Of a stretch of DNA of 64,000 nucleotides, positions 1 to 64,000 are shown in pieces. Below the pieces are notes generated by a model that ran no database searches, had not been told where the DNA came from, and worked only from the letters and a program-made list of their open reading frames with translations. Where the stretch lies: contig JAETTD010000007.1 in NCBI GenBank assembly GCA_021769295.1, forward strand, positions 1 to 64,000. The letters run 5' to 3'. The translations under genes were made by a program, and so were the position numbers. This stretch comes from Bacillota bacterium (GTDB lineage Bacteria > Bacillota > Clostridia > Peptostreptococcales > Anaerovoracaceae). The number at the start of each line of letters is the position of its first letter. Position 1 is the stretch's first letter.

Positions 1-2
1 GC

Positions 3-77
3 TATGCTTATGGCTGGTACAACAATCAGCGACCACATTCATTTAATGGTGGGTTACCACCGGCAAAGGTAGCATAA
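3..77 (+). mobile_element. C-terminal end of IS3/IS481-type transposase (integrase core), truncated by window start
   Basis: Frame 3 reads YAYGWYNNQRPHSFNGGLPPAKVA*, the typical integrase-core C-terminal motif (YN..RPH..L.G..P). Confidence 0.8.
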
Positions 78-120
78 ACAGCACATAGCTATTACAATTT
101 CCCTTGACCAGAACATGAAA

Positions 121-279
121 TGCCGTGATCAAAGAAAATTTCAGCATTCACGGCAGTTTGACCGCTTGTCGACCGCCAATACTGCCGCAATTCAGATAAA
201 TTCTAAGATTTACGGCAGTTTGACCTCCCTCAAGGCGCATAAAATGCCGTGATTAAAGAAAATTTCAGCATTTACGGCA
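121..279 (+). repeat. Tandem hairpin array, three 35-bp units TGCCG-N25-CGGCA starting at 121, 183 and 245 (exact 62-bp period)
   Basis: Units 121-155, 183-217, 245-279; terminal inverted repeats TGCCGY/RCGGCA; intervening 27-bp segments both begin GTTTGACC. Confidence 0.9.
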
Positions 280-333
280 ATCCGGCGTCGGGAGACCGGT
301 GCAAATGATCGCTTCCTAAGTAATATAGCAAAA

Positions 334-368
334 AAGCCGGGGTTCTCAGCATGGAACCTCGGTTTTTA
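334..368 (+). terminator. Rho-independent terminator-like hairpin
   Basis: AGCCGGGGTTC...GGAACCTCGGTTTTT. Confidence 0.6.
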
Positions 369-447
369 TTTGACATTATCACCAATCCATGGTACTTTCT
401 AATCAAAGATAAGTTGTAGAATCAGTAAATAGGTATTTTCATGTGAT

Positions 448-1197
448 TTGCGAATGGCGGTGATGAAAATGAAAGAAGTATTACGCAACAAAATTTTTTC
501 ATCGACAAAGGAATGGGACATTTTAAGCGATACCAATGTATTCAATGTGTTCGCGGAAGGAGTTCCCAGATGCGATTCCTCTGAAAAGGGGAAAGACATT
601 ATCAGAAAAGTCATTTGCCGAAACCTTTCTATTCAAAAGGCGCTTGTTGAGGAACTGGTTCATGTGAAATGTTTTGAAAAAGGGTTCGATTCTGTCAGTG
701 TAAACTACCCGTTCTTTGTGGGAAAATTATGCAATGCTGAAGAATTATTGGCAGATTTGAAAGCAATATATGGTGTAATTTGGCCCATTACGGATAGAAA
801 TCAAAAGCTCGTGGGCTATTATGTATCAAATACTTCACCTCAGGCATTGATTTCAGTCAAAGAACTTTATGATGAAAACAGAATAGATAGTTTGATATTA
901 AGGTTTCTTTCATTAGCAAAAGAAACACAGTCAGTGAAAAACCACTATGAGCGCTTTCTGTTAATGGAAAAAACAACGCCCCCTCAGCAATATGATTTTA
1001 ATGCCCATGACGATAATTTTTACAAAATAATCAAAGGCAGCTTAAAGTATGCAGGGATATATAGTTTTATGACTAATAAGTTTAACGAAAAGGAACTGGA
1101 AAAAGACTGCTATATTCAAAAGCTGATTGAGCTGGGGCATAAGGTATATGTTTGCAAATATGAAGATGAAAACTATTTAAATGTATATGTCAAGTAA
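448..1197 (+). CDS. Hypothetical protein (249 aa; TTG start in the track, ATG alternatives at 454, 463 and 469)
   Basis: Long ORF followed by a terminator; no family recognised. Confidence 0.6.
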   Translation: MRMAVMKMKEVLRNKIFSSTKEWDILSDTNVFNVFAEGVPRCDSSEKGKDIIRKVICRNLSIQKALVEELVHVKCFEKGFDSVSVNYPFFVGKLCNAEELLADLKAIYGVIWPITDRNQKLVGYYVSNTSPQALISVKELYDENRIDSLILRFLSLAKETQSVKNHYERFLLMEKTTPPQQYDFNAHDDNFYKIIKGSLKYAGIYSFMTNKFNEKELEKDCYIQKLIELGHKVYVCKYEDENYLNVYVK

Positions 1198-1248
1198 GAA
1201 GGAAAAGCCTGACTGATTTTCAGCAAGCGAGTGGGAAATAATATATAG

Positions 1249-1287
1249 AAGCACATAAGTTATACAAGGCTACTTATGTGCTTTTTA
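1249..1287 (+). terminator. Rho-independent terminator
   Basis: AGCACATAAGT...ACTTATGTGCT followed by T-run. Confidence 0.8.
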
Positions 1288-1328
1288 TTATCTTCTTTAT
1301 ATGTGCCTGTACCAAGAAAGATTTATAC

Positions 1329-1357
1329 TTGTAACAATGGCTAAAAAGTAGTACAAT
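1329..1357 (+). promoter_or_regulatory. Putative sigma-A promoter for secDF
   Basis: TTGTAA-N17-TACAAT, with an overlapping TATAAT. Confidence 0.45.
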
Positions 1358-1427
1358 ATAATGTAAAATAAAATGGCAATTTTTGTACATAAATGAGATT
1401 CGAAAGGTTAAATAAGGTTTTGAAAAG

Positions 1428-3632
1428 ATGAATCAGACAGTTAAAAGAGTCCTTGCAATACTGGTAATAGTAGTTACTTTTTTTGCATGGTATGTCAGCA
1501 TCTTTGGAATAGGAAGCATAAATTCCGCTAAAGACGCTTTAAAATACGGACTTGATATCAACGGTGGAGTCTACGTTGTAATGGAGGCTCAAACAGACCT
1601 AAAAGGTGAAGAACTGAAAGAGCTCATGGAACAGACAAGGGCGGTTCTCAACAATCGTGTAAACCAGATGGGTGTAGCCGAGGCCTCTGTGACCATAGAA
1701 GGAGACAAGAGAATAAGAGTTGAAATACCGGGAGCCGAAAATGCCGAAGAGGCTATAGCGGCTGTAGGAAAGACAGCTCAGCTTCAGTTTATACTGGCCG
1801 ACGGCAGCGTCGTAGTTGACGGAAGCCATGTTAAAGACGCTCAGATCGCTACGGACGGTTCATATTATAAGATCCTTTTGGATTTCGACCAGGAGGGAGC
1901 TGCTCTCTTTGAAGAAGGAACCAGAAAGGCATTTAACAGAGAAGTGACGCCGACAATCGACGGTATCGCATCAAATGAGATTGCAATAGTTTTGGATAAC
2001 GAAATTATAGTACACCCGAGCGTTAAATCCGTTATAAGCGGCGGAAACTGTGAGATGTCAGGCAACTATACAAAAGAAAGCGCATCTACCACAGCAGCCT
2101 TGATAAGAGGCGGTGCACTGCCGGTGGACTTGGTGGAAGTGCAGTCATCAGTTCAGTCGGCTTCCATAGGAGCCGATGCTCTTGACAAATCCATAGTGGC
2201 AGGAGCCATAGGTATAGCTATTGTGTTTATACTTATGATCGCTTATTTCGGACTTCTCGGAGTGATTGCAGATATAGCGCTGATGCTTTATGTAGCCATG
2301 TTCATATGGTCGATGTCGGCCTTTAATGCGGTGCTCACTCTGCCGGGAATAGCGGCTTTGATACTTTCGATAGGTATGGCTGTAGACGCCAACGTAATAA
2401 TATTTGCCAGAATCAAAGAAGAAATATGCGCAGGAAAGAGTATAAGGGTTGCTGTAAACGCAGGATTTAAGAACGCCTTAAAGACCGTCCTTGATGCTCA
2501 GATAACCACTTTGATAGCGGCAGTTGTTCTCTACGAAGTAGGAACCACATCCGTAAAGGGCTTTGCCCTTACGTTGATTATAGGTATAGTGATAAGTATC
2601 TTTACAGCTGTAATCATTACCCAGCTTTTAATTTCAATTCTGGCTGAAAGCAAAAAGTTTGCCAAGAACAAATTCTTTGGCGTAAAGGAAGACGGAACGC
2701 CTAAGCAGTTCCTGAAAAAATCATTTGCCTTTATTAAAAACAGAAAGATATTTTATATAATAAGTTCCGCCATTATAATCGTAGGCCTGGTATTTTCCTT
2801 TGCAAGAGGTCTCAACTACGGAATAGATTTTACGGGCGGAACGATGATACAGGTAGACTTGCATGAGCAGGTCGACATATCGGAAGTGGAAAAGGCAATT
2901 TCTGAATATGATTTGGATCCGTCTATAATTTATTCAGGCGAGAACAATACGCAGGTTGTAATCAAAACCATAGAATCTCTCGATAACGATAAACGTGCGG
3001 AAGTTATAGAAACTTTGGGAGATAAATTCGGAATAACAGACGATGATGTTCTTGCTTCCGAACAGTTCGGACCGTCGGTGGGAGACGAACTTAAACTCAA
3101 TGCTGTAAAAGCAGTGATTATTGCTTCCATAGGTATGTTGATATATATAATTTTCAGGTTCAAATCGTGGAAGTACGGCTTCTCCGCAATATTGGGAGTT
3201 GTGCATGACGTTCTCATGGTCATAGCTCTTTACGGTATATTCGGATTTACGGTAAACAATCCGTTTATTGCGGCTATACTTACTTTGGTAGGTTATTCCA
3301 TAAACGATACCATTGTAATATTTGACAGAATAAGAGAAAATAAGCTGCTGCACAGAAAAGACGGCAGTGAAGTTAATATCGACAGAAGTATAAACGACAC
3401 ATTAAACAGAACCATAATGACTTCACTGACTACCCTTGCGGTGATGATACCTCTTTGCATCATGGTATCTTCCTCAATAAGAGAGTTTATCATACCTCTA
3501 ATGGCGGGAGTAATAATAGGATGTTACTCATCAATATTCGTATGCAGCCCGATATATTATGATTTATGTAAGGGAGAGGAAGGTTCAAAATATTTAAAAC
3601 AGTCAAAGAATAAAGGAAAGACCAAAAAATAA
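1428..3632 (+). CDS. secDF: Fused protein translocase subunit SecDF
   Basis: SecD-like N-half (DINGGVYVVMEA) and SecF-like C-half (GIDFTGGTMIQV) in one 734-aa ORF. Confidence 0.95.
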   Translation: MNQTVKRVLAILVIVVTFFAWYVSIFGIGSINSAKDALKYGLDINGGVYVVMEAQTDLKGEELKELMEQTRAVLNNRVNQMGVAEASVTIEGDKRIRVEIPGAENAEEAIAAVGKTAQLQFILADGSVVVDGSHVKDAQIATDGSYYKILLDFDQEGAALFEEGTRKAFNREVTPTIDGIASNEIAIVLDNEIIVHPSVKSVISGGNCEMSGNYTKESASTTAALIRGGALPVDLVEVQSSVQSASIGADALDKSIVAGAIGIAIVFILMIAYFGLLGVIADIALMLYVAMFIWSMSAFNAVLTLPGIAALILSIGMAVDANVIIFARIKEEICAGKSIRVAVNAGFKNALKTVLDAQITTLIAAVVLYEVGTTSVKGFALTLIIGIVISIFTAVIITQLLISILAESKKFAKNKFFGVKEDGTPKQFLKKSFAFIKNRKIFYIISSAIIIVGLVFSFARGLNYGIDFTGGTMIQVDLHEQVDISEVEKAISEYDLDPSIIYSGENNTQVVIKTIESLDNDKRAEVIETLGDKFGITDDDVLASEQFGPSVGDELKLNAVKAVIIASIGMLIYIIFRFKSWKYGFSAILGVVHDVLMVIALYGIFGFTVNNPFIAAILTLVGYSINDTIVIFDRIRENKLLHRKDGSEVNIDRSINDTLNRTIMTSLTTLAVMIPLCIMVSSSIREFIIPLMAGVIIGCYSSIFVCSPIYYDLCKGEEGSKYLKQSKNKGKTKK

Positions 3633-3653
3633 GAAATTCAGGAGTTATATCAG

Positions 3654-5858
3654 ATGAAAACAAAAGCCCAATTTTTAGAAGAAATATTAAATATAAATTC
3701 TAAATACAACACCGAAATGATTGGCAAAGCTTTTGATAAGGCGCAGAAGCTGCACGAAGGACAGCTTAGAAAAAGCGGAGAGCCTTATTTTATCCATCCC
3801 ATAAACGTTGCCATAATACTCGCACATCTTGGCATGGATGAAGATACAATCGTCGGCGGGCTTTTGCATGACGTCGTTGAGGATACCGATTATACGAGAG
3901 AAGAGCTGGTCAAGGATTTCAGTGAGGATATAGCCCTTCTCGTAGACGGAGTTACGAAACTGGGTTCTATCAAATTTGAATCAAAAGAAGAGATTCAGGC
4001 GGAAAACTTCCGTAAGATGTTTCTTGCCATGTCCAAGGATATTCGAGTGCTTATAATAAAGCTTGCGGACAGACTTCATAACATGCGGACCATAGAATTC
4101 ATGAAGCCTTCAAAGATAGAAGAAAAGTGCAAAGAAACCCTTGAAATCTATGCGCCGCTGGCCAGCAGGCTGGGTATTTCAACGGTAAAATTTGAGCTGG
4201 AAGACATAGCCCTCAAATATCTCCACCCTCAGGAATTTAAGGATTTACAGGAAAAAGTAAGTCAGAAGAAATCACAAAGGGAAGAAACCATAAACAACGT
4301 TATAGAAGAAATAGAAGAGTCCCTTGCCGATATGGACTTAAAATATGAAATATACGGCCGTGCAAAGCATTTTTACAGCATATACAAGAAGATGAAATTT
4401 CAGAACAAACAGATAGATGAAATATTCGACCTTATAGCCGTAAGAATCATAGTCGACACGGTAAAAGACTGTTATGCCGTTTTGGGAATTGTCCACACCA
4501 TGTGGAAGCCGATTCCGGGCAGGTTCAAAGACTATATAGCCATGCCTAAGCCTAACATGTATCAGTCCCTGCATACTACCGTAATAGGGGATAACGGAGA
4601 GCCTTTTGAAATTCAGATAAGAACTCACGAGATGCATGAGGTTGCTGAATACGGAATTGCCGCTCACTGGAAATATAAAGAAGGCAAGACATCGGGAAAG
4701 ACGTCAAAGGATGATATTAAACTTGCATGGCTGAGACAGTCCCTTGAATGGCAGCAGGATTTGAACGACCCTAAAGATTTTCTCGAAACTATGAAGATGG
4801 ACTTGTTTGCCACTCAGGTATTCGTATTTACGCCAAGAGGCGACGTAATAGAACTGCCGGCAGGCTCTACTCCTCTGGACTTTGCCTTTAAAATTCACTC
4901 TGCCATAGGGTGCAAATGCGTGGGAGCAAAGGTTAACGGTAAAATGGTTACTATCGACCATACGCTGCAAAACGGCGATATAGTCGAAATCGTAACATCT
5001 GCCAATTCTACGGGACCGAGCGTTGACTGGCTTAAGATAGCAAAGAGTTCCAATGCAAGAAATAAGATAAGAGGATGGCTTAAAAAGGAAAACAAATCCG
5101 ATAATATAGAAAAGGGCAAGGACGTTCTCGACAAGGCCATAAGAAAAAAGGGCTATGACCCTGCATTATGTGCAAAGACGGCTTATGTAACCAAAGCCAT
5201 GAAAGCAATGAACTTTGCAAATACAGACGAAGGATATGCGCAAATTGCAAACGGAGGCTCCCTTGTAAGCAAACTATGCAACCTTCTGTTCTCTTATTAT
5301 AACGAAGACAATAAGGTTGAAAATAAGAGTGACGAAACCATAATGGCAGATATAAAAGCTGCCGAAGCCAAACGACAGAAAGCCGAACACAGGAGGCAGA
5401 AGGAGAGCCCGGGCGTAATCGTAAAAGGAACCGATAACCTTATGATTAAGCTTGCCAGATGCTGCAATCCGGTACCGGGAGACGATATTGTAGGCTTTAT
5501 AACCAAGGGCAGAGGAATATCGGTGCACCGCTGCGATTGTTCCAATATTACCAACTTGCCTGAGCACGAAAAATCAAGATTTATAGAAGTTGAATGGGAA
5601 GACCTTAAAGCAGGCAAATCCTACGATGCGGACATATGCATAGTCGGAAGCGACAGGAAAGGCATACTCTCGGATATATCCAAGGTATGTGAGGACATGG
5701 ATATACATCTGTCGGGAGTAAACGCAAAGACGGGTAGAGACGGAAGCCTTACCATGACCATAACACTTTCCATATCCAGTACCCAGGAAATGCAGAAAGT
5801 TCTCAGAAATTTGAGAAATATTGAAGGCGTATCCCACGTTTACAGGGCAAAATCTTAG
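3654..5858 (+). CDS. relA: Bifunctional (p)ppGpp synthetase/hydrolase
   Basis: HD domain ([10 protein letters not shown]), synthetase, TGS and ACT regions; 734 aa. Confidence 0.95.
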
Positions 5859-5869
5859 GAGAAAAGCAA

Positions 5870-6319
5870 GTGAGAGCAGTAGTACAGAGAGTAAAAGAAG
5901 CAGACGTGACTGTCGAAGAAAAGATTACGGGCAGCATAAACAAGGGACTCATGGTCCTTTTGGGAGTTGAAGAAGGCGATACGGAAGCGGATGCCGTTTA
6001 CATGGCAGAAAAAATCGCAGGTCTCAGAATTTTTGAAGACAAAGAGGGAAAGATGAATCTGTCCCTACAGGATACAGGCGGCCAGGTTTTGGCTGTTTCA
6101 CAGTTCACTCTCCTCGGAGACGCAAGAAAGGGCAAACGCCCCAGCTTTATAAAGGCGGCAAGGCCAGAAGAAGCAAATGCATTATACCGACGGTTTGTAG
6201 AACTTGTAAAAGAGAAGAATATAGACGTTCAAGAAGGAATTTTTCAGGCAGAAATGCTGGTTAGAATATATAATGACGGTCCGGTAACCATTTTGCTGGA
6301 CAGTAAAAAATTGTTTTAG
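5870..6319 (+). CDS. dtd: D-aminoacyl-tRNA deacylase
   Basis: MRAVVQRV...[21 protein letters not shown] start. Confidence 0.95.
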
Positions 6320-6328
6320 GAGATTAAA

Positions 6329-6949
6329 ATGAAAATAAGCAGTTATATGACAGGACCTATACAGGCAAATACCTACTTAGTCTATGATGAGAACACAAAA
6401 AAAGGCTTTATAGTAGACCCCGGCGGATACGAAAGCCGAATTACGGCGGAAGCAAAAGCTGAGGGCTTGGATATTGAATATATAATTCTTACTCACGGGC
6501 ATGGAGACCATATCGGCGGGGTAGAAGGCTTCAGAAATGATTTTCCGGGAGTAAAAGTGGTTGCCCATGAGGAAGAAAAAGAAATGCTTGAAAACCCGGA
6601 CATAAATTCATCTGTAGAGATGTTCGGAAAAGCGATAACGGTAGATGCCGATATATTTGTAAAAGATAAGGATGCTCTGAAAGTGGGAGATATGAATCTA
6701 AATTTCATATTCACACCGGGACATACCAAAGGCGGCATGTGCATCTATGTTGACGGACATCTGTTCAGCGGAGATACATTGTTCCGCTATTCCATAGGAA
6801 GAACCGACTTTTACGGAGGAAGTTACAGACTGCTGATAAACTCAATAAAGGACAGGATTTTTGTATTTCCTGATGATACCGTTGTTTTGCCCGGACATAT
6901 GGGAAAGACGACAGTAGGCGAAGAAAAAAGAGGAAACCCGTTTGTATAA
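6329..6949 (+). CDS. Metallo-beta-lactamase fold hydrolase (glyoxalase II-like)
   Basis: THGHGDHIGG, FTPGHTKGG, SGDTLF motifs. Confidence 0.9.
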   Translation: MKISSYMTGPIQANTYLVYDENTKKGFIVDPGGYESRITAEAKAEGLDIEYIILTHGHGDHIGGVEGFRNDFPGVKVVAHEEEKEMLENPDINSSVEMFGKAITVDADIFVKDKDALKVGDMNLNFIFTPGHTKGGMCIYVDGHLFSGDTLFRYSIGRTDFYGGSYRLLINSIKDRIFVFPDDTVVLPGHMGKTTVGEEKRGNPFV

Positions 6950-8327
6950 TATAGTAATACACAAAATTTCAGACAAGTATGATTTCAGCGAACTTATAAA
7001 AATATTTATTCCGCCCAAGGAATTTTCTCTGTTTACAGAGTGGGAATATGACGGCGACGAATTTGATGAAGAAGATACTCTTATCGAATTTAACACGGCC
7101 GGATTTACGGAAAAGAACCAGATAAAACGCGAGATTTACATGGGCCTTTCACAGATTACGGGAGTTGCTCCTCCGTGGGGCATACTTACAGGTGTGCGCC
7201 CGGTAAAAATGGCCAGAGAGGTGTTTGAGCAATACGGCTCCAAGACGGAGGTTTTGAAAAAACTTACGGAATTTTATCTGTTAAGCCATGAAAAGGCTCT
7301 GCTTCTTACGGATATTTATGAGTATCAGCAAAGGACATGGGGAAGTGTGCCCGGCGGCTCGGCAGGAGTATATATAGGAATCCCATTTTGCCCTACGAGA
7401 TGTTTGTACTGTTCTTTTACATCCAACCAGAAGGGAGAGGATGAAATAGAGAAATATCTCGAAGCGCTGATTAAGGAAATCGAGTATGCAGGCAGCGCTA
7501 TGAGGGAATCGAATATATATCCGGAATCCATATATATAGGAGGCGGAACTCCGACCACCCTTACGGCCCGGCAGCTCGACAGGCTCCTATCCCGTGTGGA
7601 AACCTGCTTTGACCTTTCAAAGACCGTTGAGTTTACCGTAGAGGCAGGTAGACCGGACACCATTACAGCTGAAAAACTTAAAGTGCTGTCAGAGCATGGC
7701 GTGCAGCGTATAAGCATCAATCCGCAGACCATGAAAGATGAAACCCTTAAACTTATAGGTCGTTCACACAGCGTTGAGAATATAAGAGATGCTTTTAAAA
7801 CGGCCAAAGAATCGGGAAATTTTATCATAAATGCAGATTTGATTGCAGGTCTGCCGGGAGAAACTCCGGAAGATTTTGAAGAAACTTTAAGGCAAATTAT
7901 ATCGCTGGAACCGGCAAACATCACGGTACATACCTTGGCGGTCAAAAGAGCGTCAAAGCTCATTGAAGCCGATGAGGAGTATCATTATAAGCAGGATGCG
8001 GTAGTTAAAGAAATGCTTAAAAGGGCTAAGGAAGGACTGAAAGACGCAGGATATGTTCCGTATTATCTTTACAGGCAGAAACATATGGCAGGAGCCCTTG
8101 AAAACGTCGGATATTGCAAAGAAGATACGTCATGTGTTTATAACATAAGGATAATGGACGAAAGGCAGAGTATTCTGGCGCTGGGAGCAGGCGGAATAAG
8201 CAAGAGATATTATCCTGAAGAGAACAGACTTGAAAGAGTTCCCAACGTGTCCAATTATGAAATATATATAGACAGGCTGGATGAAATGATAGAAAGAAAA
8301 AGAAAAAATTTTTTTGAGGAGGTATAA
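6942..8327 (+). CDS. hemZ: Coproporphyrinogen dehydrogenase HemZ-like radical SAM protein
   Basis: FCPTRCLYCSF radical SAM motif with HemZ-type N-terminal region; TTG start overlapping the previous gene. Confidence 0.85.
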   Translation: MYNIVIHKISDKYDFSELIKIFIPPKEFSLFTEWEYDGDEFDEEDTLIEFNTAGFTEKNQIKREIYMGLSQITGVAPPWGILTGVRPVKMAREVFEQYGSKTEVLKKLTEFYLLSHEKALLLTDIYEYQQRTWGSVPGGSAGVYIGIPFCPTRCLYCSFTSNQKGEDEIEKYLEALIKEIEYAGSAMRESNIYPESIYIGGGTPTTLTARQLDRLLSRVETCFDLSKTVEFTVEAGRPDTITAEKLKVLSEHGVQRISINPQTMKDETLKLIGRSHSVENIRDAFKTAKESGNFIINADLIAGLPGETPEDFEETLRQIISLEPANITVHTLAVKRASKLIEADEEYHYKQDAVVKEMLKRAKEGLKDAGYVPYYLYRQKHMAGALENVGYCKEDTSCVYNIRIMDERQSILALGAGGISKRYYPEENRLERVPNVSNYEIYIDRLDEMIERKRKNFFEEV

Positions 8328-8330
8328 AAA

Positions 8331-9584
8331 GTGTTAACAAATGCGCCAAAAGGAACAAAAGATTTATTGCCAAATCAGGTGTACAAATGGCACTATGTTG
8401 AAGAAAAATTCCGAAATATATGTAAAAGGTACGGATTTAAAGAAATAAGGACACCGATGTTTGAACATACAGAAGTTTTTGCAAGAGGAATAGGAGACAC
8501 TACCGACGTGGTTCAGAAGGAAATGTATACCTTTAACGACCACGGAAACAGGAGTATAACCTTAAAGCCGGAGGGAACTTCGGGAGCTGTGAGAGCTTTT
8601 ATAGAGCACAAGCAGTATGCTGAAGTTCAGCCTACAAAGTATTATTATGATACGGATTGTTTCAGATATGAAAAACCGCAGTCAGGACGCCTTAGACATT
8701 TTCACCAGTTTGGCATAGAAGTTTTCGGAACGTCAAATATGATGGCGGATGCCGAAGTAATCTGCCTGGCTCATGACTTCCTTACGGATTTGGGAATAAA
8801 CGAAATAGAACTGCGAATCAACAGCGTAGGCTGCCCGGAATGCAGAAGCAAGTACAGAGAGGCTCTGAAAGCATTTTTGCTTCCTCATTACGACGAACTG
8901 TGCGGCACATGCAAGGACAGGTTTGAACGCAACCCTATGAGAATAATAGATTGCAAGTCCGAAATATGTCAGTCCATAGTTAAAGGCGCGCCGAGAATGC
9001 TGGATTATCTCTGCGACGATTGCAAAAACGCTTTCGAAGAACTGCAGTCCAACTTGACGGCAATGGGAATTCCTTTTGTCATTGACCCTAACATAGTAAG
9101 AGGTCTGGATTATTACACAAAGACGGCCTTTGAATTTGTTACCACAAAGATAGGCGCTCAGGGCACCGTGTGCGGCGGAGGCAGATACGACCACCTTATT
9201 GAGGAACTGGGAGGACCTCCTATTCCGGGAGTGGGTTTCGGCCTCGGAATCGAAAGACTGCTCATGCTGATGGAAATTAGCGGCGCATATTTTCCTGAAG
9301 ATGACAGCGTGGATGCGTTTATCGCAGTCATGGGAGACGCAGCAAAATGCTTTGGACTTAAGCTTTGCAGAGAACTTAGAGCAAAAGGCATGATCGTTGA
9401 AATGGATACGCTGGCCAGAAATATCAAAGGTCAGTTTAAATATGCAGACAGGCTGAATGCCAAGTATACGCTGGTAATCGGCGAGAACGAACTGGAAAAG
9501 GGAGTAGTATCGCTGAAAGATATGTCAAAATCGGAACAGAGAGAAGTAAAAATAGAAGATATTTTTGAAGAAATCAGTAAATAA
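8331..9584 (+). CDS. hisS: Histidyl-tRNA synthetase
   Basis: APKGTKDLLP, class II motifs, VRGLDYYTKTAFE. Confidence 0.95.
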   Translation: MLTNAPKGTKDLLPNQVYKWHYVEEKFRNICKRYGFKEIRTPMFEHTEVFARGIGDTTDVVQKEMYTFNDHGNRSITLKPEGTSGAVRAFIEHKQYAEVQPTKYYYDTDCFRYEKPQSGRLRHFHQFGIEVFGTSNMMADAEVICLAHDFLTDLGINEIELRINSVGCPECRSKYREALKAFLLPHYDELCGTCKDRFERNPMRIIDCKSEICQSIVKGAPRMLDYLCDDCKNAFEELQSNLTAMGIPFVIDPNIVRGLDYYTKTAFEFVTTKIGAQGTVCGGGRYDHLIEELGGPPIPGVGFGLGIERLLMLMEISGAYFPEDDSVDAFIAVMGDAAKCFGLKLCRELRAKGMIVEMDTLARNIKGQFKYADRLNAKYTLVIGENELEKGVVSLKDMSKSEQREVKIEDIFEEISK

Positions 9585-9604
9585 ACAGGAGAATGTAAAT
9601 TAAC

Positions 9605-11368
9605 ATGAGTACTTTATTCAAGAGAACCCATATGTGCGGAACCCTTGGCATGTCCGATGTAGACCGTGAGGTGGTTCTTAACGGCTGGGTAGCTAAACGA
9701 AGAAATTTAGGTGGTCTCATATTCGTAGATTTAAGGGACAAGACAGGCATCGTTCAGGTGACCTTTGACGATAGCATACCGCAGGAACTGTTTGACAAAG
9801 CGGATTCGCTGCGCAGCGAATATGTGATTGGAATTAAGGGCATCGTAAAGGAAAGAAGCGCCAAAAATGCCAATCTTGCCACAGGCGATATTGAAGTGTT
9901 CGCAAAAGATTTAATCATCTATTCGGAAGCGGATACACCGCCTATATACATCAAAGATGACGACAACGTAGATGATAACTTGAGACTTAAATACAGATAT
10001 CTCGATTTAAGAAAGCTTAAGATGCAGAGAAATCTGACCTTCCGCCACAAGGTGACCAAACTGGCACGGGATTACTTTGACAGCTGCGGATTTACGGAAG
10101 TGGAAACTCCTATGCTGATAAAGTCAACACCGGAGGGCGCGAGGGACTATATAGTACCGAGCAGGGTGTCACAGGGCTCATTTTATGCGCTGCCTCAGTC
10201 GCCTCAGCTTTTCAAGCAGCTCTTAATGGTAGGCGGAACAGACAGGTATATGCAGATAGTAAAATGCTTCAGAGATGAAGATTTGCGCGCGGACAGACAG
10301 CCCGAATTTACACAGATAGATTTGGAGATGTCTTTTGTGGACACCGATGACGTGATTGAAGTTCAGGAAGGCTTCTTAAAAAAAGTCTTCAAGGAACTTT
10401 TGAATGTAAAGATAGAAACTCCGCTCCCAAGGCTCACATGGGACGAGGCTATGGAAAGATACGGTTCCGATAAGCCGGACACCAGATTCGGCTTTGAACT
10501 GAAAAAACTAAACCACGTGGTAGAAGGATGCGGCTTTAAGGTGTTTACGGATGCTCTCGAAAAGGGAGGAGACGTAAGAGGTATATGCATAGACGGCGGT
10601 TCCGAAAAATTCAGCAGGAAGGATATAGATAAACTTACCGATGCGACTAAAAGTTACGGAGCCAAAGGTCTTGTATGGATAAGGGTAAACGACGGAGAAT
10701 ACAATTCGTCTGTAAATAAGTTCTTCGACCAGCAGCAGCTCGGACAAATAGCAGAAGTATTCGATGCCAAAGCAGGCGACCTTATTCTCATCGTTTCGGA
10801 CAGAGCCAAGGTGGTATTTGACAGTCTGGGATTTTTGAGACGTGAGATTGCAAAGAGGATGGGGCTGCTTGACGATAAGGTTTACAACCTGCTGTGGGTT
10901 GTTGATTTTCCGCTGTTTGAGAAAGATGATGAAACGGGAGAACTGAAAGCCATGCATCATCCGTTTACCTCACCTAAACTGGAGCAGGTGGATTTGCTCG
11001 ACACCGCTCCCGAAAAGGTTAAGGCAGACGCATATGACATAGTTCTCAACGGAGTGGAGCTTGGAGGAGGTTCTATCAGAATTCACGACAGAAATCTTCA
11101 GGCAAAGATGTTTGAGGTGCTTGGTCTTACAAAAGAAGAATGCGATGAGAAGTTCGGATTCTTAATCGAAGCATTCAAGTACGGTGCGCCTCCTCACGGA
11201 GGACTTGCATACGGCCTTGACAGACTGGTAATGCTTCTTTTGGGAGAATCTTCAATAAGAGAGACAATGGCTTTCCCTAAAAATCAAAATGCACAGTGCC
11301 TTGTCAGCGATGCGCCTGCACCTGTAGACAAGTCGCAGCTTGAAGAACTGGGAATTGAAGTTAAATAA
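9605..11368 (+). CDS. aspS: Aspartyl-tRNA synthetase
   Basis: Bacterial AspRS with GAD insertion; GLDRLVMLL. Confidence 0.95.
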   Translation: MSTLFKRTHMCGTLGMSDVDREVVLNGWVAKRRNLGGLIFVDLRDKTGIVQVTFDDSIPQELFDKADSLRSEYVIGIKGIVKERSAKNANLATGDIEVFAKDLIIYSEADTPPIYIKDDDNVDDNLRLKYRYLDLRKLKMQRNLTFRHKVTKLARDYFDSCGFTEVETPMLIKSTPEGARDYIVPSRVSQGSFYALPQSPQLFKQLLMVGGTDRYMQIVKCFRDEDLRADRQPEFTQIDLEMSFVDTDDVIEVQEGFLKKVFKELLNVKIETPLPRLTWDEAMERYGSDKPDTRFGFELKKLNHVVEGCGFKVFTDALEKGGDVRGICIDGGSEKFSRKDIDKLTDATKSYGAKGLVWIRVNDGEYNSSVNKFFDQQQLGQIAEVFDAKAGDLILIVSDRAKVVFDSLGFLRREIAKRMGLLDDKVYNLLWVVDFPLFEKDDETGELKAMHHPFTSPKLEQVDLLDTAPEKVKADAYDIVLNGVELGGGSIRIHDRNLQAKMFEVLGLTKEECDEKFGFLIEAFKYGAPPHGGLAYGLDRLVMLLLGESSIRETMAFPKNQNAQCLVSDAPAPVDKSQLEELGIEVK

Positions 11369-11385
11369 AACTTGGAAGGAATTTT

Positions 11386-11994
11386 ATGGCAAATAAAAGA
11401 ATCGGAGTGTTGGGAGGAACTTTTGACCCTGTCCATATAGGTCACAAAGCTCTCGGAGAGGCTGCTGTTGAAGAGGCGGGACTCAGAATGCTCATAGTTA
11501 TGCCGGCCCGCATTCAGCCATTTAAGCAAGGCAAAAAAGTGACTGAGGATTATCACAGAAAGGCCATGGCGGAACTTGCCTTTGCGGGCAACGATAAGGT
11601 AACGGTTTCGGATTATGAGTTAAAAAACACTGTCATTTCGTACACCTACGACACATTGGCATATCTGAAAAAAGTTTACAGCGATGACAAATTGTATTTT
11701 GTCATGGGAACCGATTCTTTCCTGGACGTTGAGCAATGGTATAAAGGAAGGGAACTTCTGGAGAATTTTTCCTTTGCCGTAAGCGTAAGACCGGGGTATA
11801 AGGAAAAGGAACTTAAAGAGAAGATAGGTGACGTTAAAAAGAAATGCGGCACTGAGGTGATAAAGATACATGCCCATATGCCGGATGTATCTTCGACGGC
11901 TGTAAGAGATATACTTAAGTCGGGAGGCGATGTATCACATTTGATTCCTGAGGCTGTGGAAAGGTATATTAAAGAAAATGGACTGTACAGATAA
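11386..11994 (+). CDS. nadD: Nicotinate-nucleotide adenylyltransferase
   Basis: GVLGGTFDPVHIGH motif. Confidence 0.95.
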   Translation: MANKRIGVLGGTFDPVHIGHKALGEAAVEEAGLRMLIVMPARIQPFKQGKKVTEDYHRKAMAELAFAGNDKVTVSDYELKNTVISYTYDTLAYLKKVYSDDKLYFVMGTDSFLDVEQWYKGRELLENFSFAVSVRPGYKEKELKEKIGDVKKKCGTEVIKIHAHMPDVSSTAVRDILKSGGDVSHLIPEAVERYIKENGLYR

Positions 11995-12577
11995 CATAAA
12001 AAAGCGTATAGAAGCTTATATTGAGAAAAACTTTTCCGAAAAGAGAAGAGTTCATACTTACGGTGTTAAAGATACGGCCATTGAGCTGGCAAAGCAATAC
12101 GGATGCGATTTGCAAAAAACCGAACTTGCGGCGCTGTTTCATGATTTATACAGAGGAGTGCCGGAGAATGTACTGAATTATTACGTCACGCATCTGGGCC
12201 TTGATAAAAAGTATCTGAATGCCCCCAATTTATCCCATGGCAAGATTGCTGCCGAGATGATGCAAAGGGATTTTGGCATTGATGACAGAGAAATTATCGA
12301 CGCAGTAAGCTTTCATACCACCGGAAGAGCCGGAATGACCCTTCTTGAAAAGATAATATATATAGCGGATGCCATTGAACCAGGCCGAAACTACCCCGGA
12401 GTGGATGAACTTAGGGAGATAGTTAAAGAAGACATCGATATGGCTTGCCTCGTATCTCTTACGAGAACCATAGAATACGTCAGTTCCGAAGGCAATTTTC
12501 TGGATCATGATACCATAGATGCCAAAGAATATCTTGAAGAAATGATATATAAAAAGGAGAAAACATATGACAAATAA
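11978..12577 (+). CDS. yqeK: HD-domain protein YqeK
   Basis: HD motif ALFHDLYRG; nadD-yqeK-rsfS context. Confidence 0.9.
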   Translation: MDCTDNIKKRIEAYIEKNFSEKRRVHTYGVKDTAIELAKQYGCDLQKTELAALFHDLYRGVPENVLNYYVTHLGLDKKYLNAPNLSHGKIAAEMMQRDFGIDDREIIDAVSFHTTGRAGMTLLEKIIYIADAIEPGRNYPGVDELREIVKEDIDMACLVSLTRTIEYVSSEGNFLDHDTIDAKEYLEEMIYKKEKTYDK

Positions 12578-12911
12578 AGAATACGCATTGCTTGCGGGAA
12601 AACTTCTGTCCGATAAAAAGGCTGAAGATATAGTGATAATCGATATTCAGGGCAAAGCGACTTTTGCGGATTATTTCGTAATATGCTCCGGAACCTCCGA
12701 AAGACAGATAAACACCTTGACTGACGAAATAGAAGACCGCCTTGCCGAAAAGGGTCTTATGGTCAAATCTGTAGAAGGAAGACATGGTTCCGGCTGGATA
12801 TTAGTTGACTTTGGAGATATTATAGTAAACTTGTTCACTAAAGAAATGAGAGAAAGATACAGCATAGAAAAAGTTTGGGGAGATTGTCAATTCATCGAAG
12901 TGGAGGAATAG
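12567..12911 (+). CDS. rsfS: Ribosomal silencing factor RsfS
   Basis: [13 protein letters not shown] ... [21 protein letters not shown]. Confidence 0.95.
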
Positions 12912-12919
12912 ATATAAAA

Positions 12920-15391
12920 ATGAACGAGAAGTACAATTTCAGTGAAATCGAAAAAAAATGGCAAAACTATTGGGAAGAAAATCAGTGCTTTAAGACAGAA
13001 GAAGACGATTCGAAGAAAAAATATTACTGTCTGGAAATGTTTCCTTATCCGTCCGGAAAGCTTCACATGGGACATGTAAGGAATTATTCCATAGGAGACG
13101 TTATTGCAAGATTCAAAAAGATGGACGGATATAACGTTCTGCATCCCATGGGCTGGGACTCCTTCGGACTTCCTGCCGAAAATGCGGCAATCAAGCACGG
13201 AATTCATCCCAATATCTGGACCTGGGATAATATTGCGGAAATGCGCAGCCAGTTAAAGCAACTGGGACTTTCATATGACTGGAGCAGAGAAGTAGCCACA
13301 TGCCACCCTGACTATTACAAATGGATGCAGTGGATTTTTATACAGTTTTATAAGAGGGGTCTTGCTTACAAAAAGGAAAACCCTGTAAACTGGTGCCCAA
13401 GCTGCCAGACCGTACTTGCCAACGAACAGGTTGTGGATGGATGCTGCGAGCGCTGTAAATCACCTGTAGGAAAGAAAAACCTTTCACAGTGGTATTTAAA
13501 GATTACCGATTATGCAGACAGACTTTTGGAAAACCTGGACACTCTTGACGGTTGGCCGAATAAAGTTAAGATAATGCAGAAAAACTGGATAGGAAAATCC
13601 ATAGGCGCCGAAGTTGATTTTAAAATCAAAGACAGCGATGAGATTTTAACCGTATTTACCACCAGAGTGGATACCATATACGGAACCACTTATATGGTTT
13701 TGGCTCCCGAATATCCTTCGGTACTTTCAATGGTAGAAGGAACCGAATACGAAAAACCGGTCAAAGAGTATATAGAAAAGGTTGAGCACATGAATGACAT
13801 CGAAAGAACTTCAACCACCAACGAAAAGACCGGCGTGTTTATCGGAAAATATGCCATAAATCCTTTCACAAAAAAAGAAATCCCTATCTATATCTCGGAC
13901 TATGTTCTCATGGGATACGGTACGGGAGCGGTTATGGGTGTTCCGGCTCATGACCAGAGAGACTTTGACTTTGCCACAAAGTTCGGAATAGATATAATCC
14001 CTGTAGTAGACCCGGGCGACCCTGAAATAGATTTAAACAATCTGAAAGCTGCATGTGCTGCTGAAGGAACTTTAATAAATTCCGGAGAATTTAACGGAAT
14101 GAATAACAGAGTTGCCATAGATAAGTTCATCGAGCTGGTTGAAAAAGAAGGCATAGGAAAGAAGACCACCAACTACAGACTCCGTGACTGGCTTATTTCA
14201 AGACAGCGCTATTGGGGAACACCTATTCCTATGATTTATTGCGAGGATTGCGGCTGGGTACCTGAAAAAGAAGAAAATCTGCCTGTTATGCTTCCTACCG
14301 ATGTAGAATTTACAGGCAAGGGCGAGTCTCCGCTGACCACTTCCAAGACTTTCGGAAATACGGTCTGCCCTGTATGCGGCAAGCCTGCAAAGAGAGAAAT
14401 GGACACCATGGATACCTTCCTTGACTCATCATGGTATTTCTTGAGATACTGCGACCCTAAGAATACCAATGCGCCGTTTGACCCTAAAAAGGCAGAATAC
14501 TGGATGAATGTGGATCAGTATATCGGCGGAGTTGAGCATGCCATTCTCCACCTGATGTATTCGAGATTTTTCCAGATGGCATTTTACGATATGGGTCTGG
14601 TTAAGGACGAAGAACCTTTCCGCAATTTGCTGACCCAGGGAATGGTAAATAAAGACGGCAAGAAGATGAGTAAATCTCTCGGAAATGTGGTAAGCCCTGA
14701 AGAGATAATAAAGAAATACGGTGCAGACACTGCAAGATTGTTTATATTATTTGCAGCGCCTCCTGAAAGAGAGCTGGATTGGTCCGATGCGGGAGTAGAG
14801 GGAAGCTACAGATTTTTAAACAGAGTTTACCGCTTGGTCTATGAAATAAAGGCAAAATATCCGGAAGTTCCGGGAGCTTTTGAGATAAAGACGGAAGCTG
14901 ACAAATCGCTCAATTACATGCTTAACTTTGCAATAAAGAAAGTAAGCGAAGACGTAGGCGGAAGATTCAGCTTCAATACGGCAATCAGTTCCATTATGGA
15001 GCTGGTAAACGAAATGTATAAGTATAAAGAATCAGATGAAGTAAACGTAGGCCTTCTCGGAAAGGCAGTAAAGGATTTGATTCTTATACTTTCTCCGTTT
15101 GTTCCTCATATATGCGAAGAAATGTGGGAGCATATAGGACAGAAGGAGTCCGTTACTGTTATGCGCTGGCCGGAATATGATGAAAGCGCTCTTGTAAAAG
15201 ATACTGTTGAAATAGTAGTGCAGATTAACGGAAAAGTAAAAGAAAAAATCATGGTTGCATCCGATGCGGATAAGCAGTCATTGGAGAAGATAGCTTTGGA
15301 GAATGAGAAAATAAAAGCTTTATTAGAGGGAAAATCAGTAATAAAGGTAGTTGCGGTACCGGGAAGACTGATTAACATTGTAGTAAAATAA
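12920..15391 (+). CDS. leuS: Leucyl-tRNA synthetase (start revised from 12875)
   Basis: HIGH-like [24 protein letters not shown] is the usual N-terminus. Confidence 0.95.
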
Positions 15392-15461
15392 ATTATAAAT
15401 ATTATGCGAACCATCGTTATCTTTTCATAAAGTAAAAAAGAAAAGGACGGAAAAACAATTT

Positions 15462-17144
15462 ATGAGAAGAAGAACAACTAAAAACGGGAAAGCTCCCATG
15501 CTTAAAGTAATTCCCATAGGAGGACTGAACGAAATAGGAAAAAATATGACACTCCTGGAATTTGATAATCAGATACTGATTATAGATTGCGGAATGAGCT
15601 TCCCCGAAGATGAAATGTACGGAATCGATATTGTCATCCCTGATTTTACCTATTTGATAGAAAACAGGGAAAAGATAGTCGGAATGATAATAACCCATGG
15701 CCATGAGGACCATATAGGGGCTATTCCGTATTTGCTCAGGCACGTTAAGATTCCCGTATACGGTACGAGACTTACTTTAGGCCTCGTGGGGAATAAGCTA
15801 AAAGAGCATCAGGTTGTGGGAGATTTGAGAACCATTGAAGCCGGAGACAAGATAAAGCTGGGATGCTTCAATATAGAGACCATAAGAACCACTCACTCCA
15901 TCGCCGATGCCATATGCCTTGCTATAGATACTCCGGCAGGAATGATATTTCATTCCGGAGACTTTAAAATAGACTATACTCCTGTGGACGGGGAACCTAT
16001 CGACTTTTCAAAGCTTGCAGAGCTCGGGAAAAAAGGTGTGACTCTTATGCTGTGTGACAGCACCAACGCCGTAAGACAAGGGTTTACCGCATCTGAGAAG
16101 GTTGTAGGCGAAACAATAGAGAATATATTCAGAACAGCAAAGACGAGAATCATTATAGCGACCTTCTCTTCCAACGTTCACAGAGTTCAGAAAATTATTG
16201 AAAATGCAGTAAAAATGGGAAGAAAAGTTGCCATATCGGGCAGAAGTATGGAGAACGTTGTTGCGTTGGCCATAGAACTGGGATATTTGAATATACCGGA
16301 GGGAACTCTGGTGGATTTGAAGATGACCAGAAATATTCCCGATGATAAGCTGGTTATTATAACTACCGGAAGCCAGGGAGAGCCTATGTCAGCCCTGTCA
16401 AGGATAGCATCAGGCGAACATCGCTCCGTAAAGCTGAAAAAGGGAGATATGGTCATACTGTCGTCCACTCCCGTTCCGGGCAACGAAAAGACCGTTTCCA
16501 ACGTAGTAAACAAATTATTTGAAAAGGGAGCGGAGGTCATCTACTCCGATATAGCGGATATTCACGTATCGGGACACGCCTGTCAGGAGGAACTGAAGCT
16601 GCTTCATTCCCTCATAAAACCCAAGTTTTTTATGCCTGTCCACGGCGAATACAGACATCTGATTCAGCATGCCAGATTGGCAGAAAGCCTGGGTATGAGC
16701 AGGGATAATATATTTGTTCTTGAAAACGGAGATATTTTAAGCGTAAACAAGAGAAAAGCCTCTCTTTCCGAAACTCATGTGGAAGCAGACGCCATTCTGG
16801 TTGACGGCCTTGGTGTGGGAGACGTGGGAAACATAGTTTTGCGTGACCGTAAACTCCTGTCTGAATCGGGCCTCATCATAGTGGTAGCTGCCATAGAAAA
16901 GGAAAGTCAGACAGTAGTCTCGGGGCCGGATGTAATTTCAAGAGGATTTGTCTATGTCAGAGAAAACGAGCATCTCATGGATGAGGCGAGAAGAGTGGCA
17001 GAGGAAGCTCTTGAAAGATGTCAGAAGAAAAAGATTAAAGATTGGAACAATATGAAATCACAGGTAAGGGATTCCTTAGGCTCTTATATATACGGAGCAA
17101 CCAAGAGAAGCCCGATAATTCTACCGATTTTTCTGGAGGTTTAA
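15462..17144 (+). CDS. rnj: Ribonuclease J
   Basis: IPIGGLNEIGKNM, THGHEDHIGA, beta-CASP domain. Confidence 0.95.
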   Translation: MRRRTTKNGKAPMLKVIPIGGLNEIGKNMTLLEFDNQILIIDCGMSFPEDEMYGIDIVIPDFTYLIENREKIVGMIITHGHEDHIGAIPYLLRHVKIPVYGTRLTLGLVGNKLKEHQVVGDLRTIEAGDKIKLGCFNIETIRTTHSIADAICLAIDTPAGMIFHSGDFKIDYTPVDGEPIDFSKLAELGKKGVTLMLCDSTNAVRQGFTASEKVVGETIENIFRTAKTRIIIATFSSNVHRVQKIIENAVKMGRKVAISGRSMENVVALAIELGYLNIPEGTLVDLKMTRNIPDDKLVIITTGSQGEPMSALSRIASGEHRSVKLKKGDMVILSSTPVPGNEKTVSNVVNKLFEKGAEVIYSDIADIHVSGHACQEELKLLHSLIKPKFFMPVHGEYRHLIQHARLAESLGMSRDNIFVLENGDILSVNKRKASLSETHVEADAILVDGLGVGDVGNIVLRDRKLLSESGLIIVVAAIEKESQTVVSGPDVISRGFVYVRENEHLMDEARRVAEEALERCQKKKIKDWNNMKSQVRDSLGSYIYGATKRSPIILPIFLEV

Positions 17145-17147
17145 GTT

Positions 17148-17489
17148 ATGAACGTATATGATCAGGCGCACGGACTGGCTCAGGCGATTAAATCATCTGA
17201 GGAATTTAAACAGTACGATGAAGCAAAACAAAAATTAAAAGCAAACGAAGGCCTTGAAAAGATGGTTAACGATTTTCAGGCAAAACAATTTGAGTTGCAG
17301 GCAAAGCAAATGGCAGGACAGCAGCTTACTCCTGAGGACATGGCAGGGGTGCAGCAGCTTTATGCCATATTGCTTAAGGACCCTTTGGCTGCTCAGTATA
17401 TAGAAACACAGATGCGCTTTTCCATTATGATGAAGGATGTATATGAAATAATCGGAGAAGCCACGGGAATGGGGGATATGCTTGGCTAA
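17148..17489 (+). CDS. YlbF/YmcA family regulator
   Basis: Short helical protein with A.(L)...I..S.E pattern; overlaps map. Confidence 0.75.
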   Translation: MNVYDQAHGLAQAIKSSEEFKQYDEAKQKLKANEGLEKMVNDFQAKQFELQAKQMAGQQLTPEDMAGVQQLYAILLKDPLAAQYIETQMRFSIMMKDVYEIIGEATGMGDMLG

Positions 17490-18177
17490 TTTAGTAAAGA
17501 CACCGGAAGAACTGCTTTTAATAATGAAAGCTGAAGCGATGGGAGATGCTGCCTTTGAGCATATGCTTGATTTTATAAAGGTCGGCATGACAGAAAAAGA
17601 AATCGCAGATGAAATAGAGAGAGTTTTGAGAGCTATGGGAGCAGAAGGTCTGTCCTTTGAAACCATAGCCGTATCGGGAGTAAACTCAAATCAGCCTCAC
17701 GGAGAGCCTTCTGACAAGAGACTGGAAGAAGGCGACTTCCTGACCATGGACTTGGGAGCTCTGTACAAAGGCTATTGCGGAGATATGACCAGAACAGTAG
17801 CCATAGGATACGCCACGGATGAAATGAAAAAGATATACGATATAGTTTTAAAGGCGCAGCTTGCCGGTCTTGCAGCTGTCAAAGCCGGAGTAAGATGCGC
17901 AGATGTTGACAGGGCTTCCCGCAGCATTATAGAAGAGGCCGGATACGGAGAATTTTATATACACGGCACAGGCCACGGAGTGGGAACGGAAGTACACGAA
18001 CCGCCTACGCTCAACGGAAGAAGCGATGAAATCCTTCAGGAAAATCAGGCAGTTACGGTAGAACCGGGCATCTATCTTCCGGAAAAATTCGGAGTGCGTA
18101 TTGAGGACTTGGCAATCGTAACGGATTTTGGTATAATAAACTGTACAAGGTCGAAAAAAGAGTTGATTATACTCTGA
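17482..18177 (+). CDS. M24 metallopeptidase (Xaa-Pro aminopeptidase/methionine aminopeptidase-like)
   Basis: MDLGALYKGYCGDMTRT, GHGVGTEVHEPP, VEPGIYLP. Confidence 0.9.
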   Translation: MANLVKTPEELLLIMKAEAMGDAAFEHMLDFIKVGMTEKEIADEIERVLRAMGAEGLSFETIAVSGVNSNQPHGEPSDKRLEEGDFLTMDLGALYKGYCGDMTRTVAIGYATDEMKKIYDIVLKAQLAGLAAVKAGVRCADVDRASRSIIEEAGYGEFYIHGTGHGVGTEVHEPPTLNGRSDEILQENQAVTVEPGIYLPEKFGVRIEDLAIVTDFGIINCTRSKKELIIL

Positions 18178-18215
18178 TTATAGAACGATAATTTGAAAAG
18201 AATGGAGAGATAAAA

Positions 18216-18776
18216 ATGATTTACGCTAGCGATTTCAGAAAAGGTATCACTTTTGAAATTAACGGAGAACCTCATGTAGTTCTTGATTTCCAGCACGTTA
18301 AACCCGGCAAGGGAGCTGCTTTTGTAAGAACAAAATATAAGAACATCCTTACAGGCGCTACGAGAGAAGAAGCTTTCAACCCTGATGATAAGTTTCCTAA
18401 AGCTCATATCGAAACAAAGGTTATGCAGTACCTGTATAACGACGGAGAACTTTATTACTTCATGGACCAGGAAACTTACGAGCAGGTTCCTTTGATGCAA
18501 GAGCAGGTTGAAGACGCTATAAGATTTATAAGAGAAAATGACGAAGCGACCATCAAGTTCTACAAGGGCAACGCCTTCCTGGTAGAAGCTCCTAACTTTG
18601 TGAACTTAAAGGTTATAGAAACCGAACCGGGAGTCAAGGGCAATACGGCAACCAACGTTACAAAGGCTGCGACAGTTGAAACCGGCGCAGTTATCCAGGT
18701 TCCTATCTTTATCGAAGAAGGAGAAGTCATTCAGATAGATACGAGAACCGGAGAGTACTTAGGAAGAGCAAAATAA
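18216..18776 (+). CDS. efp: Elongation factor P
   Basis: Full-length [15 protein letters not shown] loop. Confidence 0.97.
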
Positions 18777-18791
18777 TTGACAACAGGGCTT

Positions 18792-18828
18792 AAAGGACGC
18801 GACGTTTTGTTGTGTCCTTTATTTTAAG
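18792..18828 (+). terminator. Rho-independent terminator
   Basis: AAAGGAC...GTCCTTTATTTT. Confidence 0.7.
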
Positions 18829-18857
18829 GTAAGAGCCTTTAAAATAAGAGGTATATA

Positions 18858-19925
18858 ATGGACTTGAAAAATTCAGCAGCAAATACAGCACATACAAATA
18901 AAAAGAAAATAATAATTGCAGCGGCAGCCATAGCGCTTATCATTCTGATTGTCATTGTTGTTATCTTCAGCAACATAGGGAAACCCCTTGACCCCGGCAA
19001 TACGGAAAGCGTAAGCGTTACCGTTGAGCAGGGCTACGGAACGGCTCAAATAGCACAGACCTTGGAAGATGAGGGAATAATAGACAACCCTTCGGCTTTC
19101 AAGCTTTGGTCGAAGATAAAAGGCTATGACAGCAAATACAAAGCGGGAACATATGCCCTTTCACCTTCCATGAGCTTTGCCGATATTGCCGATATACTGG
19201 TAGGGGGAAAAATAAGTACCGTAACTTTCACCATTCCGGAAGGGTACACCATATACCAGGTGGCCGATGCCCTAAGCGAAAAAGGATTGGTGGACAGAGA
19301 CAGATTTGTAGAACTTTTGGAAAAGGGAGACTTTGATTACGATTTCCTTTCAGGTGCGCAGCAAAACAGCAATCACCTTGAAGGATACCTGTTCCCGAAC
19401 ACATATGCAATAGCCGAAGGCGCTTCCGAAGAAGAAATTATCAATGTAATGCTCGGTCAATTCGGAAAAGAAATCACGGAGGAACACTATAAAAAGGCAA
19501 AAGAAATGGGCCTTACCATGAATGAAGTGGTAATAATAGCCTCCATAATAGAGCGTGAGTGCAAAGTTGCAGAAGAAAGGCCGCTGGTTGCAAGCGTAAT
19601 ATACAACCGACTTGATAAGGGCATGGCGCTGCAGATGTGCTCCACGGTTCAGTATATACTGGGAGAAACGAAGGCCGTTCTTACGGTGGCAGACACAAAG
19701 ATACAGTCACCGTACAATACTTATATAAATCAGGGGCTGCCTCCGGGACCTATATGTTCACCGGGACTGGCTTCCATAGAAGCCGCTTTAAATCCTGCGG
19801 ATACGGATTACCTGTATTTTGTTCTCAGCGAAAAGCTTGACGGCACATCCAATTTTTCCGATAACTATCAGGATTTCCAAAGAGATTCTGCAGCATACAG
19901 CGCTGCTTATGACGCTGCAAATTAG
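18858..19925 (+). CDS. mltG: Endolytic transglycosylase MltG (YceG)
   Basis: IPEGYT, LEGYLFPNTY, ASIIERE, YNTY...GLPPGPICSPG. Confidence 0.93.
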   Translation: MDLKNSAANTAHTNKKKIIIAAAAIALIILIVIVVIFSNIGKPLDPGNTESVSVTVEQGYGTAQIAQTLEDEGIIDNPSAFKLWSKIKGYDSKYKAGTYALSPSMSFADIADILVGGKISTVTFTIPEGYTIYQVADALSEKGLVDRDRFVELLEKGDFDYDFLSGAQQNSNHLEGYLFPNTYAIAEGASEEEIINVMLGQFGKEITEEHYKKAKEMGLTMNEVVIIASIIERECKVAEERPLVASVIYNRLDKGMALQMCSTVQYILGETKAVLTVADTKIQSPYNTYINQGLPPGPICSPGLASIEAALNPADTDYLYFVLSEKLDGTSNFSDNYQDFQRDSAAYSAAYDAAN

Positions 19926-19933
19926 AGGGAAAC

Positions 19934-20581
19934 ATGAATATTACCAATGATGTTGTTACTGAATATATAAACGGTTTTTACAAACCCATAGATTCGGCTC
20001 TCTGCAACCTAAGAAAAGAGGCTGAGGAGCAGAGAGTTCCCATAATCCTAAAAGAAACGGAAAGCTTTATAAAGTTTCTTCTGGATATGATAAAGCCCAA
20101 ATCGGTTCTCGAAATAGGAACTGCCGTAGGATATTCGGCAATGGTATTTGCCCGCTGCGGTGCAGAAGTCGTAACCATAGAAAAAGACGAAAACATGGCG
20201 AAGGCTGCCTGTGAAAATATTAAAAACGCAGGGCTTCAGTCACGGATAAGAGTTCTTACGGGAGACGGTGAAAAAGCAATAATATCGAATTTTGAGGGGA
20301 CGGGCAAAAAGTTTGACTTAGTCTTTATAGATGCAGCCAAAAGCCATTATAAGAGATTTTTAGACGCTGCACTACCTTTCTGTCATGAGGGAACACTGAT
20401 AATATCCGATAACGTTTTGCTTAAGGCAGCTACGGCTTCGGACCGGTATGACCCCAACGGCAGATTTAAAACAAATATAAAAAATATGCGAGCCTTTTTA
20501 AGATACATTACGGAACATCCCGATCTTGAAACCGCCGTTCTTTCTTGCGGAGACGGGCTTGCGCTCAGTAGGTATAAATGA
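19934..20581 (+). CDS. SAM-dependent O-methyltransferase
   Basis: VLEIGTAVGYSA, VFIDAAKSHY. Confidence 0.9.
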   Translation: MNITNDVVTEYINGFYKPIDSALCNLRKEAEEQRVPIILKETESFIKFLLDMIKPKSVLEIGTAVGYSAMVFARCGAEVVTIEKDENMAKAACENIKNAGLQSRIRVLTGDGEKAIISNFEGTGKKFDLVFIDAAKSHYKRFLDAALPFCHEGTLIISDNVLLKAATASDRYDPNGRFKTNIKNMRAFLRYITEHPDLETAVLSCGDGLALSRYK

Positions 20582-21810
20582 TGAAAAAACCCGAATTACT
20601 TGCCCCTTGCGGGGATCTTGAAAAACTTAAAATAGCGGTTCTGTACGGAGCCGACGCCGTATATTTCGGCGGAGAATCATTTTCACTGCGTGCCGGAGCA
20701 GGCAATCTTACACTGGAGGAAATGAAAGAAGGTATAGAATTTGCGCATGACCATGGAGTAAAATGCCATTTGGCCTTGAATATTTTTGCACATAATGAAG
20801 ATATTGGTCCGTTTAAGGAATATCTGAAAAGTGTAAAAGATTTAGGAATAGATGCATTTATTGCAGCAGACCCAGGTGTAATAGACATGATTTGGGAGAT
20901 AATCCCTGATGCAGAGATACATTTGAGCACTCAGGCCAACATGACCAATTACAGAACAGCCAATTTCTGGTATAAAAGAGGCATAAAGAGGCTGGTGCTG
21001 GCAAGAGAACTGACCCTTGGAGAAATAAGAGAAATAAGAGACAACATACCTGAAGATATGGAGCTGGAATCTTTCGTCCACGGAGCCATGTGCATCTCAT
21101 ATTCGGGCAGATGCCTTCTCAGCAATTTTATGATTGAAAGAGATGCCAACAGAGGTATGTGCGCCCACCCTTGCAGGTGGAAATATGCTCTAATGGAAGA
21201 ACAGAGACCGGGTCAGTATTATCCTGTCGAAGAGGACAACAGAGGAACATATATTTTAAATTCCAAGGATTTATGCCTTATAGAGCATATTCCCGAGCTT
21301 ATACAGGCCGGCATTTCTTCCTTTAAAATCGAAGGAAGGATGAAAAGCATATTCTATGTGGCTACGGTAATATCGGCTTACAGGCGCGCAATCGACGCTT
21401 ATTTCGAAGATCCTGAAAACTACAGCTTCAAAGAAGAGTGGATGGAGGAGCTTTGCAAGGTAAGCCACAGGGAGTTTACCACAGGATTCTATTTTCATGA
21501 GCCTACCAATCTGGACCAGAATTACAGGACAAGCGATTATACACGGGACTACTCCTTTGTGGGAATAGTAAAAGAGTATGATTGGGAAACTGGATATGCC
21601 GTGGTTGAGCAGAGAAATAAAATGGTTATAGGAGATGAAATAGAAATTTTCGGTCCTTATTCGGATTTCTTTGCACAAGAGCTGAAAGAGATGTATAATG
21701 AAGAGGGAGAGGCCATAGAATCCGCTCCTCATCCGCAGCAGATTATAAGAATAAAAACGGAAAAACCGGTTAAACCGTTCTTCATGCTTAGAAAAAAGAA
21801 AAACAGATAA
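20578..21810 (+). CDS. Peptidase U32 family protein
   Basis: ELLAPCGDLEKL, ESFVHGAMCISYSGRCLLS. Confidence 0.95.
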   Translation: MMKKPELLAPCGDLEKLKIAVLYGADAVYFGGESFSLRAGAGNLTLEEMKEGIEFAHDHGVKCHLALNIFAHNEDIGPFKEYLKSVKDLGIDAFIAADPGVIDMIWEIIPDAEIHLSTQANMTNYRTANFWYKRGIKRLVLARELTLGEIREIRDNIPEDMELESFVHGAMCISYSGRCLLSNFMIERDANRGMCAHPCRWKYALMEEQRPGQYYPVEEDNRGTYILNSKDLCLIEHIPELIQAGISSFKIEGRMKSIFYVATVISAYRRAIDAYFEDPENYSFKEEWMEELCKVSHREFTTGFYFHEPTNLDQNYRTSDYTRDYSFVGIVKEYDWETGYAVVEQRNKMVIGDEIEIFGPYSDFFAQELKEMYNEEGEAIESAPHPQQIIRIKTEKPVKPFFMLRKKKNR

Positions 21811-21833
21811 ATTATTTAAAGAGAGGATTAAAT

Positions 21834-23027
21834 ATGTTAAGTGACTCAGACAGTATACCTTTGCGAATATGTATCATAATCTTGCTGATAGTTGTTCACG
21901 GAGTTTTTAATGCTTTGAACACTGCTCTCGGCGCATCCAACCGTATTACTGAAAAATATCAGGCAGCCAACAGGCTGATAATGATTTTGACAGCATCTTT
22001 CGGAGCATGGCTGGCATTTTCCGATTGGCGAATAGCCATAGGATACTTTGCATGTCTATTGATATTCGGACAGTATTTTTCTCATAAAATTGCATTGCAG
22101 CATGACGAATCCATAACTGAAAAGACCATGGGTTTTGTTGCGGTGGTTTCTGCCGTGCTGAGCCCGCTGACCATGGGGCTCATGTTCATAACCAACTTGT
22201 TTTTAAAACTTTTCAGGCAGGAAACTCATTTGGAGGACGAGACTTTTTCGGAAGAAGAAGTGATGTCCATGCTGGAAGTGGGAAGAGAGTCCGGAGTGCT
22301 CAAAGAAGAGGGTACAAAGATGATAAATTCAATCTTTGCCTTTGATGATAAGCTTGCTTACGAAATAATGACGCCGAGAACGGATGTGTTTTTGATAGAT
22401 ATAGAAGATTCTCCCGATGAGTATATCGACGAATTTATGAAACTGAGACATTCGCGTATACCTGTATGTAAAGGGGACAGTGATAACATAATCGGAATTC
22501 TCCACATAAAGGACTATCTGATAAAAGCCCGTGAAACAAAATTCGAAAATGTGGACATAGAATCCATATTGAGAAAGGCATATTTTGTTCCTGAGACGAA
22601 AAATATAGATTCGCTTTTTTTTGAATTGCAGAAATCAAAACAGCAGATAGCAATTCTTATCGACGAATACGGCGGATTCAGCGGAATCGTCACCATGGAA
22701 GATATAATCGAACAAGTCATGGGAGACATTGACGATGAATATGATGAAGAAGATGAAATTATAGATAAAATAGACGAGGACACATACCTGGTTGACGGAG
22801 ATGTGGACCTTGATGACTTGGACGAAGAATTGGGAATAGACTTGCAATCCGACAGCAGCGAGACCATAGGAGGTTTTCTGATAGACATTCTGGGCGAAAT
22901 TCCCGATGAAAATGACGTAGGCAGAATTATTGAGTTTGAAAATTATAGATTTAAAATCATGTCAATCAAAGAGCGCAGAATCGAAAGAGTTAAAATCTAC
23001 ATGCTTGATAAAAAAAAGATTAATTGA
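21834..23027 (+). CDS. CNNM/hemolysin C family protein with CBS domains
   Basis: DUF21-like TM region, IMTPRTDV, CBS pair, CorC_HlyC C-terminus. Confidence 0.92.
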   Translation: MLSDSDSIPLRICIIILLIVVHGVFNALNTALGASNRITEKYQAANRLIMILTASFGAWLAFSDWRIAIGYFACLLIFGQYFSHKIALQHDESITEKTMGFVAVVSAVLSPLTMGLMFITNLFLKLFRQETHLEDETFSEEEVMSMLEVGRESGVLKEEGTKMINSIFAFDDKLAYEIMTPRTDVFLIDIEDSPDEYIDEFMKLRHSRIPVCKGDSDNIIGILHIKDYLIKARETKFENVDIESILRKAYFVPETKNIDSLFFELQKSKQQIAILIDEYGGFSGIVTMEDIIEQVMGDIDDEYDEEDEIIDKIDEDTYLVDGDVDLDDLDEELGIDLQSDSSETIGGFLIDILGEIPDENDVGRIIEFENYRFKIMSIKERRIERVKIYMLDKKKIN

Positions 23028-23103
23028 TTTTGAACTATATATTTGATACAATTATTCTGTTGTACTATATATGGATGTAATATATTTTTTGAGAGGTACT
23101 AAA

Positions 23104-23622
23104 ATGAGTGAAAAAGTTTGTAACTGCAACTGTGCCGAAAACAGAAGAGAACAGTTTAAAGAACTGCAGCCTGTTTTGGATCAGTATGCAAAAGTTCCGG
23201 GTAGCTTAATTACTATCTTGCAAAAAGCTCAGGATATATATGGATATCTTTCTATAGATACCATAAATTACATATCCGAAGCTACAGGAATCAAACCTGC
23301 AAAAATTTACGGTGTAGCCACTTTCTACGCTCAGTTCAGACTGCAGCCTATCGGCAAGTATCTTGTAATGCTTTGCCAGGGAACCGCATGTCATGTAAAC
23401 GGCTCTGAAATGATTGAAGAAGCCGTATGCGAACATCTGAACATTAAAGACGGCGAAACTACTGAAGATGGTATCTTTACCTTAAATAACGTAGCTTGTC
23501 TGGGCTGCTGCTCACTTGCTCCCGTTATGATGGTTAAGAGCGCCGACGGAGATGAAACTTACGGAAATCTTACAAAGGATAAAGTTAAGCAGATTCTCGA
23601 TGAAATCAGAGAAAGAGCATAG
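23104..23622 (+). CDS. NuoE-like [2Fe-2S] subunit (start revised from 23071)
   Basis: CQGTACHVNGS ... NNVACLGCCSLAP. Confidence 0.92.
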   Translation: MSEKVCNCNCAENRREQFKELQPVLDQYAKVPGSLITILQKAQDIYGYLSIDTINYISEATGIKPAKIYGVATFYAQFRLQPIGKYLVMLCQGTACHVNGSEMIEEAVCEHLNIKDGETTEDGIFTLNNVACLGCCSLAPVMMVKSADGDETYGNLTKDKVKQILDEIRERA

Positions 23623-23633
23623 GAGGTGAAAGC

Positions 23634-25382
23634 ATGAAAGTAGTAGTAGGACAGGGAAGCTGCGGTATAGCTACAGGCGCTAAAAAAACCGCTGCCGAAT
23701 TTGAAAAACAGATTGCGGACAGAAACCTCAATATCAAGGTTGATACTACAGGATGCGTAGGTACTTGTTACCTTGAACCTATAGTAGACATATATGACGA
23801 TAACGGCGAAATGACAAGATATGTCAAAGTTCAGCCTGATAAGGTAAAAGATATAGTTGAAAGCCACCTCGTAGGAGGAAAGGTTTTCGAAGAACAGGCT
23901 ATTTCCAAAGAGGACGAACAATTTGTAGCAAAACAGCAGAGAGTTGTTTTGAGAAACTGCGGTGTAATAAACCCTGAAAATATAGAAGAATACATAGAAG
24001 TCGGTGGATATAAGGCCATTGAAAAAGTTCTCAGCTCAATGAAGCCTGAGGAAGTAATCGAAGAAATAAAAGTTTCCGGACTGAGAGGAAGAGGCGGCGC
24101 AGGATTCCCTACCTGGTTCAAGTGGAATGCAGCAAAGCAGAGCCCGGGAAAAGAAAAATATCTGGTATGCAACGCTGACGAAGGAGACCCGGGTGCATTC
24201 ATGGACAGATCAGTCCTTGAGGGAGACCCTCATTCTCTTATCGAAGGTATGATTATAGGCGGATACGCAATGGGAGCAAACCAGGGCGTTATCTATTGCC
24301 GTGCAGAATATCCTCTTGCAATCAAGAGACTTGAAATTGCCATGGCTCAGGCAAGAGAAAAAGGTTTCCTCGGCAAGAATATCTTTGGCAGCGGATTTGA
24401 TTTCGATATTTATATCAAGGCAGGTGCCGGCGCATTCGTATGCGGCGAAGAAACAGCCTTAATCGCTTCCCTCGAAGGTGAAAGAGGTATGCCGAGATTA
24501 AAACCTCCTTTCCCTGCAGCTAAAGGATTCTGGCAGAAGCCTACGGATATAAACAACGTAGAAACTCTTGCAAACGTACCTTGGATAATATACAACGGAG
24601 GCGCTGCTTTCGGAGCAATGGGTACCGAGCAGAGCAAAGGTACCAAGGTATTCGCTCTGGCAGGAAAGATAAAGAAGGGCGGACTTGTAGAAGTTCCTAT
24701 GGGAATGACCTTAAGAGAAGTTCTTTACGATATCGGCGGCGGAATCAAGAACGACAAGAAGTTCAAAGCCGTTCAGATGGGCGGACCTTCAGGCGGATGT
24801 ATCCCTGCTGAACTTATCGATACTCCTGTAACTTATGAAGACATCAACAAGACAGGCGCTATCGTAGGTTCCGGCGGTATGATAGTAATGGACGAAGACA
24901 CCTGCATGGTAGACATGGCAAGATACTTCCTGAACTTCACCCGTGACGAATCCTGCGGAAAGTGTAACTACTGCCGTATCGGAACTAAGAGAATGCTTGA
25001 AATCTTAGAGAGAATCACAAGAGGCGAAGGTAAGGACGGAGATATAGAAAAGCTTGAAGAACTGGCTATGAAGATTAAGGACGGTTCCCTCTGCGGACTG
25101 GGACAGACTGCTCCAAACCCTGTTCTTACAACTTTGAAATATTTCAGAAACGAATACGAAGACCATATTTACAATCACAAATGTACTGCAGGCTCATGTA
25201 AAGCTCTTATCAGCTACACTATTACAGACGCTTGTAAGGGATGTACTGCCTGCTCAAAGAAGTGCCCTGTCGGAGCTATCACAGGAACTCTTAAAGGCCA
25301 GCACGTTATCGATAAAGAAAAATGTATCAAGTGCGGTAAGTGCCTCGAAACATGTAAATTTGGCGCAATAGAGAAGAAATAG
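23634..25382 (+). CDS. NuoF/HydB-like NADH-binding flavoprotein with N-terminal Trx-like and C-terminal 2x[4Fe-4S] domains
   Basis: GLRGRGGAGFPTWFKW, ESCGKCNYCRIGTKRM, CKGCTACSKKCPVGAI. Confidence 0.93.
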   Translation: MKVVVGQGSCGIATGAKKTAAEFEKQIADRNLNIKVDTTGCVGTCYLEPIVDIYDDNGEMTRYVKVQPDKVKDIVESHLVGGKVFEEQAISKEDEQFVAKQQRVVLRNCGVINPENIEEYIEVGGYKAIEKVLSSMKPEEVIEEIKVSGLRGRGGAGFPTWFKWNAAKQSPGKEKYLVCNADEGDPGAFMDRSVLEGDPHSLIEGMIIGGYAMGANQGVIYCRAEYPLAIKRLEIAMAQAREKGFLGKNIFGSGFDFDIYIKAGAGAFVCGEETALIASLEGERGMPRLKPPFPAAKGFWQKPTDINNVETLANVPWIIYNGGAAFGAMGTEQSKGTKVFALAGKIKKGGLVEVPMGMTLREVLYDIGGGIKNDKKFKAVQMGGPSGGCIPAELIDTPVTYEDINKTGAIVGSGGMIVMDEDTCMVDMARYFLNFTRDESCGKCNYCRIGTKRMLEILERITRGEGKDGDIEKLEELAMKIKDGSLCGLGQTAPNPVLTTLKYFRNEYEDHIYNHKCTAGSCKALISYTITDACKGCTACSKKCPVGAITGTLKGQHVIDKEKCIKCGKCLETCKFGAIEKK

Positions 25383-25398
25383 GGGAGGAGGAAGAACA

Positions 25399-28300
25399 AT
25401 GAATAAATTCAGATTGAATATAAACGGCAAAGAAGTTACAGGCGTTGCCGGCCAGACCATTCTGGAAGTTGCAAGAGAAAATGACATTTTCATTCCTACT
25501 CTTTGCTATGATGAAAGAACAAAAATTTACGGTTCCTGCGGACTGTGCATGTGCGAGGTTGAGGGCAATCCTAAGCTTTGCAAAGCATGCGCAACTGAAA
25601 TCGCACCTGGAATGGTAATCAGAACAAATACGGAAAGAGTAGTTGAATCAAGAAAGACAAACCTTGAGCTGCTTCTTTCAAATCACGTAGGAGACTGCAG
25701 ACCTCCTTGCGTACTTGCTTGCCCTGCACAGACCGATTGCCAGGGATATGTAGGTCTTATTGCCAACGGTGAATATGAAGCCGCTCTTGAGCTGGTAAAG
25801 GATAAAATTCCATTGCCTGCCGCTCTCGGAAGAGTATGTCCTCATCCTTGTGAAGAGGCTTGCAGAAGAGGTTTGGTAGACGAGCCTATTTCCATTCAGC
25901 AGTTAAAGAGATTTGCTGCCGATATGGATCTTGAAAGCGACAACGTTTTCGTACCTGAATGTGAAGAAGATACAGGTAAGAGCGTTGCAATCATAGGCGG
26001 AGGCCCTATGGGACTGTCTGCTGCATACTTCCTGAGACAAATGGGTCATGCCGTTACAATCTTTGAATCCATGCCTAACGCAGGTGGAATGCTCAGATAC
26101 GGTATCCCTGAATACAGACTTCCTAAGGCTGTTTTAGATGAAGAAATCGCTACCATTGAAAGCATGGGAGTTGAAATCATAACCAATACCAAAGTCGGAG
26201 TTGACATGCCGTTTGAGACTATCAGAAAGGACTACGACGCCGTTCTTCTGGGAATCGGAGCTTGGGTATCCACAGGAGTTGGATGCAAGGGCGAAGATGC
26301 TGAAGGCGTTATCGGCGGTATCGACTTCCTGAGAAAGGTAGTAAGAAACGAAGAAATCGGAATGGGCGAAAAGGTTGCTATCGTCGGCGGCGGAAACACT
26401 GCCATGGACGCATGCAGAACCGCTGTAAGACTTGGAGCTAAAGAGGTTTATAACATCTACAGAAGAACCAAAGACGAAATGCCTGCCGACATGATAGAAA
26501 TCGAAGAAGCCGAAGAAGAAGGCGTAATCTTCAAGAACTTAACAAATCCTCTCGAAGTTGTAAAAGACGAGAACGGACACGTCAAGGAAGTAGTTCTCCA
26601 GGTTATGGAGCTTGGTGAACCTGATGCATCCGGAAGAAGAAAACCTATTCCTGTAGAAGGCAAAACCGAAACATTGGCTATAGATACTATGATTCTTGCC
26701 ATAGGTCAGGCAGTAGACGCTACAATCTTTGACTGCGACAAGACGAGAAAGAACGCTATCGCATACGACCCTGATACATTCATGACAAGCATTCCTGGTG
26801 TATTTGCAGGCGGAGACTGCGGTAACGACAAGATTTCAATAGCCGTTGAAGCCATTGCAGACGCAAGAAAGGCAGCAGACAGCATCGATGCTTATCTGTA
26901 CGGCGAAGTAATCAAATACGAAAAACCTTTCGTTGTTGAAAGAGACGACATTACGGAAAAGACATTCGAAGACAGAGAAAGAATGTGCAGACCTGAAATT
27001 CCTCAGCTTTCGGCAGAAGAAAGAAAAGGAAACTTCAGCGAAGTTATTCCTTGCGGATTTACGGAAGAACAGGCTGTGGCAGAAGCTTCAAGATGTCTTG
27101 AATGCGGATGTCACGACTACTTCGAATGCAAGCTGATTGATTACGCAAATCAATACGATGTAAAACCTGAAAGATTCGCAGGTGACAAGAACACCATCGA
27201 ATTTGAAGATGATCATCCGTTCATCGTAAGAGACCCTAACAAGTGCATTCTCTGCGGTCTTTGCGTAAGAGTCTGCGATGAAGTAATGGGAGTAGGCGCT
27301 CTCGGACTTGTACACAGAGGATTTGACACTGTAGTTAAACCTAACATGGAAAAACCTCTGGCTGAATCAGGATGTATCTCCTGCGGACAGTGCGTAAGCG
27401 TATGTCCTACAGGCGCATTGCAGGAAAGAACCACCATGGTTAAGGAAACTCCGCTTCCTACGGAAGAAACCGAAACAACTTGCTCATACTGTTCAGTGGG
27501 ATGCAGCCTCAAGCTTGAATCCTATGCAGATATGCTTGTAAAAGCTAACCCTGATAAGGACGGAGTTGTAAACAAAGGTCTTCTCTGCGGTAAAGGTAAA
27601 TGGGGATTTGACTGCTCCATGCTCGAAGACAAACTTGAAGATCCGTTTGTTAAGGAAGACGGAAGATTCAGAGAATCCGATTACCATGAAGCACTGGTTC
27701 TCGTTGCAAAGAGATGTCAGACAGTCGGCGCAAAATACGGAAAAGATGCTATTGCTGTAGCAATTTCAGACAGATATACCAACGAAGAAGCTTACGCAAT
27801 GAAGAAAATGGCAGAAGTTATGGGAGCTAAGGTTCTCTGCATGAACAACAGAGAAAGCGGACTTGAAAAGGTTCTCGGCTTCGACGCTTCTCCTAACACC
27901 ATTGACGAACTGCTTTCAACCAACGTAATTCTCAAGGTGGGCTTTGTTGACGATAACTCAAGAGTAATCGCTCTTAAGATGAAACAGGCGGCAGAAGCAG
28001 GAGCAAAGGTAATCGATGTTTGCAACGGAGAAAACGACCTTGGATTCCTTAAAGAAATCGCAAAAGCCATCGTTGACAGCGGCAAAGCTAAGAAGGCAGC
28101 AGGATATGATGAATTTGCAGCTTCTCTGGCAGATGTAAAAGTTTCAGAAGAAGCAAAGGCAATCGCAGATACATACATGGCAGCTAAAAAGGCTATGATA
28201 GTATATCAGCAGAACGTTCTTACAGTGGACGCTGCAACCTTGGTTGCTGACATTGCGCTGGTATCAGGTCATATCGGAACTCCTCGTGACGGTATCCTTC

Positions 28301-28863
28301 AGGTTAAGGCTAAGAACAATTCTCAGGGCTTAATCGACATGGGAATCACAGCAGGCAAAGAAGCTCTTGAAGGTGTTAAGGCTCTCGTAGTATTCGGCGA
28401 AAATGCTGATATAGATACTGAAGGATTAGAATTCCTGGCAGTATGCGATACTCATATGACAGAGCTTGCAGCTAAAGCTGATGTAGTTCTTCCTGGAACG
28501 GGATTTGCTTCAACAGACGGTACTTATACCAACACTGAAAGAAGAATTCAGCTTGTTCAGGCAGCTATTGATGAAGACGTATTGTTCAGCAACTGGGAAA
28601 TCGCAGCAGAAATCGCTCACATCTTTGAAGAAGATTTCGACTGGGACGGAACAGATGATATTTCCGATGAAATGGCTGACACCGTTGACGCATACAAGTA
28701 TGCTCAGATAGGCGAAGTTCTCGGCGGAGCTTTAGCCCCTACGGAAGAAGCTAAGCTGGTAGCAGTAGCAGACGGCGCTTTGGTAGACGAATTACCTTGC
28801 ACAGACAGCTTGATGCAGGTAATCACAGACAGACTTCCAAAGCCTGCAAACCCTACAGCTTAA
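25399..28863 (+). CDS. Multidomain oxidoreductase: NuoG-type [2Fe-2S], NfnB/GltD-like FAD-NAD(P)H domain, [4Fe-4S] clusters, molybdopterin-oxidoreductase-fold C-terminus
   Basis: YGSCGLCMCEV; VAIIGGGPMGLSAAYFL; VAIVGGGNTAMDACR; CILCGLCVRVCDE; CISCGQCVSVCPTGAL; CSYCSVGCSL. Confidence 0.9.
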   Translation: MNKFRLNINGKEVTGVAGQTILEVARENDIFIPTLCYDERTKIYGSCGLCMCEVEGNPKLCKACATEIAPGMVIRTNTERVVESRKTNLELLLSNHVGDCRPPCVLACPAQTDCQGYVGLIANGEYEAALELVKDKIPLPAALGRVCPHPCEEACRRGLVDEPISIQQLKRFAADMDLESDNVFVPECEEDTGKSVAIIGGGPMGLSAAYFLRQMGHAVTIFESMPNAGGMLRYGIPEYRLPKAVLDEEIATIESMGVEIITNTKVGVDMPFETIRKDYDAVLLGIGAWVSTGVGCKGEDAEGVIGGIDFLRKVVRNEEIGMGEKVAIVGGGNTAMDACRTAVRLGAKEVYNIYRRTKDEMPADMIEIEEAEEEGVIFKNLTNPLEVVKDENGHVKEVVLQVMELGEPDASGRRKPIPVEGKTETLAIDTMILAIGQAVDATIFDCDKTRKNAIAYDPDTFMTSIPGVFAGGDCGNDKISIAVEAIADARKAADSIDAYLYGEVIKYEKPFVVERDDITEKTFEDRERMCRPEIPQLSAEERKGNFSEVIPCGFTEEQAVAEASRCLECGCHDYFECKLIDYANQYDVKPERFAGDKNTIEFEDDHPFIVRDPNKCILCGLCVRVCDEVMGVGALGLVHRGFDTVVKPNMEKPLAESGCISCGQCVSVCPTGALQERTTMVKETPLPTEETETTCSYCSVGCSLKLESYADMLVKANPDKDGVVNKGLLCGKGKWGFDCSMLEDKLEDPFVKEDGRFRESDYHEALVLVAKRCQTVGAKYGKDAIAVAISDRYTNEEAYAMKKMAEVMGAKVLCMNNRESGLEKVLGFDASPNTIDELLSTNVILKVGFVDDNSRVIALKMKQAAEAGAKVIDVCNGENDLGFLKEIAKAIVDSGKAKKAAGYDEFAASLADVKVSEEAKAIADTYMAAKKAMIVYQQNVLTVDAATLVADIALVSGHIGTPRDGILQVKAKNNSQGLIDMGITAGKEALEGVKALVVFGENADIDTEGLEFLAVCDTHMTELAAKADVVLPGTGFASTDGTYTNTERRIQLVQAAIDEDVLFSNWEIAAEIAHIFEEDFDWDGTDDISDEMADTVDAYKYAQIGEVLGGALAPTEEAKLVAVADGALVDELPCTDSLMQVITDRLPKPANPTA

Positions 28864-28883
28864 TATAAGACTATAAAAGCCAA

Positions 28884-28915
28884 AGCGGCTACGGTTTTAA
28901 CCGTAGCTGCTTTTT
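28884..28915 (+). terminator. Rho-independent terminator
   Basis: AGCGGCTACGGTT-TT-AACCGTAGCTGCT + T5. Confidence 0.85.
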
Positions 28916-28983
28916 ATGTGCTGCGGTATTTGGGCAGCTTGACCCGCGACCTGCGCCGGATAACTACAATATGCAGAATCTAT

Positions 28984-29280
28984 AACATAATTGCGTGAAA
29001 TCGCAGAAACGTTGTTGCTATGAGAACACGATTTCGGAAAAACATAACAGTTTTACGTGAAAACACAAAAACGTCGTAGCGCTGCTACGACGTTTTGCAT
29101 TTTCGCTAACATAATTGCATAAAACCACCAAATCGTGTAACCGGGGAGCTATCCGCAGTATACAAAAACCGGCAAACCCGTATACAAAGTATACGAAATC
29201 GCCGGAAAGGTATACTCAAGGTATACACATGAGCAAAAACCGTATACAAAGTATACGAAAACCCGAAATATGTATACCTC
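28984..29280 (+). repeat. Composite hairpin-repeat array: three ~62-bp units (TTRCGTGAAAAC core) followed by two units with GTATAC arms
   Basis: TTGCGTGAAATCGC 28991, TTACGTGAAAACAC 29053, TTGCATAAAACCAC 29115; CGTATACAAAGTATACG at 29179 and 29241; eight GTATAC within 29158-29277; 13-bp perfect stem 29068-29096. Confidence 0.8.
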
Positions 29281-29380
29281 GACAGACGGATGCATTATCA
29301 AACCGCAGCCGATTTGTTGCCGAGCAATCATCAAAGAAAAATTTTTTTGTAGTATTTCACAAAAAAATACAAAATACCAC

Positions 29381-29409
29381 TTGACATTATTACATATAAG
29401 AGTTAATAT
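29381..29409 (+). promoter_or_regulatory. Sigma-A promoter for leu/ilv operon
   Basis: TTGACA-N17-TAATAT. Confidence 0.7.
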
Positions 29410-29443
29410 ATCAGTATAAATTTTAAGAAGGAGAAGGATACCA

Positions 29444-29500
29444 ATGCAACAGGTCATTATACTCGGATTAGAACTAATTATCTCAAACAAAAATAATTAA
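29444..29500 (+). CDS. Branched-chain amino acid leader peptide MQQVIILGLELIISNKNN
   Basis: RBS AAGGAGAAGG at 29428; 8 of 18 residues are I/L/V; followed by terminator and leuA. Confidence 0.8.
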   Translation: MQQVIILGLELIISNKNN

Positions 29501-29556
29501 GCATTGATATTCTGCCTGAATCCGAGTAAATGAACTTATATGTATGTTAAAATTGA

Positions 29557-29593
29557 CCTCGTTTCTAATTTCCGGTAGAAACGAGGTTTTTTT
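29557..29593 (+). terminator. Attenuator terminator upstream of leuA
   Basis: CCTCGTTTCTA-ATTTCCGG-TAGAAACGAGG + T7, 11-bp perfect stem. Confidence 0.9.
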
Positions 29594-29619
29594 ATAGAAA
29601 AAGAAAGGATTTTTAAGAA

Positions 29620-31338
29620 ATGACAACAGAAATTACAAGTAATGTTGCCGGCATGAAAAACCACACAAAATACAGCATAGGATATTTTATGCCGCCGGTG
29701 GAATCGACAAATTGGGTGAAAAAAGACCACATTGAAAAAGCTCCTATATGGTGCAGTGTTGACCTTAGAGACGGAAATCAGGCATTGGTAGTTCCGATGA
29801 ACCTTGATGAAAAGCTGAGCTTTTTCAAACTACTATGTTCACTCGGTTTTAAAGAAATAGAAGTAGGATTTCCTGCTGCATCGGAAACTGAATATGAATT
29901 TCTGAGAACACTTATAGAAAAAAACTTGATACCGGAGGATGTGACGATACAGGTTCTCACTCAGTCAAGAGAACACATAATACGCAAAACCTTCGAGGCT
30001 GTTGACGGAGCAAAAAACGTAATCATACATCTTTACAATTCAACATCCGTAGCTCAGAGAGAACAGGTATTCAGAAAGAGCAAAGAGGAGATAAAAAAGA
30101 TAGCCACATCGGGAGCCGAAATGATAAACGAATATGCAGATAAGTATCCCGATACCAACTTTACCGTCGAATATTCTCCTGAAAGCTTTACGGGAACGGA
30201 AATGGAATATGCCCTTGAGGTATGTAATGCTGTGATAGATATATGGCAGCCGAGACCTGACAGGAAGGTAATCATAAATCTTCCTGCAACGGTGTCCATG
30301 TCAATGCCGCATGTGTATGCTTCACAGATAGAATACATGAGCAATAACCTTAACTGCAGGGAAAACGTAATCGTATCCCTTCACCCTCACAATGACAGGG
30401 GAACGGCCGTAGCCGATTGCGAACTTGGAATCCTTGCAGGAGGAGACAGAGTGGAAGGCACTTTGTTCGGAAACGGAGAACGTACAGGAAACGCAGACAT
30501 CGTAACCGTTGCCATGAACATGTATTCCCACGGAGTGGATCCTGAACTTGATTTTACAAATATGCCGTACATAGTCGAAAAATACGAAGAGTTCACCGAC
30601 ATGAAAGTCCCTCCGAGACAGCCATACGGAGGAAAACTGGTATTTGCGGCATTTTCCGGTTCACATCAGGACGCAATAGCAAAAGGTATGCACTACAGAG
30701 AAGAGAACGAGCCGGACAAGTGGAACGTTCCTTATATTCCAATCGATCCTCATGATGTAAACAGAGTATATGAGGCAGACGTAATAAGAATAAACAGCCA
30801 GTCAGGTAAGGGCGGCGTGGCATACATTCTGGAAACAAATTACGGATACCATATACCTTCCGCCATGAGAGAAGAAATAGGCTACCTGATGAAACACGTT
30901 TCGGATGTTAAACATAAGGAACTGACGCCGGATAAAATCAACATGATTTTCAACAGCGAATATGTGAACAGAAAAGACAAATACGATTTGAGAGACGCAA
31001 CATTTAAACGACTGCCTCAATCGGCAAGCTTGGGCGACAACGGAATTGAAGCCGATATAGAAGTTTTAATCGACGGCAAGGCTTATAAGCTGGAAGGCAA
31101 AGGAAACGGCCGTCTCGACGCCGTAACTAACGCCCTCAGAAAGGGACCTTATAACATCGAATACGACTTTGTAACTTATGAAGAACACGCCCTTGAGGGA
31201 GAATCCAATTCAAGAGCTGCGGCATACGTAGCCATATCTGATAAAAAAGGTAAAATTTTCTGGGGAGTCGGAATTCATAACGATATAATCTACGCATCGG
31301 TAAACGCACTTATATCAGCTATAAACAGAGCATTTTAA
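29620..31338 (+). CDS. leuA: 2-isopropylmalate synthase
   Basis: [38 protein letters not shown]; 572 aa. Confidence 0.95.
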
Positions 31339-31351
31339 GGAGGTAGGCCAA

Positions 31352-32614
31352 ATGGGCATGACAATGACGCAAAAAATACTGGCAGACCATGCGGGACTTG
31401 AAAAAGTGCAGGCAGGTCAGTTGATTGAAGCTAAGTTGGATATGGTTTTGGGAAACGACATAACCTCTCCGGTAGCTATAAATGAATTTGAAAAAGCAGG
31501 CTTTGACAGCGTGTTCGACAAATCCAAAATTTCACTGGTTATGGACCACTTTACGCCTAACAAGGATATTAAAGCGGCGCAGCAGTGCAAACAGACGAGA
31601 ACCTTTGCAAGAAAGTTTGATATAGACAACTTCTTCGATGTAGGAAATGTAGGCATAGAACATGCGCTGCTTCCGGAAATGGGATTGGTTGCTTCCGGCG
31701 AGTGCATCATAGGAGCAGACTCGCATACCTGTACATACGGAGCTTTGGGCGCTTTCTCAACGGGAGTGGGAAGCACCGACATGGCTGCCGGAATGGCAAC
31801 GGGAAAGGCTTGGTTCAAAGTACCGGAAGCAATTAAAATAGAGCTTACCGGAAAACTGAATAAGTATGTTTCAGGAAAGGATGTAATCCTGCATCTTATA
31901 GGAATGATAGGCGTTGATGGCGCATTGTACAAATCCCTTGAATTTATGGGCGACGGATTAAAATCCCTTTCCATGGATGACAGACTGTGCATATCAAATA
32001 TGGCCATAGAAGCAGGCGCCAAGAACGGAATATTCATGGTGGATGAAGTCACCAGAGAATATATGAAAGGCAGAGTAAACAGAGAGTACAAAGTGTTTGA
32101 ACCTGATGAAGATGCAGAATACGAAAAGACCGTGACAATCGACCTTTCTCAGCTTAAGCCGACTGTGGCTCTTCCTCATCTGCCTGAAAACACAAAGACC
32201 ATAGACGAGATAGGCGAAATCAAAATAGACCAAGTGGTAATAGGCTCATGCACCAACGGCCGCTTGGAAGACATGAAAACAGCAGCGGAAATACTTAAGG
32301 GCAAGAAAGTTGCAAAGGATGTAAGATGCATAGTGATACCGGCCACCCAGAGCATATATAAAGAGTGCATCAAGGAAGGCTATCTCGATATATTTATAGA
32401 TGCCGGCTGCGCCGTATCTACTCCGACATGCGGACCTTGCCTTGGAGGATATATGGGCATACTTGCAGAACATGAGAGATGTGTCGCAACCACCAACAGA
32501 AACTTCATAGGAAGAATGGGACACAACCTTTCGGAAGTATATTTGGCAAACCCTGCAGTTGCTGCCGCATCGGCGGTAACAGGAAAAATCACTGACCCCA
32601 AGGAGGTAATGTAA
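31352..32614 (+). CDS. leuC: 3-isopropylmalate dehydratase large subunit
   Basis: [29 protein letters not shown]. Confidence 0.95.
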
Positions 32615-33094
32615 ATGAAGGCACAGGGAAGCGTATATAAATACGGAGATAATATAGACACGGATATAATCATTCCTGCAAGGTATCTGAACACCACAGA
32701 CAGCAAAGAACTGGCTTCTCACTGCATGGAACCTGTGGATGAAGATTTTTACAAAAAAGTGAAGACAGGTGATATAATGGTAGGTGGCTTTAACTTCGGA
32801 TGTGGCTCTTCAAGAGAACACGCTCCTATAGCCATAAAAGAATGCGGGGTTTCCTGCGTAATTGCAAAATCCTTTGCGAGGATATTTTACCGCAATGCCA
32901 TAAATATCGGCCTTGCCATTATGGAATGCCCGGAGGCTGCCGAAAACATAGAAGCAGGAGACGAGGTTTCGGTGGATTTTGAAACGGGAGTAATAACCGA
33001 CATAACAAAAAACAAAGAATATAAAGCCATGCCTTTTCCTGAATTTATAGATAACATGATAAAAAAAGGCGGACTTCTGAATTCAATAAAATAA
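32615..33094 (+). CDS. leuD: 3-isopropylmalate dehydratase small subunit
   Basis: [25 protein letters not shown]. Confidence 0.95.
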
Positions 33095-33119
33095 ATACGA
33101 ACATAAGAGAGGATAAAAT

Positions 33120-34331
33120 ATGCTGACATTAAAAGCATTTGAAGAGGCTACGGAAGTAGTTCAGAAAGTTGCAATTCAGACAAAGCTGGTATACAGCAGT
33201 TTTTTGAGCGAACAGACGGGAAACAAGGTCTATCTGAAACCTGAAAATCTGCAAGTGACAGGCGCTTATAAGCTGAGAGGAGCTTATTATAAGATAAGCA
33301 CTCTTACAGACGAAGAAAGAAGCAAAGGCTTGATTACGGCTTCCGCCGGAAATCATGCCCAGGGAGTTGCTTATGCAGCCAAGGCATACGGATGCAAAGC
33401 CGTAATAGTAATGCCTACCACCACACCTCTTATGAAGGTGGACAGAACAAAGAGCTACGGCGCAGAAGTGGTCCTGTACGGAAACGTGTATGACGAAGCT
33501 GCGGAACATGCAGCCAAACTGGCAGAGGAAAAGGGCTATACCTTTATTCATCCTTTTGACGATTTGGCAGTAGCTACAGGTCAGGGAACCATCGCCATGG
33601 AGATCGTAAAAGAACTGCCGTTGGTTGATTACATACTTGTTCCTGTAGGAGGAGGCGGACTTGCAACGGGAGTATCCACACTGGCAAAGCTTCTCAATCC
33701 TAAGATTAAGGTAATAGGTGTGGAACCTGAGGGTGCAAACTGCCTGCAAGCTTCCATAAAGGCAGGCAAACCGGTTACACTTAAAAACGTTTCCACAATC
33801 GCTGACGGTACCGCTGTAAAGACTCCGGGTAAAAACATTTTCCCTTATCTGCAGGCAGGCCTTGACGATGTGATTACAGTCAAAGATGACGAATTAGTGG
33901 TAGCTTTCCTCGATATGGTGGAAAATCACAAATATATAGTTGAAAATTCCGGATTGCTTACGGTAGCTGCTTTAAAACACCTTGATGTAAAGGGCAAAAA
34001 AGTCGTATCCATACTGAGCGGCGGCAACATGGACATCATAACCATGTCTTCGGTAGTACAGCTCGGACTGATTATGAGAGACAGAATCTTTACCATTTCC
34101 GTTCTCTTGCCTGACAAGCCGGGTGAGCTTGTGAGGGTAGCTTCTATCATAGCAAAAGAGCAGGGCAACGTTATTAAGCTTGAACACAATCAGTTTGTAA
34201 GTACCAACCGTACAGCAGCAGTGGAGCTTAAGATAACCATAGAAGCTTTTGGACCGGAGCATAAAAACTCCATATGCAAGGCTCTCGAAGCGGACGGATA
34301 TAAACCTAAACAGATAAGCGTACTGATGTAG
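33120..34331 (+). CDS. ilvA: Threonine ammonia-lyase with C-terminal ACT domain
   Basis: [26 protein letters not shown]. Confidence 0.93.
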
Positions 34332-34350
34332 GAACCTGAAAGGAGATACA

Positions 34351-35424
34351 ATGAATTATAAGATAGCGGTGATACCCGGCGACGGTATCGGTCCTGAAGT
34401 TACACGGGAAGCGGTCAAAGTCCTTGACGCCGTCGCAAAGAAATTCGGACACACCTTTGAATACAACTACCTGCTTGCAGGCGGCGCTGCCATAGACGAA
34501 AAGGGCAAATGCCTGCCGGAAGAAACCGTAAAGGCAGCAAAGGACAGCGACGCCGTTCTTTTAGGCGCTGTGGGAGGCCCTAAATGGGATAACCTGCCCG
34601 GCGAGGAAAGACCTGAAAAAGCCTTGCTCGGACTCAGAAAGGCACTGGGACTTTTTGCCAATCTAAGACCGGCAATCATGTTCGATGAACTTAAAGGAGC
34701 TTGTCCTCTCAAAGAGGAAAAGGTGGAAGGCGGACTTGATATACTTGTAGTCAGAGAACTTACAGGAGGCATATATTTCGGAGAGCGGGGAGTAAAAGAC
34801 ACCGACGATATGGGCAAAGCTGCCTACGATGTGGAAATGTATTCCGAAAAGGAAGTAGAAAGAGTAGCCGAAATCGCTTTCAGCATGGCTATGAAGAGAA
34901 ATAAAAAAGTCACAAGCGTAGACAAGGCAAACGTACTGGAAAGTTCAAGACTTTGGAGAAAGACCACTGCAAAAGTCGCTGAAAAATATCCTGAAGTTTC
35001 TCTGGAAAACTTTTATGTGGACAATGCAGCAATGCAGCTTGTATATAATCCGAAACAGTTTGACGTAATAGTTACGAGCAACATATTCGGCGACATCCTG
35101 TCGGATGAGGCCAGCATGATTACAGGTTCCATAGGAATGCTGCCTTCGGCAAGCCTTGCTGAAGGAGAGTTCGGAATGTACGAACCTGTCCATGGCTCCG
35201 CACCTGATATCGCAGGCACAGGAAAAGCCAATCCAATGGCGGCCGTACTTTCTGCAGCGATGATGTTAAAATATACTTTCGGATTGTCAGAGGAATCCGA
35301 CGCCATAGAAAATGCAGTCAAGAAAGTGCTTGGCGAGGGATACAGAACTCCTGATATAATGACAGAAGGCAAAACCCTTATAACCACGTCGGAAGCAGGT
35401 ACTCTGATTGCAGACAGAATATAA
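34351..35424 (+). CDS. leuB: 3-isopropylmalate dehydrogenase
   Basis: [30 protein letters not shown]. Confidence 0.96.
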
Positions 35425-35441
35425 GGCGAGGATAAGATAAC

Positions 35442-36752
35442 ATGCATAATTTAACAGAGGATTTAATTATATATTCCGGATATGAAAATCAGTCTGTTTT
35501 GGCAAAAATGGCTGAACTTTGCAGCCTGCCCGGCAGGCTTGACGAAGGGCATAAGAAACAGGCAGGGACATGTGCTTCCGAAGTTGTCCGGGAAATTATA
35601 AAAACATCTTTTGAATACGGACTGAGCGGAAATCTGTGGCACGGATACATAGCTCTTTACATAGCGTTAAACGAAAATCCTTTTTCGCTGGCTTATGAAA
35701 TGACGTCCGGCGCCCCGAAACAAGGCGGAGTGGATGAGCTTGCAAAACATGATTTGAAAATTTTAAAGGAGTTGTTCGACTATGACTTGTCTCTCTTAGA
35801 CGACAAGCTAAAAGTGAACTACTTTTCGGTATTAAAGAATTGCGAAAACTCCGATGCCAAGCTGTCCGACCAAGGCATAAACGTAAAATATCTGAAAGAT
35901 ATGCTCGAAACAGCAAAGAACGATGAAGAGTTCTTTGCTTGCACGGTTTCATTCTATAAGGAAAAAGGCGTTGGGCTTATAGGTCTGAACAAAGCATTTA
36001 CCGTAAAAGGCGATGAAGACAGTTACAGACTTTCCCCTGTAAGAGTTACGGAAAAAGTCAATCTTTCCGACCTTGTAGGATATGAAGTCCAAAAACAGAA
36101 GCTTACGGAAAATACGGCAGCCTTTTTAAAAGGCAAGCCGGCCAACAATGTCCTTTTGTACGGAGACGGAGGGACAGGCAAATCAACAAGCGTAAGAGCG
36201 ATAGCAAGCCGATATTATGACGAAGGGCTTCGCATGATTCAGATATACAGACATCAGATGAAGCATCTCAACCGCATAATATCTGAAATCAAAAACAGAA
36301 ATTATAAATTTATAATTTACATGGACGATTTGTCTTTCGAGGATTTTGAAACGGAATACAAATACCTGAAAGCAGTCATTGAAGGAGGTCTTGAACCAAG
36401 ACCTGAAAACGTGCTTATATATGCGACTTCCAACAGAAGACACCTGATTAAAGAAACATGGAAGGACAGAACGGACATGGAGCATACAGGCGATTTGCAC
36501 AGAAGTGATTCCATGGAAGAAAAACTCAGTCTGGCAGAGAGATTCGGAGTGCAGATATACTACGGAAAGCCTACCATAGAAGAGTTTCACAAAATAGTAG
36601 AAGCCTTGGCTTTAAGAGAAAACATACATACTGATATGGAAGTTCTCCACGGCGAAGCTACCAAATGGGAAATTCGCCACGGAGGAATTTCGGGCAGAAG
36701 CGCAAGACAATTTATCGACTACATAAAAGGAACGGAGGACGATTTAAAATGA
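35442..36752 (+). CDS. DUF815-type AAA+ ATPase
   Basis: [12 protein letters not shown] Walker [21 protein letters not shown]. Confidence 0.88.
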
Positions 36753-38416
36753 AAATGACAGGCGCAGAACTGGTTATGAACGTGCTGCTGGAACACGGCG
36801 TAGATACCGTGTTCGGATATCCGGGAGGAACAGCTTTGTTCTTGTATGATGAATTATATAAATACAGCGATAGGATAAAGCATGTTTTGGTTGCTCACGA
36901 GCAGGGCGGCGCACATGCGGCAGACGGATATGCAAGAGCAACCGGAAAGACGGGAGTTGCATTTTCCACCAGCGGACCGGGAGCAACAAATCTTGTAACG
37001 GGTATAGCTACGGCATATATGGACAGCATTCCTACCGTATTTATAACGGCAAATGTAGGAAAGCATCTGATAGGCCGTGATGCATTTCAGGAAGTATGCA
37101 TCACCGGTGTGACTTTCCCTATTACAAAACACAATTATTTTGTAAACAATAAAGAAGATTTGGCAGATGCTTTAAGAAACGCTTTCAGAATTGCTAATGA
37201 GGGTCGAAAGGGACCTGTACTTGTGGACATAACCAAAGACGTTACACAGGCAATAGTTGACTATGAACCTGTAAAACCTTATCCGCTGCGTAAAGTGGAA
37301 ACAGAAAACTGCGAAGCAAAGGCTGAGAAGTTTGCCAAATACATAAATTCCTCAAGCAAACCTGTAATTCAGGTGGGCGGAGGCGTAATAGCGTCAGAAA
37401 GCTATAAAGAAGTTATTGCTCTTGCCGAAAAGGCAGATATACCTGTGGTAACCACTCTCATGGGCATGGGAGCAGTTCCGTCCTCTGATAAGAGATATTT
37501 CGGAATGCTTGGAATGCATGGCTCATATGCAGCCAATAAATGTATTGCCGAAGCTGATTTGATTTTGACTTTAGGATGCAGATTCAGCGACAGAGTGGCT
37601 CTTAAGCCTGACCAGTTCGGTAAAAAAGCAAAAATTCTTCAGGTAGATATAGATAAGAGCGAAATAAACAAAAACGTCAGCGTAACAGATTGCATAATAG
37701 GCGATTGCAAAGATGTTTTGGACGTGCTTATTCCAATGGTCAATGAGGCAGACCACAGCCAGTGGCTGGCTCAGATAAACAAATGGAATGAAGAAAAACC
37801 TATGAAGGTTAAAGAATGCTATGGAAAGATGAATCCGCAGGAAATCATAGAATATATCTGTGACAATACTGATAAGGAAACCATATATGTTACCGACGTA
37901 GGACAGCATCAGATGTGGGCGGCTCAATATGTTAAACAGACAAAACCGAGAAATTTCCTTTCCAGCGGAGGTCTCGGAACCATGGGATTCGGTTACGGCG
38001 CAGCCATAGGCGCACAGATGGGAAATCCGGACAAGAGAGTAATCCATTTCACCGGAGACGGTTCTTTCCATATGAACCTCAATGAGGCATGCACAGCGGT
38101 TTCAAACAATTTGCCTATAATAACCGTAATCTTTAACAACAGGGTTTTAGGTATGGTATATCAATGGCAGACAGCATTTTACGGACAGAGATATTCCAAT
38201 ACGACTCCCGAAAGAAAGACCGATTTTGTAAAACTCATAGAAGCTTTCGGAGGTCACGGCTTTAGGGTAAACACCATGGAAGAGCTTAAAGAAGCTTATG
38301 AAAAGGCGCTTAAGATAAACGGTCCCGTATGGATTGACTGCAACATCGCAGTTGAAGACAAGGTGTTACCGATGATTCCAAATGGCAAAACCATTGACGA
38401 CATGTTGTTTGAATAG
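36749..38416 (+). CDS. ilvB: Acetolactate synthase large subunit (start revised from 36665)
   Basis: TPP enzyme; VFGYPGGTALFLYDEL; ATGA overlap with previous gene. Confidence 0.95.
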   Translation: MKMTGAELVMNVLLEHGVDTVFGYPGGTALFLYDELYKYSDRIKHVLVAHEQGGAHAADGYARATGKTGVAFSTSGPGATNLVTGIATAYMDSIPTVFITANVGKHLIGRDAFQEVCITGVTFPITKHNYFVNNKEDLADALRNAFRIANEGRKGPVLVDITKDVTQAIVDYEPVKPYPLRKVETENCEAKAEKFAKYINSSSKPVIQVGGGVIASESYKEVIALAEKADIPVVTTLMGMGAVPSSDKRYFGMLGMHGSYAANKCIAEADLILTLGCRFSDRVALKPDQFGKKAKILQVDIDKSEINKNVSVTDCIIGDCKDVLDVLIPMVNEADHSQWLAQINKWNEEKPMKVKECYGKMNPQEIIEYICDNTDKETIYVTDVGQHQMWAAQYVKQTKPRNFLSSGGLGTMGFGYGAAIGAQMGNPDKRVIHFTGDGSFHMNLNEACTAVSNNLPIITVIFNNRVLGMVYQWQTAFYGQRYSNTTPERKTDFVKLIEAFGGHGFRVNTMEELKEAYEKALKINGPVWIDCNIAVEDKVLPMIPNGKTIDDMLFE

Positions 38417-38432
38417 GTGAAAGGGGACAGAC

Positions 38433-38906
38433 ATGAAAAAGGAAGTAGTTAGTATTTACGTTGATAATAAGGCCAACGTATTGACAAGAGTTGTGAGCCT
38501 TTACGGCAGAAGGGGTTTTAACATCGACTCCCTCACCGTTTCTGCGACCAACGACCCGGATATTTCAAGAATAACCATAGTATTTGAGGGAGATAACCTT
38601 ACCCTTAATCAGATTATTGCTCAGACGGAAAAGCTGGAAATTGTCAGAAGTATCAAGACCCTTGAAGGCAAGAACAGTTTCTTCAGAGAACTCCTCATGG
38701 TCAAGATAGCAGCAGACAAGGAAAAGAGGAGAGAAATAAAAGAAATCACCGATATATACAGAGCTAAGATTATCAGCCTTGAAAAGGATATGATGGTTCT
38801 TGAACTTACGGGAGCCCCGGATAAGCTGGATGCTTTTCTGAATATACTTGATGATTACGATATAGTTGATATTTGCAGAACAGGTGTCACCGGTATCGAA
38901 AAATAA
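38433..38906 (+). CDS. ilvN: Acetolactate synthase small subunit
   Basis: ACT domain; VLTRVVSLYGRRGFNIDSLTV. Confidence 0.95.
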   Translation: MKKEVVSIYVDNKANVLTRVVSLYGRRGFNIDSLTVSATNDPDISRITIVFEGDNLTLNQIIAQTEKLEIVRSIKTLEGKNSFFRELLMVKIAADKEKRREIKEITDIYRAKIISLEKDMMVLELTGAPDKLDAFLNILDDYDIVDICRTGVTGIEK

Positions 38907-38920
38907 ATAATTAAAAATAA

Positions 38921-39931
<1,011 letters not shown>

Positions 39932-39955
39932 TCGGTTTTCGAGAGGTTATTAACT

Positions 39956-41620
39956 ATGAAATTAAGAAGTAAACAGGTTACCGAAGGCGTAGAAAAGGCC
40001 CCGATGAGGAGCCTGTTCTATGCTATGGGATATACTGAAGAAGAGCTGTCAAAACCGCTTATAGCGGTGGTTTCGGCTCACAGCGAAATAGTTCCGGGAC
40101 ACATGCATCTTGATAAAATTACAGAGGCTGTAAAAGCAGGCGTAAGAATGGCGGGAGGCACACCGATAATGGTGCCTGCCATAGGAGTCTGCGACGGAAT
40201 AGCCATGGGACATATCGGAATGAAATATTCTCTGGCAAGCCGTGAACTTATTGCAGACAGCGTAGAGACCATGGTAATGGCTCACGCTTTTGACGGAGCG
40301 GTTCTTGTTCCAAACTGCGATAAGATAGTTCCCGGCATGGTCATGTCAGCAGTAAGAATGAACATACCTGCAATAGTATGTTCAGGCGGTCCTATGATGT
40401 CAGGTCTTGTAGGCGGCGTTGAAACCAGCCTTTCAAAGATGTTCGAGGCTGTAGGAGCAAGAAAAGCCGGCATTATAGATGACGAGGGACTGCTGGAATA
40501 TGAGCAGAATACCTGTCCGGGATGCGGCTCATGCTCCGGAATGTATACTGCCAACAGCATGAACTGTCTGTGCGAAGCAATCGGAATTGCGCTGCCGGGT
40601 AACGGAAGCATTCCGGCAGTTTCAAGCCGCAGAATCATGCTTGCAAAACATGCAGGTATGGCAGTTATGAATCTGGTTGAAAAAGACATCAAGGCGAGAG
40701 ACATAATAAACGAAAAGTCAATCAGAAACGCCATAGCATGCGACATGGCCCTCGGCTGTTCATCCAACAGCGTGCTTCATCTTCTTGCTATTGCCCATGA
40801 GGCAGGAGTTAAAGTTGATTTGAACATGTTTAACGAAATCAGCCAGGTAACTCCGAACCTGTGTCACTTGGCACCTGCCGGAGGAACCCACATGCATGAC
40901 CTTGAAAATGCAGGAGGAGTTCCTGCAGTAATGGCTCAGCTGGCGTCAAAAGGCCTGATAGACACATCGCTTCCTACAGTCAGCGGCAAGACCGTAGGTG
41001 AAAATATAAAAGGTCGCATTATCAAGGATGAAAATTCCATTAGACCGATTGATAATCCTTACAGCAGTACCGGCGGAATAGCTATCCTCTGGGGAAATAT
41101 CGCAAAGGACGGCTGCGTAGTAAAGAGAAGCGCAGTGGCTCCCGAAATGCTGGTTCATTCAGGACCTGCCAGGGTTTTTGACAGCGAAGAGGAAGCTATC
41201 GAAGCTATCTATGCAGGAGATATAAAGGACGGTCAGGTAGTTGTCATCAGATACGAAGGCCCTAAGGGAGGACCGGGCATGAGAGAAATGCTCAATCCTA
41301 CCAGCGCTCTTGCAGGAATGGGCCTTGATAAGACCGTGGCCCTTATTACGGACGGCCGCTTCAGCGGAGCAAGCAGGGGAGCATCCATAGGACACGTAAG
41401 TCCTGAAGCCGCTGACGGAGGCACCATAGGACTTATCGAGGAAGGCGATATAATAGATATCAATATCCCTGAATATTCCATAAATGCGAGAGTATCCGAC
41501 GAAGAATTTGAGAAGCGCAAAAAATCTTATGTGAAACCTGAGCCGAAAATAAAGAGCGGTTGGCTCGAAAGATATTCAAGACTGGTTTCATCAGCAAATA
41601 CAGGCGCCGTTCTTAAATAA
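39956..41620 (+). CDS. ilvD: Dihydroxyacid dehydratase
   Basis: [41 protein letters not shown]. Confidence 0.97.
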
Positions 41621-41679
41621 GCTCACCGTAAAGGAAAGAGAAATAAAAACAGAGCTCGTAGGCATAAAATTAAAATTTA

Positions 41680-41718
41680 AAAAGGCGGCAGAGTGCGAAA
41701 GCTTTGCCGCTTTTTTAT
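41680..41718 (+). terminator. Rho-independent terminator of BCAA operon
   Basis: AAAGGCGGCA...TTTGCCGCTTTTTT. Confidence 0.8.
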
Positions 41719-41740
41719 TTTCCAAACTCTCTCTTAGGGC

Positions 41741-41793
41741 TTGACAAAGGGGGACGGCGTAAATATAATTTATGTTATATAACAAGAATTATA
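41741..41793 (+). promoter_or_regulatory. Consensus sigma-A promoter with overlapping 30-bp dyad (probable TetR operator)
   Basis: TTGACA-N17-TATAAT; dyad TATAATTtatGTTATATAACaagAATTATA at 41764-41793. Confidence 0.8.
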
Positions 41794-41808
41794 AATAGGA
41801 GAGTAACC

Positions 41809-42378
41809 ATGCCCCCAAGAGCGAAAATCACAAAAGAAATGGTAATAGATGCAGCTTTTGAAATCACACGAGATGCGGGCGCCAAAAATGTCAACGCACG
41901 AACAGTTTCAAAAAAGCTCGGCTGCTCCACCCAGCCTGTCATGTATCATTTTGCCAAAATCGAGGATTTGAAAAAAGCTGTCTACGATAAATCAAATTGG
42001 TTTCATACGGAATATCTTATGAATGTCAATCCATGCGAAGATGTCATGCTTGGAATAGGGCTCAATTATATTCGTTTTGCAGTGAAAGAGCCAAATTTGT
42101 TCTGTTTCCTTTTCCAGTCGGGTTTTGCCTCTGAAAACAGCATACTGCAAATGGTGGATGCAGAGGAGCTTAAACCTGTCATTTCCGCAATGCAAAAGGA
42201 GATGCAGTTAGATGAGAAGCAGACAAAAGAGGTTTTTCTGACCCTTGCTTTATTCGTTCACGGATACGCAAGTATAATCGCCAATAATTCATTGGAATTT
42301 GACGAATCTGCTGCGGCAGCTCATTTAGAGCGTGTATATATTGGGGCGATACTTGCGTTACAGGAGGAAATAAAATGA
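41809..42378 (+). CDS. TetR-family regulator (start revised from 41704)
   Basis: MPPRAKITKEMVIDAAFEITRDAG...VNARTVSKKLGCSTQPVMYHF HTH; track ORF start lies in the upstream terminator. Confidence 0.9.
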   Translation: MPPRAKITKEMVIDAAFEITRDAGAKNVNARTVSKKLGCSTQPVMYHFAKIEDLKKAVYDKSNWFHTEYLMNVNPCEDVMLGIGLNYIRFAVKEPNLFCFLFQSGFASENSILQMVDAEELKPVISAMQKEMQLDEKQTKEVFLTLALFVHGYASIIANNSLEFDESAAAAHLERVYIGAILALQEEIK

Positions 42379-43136
42379 AAAAATTATATGAGAAAAATCA
42401 GCTTACATTTGCCATTGTCTGGATTGTGATTTATTGTGTTCTGCAATCCTTAGCCAATCCGCTGAACGAAAAAATCGGGATCCCATATTCAGCCAGCGCC
42501 GTTTTCTGCATCTTGCAGGCTGTTTTCCTATTTGCCTTTATGAAGCAAAATGGCTTGCTTAAAAAATATGGACTTTGTAAATCCTCCGTTCCTGCCGGAC
42601 GATTCCTTTACTATATACCGCTGATGATTTTAGCAACTGAAAATATTTGGAACGGTATAGCTGTCAATTACTCCTTTATGGGTATAATTTGCCGCGTTGC
42701 AGCTATGCTTTGCGTTGGATTTGTAGAAGAAATTATTTTCAGAGGCTTTCTTTTCAAAGCAATGGCCAAAGACAATGTAAAATCTGCGATTATTGTTTCA
42801 AGCGTGACTTTTGGCATAGGGCATCTGATAAACCTGTTCAACGGCAGCGGCATGGAGCTGGTAAATAATCTCTGCCAAATTGTTTTTGCAGTAGCGGTAG
42901 GCTTTCTGTTTGTAACAATATTTTATCGCAGCGGAAGTCTGATTCCATGTATTATTACTCATTCTGCCATTAACAGCCTCAGCACTTTTTCCAATGAAGC
43001 GGGAATTACATCAGAAAAGCAAATAATTTATATTTTAATCCTGCTTGTGCTTACTGTCATTTACACTTTAATTCTCACAAAGACATTGCCCAAAGAGCAA
43101 AGCCAATATTCCGATAGCGATGTTGGCTCTTGCTGA
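42375..43136 (+). CDS. CPBP-family intramembrane metalloprotease
   Basis: CVGFVEEIIFRGFLF, H...N motifs; ATGA overlap with tetR. Confidence 0.9.
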   Translation: MKKLYEKNQLTFAIVWIVIYCVLQSLANPLNEKIGIPYSASAVFCILQAVFLFAFMKQNGLLKKYGLCKSSVPAGRFLYYIPLMILATENIWNGIAVNYSFMGIICRVAAMLCVGFVEEIIFRGFLFKAMAKDNVKSAIIVSSVTFGIGHLINLFNGSGMELVNNLCQIVFAVAVGFLFVTIFYRSGSLIPCIITHSAINSLSTFSNEAGITSEKQIIYILILLVLTVIYTLILTKTLPKEQSQYSDSDVGSC

Positions 43137-43210
43137 GCCTAAAGGGCAAAAAGCCAACACAAGTTTACATAAAACCTCAAAAGCCACGTCGAAATGCGTC
43201 GATGTTGGCT
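43101..43210 (+). repeat. Hairpin repeats with AGCCAACAT/ATGTTGGCT arms
   Basis: AGCCAATATTCCGATAGCGATGTTGGCT 43101-43128; AGCCACGTCGAAATGCGTCGATGTTGGCT 43182-43210 + T6; further AGCCAACA at 43152 and 43287. Confidence 0.7.
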
Positions 43211-43227
43211 TTTTTCAGTTAAGATAC

Positions 43228-43269
43228 AAATTTGGCCTACAGTTTCACCGTTTTCTGTAGGCCAAATTT
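43228..43269. repeat. Perfect 15-bp inverted repeat
   Basis: AAATTTGGCCTACAG-TTTCACCGTTTT-CTGTAGGCCAAATTT. Confidence 0.9.
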
Positions 43270-43339
43270 AAAATACATGTTCAAAAAGCCAACATCAGAA
43301 AGCCGCCTCCTCGCCGCCATGCTTACCGGCAAAATCCGT

Positions 43340-43440
43340 CATACATTGTATGAGGGTTTCCGTAAAAAATGCTGCCTCAGGCATACAATTTGAGAAAAAA
43401 CGTATACAAAGTATGACAAAATCGGAAATAAGTGTACCTC
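43340..43440 (+). repeat. Second copy of the GTATAC-arm repeat family, two divergent units
   Basis: CATACATTGTATG 43340-43352 and ACGTATACAAAGTATGACAAAATCGGAAATAAGTGTACCTC 43400-43440, aligning to 29240-29280. Confidence 0.75.
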
Positions 43441-43485
43441 AAACATAGATAAGTATTCCGCTCGCAGGGGGCTCTGCATTTTTTT

Positions 43486-43514
43486 GTCATAAAACCTTGT
43501 CCTACTCATAGAAT
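43486..43514 (+). promoter_or_regulatory. Putative sigma-E-type promoter of the spoIIIA operon
   Basis: GTCATAAA-N13-CATAGAAT resembles the B. subtilis sigma-E pattern; directly upstream of spoIIIAA. Confidence 0.6.
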
Positions 43515-43544
43515 GTAATAATCTAAAGAAAAGGGGACACGCAT

Positions 43545-44420
43545 ATGAATGCTTTCGGAGAAATTTTAAACAGACTGCCGCCGGGCATAAGCTATGAATT
43601 ATCAATGCTTCCGGACACGGTTGTTTCAGAACTTGAAGAAATACGCCTCAGGTGCGGGCAGAGCATTAAGATTCAATACGGAAACAGAGAGAAGAATCTT
43701 ACGAGAATTACAACAAAAGAAGAACTTCAGAAAACACTCAACAATCTCATAAAGTTTTCTTACTATGCATATGAAGATGACTTGGCCAAAGGTTTCGTGA
43801 CTATCAGCGGCGGACACAGGGTGGGAATCTGCGGCAAAGCCGTAATAAAGAACAACCAGCCGGCTTTGATAAAAGAAATCAGCTCTATGAATATAAGATT
43901 TGCAAAAGAAATAAAAGGCTGCGCCAATTCACTGATTCCCATACTGATTAAAGATAAAAATCCCGTAAACACCTTAATCGTTTCGCCTCCCGGATGCGGC
44001 AAGACCACATTGCTCAGAGATATGGCCCGGGTTTTGAGCCGCAGGCAGATAAAAGTCGCCATATGCGATGAACGTTCTGAAATCGCCGGAATGTACGATT
44101 CATGTCCGAGTTTTGATTTGGGCACAAGAACCGACGTCCTTGACGGATGCGACAAGATTTACGGAATTCCCATGCTCATAAGAGCCATGTCGCCTCAGGT
44201 GATTATAACAGACGAGATAGGAAAAACAGGAGACGCAAAGGCCATACAGCAATGTCAAAATGCAGGCGTAAAGCTCATAACCTCCATACACGGTTCGTGC
44301 GAACAAGACATCTTGGAATCGGATATAGGGCCACTGGTTGAAAAGAATGTTTTTCAAAATATAATATATCTTTCTTCTGACAAAGGCCCCGGGACTATAA
44401 AGGAGATAAAAAGTGTTTAA
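43545..44420 (+). CDS. spoIIIAA: Stage III sporulation protein AA (ATPase)
   Basis: VSPPGCGKTTLLRDMAR, DERSEIAG, TDEIG. Confidence 0.95.
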   Translation: MNAFGEILNRLPPGISYELSMLPDTVVSELEEIRLRCGQSIKIQYGNREKNLTRITTKEELQKTLNNLIKFSYYAYEDDLAKGFVTISGGHRVGICGKAVIKNNQPALIKEISSMNIRFAKEIKGCANSLIPILIKDKNPVNTLIVSPPGCGKTTLLRDMARVLSRRQIKVAICDERSEIAGMYDSCPSFDLGTRTDVLDGCDKIYGIPMLIRAMSPQVIITDEIGKTGDAKAIQQCQNAGVKLITSIHGSCEQDILESDIGPLVEKNVFQNIIYLSSDKGPGTIKEIKSV

Positions 44421-44928
44421 AGCAGCAGGGCTTCTCGGAATCGTTATAGCTTCGGGGATGATAGGAATCATGAAGTCCAAAGATTTGAAGAGAAGAATAA
44501 ACCTTTTAGAAGACTTTCTTCAGATGATTATTGAGATAAAAGGTCAGATAAACTACTTCAGAGAGCCTCTGCCCGATATCTTCTGCAAATTGAAGAAAAC
44601 AGGCGATTCAAAGGCCTTTTCACTTTTGGAGGAACTACGAACCGAATTGCTTGAAAACAACGGTGAAATCGTAGAAATTTGGCCTCAGAAGGCAGAATAC
44701 TTGTACGAGAAGGAGCCTGTTACACCGGATGACATGGAAATATTTAAATATCCCGGCGAATTTATAGGTCAAACCGATTTCGAAAATCACATATACCATT
44801 TTTCATATTTGGAAGAAAGGCTGAAAAAACAGATAAAAGAAGCTCAAAGCGAATTTATGAAAAAAGGCCCCATGTACAGTAAAATAGGATTTTTTCTGGG
44901 AGCCATAGGGGCGATATTACTTATTTGA
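44413..44928 (+). CDS. spoIIIAB: Stage III sporulation protein AB
   Basis: Position and KGPMYSKIGFFLGAIGAILLI C-terminus. Confidence 0.92.
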   Translation: MFKAAGLLGIVIASGMIGIMKSKDLKRRINLLEDFLQMIIEIKGQINYFREPLPDIFCKLKKTGDSKAFSLLEELRTELLENNGEIVEIWPQKAEYLYEKEPVTPDDMEIFKYPGEFIGQTDFENHIYHFSYLEERLKKQIKEAQSEFMKKGPMYSKIGFFLGAIGAILLI

Positions 44929-44942
44929 GAGGTAGCATACAT

Positions 44943-45143
44943 ATGTCCTTTGACGTAAATATTTTATTCAAAATTGCGGCGATAGGCATCGCCATAGCTT
45001 TGCTTAATCAGATTTTAACAAAAGCGGGACGTGACGAAGAAGCCATGATGACGACCCTGGCAGGTGTGATAATCGTGCTTGCGATTATTATCAAGATGAT
45101 AAGCGAGTTCTTTGATACGGTAAAAGTATTTTTGGAATTTTAA
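44943..45143 (+). CDS. spoIIIAC: Stage III sporulation protein AC (start revised from 44925)
   Basis: LFKIAAIGIAIALLNQILTKAGRDEEA. Confidence 0.94.
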   Translation: MSFDVNILFKIAAIGIAIALLNQILTKAGRDEEAMMTTLAGVIIVLAIIIKMISEFFDTVKVFLEF

Positions 45144-45145
45144 CT

Positions 45146-45532
45146 ATGATGATACTGCTGAAGATTTGCGCTGTAGGCATAGCAGCGCTGGTGATAATTT
45201 CGCTGATAAAAGTATACAAGCCCGAATTTACGGTGGAAGCGATATTGTGCGTCAGCATAATACTTCTTTATTTTCTAGTAGACAGCCTGAAAAACGGGTT
45301 CGGCTTTTTATCTGATATTTACGGGCAGTTGTCTTACGGAAAAGAATACTTTCCCATAATATTGAAAGTCCTCGGAATAGCATATATAACTGAATTTACG
45401 GTTGCGCTGTGTCAGGACGCAGGAGAAAAATCCATAGCGAGCAAGATAGAACTTGCGGGAAAAATAGCCATTTTCTTTGCATCCATACCCGTTTTTACTT
45501 CTCTTCTTGACTTGCTCGACAGTTTAATATAA
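45146..45532 (+). CDS. spoIIIAD: Stage III sporulation protein AD
   Basis: Position, size, GIAYITEFTVALCQDAGEKSIASKIELAGK. Confidence 0.94.
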   Translation: MMILLKICAVGIAALVIISLIKVYKPEFTVEAILCVSIILLYFLVDSLKNGFGFLSDIYGQLSYGKEYFPIILKVLGIAYITEFTVALCQDAGEKSIASKIELAGKIAIFFASIPVFTSLLDLLDSLI

Positions 45533-46617
45533 TGGAATATCAACAAATATTGGAAGAACAATTTAATAATGTGATAGACGAGCAAAGCACGGATATGCTT
45601 ACCCAGCAGGCAGAAAGCATTACATCCGGCATAGCTTCGCAGTTTTCAATGGAAAACATATTCAACGCCATGATAGAGGGCAGAAGCATATTTGACAGCC
45701 CGGCCGTCATAGAAAGCCTGAAAGACCTGTTTTTCCTGGAAATAAAGAGCGCTTTGATTCTGAGCGTAGAAATTTTAAGCATCTGCATAATAATAGGCGT
45801 GCTTAAAGGACTGTCAGATTCTTTTAACAGCAAGTCGGTATCGGATATAAGTATGCTCGTATGCAGCATGGTTATAATAGGAATTTCCATAAGCAACTTT
45901 ACAGGTACATATTCGCTCGCTGCGGACTCGGTGGATACCATGGTAAACACCATGGAAATACTGATGCCCGTACTTATAGGAATATTGATATCCACAGGAG
46001 CGGTGGCATCGGGCACTATTTTGAGTCCCATGATAATAGGGGCGGTTACAGGTATATCCTTTATAGTAAAAACATTTGTCCTGCCGGCGCTATTTACGGC
46101 AACTGTTTTGGGGCTCATAAATTGTTTAACAAAAAAAGATTATGTAAACAAGCTTGCAAAACTGATAAGAAACGCTTCGGTGGCCGTAACAGGGCTTCTG
46201 TTGGTAATCCTTACGGGAGTAATAAATATTCAGGGGCTCTTATCCGATACATCCGACGGACTGCTTATAAATACCGCCAAATACTCTCTAAGCACGTTTA
46301 TTCCCATAGTGGGAGGATTTACTGCCGATACGGTGGAATTGTTTTTAAGATGCATGTCGTCCATAAAAAGCGTGGTGGGCATATTCGGAATCGTATTGCT
46401 GGTGGTTCTTATGCTGGTGCCTCTTATAAAGATCCTTATAATAGCCGTAATATACAAAATCACGGCAGCTCTGGCCGAGCCCATTACCGATTCAAAGATA
46501 TCGGACGGGTTAAATGACATGGGCAGCTGCCTTATATCAATAGGCGCAATCATGTTTTTTACTTCGCTGCTCTTTATCATGTTTATCACTACCATAATAA
46601 AAATAGGAGGCGGTTAA
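45532..46617 (+). CDS. spoIIIAE: Stage III sporulation protein AE
   Basis: Multi-TM protein in spoIIIA order. Confidence 0.93.
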   Translation: MEYQQILEEQFNNVIDEQSTDMLTQQAESITSGIASQFSMENIFNAMIEGRSIFDSPAVIESLKDLFFLEIKSALILSVEILSICIIIGVLKGLSDSFNSKSVSDISMLVCSMVIIGISISNFTGTYSLAADSVDTMVNTMEILMPVLIGILISTGAVASGTILSPMIIGAVTGISFIVKTFVLPALFTATVLGLINCLTKKDYVNKLAKLIRNASVAVTGLLLVILTGVINIQGLLSDTSDGLLINTAKYSLSTFIPIVGGFTADTVELFLRCMSSIKSVVGIFGIVLLVVLMLVPLIKILIIAVIYKITAALAEPITDSKISDGLNDMGSCLISIGAIMFFTSLLFIMFITTIIKIGGG

Positions 46618-46790
46618 TGGAGCAGGTTTATATTTGGATAAAAGATATTTTTCTTGTCATCATATCGTTGTCTTTTTTTCAGATACTTATTCCGGACTCA
46701 AAGATGGAAAAATATCTCAAGTTTATTTTTTCCATTATTATTCTTGCCATAATATCAAGTCCTGTCATTTATTTATTAAAAGGGGAGTAA
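46617..46790 (+). CDS. spoIIIAF: Short stage III sporulation protein AF (57 aa, TM domain only)
   Basis: MEQVYIWIKDIFLVIISLSFFQILIPDSKMEKYLKFIFSIIILAIISSPVIYLLKGE*; TAATG overlap with spoIIIAE; absent from ORF track. Confidence 0.85.
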   Translation: MEQVYIWIKDIFLVIISLSFFQILIPDSKMEKYLKFIFSIIILAIISSPVIYLLKGE

Positions 46791-46825
46791 TAATTAAATA
46801 AGACATTCATATAAATAGGAGTGAG

Positions 46826-47191
46826 ATGATGTTTGAAAAGATTACCGGAAAGGAAAACTTCATTAAAATCATAACGGTGCTGTTGATAGCTTCCGTGGGG
46901 ATTTTGGCTCTCAGCATTCTTACGGAAGGCTCGGATAGCCGCAAGCAGATAATAGACGGCGACGGAGGTTCCGAAGAGCAGCTTTGCAGCGTACTGTCCG
47001 GCATTAAGGGAGTTGGTGAGGTTGAAGTCATGGTGCAGTACAACGAAGATTATACCGTGGCCGGCGTCATAGTAACTGCGGAAGGCGGTTCAGACCCCGT
47101 AATTGCAAATGATTTGACAAGAGGGGTAGCTACTCTGTATAACATTCCGGTTTCAAGCGTAATAGTTTTTGAAAAAGAACAGGGGGAATGA
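46826..47191 (+). CDS. spoIIIAG: Stage III sporulation protein AG (short, 121 aa)
   Basis: Operon position; N-terminal TM + IKGVGEVEVMVQY. Confidence 0.88.
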   Translation: MMFEKITGKENFIKIITVLLIASVGILALSILTEGSDSRKQIIDGDGGSEEQLCSVLSGIKGVGEVEVMVQYNEDYTVAGVIVTAEGGSDPVIANDLTRGVATLYNIPVSSVIVFEKEQGE

Positions 47192-47730
47192 CTTTGAAAA
47201 AGAAGTTTAGTTATAAGGACATTTTGTATAAGAGCAAAAGAATGGCTGTTCTGGGCCTGGTAGTTGTATTCGGAACGGGTATAATAGTGTCATCCAATTT
47301 AGATAAAAAGGATGAAGTTCCTGTCCATGACGGCGAAGTTTTGGTAGACAGTCTCGCCGTATCCGAGGAAGACACTCAGGCGGCCAAAGGTGATTTTGAT
47401 TCCATGCGTGCTCAGCTCGAACTTGAGAGGAACAAGCTCATAGCCACTCTCGATTCGACCATAAACAACAGCAGCAATGAAGGAGAAAAAAGCAATGCCT
47501 CCGAAGAGAAAAAGAGAATAATGGATTATATGGAAAAAGAGCTGGCAATTGAGAGCCTGATAGAGTCCAAAGGTCTTCCGGATTCATTTGTACTTATCAC
47601 CGAGAGCAGTATAAGCGTAACCGTGGATTTACAGGAACTTGATACAAATACGGTTACAAAGATCTGTGACATAGTTATGCGTGAGACGGGAAAATCCGCA
47701 GACAAGATAATAATTCAAAGTAAATATTGA
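47188..47730 (+). CDS. spoIIIAH: Stage III sporulation protein AH
   Basis: Operon position; ESLIESKGLPDSFVLITESSISVTVD. Confidence 0.92.
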   Translation: MTLKKKFSYKDILYKSKRMAVLGLVVVFGTGIIVSSNLDKKDEVPVHDGEVLVDSLAVSEEDTQAAKGDFDSMRAQLELERNKLIATLDSTINNSSNEGEKSNASEEKKRIMDYMEKELAIESLIESKGLPDSFVLITESSISVTVDLQELDTNTVTKICDIVMRETGKSADKIIIQSKY

Positions 47731-47744
47731 TATATCCGTCATAA

Positions 47745-47787
47745 AAGCGCTTACCGAGGGAATAACAACGGTAGGCGCTTCTTTTAT
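47745..47787 (+). terminator. Rho-independent terminator of spoIIIA operon
   Basis: AAGCGCTTACCG...CGGTAGGCGCTTCTTTT. Confidence 0.8.
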
Positions 47788-47810
47788 TGTCTTGAAAATT
47801 TAGCAATTTC

Positions 47811-47839
47811 TTGACACTGAATGTATATTTATGTATAAT
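47811..47839 (+). promoter_or_regulatory. Consensus sigma-A promoter of Mrp operon
   Basis: TTGACA-N17-TATAAT (TG-extended); overlaps the track ORF start of mnhE. Confidence 0.85.
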
Positions 47840-47884
47840 TACCCTACAAAATTTTTACTTTTTACCGATAGGAGGGCGGGTATA

Positions 47885-48469
47885 ATGCGAATACGACAGA
47901 AGCAGAAGCTTTCTCATCTGTTTGGGCTTGCTATTGGGCTCTTTGCCCTATGGATATTGCTTTCGGGAAAATTTGAAATAAAATTTCTGCTCATAGGTTT
48001 ATGTTCTTCTTTGGTTATTTCTTATATTTGTCTGCCGTTCCTTATGATTGAAAATCCCGATAGCGGAAAAAAATTCTTTGTATTCGGCATAAATTATCTT
48101 AAACTTTTTTCCTACTGTCTTTGGCTTCTCGGAGAAATTTTCAAATCAAGTCTTGATGTTATACGTGAAATATTAAAGATACAAATGGACTATGAACCCA
48201 GCATAGTATATTTTTCCATGCCTTATGAAAACCCCATGGCGAGCGTAACTCTTGCCAATTCGATTATATTGACTCCCGGAACCATAACAATAGACGTCAT
48301 GGAGGGAGGAATATTTGAAATTCACGCTTTGAGCAAATCTGCCGCAGAAGACATGCTTAGCGGCGACATGCCGAAAAGGGTGGCATCTCTGTTCGGCGAA
48401 ACATGCGAGTTCAAACCGCTGCCCGAACTGACCGTGACAGGCTCCGAAAAAGGAGGGAAATTTATATAA
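47885..48469 (+). CDS. mnhE: Mrp antiporter subunit E (start revised from 47831)
   Basis: MrpE-like; VTLANSIILTPGTITIDV. Confidence 0.92.
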   Translation: MRIRQKQKLSHLFGLAIGLFALWILLSGKFEIKFLLIGLCSSLVISYICLPFLMIENPDSGKKFFVFGINYLKLFSYCLWLLGEIFKSSLDVIREILKIQMDYEPSIVYFSMPYENPMASVTLANSIILTPGTITIDVMEGGIFEIHALSKSAAEDMLSGDMPKRVASLFGETCEFKPLPELTVTGSEKGGKFI

Positions 48470-48745
48470 ATGAAAACGTTTTTTATCTGTTATCTCATCG
48501 GCATAATATTTTTGACTTTGCTTATGCTTATACCTCTCTTCAGGGAAAAAAGCGTCTATAACCGCTTCACAGGCATATTGGTTATGTGCACCAATGTGAT
48601 TCTGATTCTTGTGCTCATCGGATTTATAGACGGGCGCAGAGATATGTATGTGGATATTGCCATATCATATGCCGTACTTGGATTTATAAGTTCCGTCATA
48701 GTTGCCAAGTTCCTCGGAAGCAAAGGAGGAAACAATGGAAATTAG
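48470..48745 (+). CDS. mnhF: Mrp antiporter subunit F
   Basis: Small 3-TM protein in E-F-G order. Confidence 0.9.
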   Translation: MKTFFICYLIGIIFLTLLMLIPLFREKSVYNRFTGILVMCTNVILILVLIGFIDGRRDMYVDIAISYAVLGFISSVIVAKFLGSKGGNNGN

Positions 48746-49061
48746 AAATATACTTACGGTTATTTTTATGACGGCAGGCTTTATAAGCTTTGCAGCTTCA
48801 GCCATAGGCGTGTTCAGAATGAAAGATTTTTACTGCCGCCTTCATGCCGCAGGCGTATGTGAATCGGCAGGTCTGGTGCTTTGCAGCATAGGACTTCTTA
48901 TATATGAAGGCTTTAATATAACGGGCATAAAGATTTTCATGGTATTTCTGGCCGTATTTATCGCAAGCCCTATAGGGACTCATATTATCGCCAGAGTAGC
49001 ATACAAGAGACATCTGCAGGTCTCTGCCGAAAAAGAACTAAGGAAAGAGGAGAGAAAATAA
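48735..49061 (+). CDS. mnhG: Mrp antiporter subunit G (start revised from 48702)
   Basis: GVFRMKDFYCRLHAAGVCESAGL. Confidence 0.93.
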   Translation: MEIRNILTVIFMTAGFISFAASAIGVFRMKDFYCRLHAAGVCESAGLVLCSIGLLIYEGFNITGIKIFMVFLAVFIASPIGTHIIARVAYKRHLQVSAEKELRKEERK

Positions 49062-49062
49062 C

Positions 49063-49320
49063 ATGCCTATACTTTTACTGGAAGGGCTCTTGCTGATAGC
49101 TATGATAGCCATAGCTGCGGCAATAATACTTGGAAAAAAGCTGCTGGCCGCAACTGTCATATACTGCGGCTTCAGCCTTATCGCAATGCTGCTCTACACC
49201 GTTGTTGGAGCTGCGGACGTGGCATTTACGGAGGCCGTAATCGGAACCATATCCACGGTATATTTCATCATAGCCATAAAATCCATAAAGGGAAAGAGGG
49301 CAGATGATGAAAGAAAATAA
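49063..49320 (+). CDS. MbhD-like subunit (MrpA C-terminal domain homologue)
   Basis: AATVIYCGFSLIAMLLYTVVGAADVAFTEAVIG. Confidence 0.85.
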   Translation: MPILLLEGLLLIAMIAIAAAIILGKKLLAATVIYCGFSLIAMLLYTVVGAADVAFTEAVIGTISTVYFIIAIKSIKGKRADDERK

Positions 49321-50098
49321 AAGCAGAAAAAAATTAGCGGCAGGATTGATTATCGTAATAATAGCGGTGGGAACAGCCGCAGTGAAAATAGGCGCATTTT
49401 TGCCTACCATAGGTGATGCGGACACGCCTGCCAACAGCTATGTGGCCAATTATTATATAACCAATGCCGTAAAGGAAACTCATTCTTACAATATCGTTAC
49501 TGCGGTGCTTGCGGATTACAGAGGCTTTGATACTCTGTTCGAAACATGTGTGCTGTTTCTGTCAGCGCTGGTAACCATGATGGTTCTCTTTGGCAAAGAA
49601 AAAGTACCGAAAATGCCGGTAAAAAACCTTGCCGAAGATAAATACAGCGCGGCTTTCGGCGGCGACATAATGGATGCATCTTTTCGCATAGTAGTTCCAA
49701 TCATACTTATTTACGGAATATACGTGCTGTTCCACGGCGAAATCAGTTTGGGCGGCGGATTCCAAGCAGGAGCCCTGATTGCCTGCGCATACCTCTTGGA
49801 CAGAATCATACCGAGCATAAGAATGGGACGGGGAAAGATAAAGGAGGAAACTGCGCTGATTATTGCAAGTATGGGAGCTTTCTTCTACGTTATTACCGGA
49901 ATTCTGCCCATGTTCAATGGAGGGAACTTTCTCGAATTTGCAAAGCTGCCTTTCGGCAGCAGCCTTGCGGCGGAAAGTATTGTAAAACTACACACGGCAG
50001 GCATCCTCATGATAGAAGTGGGAGTTACCGTTTGCGTTATGGGCGTTATTATAGCCATTCTTGAAGTAGTGCTTGAAAGGACGGATTTTGATGAGTGA
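49304..50098 (+). CDS. mnhB: MbhE-MrpB fusion-type subunit
   Basis: N-terminal VVTAVLADYRGFDTLFETCVLF (MbhE/MrpA-C) then VPIILIYGIYVLFHGEISLGGGFQAGAL (MrpB). Confidence 0.88.
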   Translation: MMKENKSRKKLAAGLIIVIIAVGTAAVKIGAFLPTIGDADTPANSYVANYYITNAVKETHSYNIVTAVLADYRGFDTLFETCVLFLSALVTMMVLFGKEKVPKMPVKNLAEDKYSAAFGGDIMDASFRIVVPIILIYGIYVLFHGEISLGGGFQAGALIACAYLLDRIIPSIRMGRGKIKEETALIIASMGAFFYVITGILPMFNGGNFLEFAKLPFGSSLAAESIVKLHTAGILMIEVGVTVCVMGVIIAILEVVLERTDFDE

Positions 50099-50483
50099 AC
50101 TAATTGAAAAACTTGAATTTTTCCTTGCAGACAGAGGAATATACATGCTGACCCTCATATTGTTTGCCGTTGCCGTCTATGGAATGATTGCATGCGGCAA
50201 CTACATGAAGAAGCTTATGTGCATGAACATGATGCAGGTTTCCATAATATTCTTTTTCCTTACCTTTGGGCAAAAGAACGGTGGAACTCTGCCTGTTGCC
50301 ATAGATGAAGTCCTGTCAGCCGAAGCATATATAAATCCGCTGCCTCATGCGCTGATGCTTACAGCCATAGTGGTCAGCCTCGGAACAACGGGGGTGGGTC
50401 TTGCGTTGCTTATGAGAATAAAAGACATATATGGAACCATTGAGGAAGACCGGATTACCGGGGACGGAGGTAAAAAACAATGA
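50091..50483 (+). CDS. mnhC: Mrp antiporter subunit C (start revised from 50073)
   Basis: NuoK-like; ALMLTAIVVSLGTTGVGLALLMRI. Confidence 0.92.
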   Translation: MSELIEKLEFFLADRGIYMLTLILFAVAVYGMIACGNYMKKLMCMNMMQVSIIFFFLTFGQKNGGTLPVAIDEVLSAEAYINPLPHALMLTAIVVSLGTTGVGLALLMRIKDIYGTIEEDRITGDGGKKQ

Positions 50484-51985
50484 ATCAGATAGCAGACCAC
50501 CTGCCTGTACTCGTAATTCTATTGCCTCTTTGCGGAACGCTTCTGTGTCCCATAATAAGTCACTTCAATATAAACGCCGGAAAGAGGACAGTAATAACCG
50601 CGCTGTTTCTTTCGATAGTATGCGCCGTTTTACAGCTGATACAAGTTATAACTACAGGAGAAGCTATTCATTACTGGCTTGGCGGCTGGGCTCCTCCTAT
50701 AGGTATTGAGTTTGTAATAGACGGGCTTAACGGAGTTGTCATACTGCTTGTGGCAATCATATCCTTTACGACTGCACTTTACAGCAGCCCCTTTGAAAAG
50801 CTCGAAAGAATCGACAGGATTCATTCTGCCGGGTATTACTCAATGTTGGCTTTTTTATCGGTGGGACTTTTGGGACTGTCTTCAACGGGAGATGCGTTTA
50901 ACTTATATGTATTTATGGAAATAACGGCCATATCGGGATACGGCCTTATCGCTGTAGGAGAAGACAAGGGGCCTATAGCGTCTTTCCGGTACCTGATGAC
51001 GGGAACAATAGGAGCCTGCATGTATCTGCTTGGAATAGGCTTTCTCTATGCAGCTACAGGAACTCTGAACATGGCTGATTTGGCAGACAGGCTCACCGGC
51101 CTTATGGACAGCCCTTTAATCGTAATGTCAGCTGCATGCTTAATTGTAGGCTTCGGTATAAAGATGGCCTTGTTCCCGCTCCACGGCTGGCAGCCGGCAG
51201 CTCATTCCTATGCACATCCTGCGGCAGATCCGATGATAGCGGGTATCATGATTAAAATTCCCGCATATGCCATGCTGAGGTTTTTCTTTTGCATATTTGA
51301 CGAGCAGAGCCATGTTATGCAGCTGTTCTTTAATGCCATAGGCGTAATGGCAGTGATTGGCATACTGTTCGGTTCTCTCAAAGCGCTGCGCTATGACACT
51401 TATAATAAGATTCTTGCTTATTCCAGCATAGGACAGGTGGGATATATAGCCATGGGATTTGCCATAGGCAATTTTTACGGAATCATAGGGGCAATTTTGC
51501 ATATTGTAAGCCATGCGTTTATGAAAGCCGGACTGTTCTACACTTCAGGCGCATTAAAGTATAAATACGGAATACACGATATAAACGAGCTGGGACAGGT
51601 TTACAGAAAAATGCCTGTAACATCCCTTACCATGGTTATATGTGCTCTTTCAATGATAGGGCTTCCTCCTTTTGCAGGGTTCTTCAGCAAATGGTATCTG
51701 GCTTTGGGAGCTATTGAAAAGGGGAATTACTTCTATGTGGCGGTTTTAATATTGAGCAGCCTTCTCGGAGCTATTTACTTTTTCAGAATTATGGAAAAAC
51801 TCTTTATGGGAGAAAAGACAGCAAGGGAAAAAGAACTCCCTGAAAAAAGCCGCTTTGAGCTTCCGTGGCAGATGCTTTTGCCGCTTTTAACCGTAGTTGC
51901 GGCTGTTATATTGCTTGGACTTTTCAATGCATACATTGTGAACGGAGTTCTTAAGACGACCATATGGGAGGTGGTTTTGACATGA
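50480..51985 (+). CDS. mnhD: Proton-translocating NuoM/N/L-like subunit 1 (MrpD-like)
   Basis: GFGIKMALFPLHGWQPAAHSYAHPAADPMIAGIMIK. Confidence 0.9.
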   Translation: MNQIADHLPVLVILLPLCGTLLCPIISHFNINAGKRTVITALFLSIVCAVLQLIQVITTGEAIHYWLGGWAPPIGIEFVIDGLNGVVILLVAIISFTTALYSSPFEKLERIDRIHSAGYYSMLAFLSVGLLGLSSTGDAFNLYVFMEITAISGYGLIAVGEDKGPIASFRYLMTGTIGACMYLLGIGFLYAATGTLNMADLADRLTGLMDSPLIVMSAACLIVGFGIKMALFPLHGWQPAAHSYAHPAADPMIAGIMIKIPAYAMLRFFFCIFDEQSHVMQLFFNAIGVMAVIGILFGSLKALRYDTYNKILAYSSIGQVGYIAMGFAIGNFYGIIGAILHIVSHAFMKAGLFYTSGALKYKYGIHDINELGQVYRKMPVTSLTMVICALSMIGLPPFAGFFSKWYLALGAIEKGNYFYVAVLILSSLLGAIYFFRIMEKLFMGEKTAREKELPEKSRFELPWQMLLPLLTVVAAVILLGLFNAYIVNGVLKTTIWEVVLT

Positions 51986-53520
51986 TTACGGAAAGCCTTA
52001 GACCGGCTCTGGCTGTGGGAACAGCCTTGCTTGCGGCTTTGCTGATTCTGCTTTTCGGAAACCGCATAAAACCCAATCTGCGTGAGGCTATAACCCTGAC
52101 GGCAGCGGCAATAATGGCAGGACTTATTTTCTCCATGGTTCCTGAGGTATTGAAAGGAAATGTTCTCATTTCAAACCTTTGGACCATAGCCGACGGTTTG
52201 TCTTTAAAGCTTAAGACCGACGGAGCAGGAATGGTTTTTGCCTGCGTTGCCGGCGGACTCTGGATATTGACTTCCATATATTCCATAGGGTATGTGAGAG
52301 GGCATCACGAAAAAAATCAGACAGGATATTTTGCTGCTTTTGCCGTATGTCTGGCTTCTGCCATAGGTATAGCTTTATCGGCAAATCTCATAACCTTTTT
52401 TATATTTTATGAAATGCTCACATTGGCCACTTATCCTCTCGTGGTTCATTACAGGGATGAAAAGGCTAAATTTTCGGGAAGAAAATACCTGGCCTACACC
52501 TTGGTCAGCGGTCAGCTTTTCTTTGTAGCCATAGTGTTTGTATATGTAAAGTACGGAACCTGCGAGTTTACTCCGGGAGGCTTTATCGAACCCGGTTCCA
52601 TGGGCAGCGGTATTATGTGCATACTGTTTTTCATGATGACAATAGGAGGGTTGGTAAAGGCAGGGGTTATGCCGCTTCACGGCTGGCTTCCTTCCGCAAT
52701 GGTGGCGCCTACTCCCGTAAGCGCTCTGCTTCATGCAGTAGCCGTAGTAAAGGCGGGGGTGTTCTGCCTGCTCAGAGTGGTATGTTATGTGTTCGGCCCT
52801 GAAAGCGCTTATTGGTGCAGCGGCTCGACAATTTTATGCTGGCTTGCAGCGATTACCGTTCTATTATCATCTCTGGTTGCCATGAGACAGGATAATTTAA
52901 AGGCGAGACTGGCATTTTCAACTATAGGCCAACTTTCATATATAGTGCTGGGTATAAGCCTGCTGTCTGCCTACAGCATAGCAGGAGCTTTGTTCCATAT
53001 AGTTGCCCACGCTTTTCTCAAGATTACTTTGTTCATGTGCGCAGGGGCAATATTTGTTACCACGGGCCTTTCCGAAATAAGCGCCATGAGAGGACTGTCA
53101 AAACGTATGCCCGTAACGTGCGCATGTTTTACGGCTGCATCTTTGGGAATCGCAGGTCTTCCTCTGATGGCCGGTTTTGTAAGCAAATTTAACATACTGG
53201 AAGGAGCCCTTATCATGGGAAAACCTTTCTTTATGGTAGTTCTCGTAGCTGCGGCACTGCTGGCTTTAACATATCTGATACCTGTCGTACAGATATTCTT
53301 CGGTAGGGAAAATTCAGCGGCCACATTGAACGAAAGCCACGGACACGGAGGAAGAGCAGGCATAGACGCTGCGCCTGCCATGCTAATTCCTCTTGTTATA
53401 ACGGCAGTAATAGCCATAATACTCGGATGCATTCCAAATGCAGGCCTTCATCTGTATGACATGGCAATCATGGCAGCAGAAGAAATCACCGGGGGAGGAG
53501 GCGTTTATCTTGCAAAATAA
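51982..53520 (+). CDS. Proton-translocating NuoM/N/L-like subunit 2 (start revised from 51964)
   Basis: GVMPLHGWLPSAMVAPTPVSALLHAVAVVKAGVF. Confidence 0.9.
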   Translation: MITESLRPALAVGTALLAALLILLFGNRIKPNLREAITLTAAAIMAGLIFSMVPEVLKGNVLISNLWTIADGLSLKLKTDGAGMVFACVAGGLWILTSIYSIGYVRGHHEKNQTGYFAAFAVCLASAIGIALSANLITFFIFYEMLTLATYPLVVHYRDEKAKFSGRKYLAYTLVSGQLFFVAIVFVYVKYGTCEFTPGGFIEPGSMGSGIMCILFFMMTIGGLVKAGVMPLHGWLPSAMVAPTPVSALLHAVAVVKAGVFCLLRVVCYVFGPESAYWCSGSTILCWLAAITVLLSSLVAMRQDNLKARLAFSTIGQLSYIVLGISLLSAYSIAGALFHIVAHAFLKITLFMCAGAIFVTTGLSEISAMRGLSKRMPVTCACFTAASLGIAGLPLMAGFVSKFNILEGALIMGKPFFMVVLVAAALLALTYLIPVVQIFFGRENSAATLNESHGHGGRAGIDAAPAMLIPLVITAVIAIILGCIPNAGLHLYDMAIMAAEEITGGGGVYLAK

Positions 53521-53755
53521 AAAAAGAATGTATTTGCTGCTTTTAATCGTAATTGCAGTAGCTTTGACAGCAGAAATTCTGTTTGCTCACCCTCATCATC
53601 ACATGATTTGGAACGTCATACCGGGAGCCGATATTATCATTGGATTTTTAGGCGCATGGATATTGATTTTCCTTGCCAAAAAGATAATCTCTGCTCTGTT
53701 CCAGAGAGAGCAGGATTACTATGACGACAGGGGAGGTGAGCACCATGCTGGATAG
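53510..53755 (+). CDS. Small membrane protein (81 aa, TTG start) between antiporter-like subunits
   Basis: RBS GGGGGAGGAGG upstream of TTG; two TM segments; HPHHHM and C-terminal EHHAG. Confidence 0.7.
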   Translation: MQNKKRMYLLLLIVIAVALTAEILFAHPHHHMIWNVIPGADIIIGFLGAWILIFLAKKIISALFQREQDYYDDRGGEHHAG

Positions 53756-55433
53756 CTTTATGCAGCCCGGATTGATTTTGATTGTCGCGGGAATTGCTGC
53801 GCTCATAGTCCCGGATTCGGTAAGAAAGGTTATAATGATTGCAGGTCCTGTTTTCACTATGGCCGCAGTAATATTTTCAGATGAAGATAAGCTTGCCGTC
53901 ATGTTCGGCCTTATCTTTTCGTTGATTTCCCTTATAGCTGCCATATATAATTTAAACGTCAAAGACAGATTTGAACTTGCTGCGGAAGCCGTCTATGCAG
54001 GCAGCAGCATAAGCGTGGTCTTTGCCGACAGTTGGATAGGTATGCTTATCTTTTGGGAAGTTATGGCTATCGCTTCATGGCTTATAGTAGTATCATCAAG
54101 AACAGAAGCCGCAAGCAAAGCCGGTTTCAGATATCTGCTCGTTCATCTGTTGGGAGGAAATCTGCTCCTTGCAGGCATAGTGATAAAGCTTGCTTCGGGC
54201 AGCACAATGATAGAGTGCCTTACAGGCAATGCCGATGCTGCTTACTGGCTCATACTGGCAGGCGTAGCCGTAAATGCCGCCATACCTCCGCTCAATGCCT
54301 GGATTGCAGATGCTTACCCCGAATCCACAATGGGAGGAACGGTATATATGGGTTCCTTTACCACGAAGGTAGGGGTATACTGTCTGATTCGCATCTTTGC
54401 GGGAAGTGAGCTGTTGCTTTATTTCGGCGTCTTCATGGCGGTCTGGGGAGCATGCATGGCTCTTATAGAAAATGACCTTAGAAGGCTCTTTGCATATCAC
54501 ATAATCAGCCAGGTAGGTTACATGGTGGCTTCCCTTGCCATAGGTACGCCTACAGGAATAGACGGAGCCTCAGCTCACGCCTTTAACCACATACTTTACA
54601 AAGGGACCTTGCTCATGTGCGCAGGAGCAGTAATCTCGGCCACAGGAAAGAGAAAGATAAGCGAGCTGGGCGGCCTTGCAAAAAAAATGCCCGTAACGGC
54701 ATACTGCTTTTTAATCGCTTCAATGGCCATAGCGGGATTTCCTCTCCTCAACGGATTTGTCAGCAAGTCGCTCATCATGAATGCGGCTGCGGAAAGCGGC
54801 TTCCACTGGGCTGAAATATTGCTTATGATTGCCAGCGTAGGAACGTTGATGTCGGTTACACTAAAGGTGAATTATTTCGTTTTCTTCGGAAAATGCGAAA
54901 AGGATATAGAAGTCACCCATGTGCCGCTTAACAGAAAGGTTGCCATGATAATGGGAGCTTGTTCATGTATAATTACAGGCATTTTGCCGAATATCATATA
55001 CAGCCTGACTCCAAACCAGATAGACGGTCATCCTTTTACGGTAGACCACGTGACTCAATATGTACAGCTGTTTGCAGCGGCGGCCGTAGCATTTGTCATG
55101 TATCTGGAGCATATGAAGCCTAAAGATAAAATTACTCTCGATACTGACTGGTTTTATCGCAAACCTCTCAAGATTTGCATAAATACTCTTTCACCGGCCT
55201 GCGACAGCATCAGATGTTTTGTGGGCAATAAACTGGGGGACTTTTTTACATGTGCCAACGAATATCTGCATAATCCGAGGCTTATGCTGGAGAAATGGTT
55301 TAGGGTAAAACCCGCAAAACCGCGGAATTGCCTTGAGGATGACGATGTGCTTCAAAAACCGGCAGGCTGGCTCATTGCCGTAAATTTCGGCGTGTTGGTG
55401 CTGTTGCTGGTATTTGTTTTTGCGAATATATAA
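53745..55433 (+). CDS. Proton-translocating NuoM/N/L-like subunit 3 with C-terminal extension (start revised from 53721)
   Basis: ALIENDLRRLFAYHIISQVGYM, TFTTKVGVYCLIR-type TM core. Confidence 0.88.
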   Translation: MLDSFMQPGLILIVAGIAALIVPDSVRKVIMIAGPVFTMAAVIFSDEDKLAVMFGLIFSLISLIAAIYNLNVKDRFELAAEAVYAGSSISVVFADSWIGMLIFWEVMAIASWLIVVSSRTEAASKAGFRYLLVHLLGGNLLLAGIVIKLASGSTMIECLTGNADAAYWLILAGVAVNAAIPPLNAWIADAYPESTMGGTVYMGSFTTKVGVYCLIRIFAGSELLLYFGVFMAVWGACMALIENDLRRLFAYHIISQVGYMVASLAIGTPTGIDGASAHAFNHILYKGTLLMCAGAVISATGKRKISELGGLAKKMPVTAYCFLIASMAIAGFPLLNGFVSKSLIMNAAAESGFHWAEILLMIASVGTLMSVTLKVNYFVFFGKCEKDIEVTHVPLNRKVAMIMGACSCIITGILPNIIYSLTPNQIDGHPFTVDHVTQYVQLFAAAAVAFVMYLEHMKPKDKITLDTDWFYRKPLKICINTLSPACDSIRCFVGNKLGDFFTCANEYLHNPRLMLEKWFRVKPAKPRNCLEDDDVLQKPAGWLIAVNFGVLVLLLVFVFANI

Positions 55434-55450
55434 AAATGACATGGCGAAAC

Positions 55451-55485
55451 AGAGCGAAGATACCGATTAAAAGTATCTTCGCTCT
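55451..55485 (+). terminator. Strong hairpin after Mrp operon (13-bp perfect stem; weak U-tract)
   Basis: AGAGCGAAGATAC-CGATTAAAA-GTATCTTCGCTCT. Confidence 0.6.
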
Positions 55486-55624
55486 CCATTTATATTACAC
55501 GAAATTTAAGGCTCTGGAGGTGGGTAAAAAACCTTATGTTAAACGACTGAAAGGTCTGTTGTGCGAAGTTGGCGATGATTCAAGCTACGGGCAGGGCCGG
55601 CTGGCGGGAAGCAACCGGCAAGAC

Positions 55625-55845
55625 TGCCGTAAACTTTAAGTTTTCTTGGAACTACGGCATTTTTGCAGGGGTGATATGGCTCAAATTGCCGTGAAAATAA
55701 CAATTTCTTTTAAATACGGCATTTTATAAGCCGTAAGAAGGGTAAAACTGCCGTAAATTTGAAAGTTTTCTTAGTTTCCGGCATTTTGGAGGAAAATAAA
55801 GTAGCAAAAGTGCCGCAGATGAGAGATTTTCTTAAATTTGCGGCA
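55625..55845 (-). repeat. Tandem hairpin array, four 35-bp TGCCG-N25-CGGCA units starting at 55625, 55687, 55749 and 55811 (exact 62-bp period), inverted relative to 121-279
   Basis: Read directly; reverse complements share AAGAAA core with the 121-279 units. Confidence 0.9.
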
Positions 55846-55925
55846 CTTTACAATTCAAACGATTGCGGCGGCACCATTAAAGTGAAATAATACCCGGTGA
55901 TAAATTTACAATTATTATAAAAAAA

Positions 55926-55954
55926 TTGAAAAGGGGACTGCTTTCTGTTATAAT
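55926..55954 (+). promoter_or_regulatory. Putative sigma-A promoter upstream of asp23
   Basis: TTGAAA-N17-TATAAT. Confidence 0.65.
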
Positions 55955-55971
55955 TTTAAAGAGGTGATTTT

Positions 55972-56322
55972 ATGGCTGAAAAACAAGCGATAAACAAAAT
56001 TTCAGAGGAAATAATATGTAATGCGGCCATGAAAGCTGCCTTGAGAGTTCCCGGGGTCAACCACCTCAGCGATACTTTTGCCGATAATATCACAAAGATG
56101 ATAGCCGGCAAAGAATCGGCGCAAAGGGGAATAAAACTTTCAAAAGACAAAGAGTCATATACCATAGATATATTTATAGTCGCCGACTACGGCACAAAGA
56201 TACCTGAGCTGGCATGGAACATACAGACCGCCGTGAAAGAAAAGGTATCAAAGATAACAAAAAAAACCATAAATGCAGTGAACATTCATATACAGGGTGT
56301 CGCACTGCCAAAGGGAGAATAG
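55972..56322 (+). CDS. Asp23/Gls24 family envelope stress protein
   Basis: ISEEIICNAAMKAALRVPGVNHLS. Confidence 0.9.
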   Translation: MAEKQAINKISEEIICNAAMKAALRVPGVNHLSDTFADNITKMIAGKESAQRGIKLSKDKESYTIDIFIVADYGTKIPELAWNIQTAVKEKVSKITKKTINAVNIHIQGVALPKGE

Positions 56323-56703
56323 ATGAACAGAAAAGAAGCAAGAGAATTTGCAATGAAATGCGTTTTTCAGATGGAGGCGCAAAAAGAATTTACAAAAGAA
56401 GCAGCAGATAAATTTGCAGAGAACGAAACCGGCAGCCAAAAGCTTTATCTGGAGAAATTATTAAAAGATATATGTGAAAATATTGAACATATTGACAATC
56501 TTTTAAATGCTCACTCTGACGGCTGGCCGGTATCAAGAATGGCAAAGGCGGACCTTGCCATACTGAGAGTAGCCGCTTGCGAAATACTTTACAGCGACAT
56601 TCCAAAAGCAGTTTCCATAAACGAAGCTGTTGAGCTTGCCAAAACTTACGGTACAGAGCAGTCTTCGAAATTTGTAAATGCCGTTTTAAAAAACATTGAG
56701 TAA
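56323..56703 (+). CDS. nusB: Transcription antitermination factor NusB
   Basis: AREFAMKCVFQME...DLAILRVAACEILY...INEAVELAKTYGTEQSSKFVNAVL. Confidence 0.95.
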   Translation: MNRKEAREFAMKCVFQMEAQKEFTKEAADKFAENETGSQKLYLEKLLKDICENIEHIDNLLNAHSDGWPVSRMAKADLAILRVAACEILYSDIPKAVSINEAVELAKTYGTEQSSKFVNAVLKNIE

Positions 56704-56707
56704 TATT

Positions 56708-57658
56708 ATGATGAACGGAAACTTGTCCCTTGGGATAGACACAAGCAATTACAAGACATCTGTAGCAATCTTAACGGAAAATGGCGAAATACTCTTCAAC
56801 AGTCAGGAGTTTTTAACGGTAAAAAAGGGCGAACGAGGACTTAGGCAATCGGAAGCCCTGTTTCAGCATGTAAGACAGCTTCCGCATATTATAAAAGAGG
56901 CTTTGGCAGATAAAGAAATAAGAGAAAGAATAGGCTGCGTCGGCGTATCCGTAAGGCCGCGCCCCGTAGAAGGCTCATATATGCCCGTATTTATGGCGGG
57001 AGAATCCTTTGCTAAAACAATTGGCGCCGCTCTCAATGTTCCCGTTTACGGATTTTCTCATCAGGAAGGGCACATAGAAGCTGTAAAACATTATTCCGAA
57101 TTTAAACATGCAAACCGGCTGATATGCTTCCATTTCAGCGGCGGCACCACCGAAGCTCTGTTGATAGACGAGCCAAAGGGAATATTTGAGATAGTTGGCG
57201 GCTCAAAAGATCTGGCATATGGACAGGTTCTCGACAGGGTAGGCGTCTCAATGGGAATTGATTTTCCGTGCGGAGAAGCCCTCGATAATATGGCAGCCCA
57301 ATATAAAATTCACACCGATTTATTGTCTCCGGTTAAGGTCAGAGACGGATATGTAAATCTGTCGGGGATAGAAACTCAGGCTCAGAGAATGTTATCCCGC
57401 TGCAACCAATCCGATGTGGTCTGCGATTTGTTTTTCAAGCTTTCGGAGTCTGTAAAAGAAATGACATTGCAGCTGGCGTCAAAATATGATATTGATAAAT
57501 TTCTTTATGCCGGAGGCGTATCGTGCAGCAGATATATGCGGACTTTTTTGGCGGAAAATCTCAGTAAAAATTTAAGGACGGCTTTCGGAGAAACTAAGCT
57601 GTCTTCTGATAATGCCATAGGCATCGCATTGCTCGGAGGAAAAAACATATGGCTTTAA
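56708..57658 (+). CDS. TsaD/Kae1-like (peptidase M22) paralogue
   Basis: LGIDTSNYKTSVAIL, HQEGHIEA, HFSGGTTE; short relative to canonical TsaD. Confidence 0.82.
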   Translation: MMNGNLSLGIDTSNYKTSVAILTENGEILFNSQEFLTVKKGERGLRQSEALFQHVRQLPHIIKEALADKEIRERIGCVGVSVRPRPVEGSYMPVFMAGESFAKTIGAALNVPVYGFSHQEGHIEAVKHYSEFKHANRLICFHFSGGTTEALLIDEPKGIFEIVGGSKDLAYGQVLDRVGVSMGIDFPCGEALDNMAAQYKIHTDLLSPVKVRDGYVNLSGIETQAQRMLSRCNQSDVVCDLFFKLSESVKEMTLQLASKYDIDKFLYAGGVSCSRYMRTFLAENLSKNLRTAFGETKLSSDNAIGIALLGGKNIWL

Positions 57659-58800
57659 GACCTGTAACAGTTTCACAGTTAAATGAATATATAAGCAGAG
57701 TTCTTACCACAGACCCGCTGCTGGGCAATATTTCCGTAACAGGCGAGATTTCAAATCTGAAGTTTCACAGCTCCGGTCATGTGTACTTCTCAATGATAGA
57801 TGAAAATTCAAAGATAAACTGCTTTTTACCGGCAGCTTACGTTAAAAATCTCAATTATGCCTTGGGAAACGGTCTGGAAATAGTAGTTCACGGTTATATA
57901 AACGTATACAGAAAGGGCGGCACATACACTCTGTTTGTAAAGGATATAGAAGTGTGCGGAGAAGGCAATCTGTCGATGGCATTTGAACTTCTTAAAAACA
58001 GATTGAGTGACGAAGGGCTCTTTGACTCGGCTCATAAACTGCCCATACCGGAATTTCCCAAAACGATAGGCATAGTCACATCGGAAACCGGCGCTGCCGT
58101 TCGCGACATGATAAAGATAATAAAGAGCAGGACGAAGATGACGAATATCATCGTGTTTCCCGTTCTTGTTCAGGGCAATGAGGCTGCGCGGAATATAGCT
58201 GAAACATTGGATATGATAAACAGGGATTTTGACGATATAGATGTTCTCATAGTCGGACGCGGAGGCGGTTCCACTGAGGACTTGTGGGCCTTTAACGAAG
58301 AAATACTGGCAAGGGCTGTATATCGAAGCCAAATCCCGATCATTTCGGCAGTCGGTCATGAGATAGATTTTACAATATGCGATTTCGTTGCCGATTTAAG
58401 GGCGGAAACCCCTACCGCCGCTGCGGAAAAAGCCGTACCGGATGACAAGGTGCTTCAGGAGAAAATTGCAGACCTTAAAAGGGGAATGCTCACTCATCTT
58501 GAGAATAAAGTTTCGTATTTTGAACTTCTTGCCAAAAATTATATAAACGATATGTACGGCATTCTCACCAGAAAAACGGAAAACATCGAGAGCAGGCTTA
58601 AACAGAGCTTTATTTCCCTTGAATCAAATAATCCCGTCAACATTCTAAACAAGGGATATGCGGTGATTAAAGACCGGGACGGATACGTCATATCATCATC
58701 AAAGGATATGCTTCCCGATAACGGGTATAAAATATACTTTAAAGACGGTACAGTTGAAATCACTATATCGGAGCTTAAGAGAGAAGGTGAAAATATATGA
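57649..58800 (+). CDS. xseA: Exodeoxyribonuclease VII large subunit
   Basis: ISNLKFHSSGHVYFSM, GRGGGSTEDLWAFN, ETPTAAAE. Confidence 0.96.
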   Translation: MALRPVTVSQLNEYISRVLTTDPLLGNISVTGEISNLKFHSSGHVYFSMIDENSKINCFLPAAYVKNLNYALGNGLEIVVHGYINVYRKGGTYTLFVKDIEVCGEGNLSMAFELLKNRLSDEGLFDSAHKLPIPEFPKTIGIVTSETGAAVRDMIKIIKSRTKMTNIIVFPVLVQGNEAARNIAETLDMINRDFDDIDVLIVGRGGGSTEDLWAFNEEILARAVYRSQIPIISAVGHEIDFTICDFVADLRAETPTAAAEKAVPDDKVLQEKIADLKRGMLTHLENKVSYFELLAKNYINDMYGILTRKTENIESRLKQSFISLESNNPVNILNKGYAVIKDRDGYVISSSKDMLPDNGYKIYFKDGTVEITISELKREGENI

Positions 58801-58979
58801 CCTTTGAAGAGTCTATGAAAAACTTGGAAGAAATGTCAGAAAAAATAAAAAGGGAAGACATTACTTTAGAAGAAGCTATCAAATGTTACGAGGAGGGCAT
58901 AAAATGCTATGAAGAATGCAACAAAATTCTCAGCGACGCCCGCCAAAAAATAGAGATTTATGAAAAAGGAGCTGAATGA
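58797..58979 (+). CDS. xseB: Exodeoxyribonuclease VII small subunit
   Basis: TFEESMKNLEEMSEKI...ITLEEAIKCYEEG. Confidence 0.94.
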   Translation: MTFEESMKNLEEMSEKIKREDITLEEAIKCYEEGIKCYEECNKILSDARQKIEIYEKGAE

Positions 58980-59878
58980 GTATGACCGACAGAAGTTACG
59001 AAGATTATAAGACTCTTATAGACAATCATTTGATGGATTTTATCCCAAATATCGATAACAAAAGCATTTCTCTTTATGAGGCCATGAAGTACAGCCTTAC
59101 GGCAGGCGGAAAAAGACTCAGACCCGCTCTGCTTTTGGCCGCATGTGACTTCGCCGGCGGAGATATAAAAGAAGCTCTTCCTTATGCATGTGCATTGGAA
59201 TATATTCACACTTATTCTCTGATTCATGATGACTTGCCTGCCATGGATAACGACGACCTTCGCAGAGGTCTTCCTACAAATCATAAAGTATACGGCGAAG
59301 CCATAGCTATTTTGGCGGGAGACGGTCTGCTGACCTGCGCTTTTGAAGCTATTACAAAGGATATGATGCTTTACTATGATTCTCCCGAAAAGATAAAGAA
59401 GAGAGTAAATGCTGCATATGAGATAGCAAAAGGGGCAGGATGCAAAGGTATGGTTGCCGGTCAGCTGTCCGATATTGAAGCGGAAAATGCCATAGCTTCC
59501 AACGAAATGCTCGAGTACATTCATCTGAACAAGACGGGAGCTTTATTTAAAGCTGCCGTTAAGGCAGGCCTCTATTTGGGCAATCCTACCGATGACATGA
59601 TAAGTAACTTTGAAAAATACTCAGATAACCTCGGACTTGCATATCAGATTGCAGACGATATACTGGACGTAATAGGCAATCCTGACGAACTGGGCAAAGC
59701 CATAGGTTCGGATGTAAAGAAGAATAAGAACACTTATACATCAATTAACGGATTGGATGCAGCTTATGCACGCCTTGAGGAACTTACTGAAAACGCAGTA
59801 AAAGCTATAGAAGATTATTACGATAACGCCGAATTCTTCAAAAAACTTGTTATGGATTTGGCTAAAAGAAACAAATAA
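58976..59878 (+). CDS. ispA: Polyprenyl (farnesyl) diphosphate synthase
   Basis: GGKRLRPALLLAA, HDDLPAMDNDDLRRG, YQIADDILD. Confidence 0.95.
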   Translation: MSMTDRSYEDYKTLIDNHLMDFIPNIDNKSISLYEAMKYSLTAGGKRLRPALLLAACDFAGGDIKEALPYACALEYIHTYSLIHDDLPAMDNDDLRRGLPTNHKVYGEAIAILAGDGLLTCAFEAITKDMMLYYDSPEKIKKRVNAAYEIAKGAGCKGMVAGQLSDIEAENAIASNEMLEYIHLNKTGALFKAAVKAGLYLGNPTDDMISNFEKYSDNLGLAYQIADDILDVIGNPDELGKAIGSDVKKNKNTYTSINGLDAAYARLEELTENAVKAIEDYYDNAEFFKKLVMDLAKRNK

Positions 59879-59914
59879 ATGCATATAGATATGCGGTTTA
59901 AAGAAGGATTTTAA

Positions 59915-61783
59915 ATGAAATCAGATATTACACAATACAACTTTCCGGAAGATTTGAAGAAAATGAGCGTTGCGGAAATGGAAATCCTTTCATATTCAAT
60001 AAGAGATTTCCTTATAGAAAAGGTTTCCGCCACAGGGGGACATCTGGCCTCAAATTTAGGTGTGGTGGAGTTGACCTTGGCATTGCATAAGATGTTTGAC
60101 AGCCCAAAGGATAAAATCATCTGGGATGTGGGACATCAGGCATACGTTCATAAAATATTGACCGGCAGAGCCGGAGAATTTGATACTCTCAGACAGCTGG
60201 ACGGCCTGAGCGGCTTTCCGAAGGCAAAGGAGAGCAAGCACGATATTTACGATACAGGACACAGCAGCGTGTCCGTCTCTGCCGCTGCGGGGCTTGCCGC
60301 CGCAAGAGACCTAAACAATGAAAAATACGAAGTCATAGCTGTAATAGGCGACGGCTCCCTTACGGGAGGAATGGCATACGAAGGACTTAACAACATAGGC
60401 GACAGCAAGTCAAAGGTCATAGTAATTTTAAACGATAACGGCATGTCCATTTCGCCCAATACCGGAGGTATTTCAAAACATTTGGGAAACCTTAGAACTT
60501 CAAAAGGCTATCTGGGAGCCAAAAAGTTCGTAAAAAACAGGCTGAGGACCATCCCGAGCATAGGAAAATCTTTGGTCAACGGCCTGGCTGATTTTAAAAA
60601 CGATATAAAGTATTCCATAATGGACCACGGCGGAGTTCTTTTTGAAGAACTGGGCTTTACATACTTCGGACCTGTTGACGGTCATAACATAAGCGACCTT
60701 TTAAACGTATTGAGCCATGCAAAGAGTCTGGACGAGCCTGTGCTTATACATGTAATAACGAAAAAGGGCAAGGGCTACAGAAACGCCGAAAGCAATCCCG
60801 GAAAATTCCACGGAATAGGGCCCTTTGACCCTACTACGGGAACTCTCCTTCAGAAAAAAGACGGGGAAACTTTTTCGTCTCTGTTCGGCAGATTTATAAC
60901 GGAAAAAGCTGAAAAGGATGAAAAGATAGTGGCCATTACGGCAGCCATGTGCGAAGCTACAGGTCTGGATAAATTTTCCAATAAATTTCCGAAGCGGTTC
61001 TTTGATGTCGGAATAGCTGAGGAACACGCCGTATCATTTGCTGCAGGTCTTGCAAAAGGCGGCATGAAACCGGTAGTCTGCATATATTCTTCATTCCTTC
61101 AAAGGTCCTATGACCAGATTATGCAGGATGTATGCATGCAGAATTTACCTGTGATATTTGCAATAGACAGGGCAGGGTGTGTAGGAGCTGACGGAGAGAC
61201 TCATCACGGTATGTTTGACTTGTCCTATCTTTCAACCATACCGAATATGACCGTGTTGGCGCCAAAAGACGGCAACGAGCTTAAAGCTATGCTTGACTTT
61301 GCCTTCGAATTAAACGGTCCTGTGGCCATAAGATACCCTCGGGGAAAGGCTAATTACGATAAAGAAATTATGTCAACTTATTCAGGAGGCAACATAAGGG
61401 TAAGCCAAGGAGAGAGGATTGACATCTGGGCATGCGGCAAAATGTATGACTGCGGACTTAAGGTATGTCAAATCTTAAATTCAAAGGGAATCAGCGCAGG
61501 TCTGGTGGAAGTCGCTTCCGTCAAACCTTTGGATTTGGAGCCTTTTTATCAGCTCAGTCATAAACCTGAGACAATCGTTACCATTGAGGATAATTCCCTT
61601 GCCGGAGGCTTTGGAACCAAGCTGTCTTCCCAATTGGCAGGAACCGCAACCGAAGTTTTGAAATTCGGCTGGCCCGATGAATTTGTACCTCAGGGGACTT
61701 TTGAGCAGCTCACCGACAGATTTGGGCTCACCCCTGAAAAAATTGCAGAAAGGATATGTGAACATATTGAAAGAAAGGCTTGA
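59915..61783 (+). CDS. dxs: 1-deoxy-D-xylulose-5-phosphate synthase
   Basis: [36 protein letters not shown]. Confidence 0.97.
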   Translation: MKSDITQYNFPEDLKKMSVAEMEILSYSIRDFLIEKVSATGGHLASNLGVVELTLALHKMFDSPKDKIIWDVGHQAYVHKILTGRAGEFDTLRQLDGLSGFPKAKESKHDIYDTGHSSVSVSAAAGLAAARDLNNEKYEVIAVIGDGSLTGGMAYEGLNNIGDSKSKVIVILNDNGMSISPNTGGISKHLGNLRTSKGYLGAKKFVKNRLRTIPSIGKSLVNGLADFKNDIKYSIMDHGGVLFEELGFTYFGPVDGHNISDLLNVLSHAKSLDEPVLIHVITKKGKGYRNAESNPGKFHGIGPFDPTTGTLLQKKDGETFSSLFGRFITEKAEKDEKIVAITAAMCEATGLDKFSNKFPKRFFDVGIAEEHAVSFAAGLAKGGMKPVVCIYSSFLQRSYDQIMQDVCMQNLPVIFAIDRAGCVGADGETHHGMFDLSYLSTIPNMTVLAPKDGNELKAMLDFAFELNGPVAIRYPRGKANYDKEIMSTYSGGNIRVSQGERIDIWACGKMYDCGLKVCQILNSKGISAGLVEVASVKPLDLEPFYQLSHKPETIVTIEDNSLAGGFGTKLSSQLAGTATEVLKFGWPDEFVPQGTFEQLTDRFGLTPEKIAERICEHIERKA

Positions 61784-62573
61784 TTCTCTTTTAGTCAAAA
61801 AAGGCTTGTTTCCTTCCAGGGAAAAGGCAAAAGCATCCATAATGGCGGGAATCATATACGTAGACGGCAATATAAGCGATAAAGCAGGCAATATGGTGGA
61901 CACAGACGCTGTAATTACCGTAAAAGAGAACCTTTGTCCCTATGTAAGCCGTGGAGGTCTTAAACTTGAAAAATCCGTAAAAATGTGGAATCTCAACCTT
62001 TCAGGCGCCGTATGTATGGACATAGGAGCCTCGACGGGCGGATTTACGGATTGTATGCTTCAAAACGGCGCAGCCAAAGTATATGCTGTTGACGTAGGGT
62101 ACGGACAACTTGACTATAAGCTGAGAAATCATCCCAAGGTTACAAATATGGAAAAATGCAATATAAGATATATAGATAAAGACGCCATAGAACCTTTGGA
62201 TTTCATCAGCATAGATGTGTCCTTCATATCTCTCAGACTGGTACTTCCGGTGGCCGCAGCTCTCCTTAAACCGGAGGGAAAGCTTGTATGCCTCGTTAAG
62301 CCTCAATTTGAGGCAGGAAAGGAGCAAGTTGGCAAGAAAGGTATAGTAAGAGACAGAAAAGTCCATGTACAAGTGATTGAAAATGTGATAAAATATTCAG
62401 TTGAAAGCGGTCTTAATCCGGCAGGACTTACCTTCAGTCCCGTTACGGGAGCAAAAGGCAATATAGAATATTTGCTTTATATAAACGGCAAGAAAAACAC
62501 GCCTTCGGATTTAGATTGCGGGTTTTTAAACATCGAAGAAGTTGTTAACACCTCCCATGAGGAGTTGGAATAA
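61758..62573 (+). CDS. tlyA: TlyA-family rRNA methyltransferase/hemolysin-like (GTG start revised from 61677)
   Basis: S4 domain ERLDSLLVKKGLFPSREKAKASIMAG; DIGASTGGFTDCMLQNGA. Confidence 0.93.
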   Translation: MNILKERLDSLLVKKGLFPSREKAKASIMAGIIYVDGNISDKAGNMVDTDAVITVKENLCPYVSRGGLKLEKSVKMWNLNLSGAVCMDIGASTGGFTDCMLQNGAAKVYAVDVGYGQLDYKLRNHPKVTNMEKCNIRYIDKDAIEPLDFISIDVSFISLRLVLPVAAALLKPEGKLVCLVKPQFEAGKEQVGKKGIVRDRKVHVQVIENVIKYSVESGLNPAGLTFSPVTGAKGNIEYLLYINGKKNTPSDLDCGFLNIEEVVNTSHEELE

Positions 62574-62605
62574 AAGTAAGTATTAGTAAATCAAAGGAGA
62601 AAGAA

Positions 62606-63796
62606 ATGAAACTATCAGAAAAAGTGTTATCTATGGAACTTTCGCCAATCAGAAAATTTGTTCCATACGCAGATGCCGCAAGAGCAGCAGGAAAGAAAGT
62701 TTACGGACTTAATATCGGCCAGCCTGATATTAAAACTCCGCAGGCATTTTTCGATGCAGTAAAGAATTACGATGAAGAAGTATTGGCTTATGCCAACTCT
62801 CACGGAGTTGCAGAACTGCTGGACGCATTGGTAGGATACTACAAGAGAATAGGTCTTGATTTTGAAAAGAAAGACCTTCTTATCACCAACGGAGGCTCAG
62901 AAGCTATCAACATGCTTATGACATCCATGCTTGACCCCGGCGATGAAGTTATTATGGCTGAGCCTTTCTACACAAACTACAAGACCTTTGTAGGTCAGGC
63001 AGGCGGCAATGTTGTAGCTATTCCGACAACTGCAGAGGACGGATATCAGTATGCTGTAAGAGAAAAAATCGAAGGCGTTATCACTCCTAAGACCAAAGCT
63101 CTTTGCATAATCAACCCTGGCAACCCTACAGGTAAAGTTTTAACTAAGGATGAAATGAAACTTATCGTTGATATAGCTTTAGAGCACGATTTATTCATCA
63201 TCGCAGACGAAGTTTACAGAGAATTCGTATATGACGGAAAAGAAATGACAACCTTCGGTTCATTTAAAGAAGCTGAACAGAACGTAATAATCGTTGACTC
63301 TGTTTCAAAGAGATTCTCAGCCTGCGGCGCAAGAATCGGTTCAATCGCTTCAAAAAATGAAGAACTGATGAACAACCTTATGAAACTTGCTCAGGCAAGA
63401 CTGTGCTGCCCTACAATCGACCAGATCGGTGCTGCTGCACTTTATAACCTGGATCCGTCATACTTCAACGATATTAAGAAAGAATATGAACACAGAAGAA
63501 ACGTTTCAGTTGAGGCTCTCAACGAAATCGAAGGCATAAAATACGGAGTACCTGAAGGCGCATTCTACATAACCTGTCAGCTTCCTGTAGATAACGCAGA
63601 GAAATTTCTCATGTTCCTGCTCACCGAATTCGACGTAAACGGTGAGACTTGCATGTTCGCACCTGCCGGCGGATTCTTCAGCACACCGGGAGTAGGTCAG
63701 TCCGATATGCGTATTGCATACGTTCTCAATGCAGAGGACATGAAGGCCGGAATCAACGTAATCAAAGAAGGTATCAAGGCATACAATAACAGATAG
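62606..63796 (+). CDS. Class I/II PLP-dependent aminotransferase
   Basis: INPGNPTGKV, SVSKRFSACGARIG. Confidence 0.94.
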   Translation: MKLSEKVLSMELSPIRKFVPYADAARAAGKKVYGLNIGQPDIKTPQAFFDAVKNYDEEVLAYANSHGVAELLDALVGYYKRIGLDFEKKDLLITNGGSEAINMLMTSMLDPGDEVIMAEPFYTNYKTFVGQAGGNVVAIPTTAEDGYQYAVREKIEGVITPKTKALCIINPGNPTGKVLTKDEMKLIVDIALEHDLFIIADEVYREFVYDGKEMTTFGSFKEAEQNVIIVDSVSKRFSACGARIGSIASKNEELMNNLMKLAQARLCCPTIDQIGAAALYNLDPSYFNDIKKEYEHRRNVSVEALNEIEGIKYGVPEGAFYITCQLPVDNAEKFLMFLLTEFDVNGETCMFAPAGGFFSTPGVGQSDMRIAYVLNAEDMKAGINVIKEGIKAYNNR

Positions 63797-63841
63797 TTTT
63801 AACATTTTAAATATTTTATCAAGGATTAAAGGAAGGACATT

Positions 63842-64000
63842 ATGAAATTATCACCGATGATGGAACAATATCTTGAAATTAAGAGTAATTATCAGGATTG
63901 TATACTGTTTTTCAGACTGGGCGATTTTTATGAGATGTTCTTTGACGATGCCAAGTTAGCATCAAAAGAGTTGGAATTAACGCTAACCGGCAAAAATTGC
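63842..64000 (+). CDS. mutS: DNA mismatch repair protein MutS, N-terminal fragment (runs off window)
   Basis: [53 protein letters not shown]. Confidence 0.93.

Follow-up and report, generated by a model that had tools for sequence, protein, structure and literature searches.

In the window examined here (the whole 64,000-nucleotide stretch of contig JAETTD010000007.1), the leu–ilv operon is predicted, with a probability that we place at about 0.92, to be controlled by a ribosome-mediated transcription attenuator located upstream of leuA. The leader contains a short ORF with conserved isoleucine, leucine and valine codons and three conserved stems, two of which show covariation. Leader-peptide attenuation is a textbook mechanism, and the mechanism itself is already known; the part that is useful to specialists is the apparent replacement of a T-box within the family, together with the match between the control codons and the content of the operon.

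The operon starts with leuA (29620–31338, forward strand), which encodes 2-isopropylmalate synthase (NCBIfam NF002991, E = 5e-238), and continues on the same strand (31352–41620) in the order leuA–leuC–leuD–ilvA–leuB–DUF815 ATPase–ilvB–ilvN–ilvC–ilvD, with all of the genes in one direction and separated by small gaps. The products of leuC, ilvA and leuB are the isopropylmalate dehydratase large subunit (assigned by model), threonine ammonia-lyase and isopropylmalate dehydrogenase, respectively, and those of ilvB/ilvN, ilvC and ilvD are the acetolactate synthase large and small subunits, ketol-acid reductoisomerase and dihydroxy-acid dehydratase; leuD (isopropylmalate dehydratase small subunit) was assigned by position and homology only. 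With the exception of the transaminase, the leucine, isoleucine and valine routes are all covered by the operon. The gene order is the same in four congeners as far as their contigs reach, and the contig of a fifth congener stops after leuB. The gene for the DUF815 ATPase (35442–36752) keeps its position between leuB and ilvB in four congeners, at an identity of 53–61%, compared with 70–93% for the neighbouring genes.

A candidate sigma-70-type promoter, TTGACA-17-TAATAT (29381–29409, forward strand), lies downstream of the preceding operon and ahead of the leader; matches with its score of 10/12 in the consensus scan are by themselves no commoner than expected by chance, and a TTGACA-like hexamer is found at the same position in the congeners with aligned upstream sequence. 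The promoter is followed by the Shine–Dalgarno sequence AAGGAGAAGG (29428–29437), with a purine-rich Shine–Dalgarno sequence at the same position in the congeners, and by an ORF of 18 codons (29444–29500, stop codon TAA) encoding MQQVIILGLELIISNKNN, which contains four isoleucines, three leucines and one valine, such that an ORF with a predicted ribosome-binding site lies between the candidate promoter and the first gene. Strand 1, ACTCGGATT (29461–29469), lies over the Leu-Gly-Leu control codons and forms a 9-bp inverted repeat with AATCCGAGT (29519–29527). Strand 2 consists of an outer part, UUCUGCC (29510–29516), which is located 9 nt past the leader stop and forms the 5' side of the predicted antiterminator, and an inner part, AAAUGA (29528–29533). 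The intrinsic terminator (29557–29593) is composed of an 11-bp stem (29557–29586) and a T7 run (29587–29593), and 26 nt separate this run from the leuA ATG at 29620. All of these elements are on the forward strand. The original prediction had described the ORF with its ribosome-binding site and composition, the inverted repeat and the terminator, and all three were found as described, the repeat forming a stem that covaries. Further upstream, between an oxidoreductase operon and the leu promoter, the stretch 29158–29277 contains eight GTATAC palindromes within 120 bp, built on CGTATACAAAGTATACGAAA. GTATACAAAGTATAC occurs at 23 places in the source genome, several of them as pairs 62 bp apart, and is absent from five congeners; the repeat, roughly 120 bp long, is dispersed in the genome and specific to the species.

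The leader precedes leuA in each of the six species of the genus that were compared (MQQVIILGLELIISNKNN, MMSIIIILGLELIILNKIILN, MQHNILLGLQVIIIMNDNK, MLAIILLGLNVNIPDKIIEH, MAYIILLGLQLVISPQDNMR and MFNILLLGLVIIDNNCTSQVFSA), and the isoleucine, leucine and valine codons are kept while the nucleotides change, including by synonymous change; the codon runs for which the original prediction had proposed a comparison of relatives are thus conserved. The LeuA proteins of the congeners are 78 to 85% identical to that of the window. A covariance model built from the six leaders was run over 352 genomes of the family, the comparison genomes including metagenome assemblies, and its matches were limited to the genus and one further contig, a 2.3-kb contig of genome G171 (C17) with a seventh leader, MLHIILLGVVLVI (E = 3e-14). 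Since the filters of the model were strict and the leader of genome G208 discussed below was missed, other diverged leaders may exist. Contig C17 carries the genus-type leader and the start of leuA, and because G171 also encodes a more distant LeuA of its own, with a T-box upstream, this small contig was probably mis-binned from a member of the genus; possibly it reflects horizontal transfer. One contig in a bin labelled Bacteroides sp. (JAETOX010000296.1) is evidently mis-binned: its leader is that of the window, and the two LeuA proteins are 99% identical.

Across the seven leaders, isoleucine, leucine and valine account for 66 of 127 residues, compared with 37.6 ± 4.8 in open shuffles (0/2000), whereas the other two reading frames contain fewer of these residues and are mostly interrupted by stops. 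The leucine codons in the seven leaders are TTA (12), CTA (7), CTC (6), TTG (1), CTG (1) and CTT (0); in the neighbouring genes CTT accounts for 36% of the leucine codons, CTG for 25% and CTA for 1%. The amino acids made by the operon are therefore both enriched and conserved among the leader codons.

The folding energy of the 150-nt leader is −40.4 kcal/mol (z = −5.1); for the terminator by itself it is −15.4 kcal/mol (z = −5.0). A 10-bp complementarity between the leader and the downstream segment was reached in 27 of 5000 mononucleotide shuffles. For the strand 1:2 stem together with the terminator in the seven sequences, 96% of the cells are paired, compared with 28–52% when the partners are slid, and six pairs are changed on both sides, compared with 1.8 in shuffles (covariation was also tested on six sequences); in the terminator stem, 77 of 77 cells pair, and an intrinsic terminator with a covarying stem thus precedes the first gene. 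The predicted antiterminator consists of an outer helix, in which UUCUGCC pairs with GGUAGAA (29574–29580) at the loop end and the start of the 3' arm of the terminator, and an inner helix, in which AAAUGA pairs with UCGUUU (29559–29564) of the 5' arm. The outer pairs are kept in 98% and the inner pairs in 93% of cases in the seven sequences, with 96% of the cells paired overall, compared with 40–52% when slid. Since the variation in these helices is no greater than in shuffles, it is conservation and not covariation that points to a mutually exclusive antiterminator which stalling would free. The original prediction had instead linked TTAGAA (29468) to TTCTAA (29563) in the 5' arm of the terminator; the two motifs are present and complementary, but their pairing is unconserved in the relatives and was rejected as the antiterminator in favour of the two helices described above.

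In folds in which a ribosome was taken to occupy strand 1 and the transcript ended short of a complete terminator, the outer antiterminator helix was part of the minimum-energy fold in five of the six species, whereas static folding of the complete transcript favoured the terminator in all six; the switch must therefore be kinetic. In one genome (G001) the strand 1:2 stem is composed mostly of A-U and G-U pairs and lies outside the minimum-energy fold. In six of the seven leaders the stop either precedes UUCUGCC by 1–9 nt or lies just behind it, so that a terminating ribosome would cover strand 2; in the seventh, from G171, the stop lies about 30 nt before strand 2.

The translation of the leader, the stalling, the termination and the amino acids sensed are predicted from these sequence features as follows. 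When enough charged tRNA-Leu, tRNA-Ile and tRNA-Val is available, the ribosome would complete the 18-codon leader and reach the stop just before strand 2, where it would block the antiterminator and leave strand 1 free to pair with 29519–29527, and the 11-bp terminator would then halt RNA polymerase before leuA. In a shortage of leucine, isoleucine or valine, the ribosome would stall within V-I-I-L-G-L-E-L-I-I and cover strand 1, such that strand 2 would pair with the 5' arm, the loop and the start of the 3' arm of the terminator and allow readthrough into the operon. Leucine is probably the main signal, via the CTC, TTA and CTA codons.

The original prediction had proposed ribosome-mediated attenuation rather than a T-box, and this preference is well supported by the conservation of the leader, the covariation, the alternative structures, the rare leucine codons and the content of the operon. 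If the leader were instead a degenerate or unusual T-box, uncharged tRNA-Leu would bind the RNA directly and the ORF would be incidental. This idea draws on the family context, since most other genera of the family have T-boxes at leuA: the T-box core motif was present at 44 of 59 leuA upstream regions sampled from these genera, and the Rfam T-box model matched all seven candidates from relatives that were submitted (E = 2e-12 or better), leaving the G208 leader unmatched. Of the other 15 upstream regions, most have, on inspection, a promoter near leuA and no evident attenuator, and one is that of G208. The leuA upstream region of G246 (C34) has a T-box-like terminator arm, GGCCTTCGTCTCTTG, without a T-box core and is possibly a decayed T-box. 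The motif AGGUGG in the terminator region of the window also loosely resembles the T-box core. However, an Rfam search of the leader gave no T-box match at the gathering score, and none appeared among the weaker hits up to E = 10, as the original prediction had held from reading the sequence; neither a stem I with a specifier codon nor a core before the terminator, which characterize T-boxes (RF00230), is present, the roughly 90 nt from the promoter to strand 2 contain no stem I, and it is the codons and not T-box motifs that track conservation. A T-box reading of this leader is thus very improbable. At the gathering score, the whole window gave no Rfam match, and the Rfam leader families of enterobacterial amino-acid operons were not among the leader matches up to E = 10; weak matches to PyrR, L10 and other families (E above 0.6) are put down to the presence of a hairpin with a T-run behind it.

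Alternatively, the terminator and the stems could be controlled by the binding of a protein or small ligand, with the ORF only coupling translation or stabilizing the RNA, as has been suggested for the actinobacterial LEU element, where a leucine-rich ORF before leuA is not explained by classical attenuation (PMC1262725). The conservation of UUCUGCC could in principle reflect a binding site, but it is accounted for by pairing with GGYRGAA, and the rare leucine codons, the codon content that follows the operon content and the clear intrinsic terminator all make such a mechanism unlikely. Another objection is that the short ORF is spurious and the terminator an ordinary one remaining from the operon upstream. 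The leader peptide alone is indeed unexceptional (about 2% under the codon composition of the neighbouring genes), and a scan with loose criteria found eight other short ORFs in the window that are rich in isoleucine, leucine and valine and have a motif similar to a Shine–Dalgarno sequence. Against this, a candidate promoter separates the upstream operon from the leader, and six species share the arrangement, with both covariation and synonymous change; the conservation of these residues and the stem covariation raise the leader above chance, and we give coincidence hardly any weight.

In the source genome, T-boxes were found before genes for ValRS, IleRS, a TrpB-like protein and an ABC substrate-binding protein (named by reading the translations), and since they are kept before ValRS and IleRS the T-box system as such has not been lost; the genus shows no sign of having exchanged its T-boxes for leader peptides in general. 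The T-boxes at the TrpB-like and ABC substrate-binding genes occur in a genus in which trpE was not found, and tryptophan uptake and salvage are possibly under T-box control. On visual inspection, the sequence before the his genes has neither an evident leader peptide nor an evident T-box.

The leuA gene of G208 (C99) is preceded by a leader, MLLLPLLKLDNSHNSNLSP, that is rich in leucine and contains no isoleucine or valine, with the codons TTG TTA CTA CCA CTA TTA AAG CTA. Behind it lie a terminator and an alternative helix (UUCGCAUAA with UUAUGCGGA) whose layout is that of the genus leader, and a mini-ORF, ATG GAC TGA, overlaps the start codon of MLLLPLLKLDNSHNSNLSP and lies nearer to the Shine–Dalgarno sequence. 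The operon of G208 is leuA–leuC–leuD–leuB with a divergent ilvB, and ilvA, ilvN, ilvC and ilvD were not found in the roughly 15 kb that were read; the leucine-only leader at an operon without ilv genes indicates that codon content follows operon content. In the LeuA tree, G208 is the sister of the genus (support 0.999), with T-box lineages around both and weak deeper nodes. The simplest reading is that a leader peptide replaced the T-box once, in the common ancestor of the genus and the G208 leuA lineage, and that the control codons were later broadened from leucine to leucine, isoleucine and valine as ilvA and ilvBNCD joined, a scenario for which we consider the chances to be even. An independent origin of the two leaders is also possible, because the leaders are not matched to each other by the model and the G208 bin has an estimated contamination of 8%. 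Among Firmicutes, T-boxes exchanged for leader peptides have been described at histidine genes (PMC2965389), and a literature search that reached few subscription journals found no report for leuA in this group. If a single replacement took place, it would offer a traceable case of sensor exchange followed by retuning. The attenuator, in a lineage in which the T-box is the rule at leuA, provides a compact system for studying the substitution of one RNA sensor for another under continued regulation and the adjustment of control codons to the gene content of an operon. T-box models alone would overlook the main leucine, isoleucine and valine operon in predictions of regulation in these uncultured bacteria.

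The attenuator belongs to a known kind, since branched-chain leader-peptide attenuation is well established for enterobacteria, has mutant support in Staphylococcus aureus and has been predicted for Lactococcus, Streptococcus and Corynebacterium (PMC5794164). The S. aureus ilv–leu attenuator, which lies before ilvD, is likewise from the Bacillota and has an isoleucine- and leucine-rich leader (26 amino acids) with a downstream terminator, lacks a T-box and is conserved within its genus (PMC5794164). The operon order and the leader sequence differ, and the antiterminator proposed for S. aureus sequesters the poly-U tail (PMC5794164), whereas that of the window would compete for the terminator arms; the S. 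aureus attenuator is backed by mutants, whereas that of the window is predicted from sequence. The leucine T-box (RF00230) at leuA elsewhere in the family serves the same gene and the same purpose, antitermination on a shortage of charged tRNA-Leu, but reads the tRNA directly without a leader peptide and is absent at the leuA of the window. The actinobacterial LEU element likewise has a leucine-rich ORF upstream of leuA, but it forms a pseudoknot with a base stem at the leuA Shine–Dalgarno sequence, and classical attenuation was judged unlikely (PMC1262725), whereas the window has a clear intrinsic terminator and a predicted antiterminator. The G208 leader shares the layout and belongs to the sister LeuA lineage, but differs in its leucine-only peptide, in its leuACDB operon without ilv genes and in being unmatched by the genus model. 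The leu, ilvGMEDA and ilvBN attenuators of Escherichia coli and Salmonella likewise combine a short leader ORF, leucine, isoleucine or valine control codons including the rare CUA (PMC1183508), competing stems and an intrinsic terminator before the leu or ilv genes, and in the Salmonella leu leader, where CUA is the control codon, its change to CUG lowered the sensitivity (PMC1183508). These systems are from another phylum and have no detectable sequence similarity to the leader described here (no Rfam leader match), in which one operon covers all three pathways and the predicted antiterminator also engages the loop and the start of the 3' arm of the terminator.
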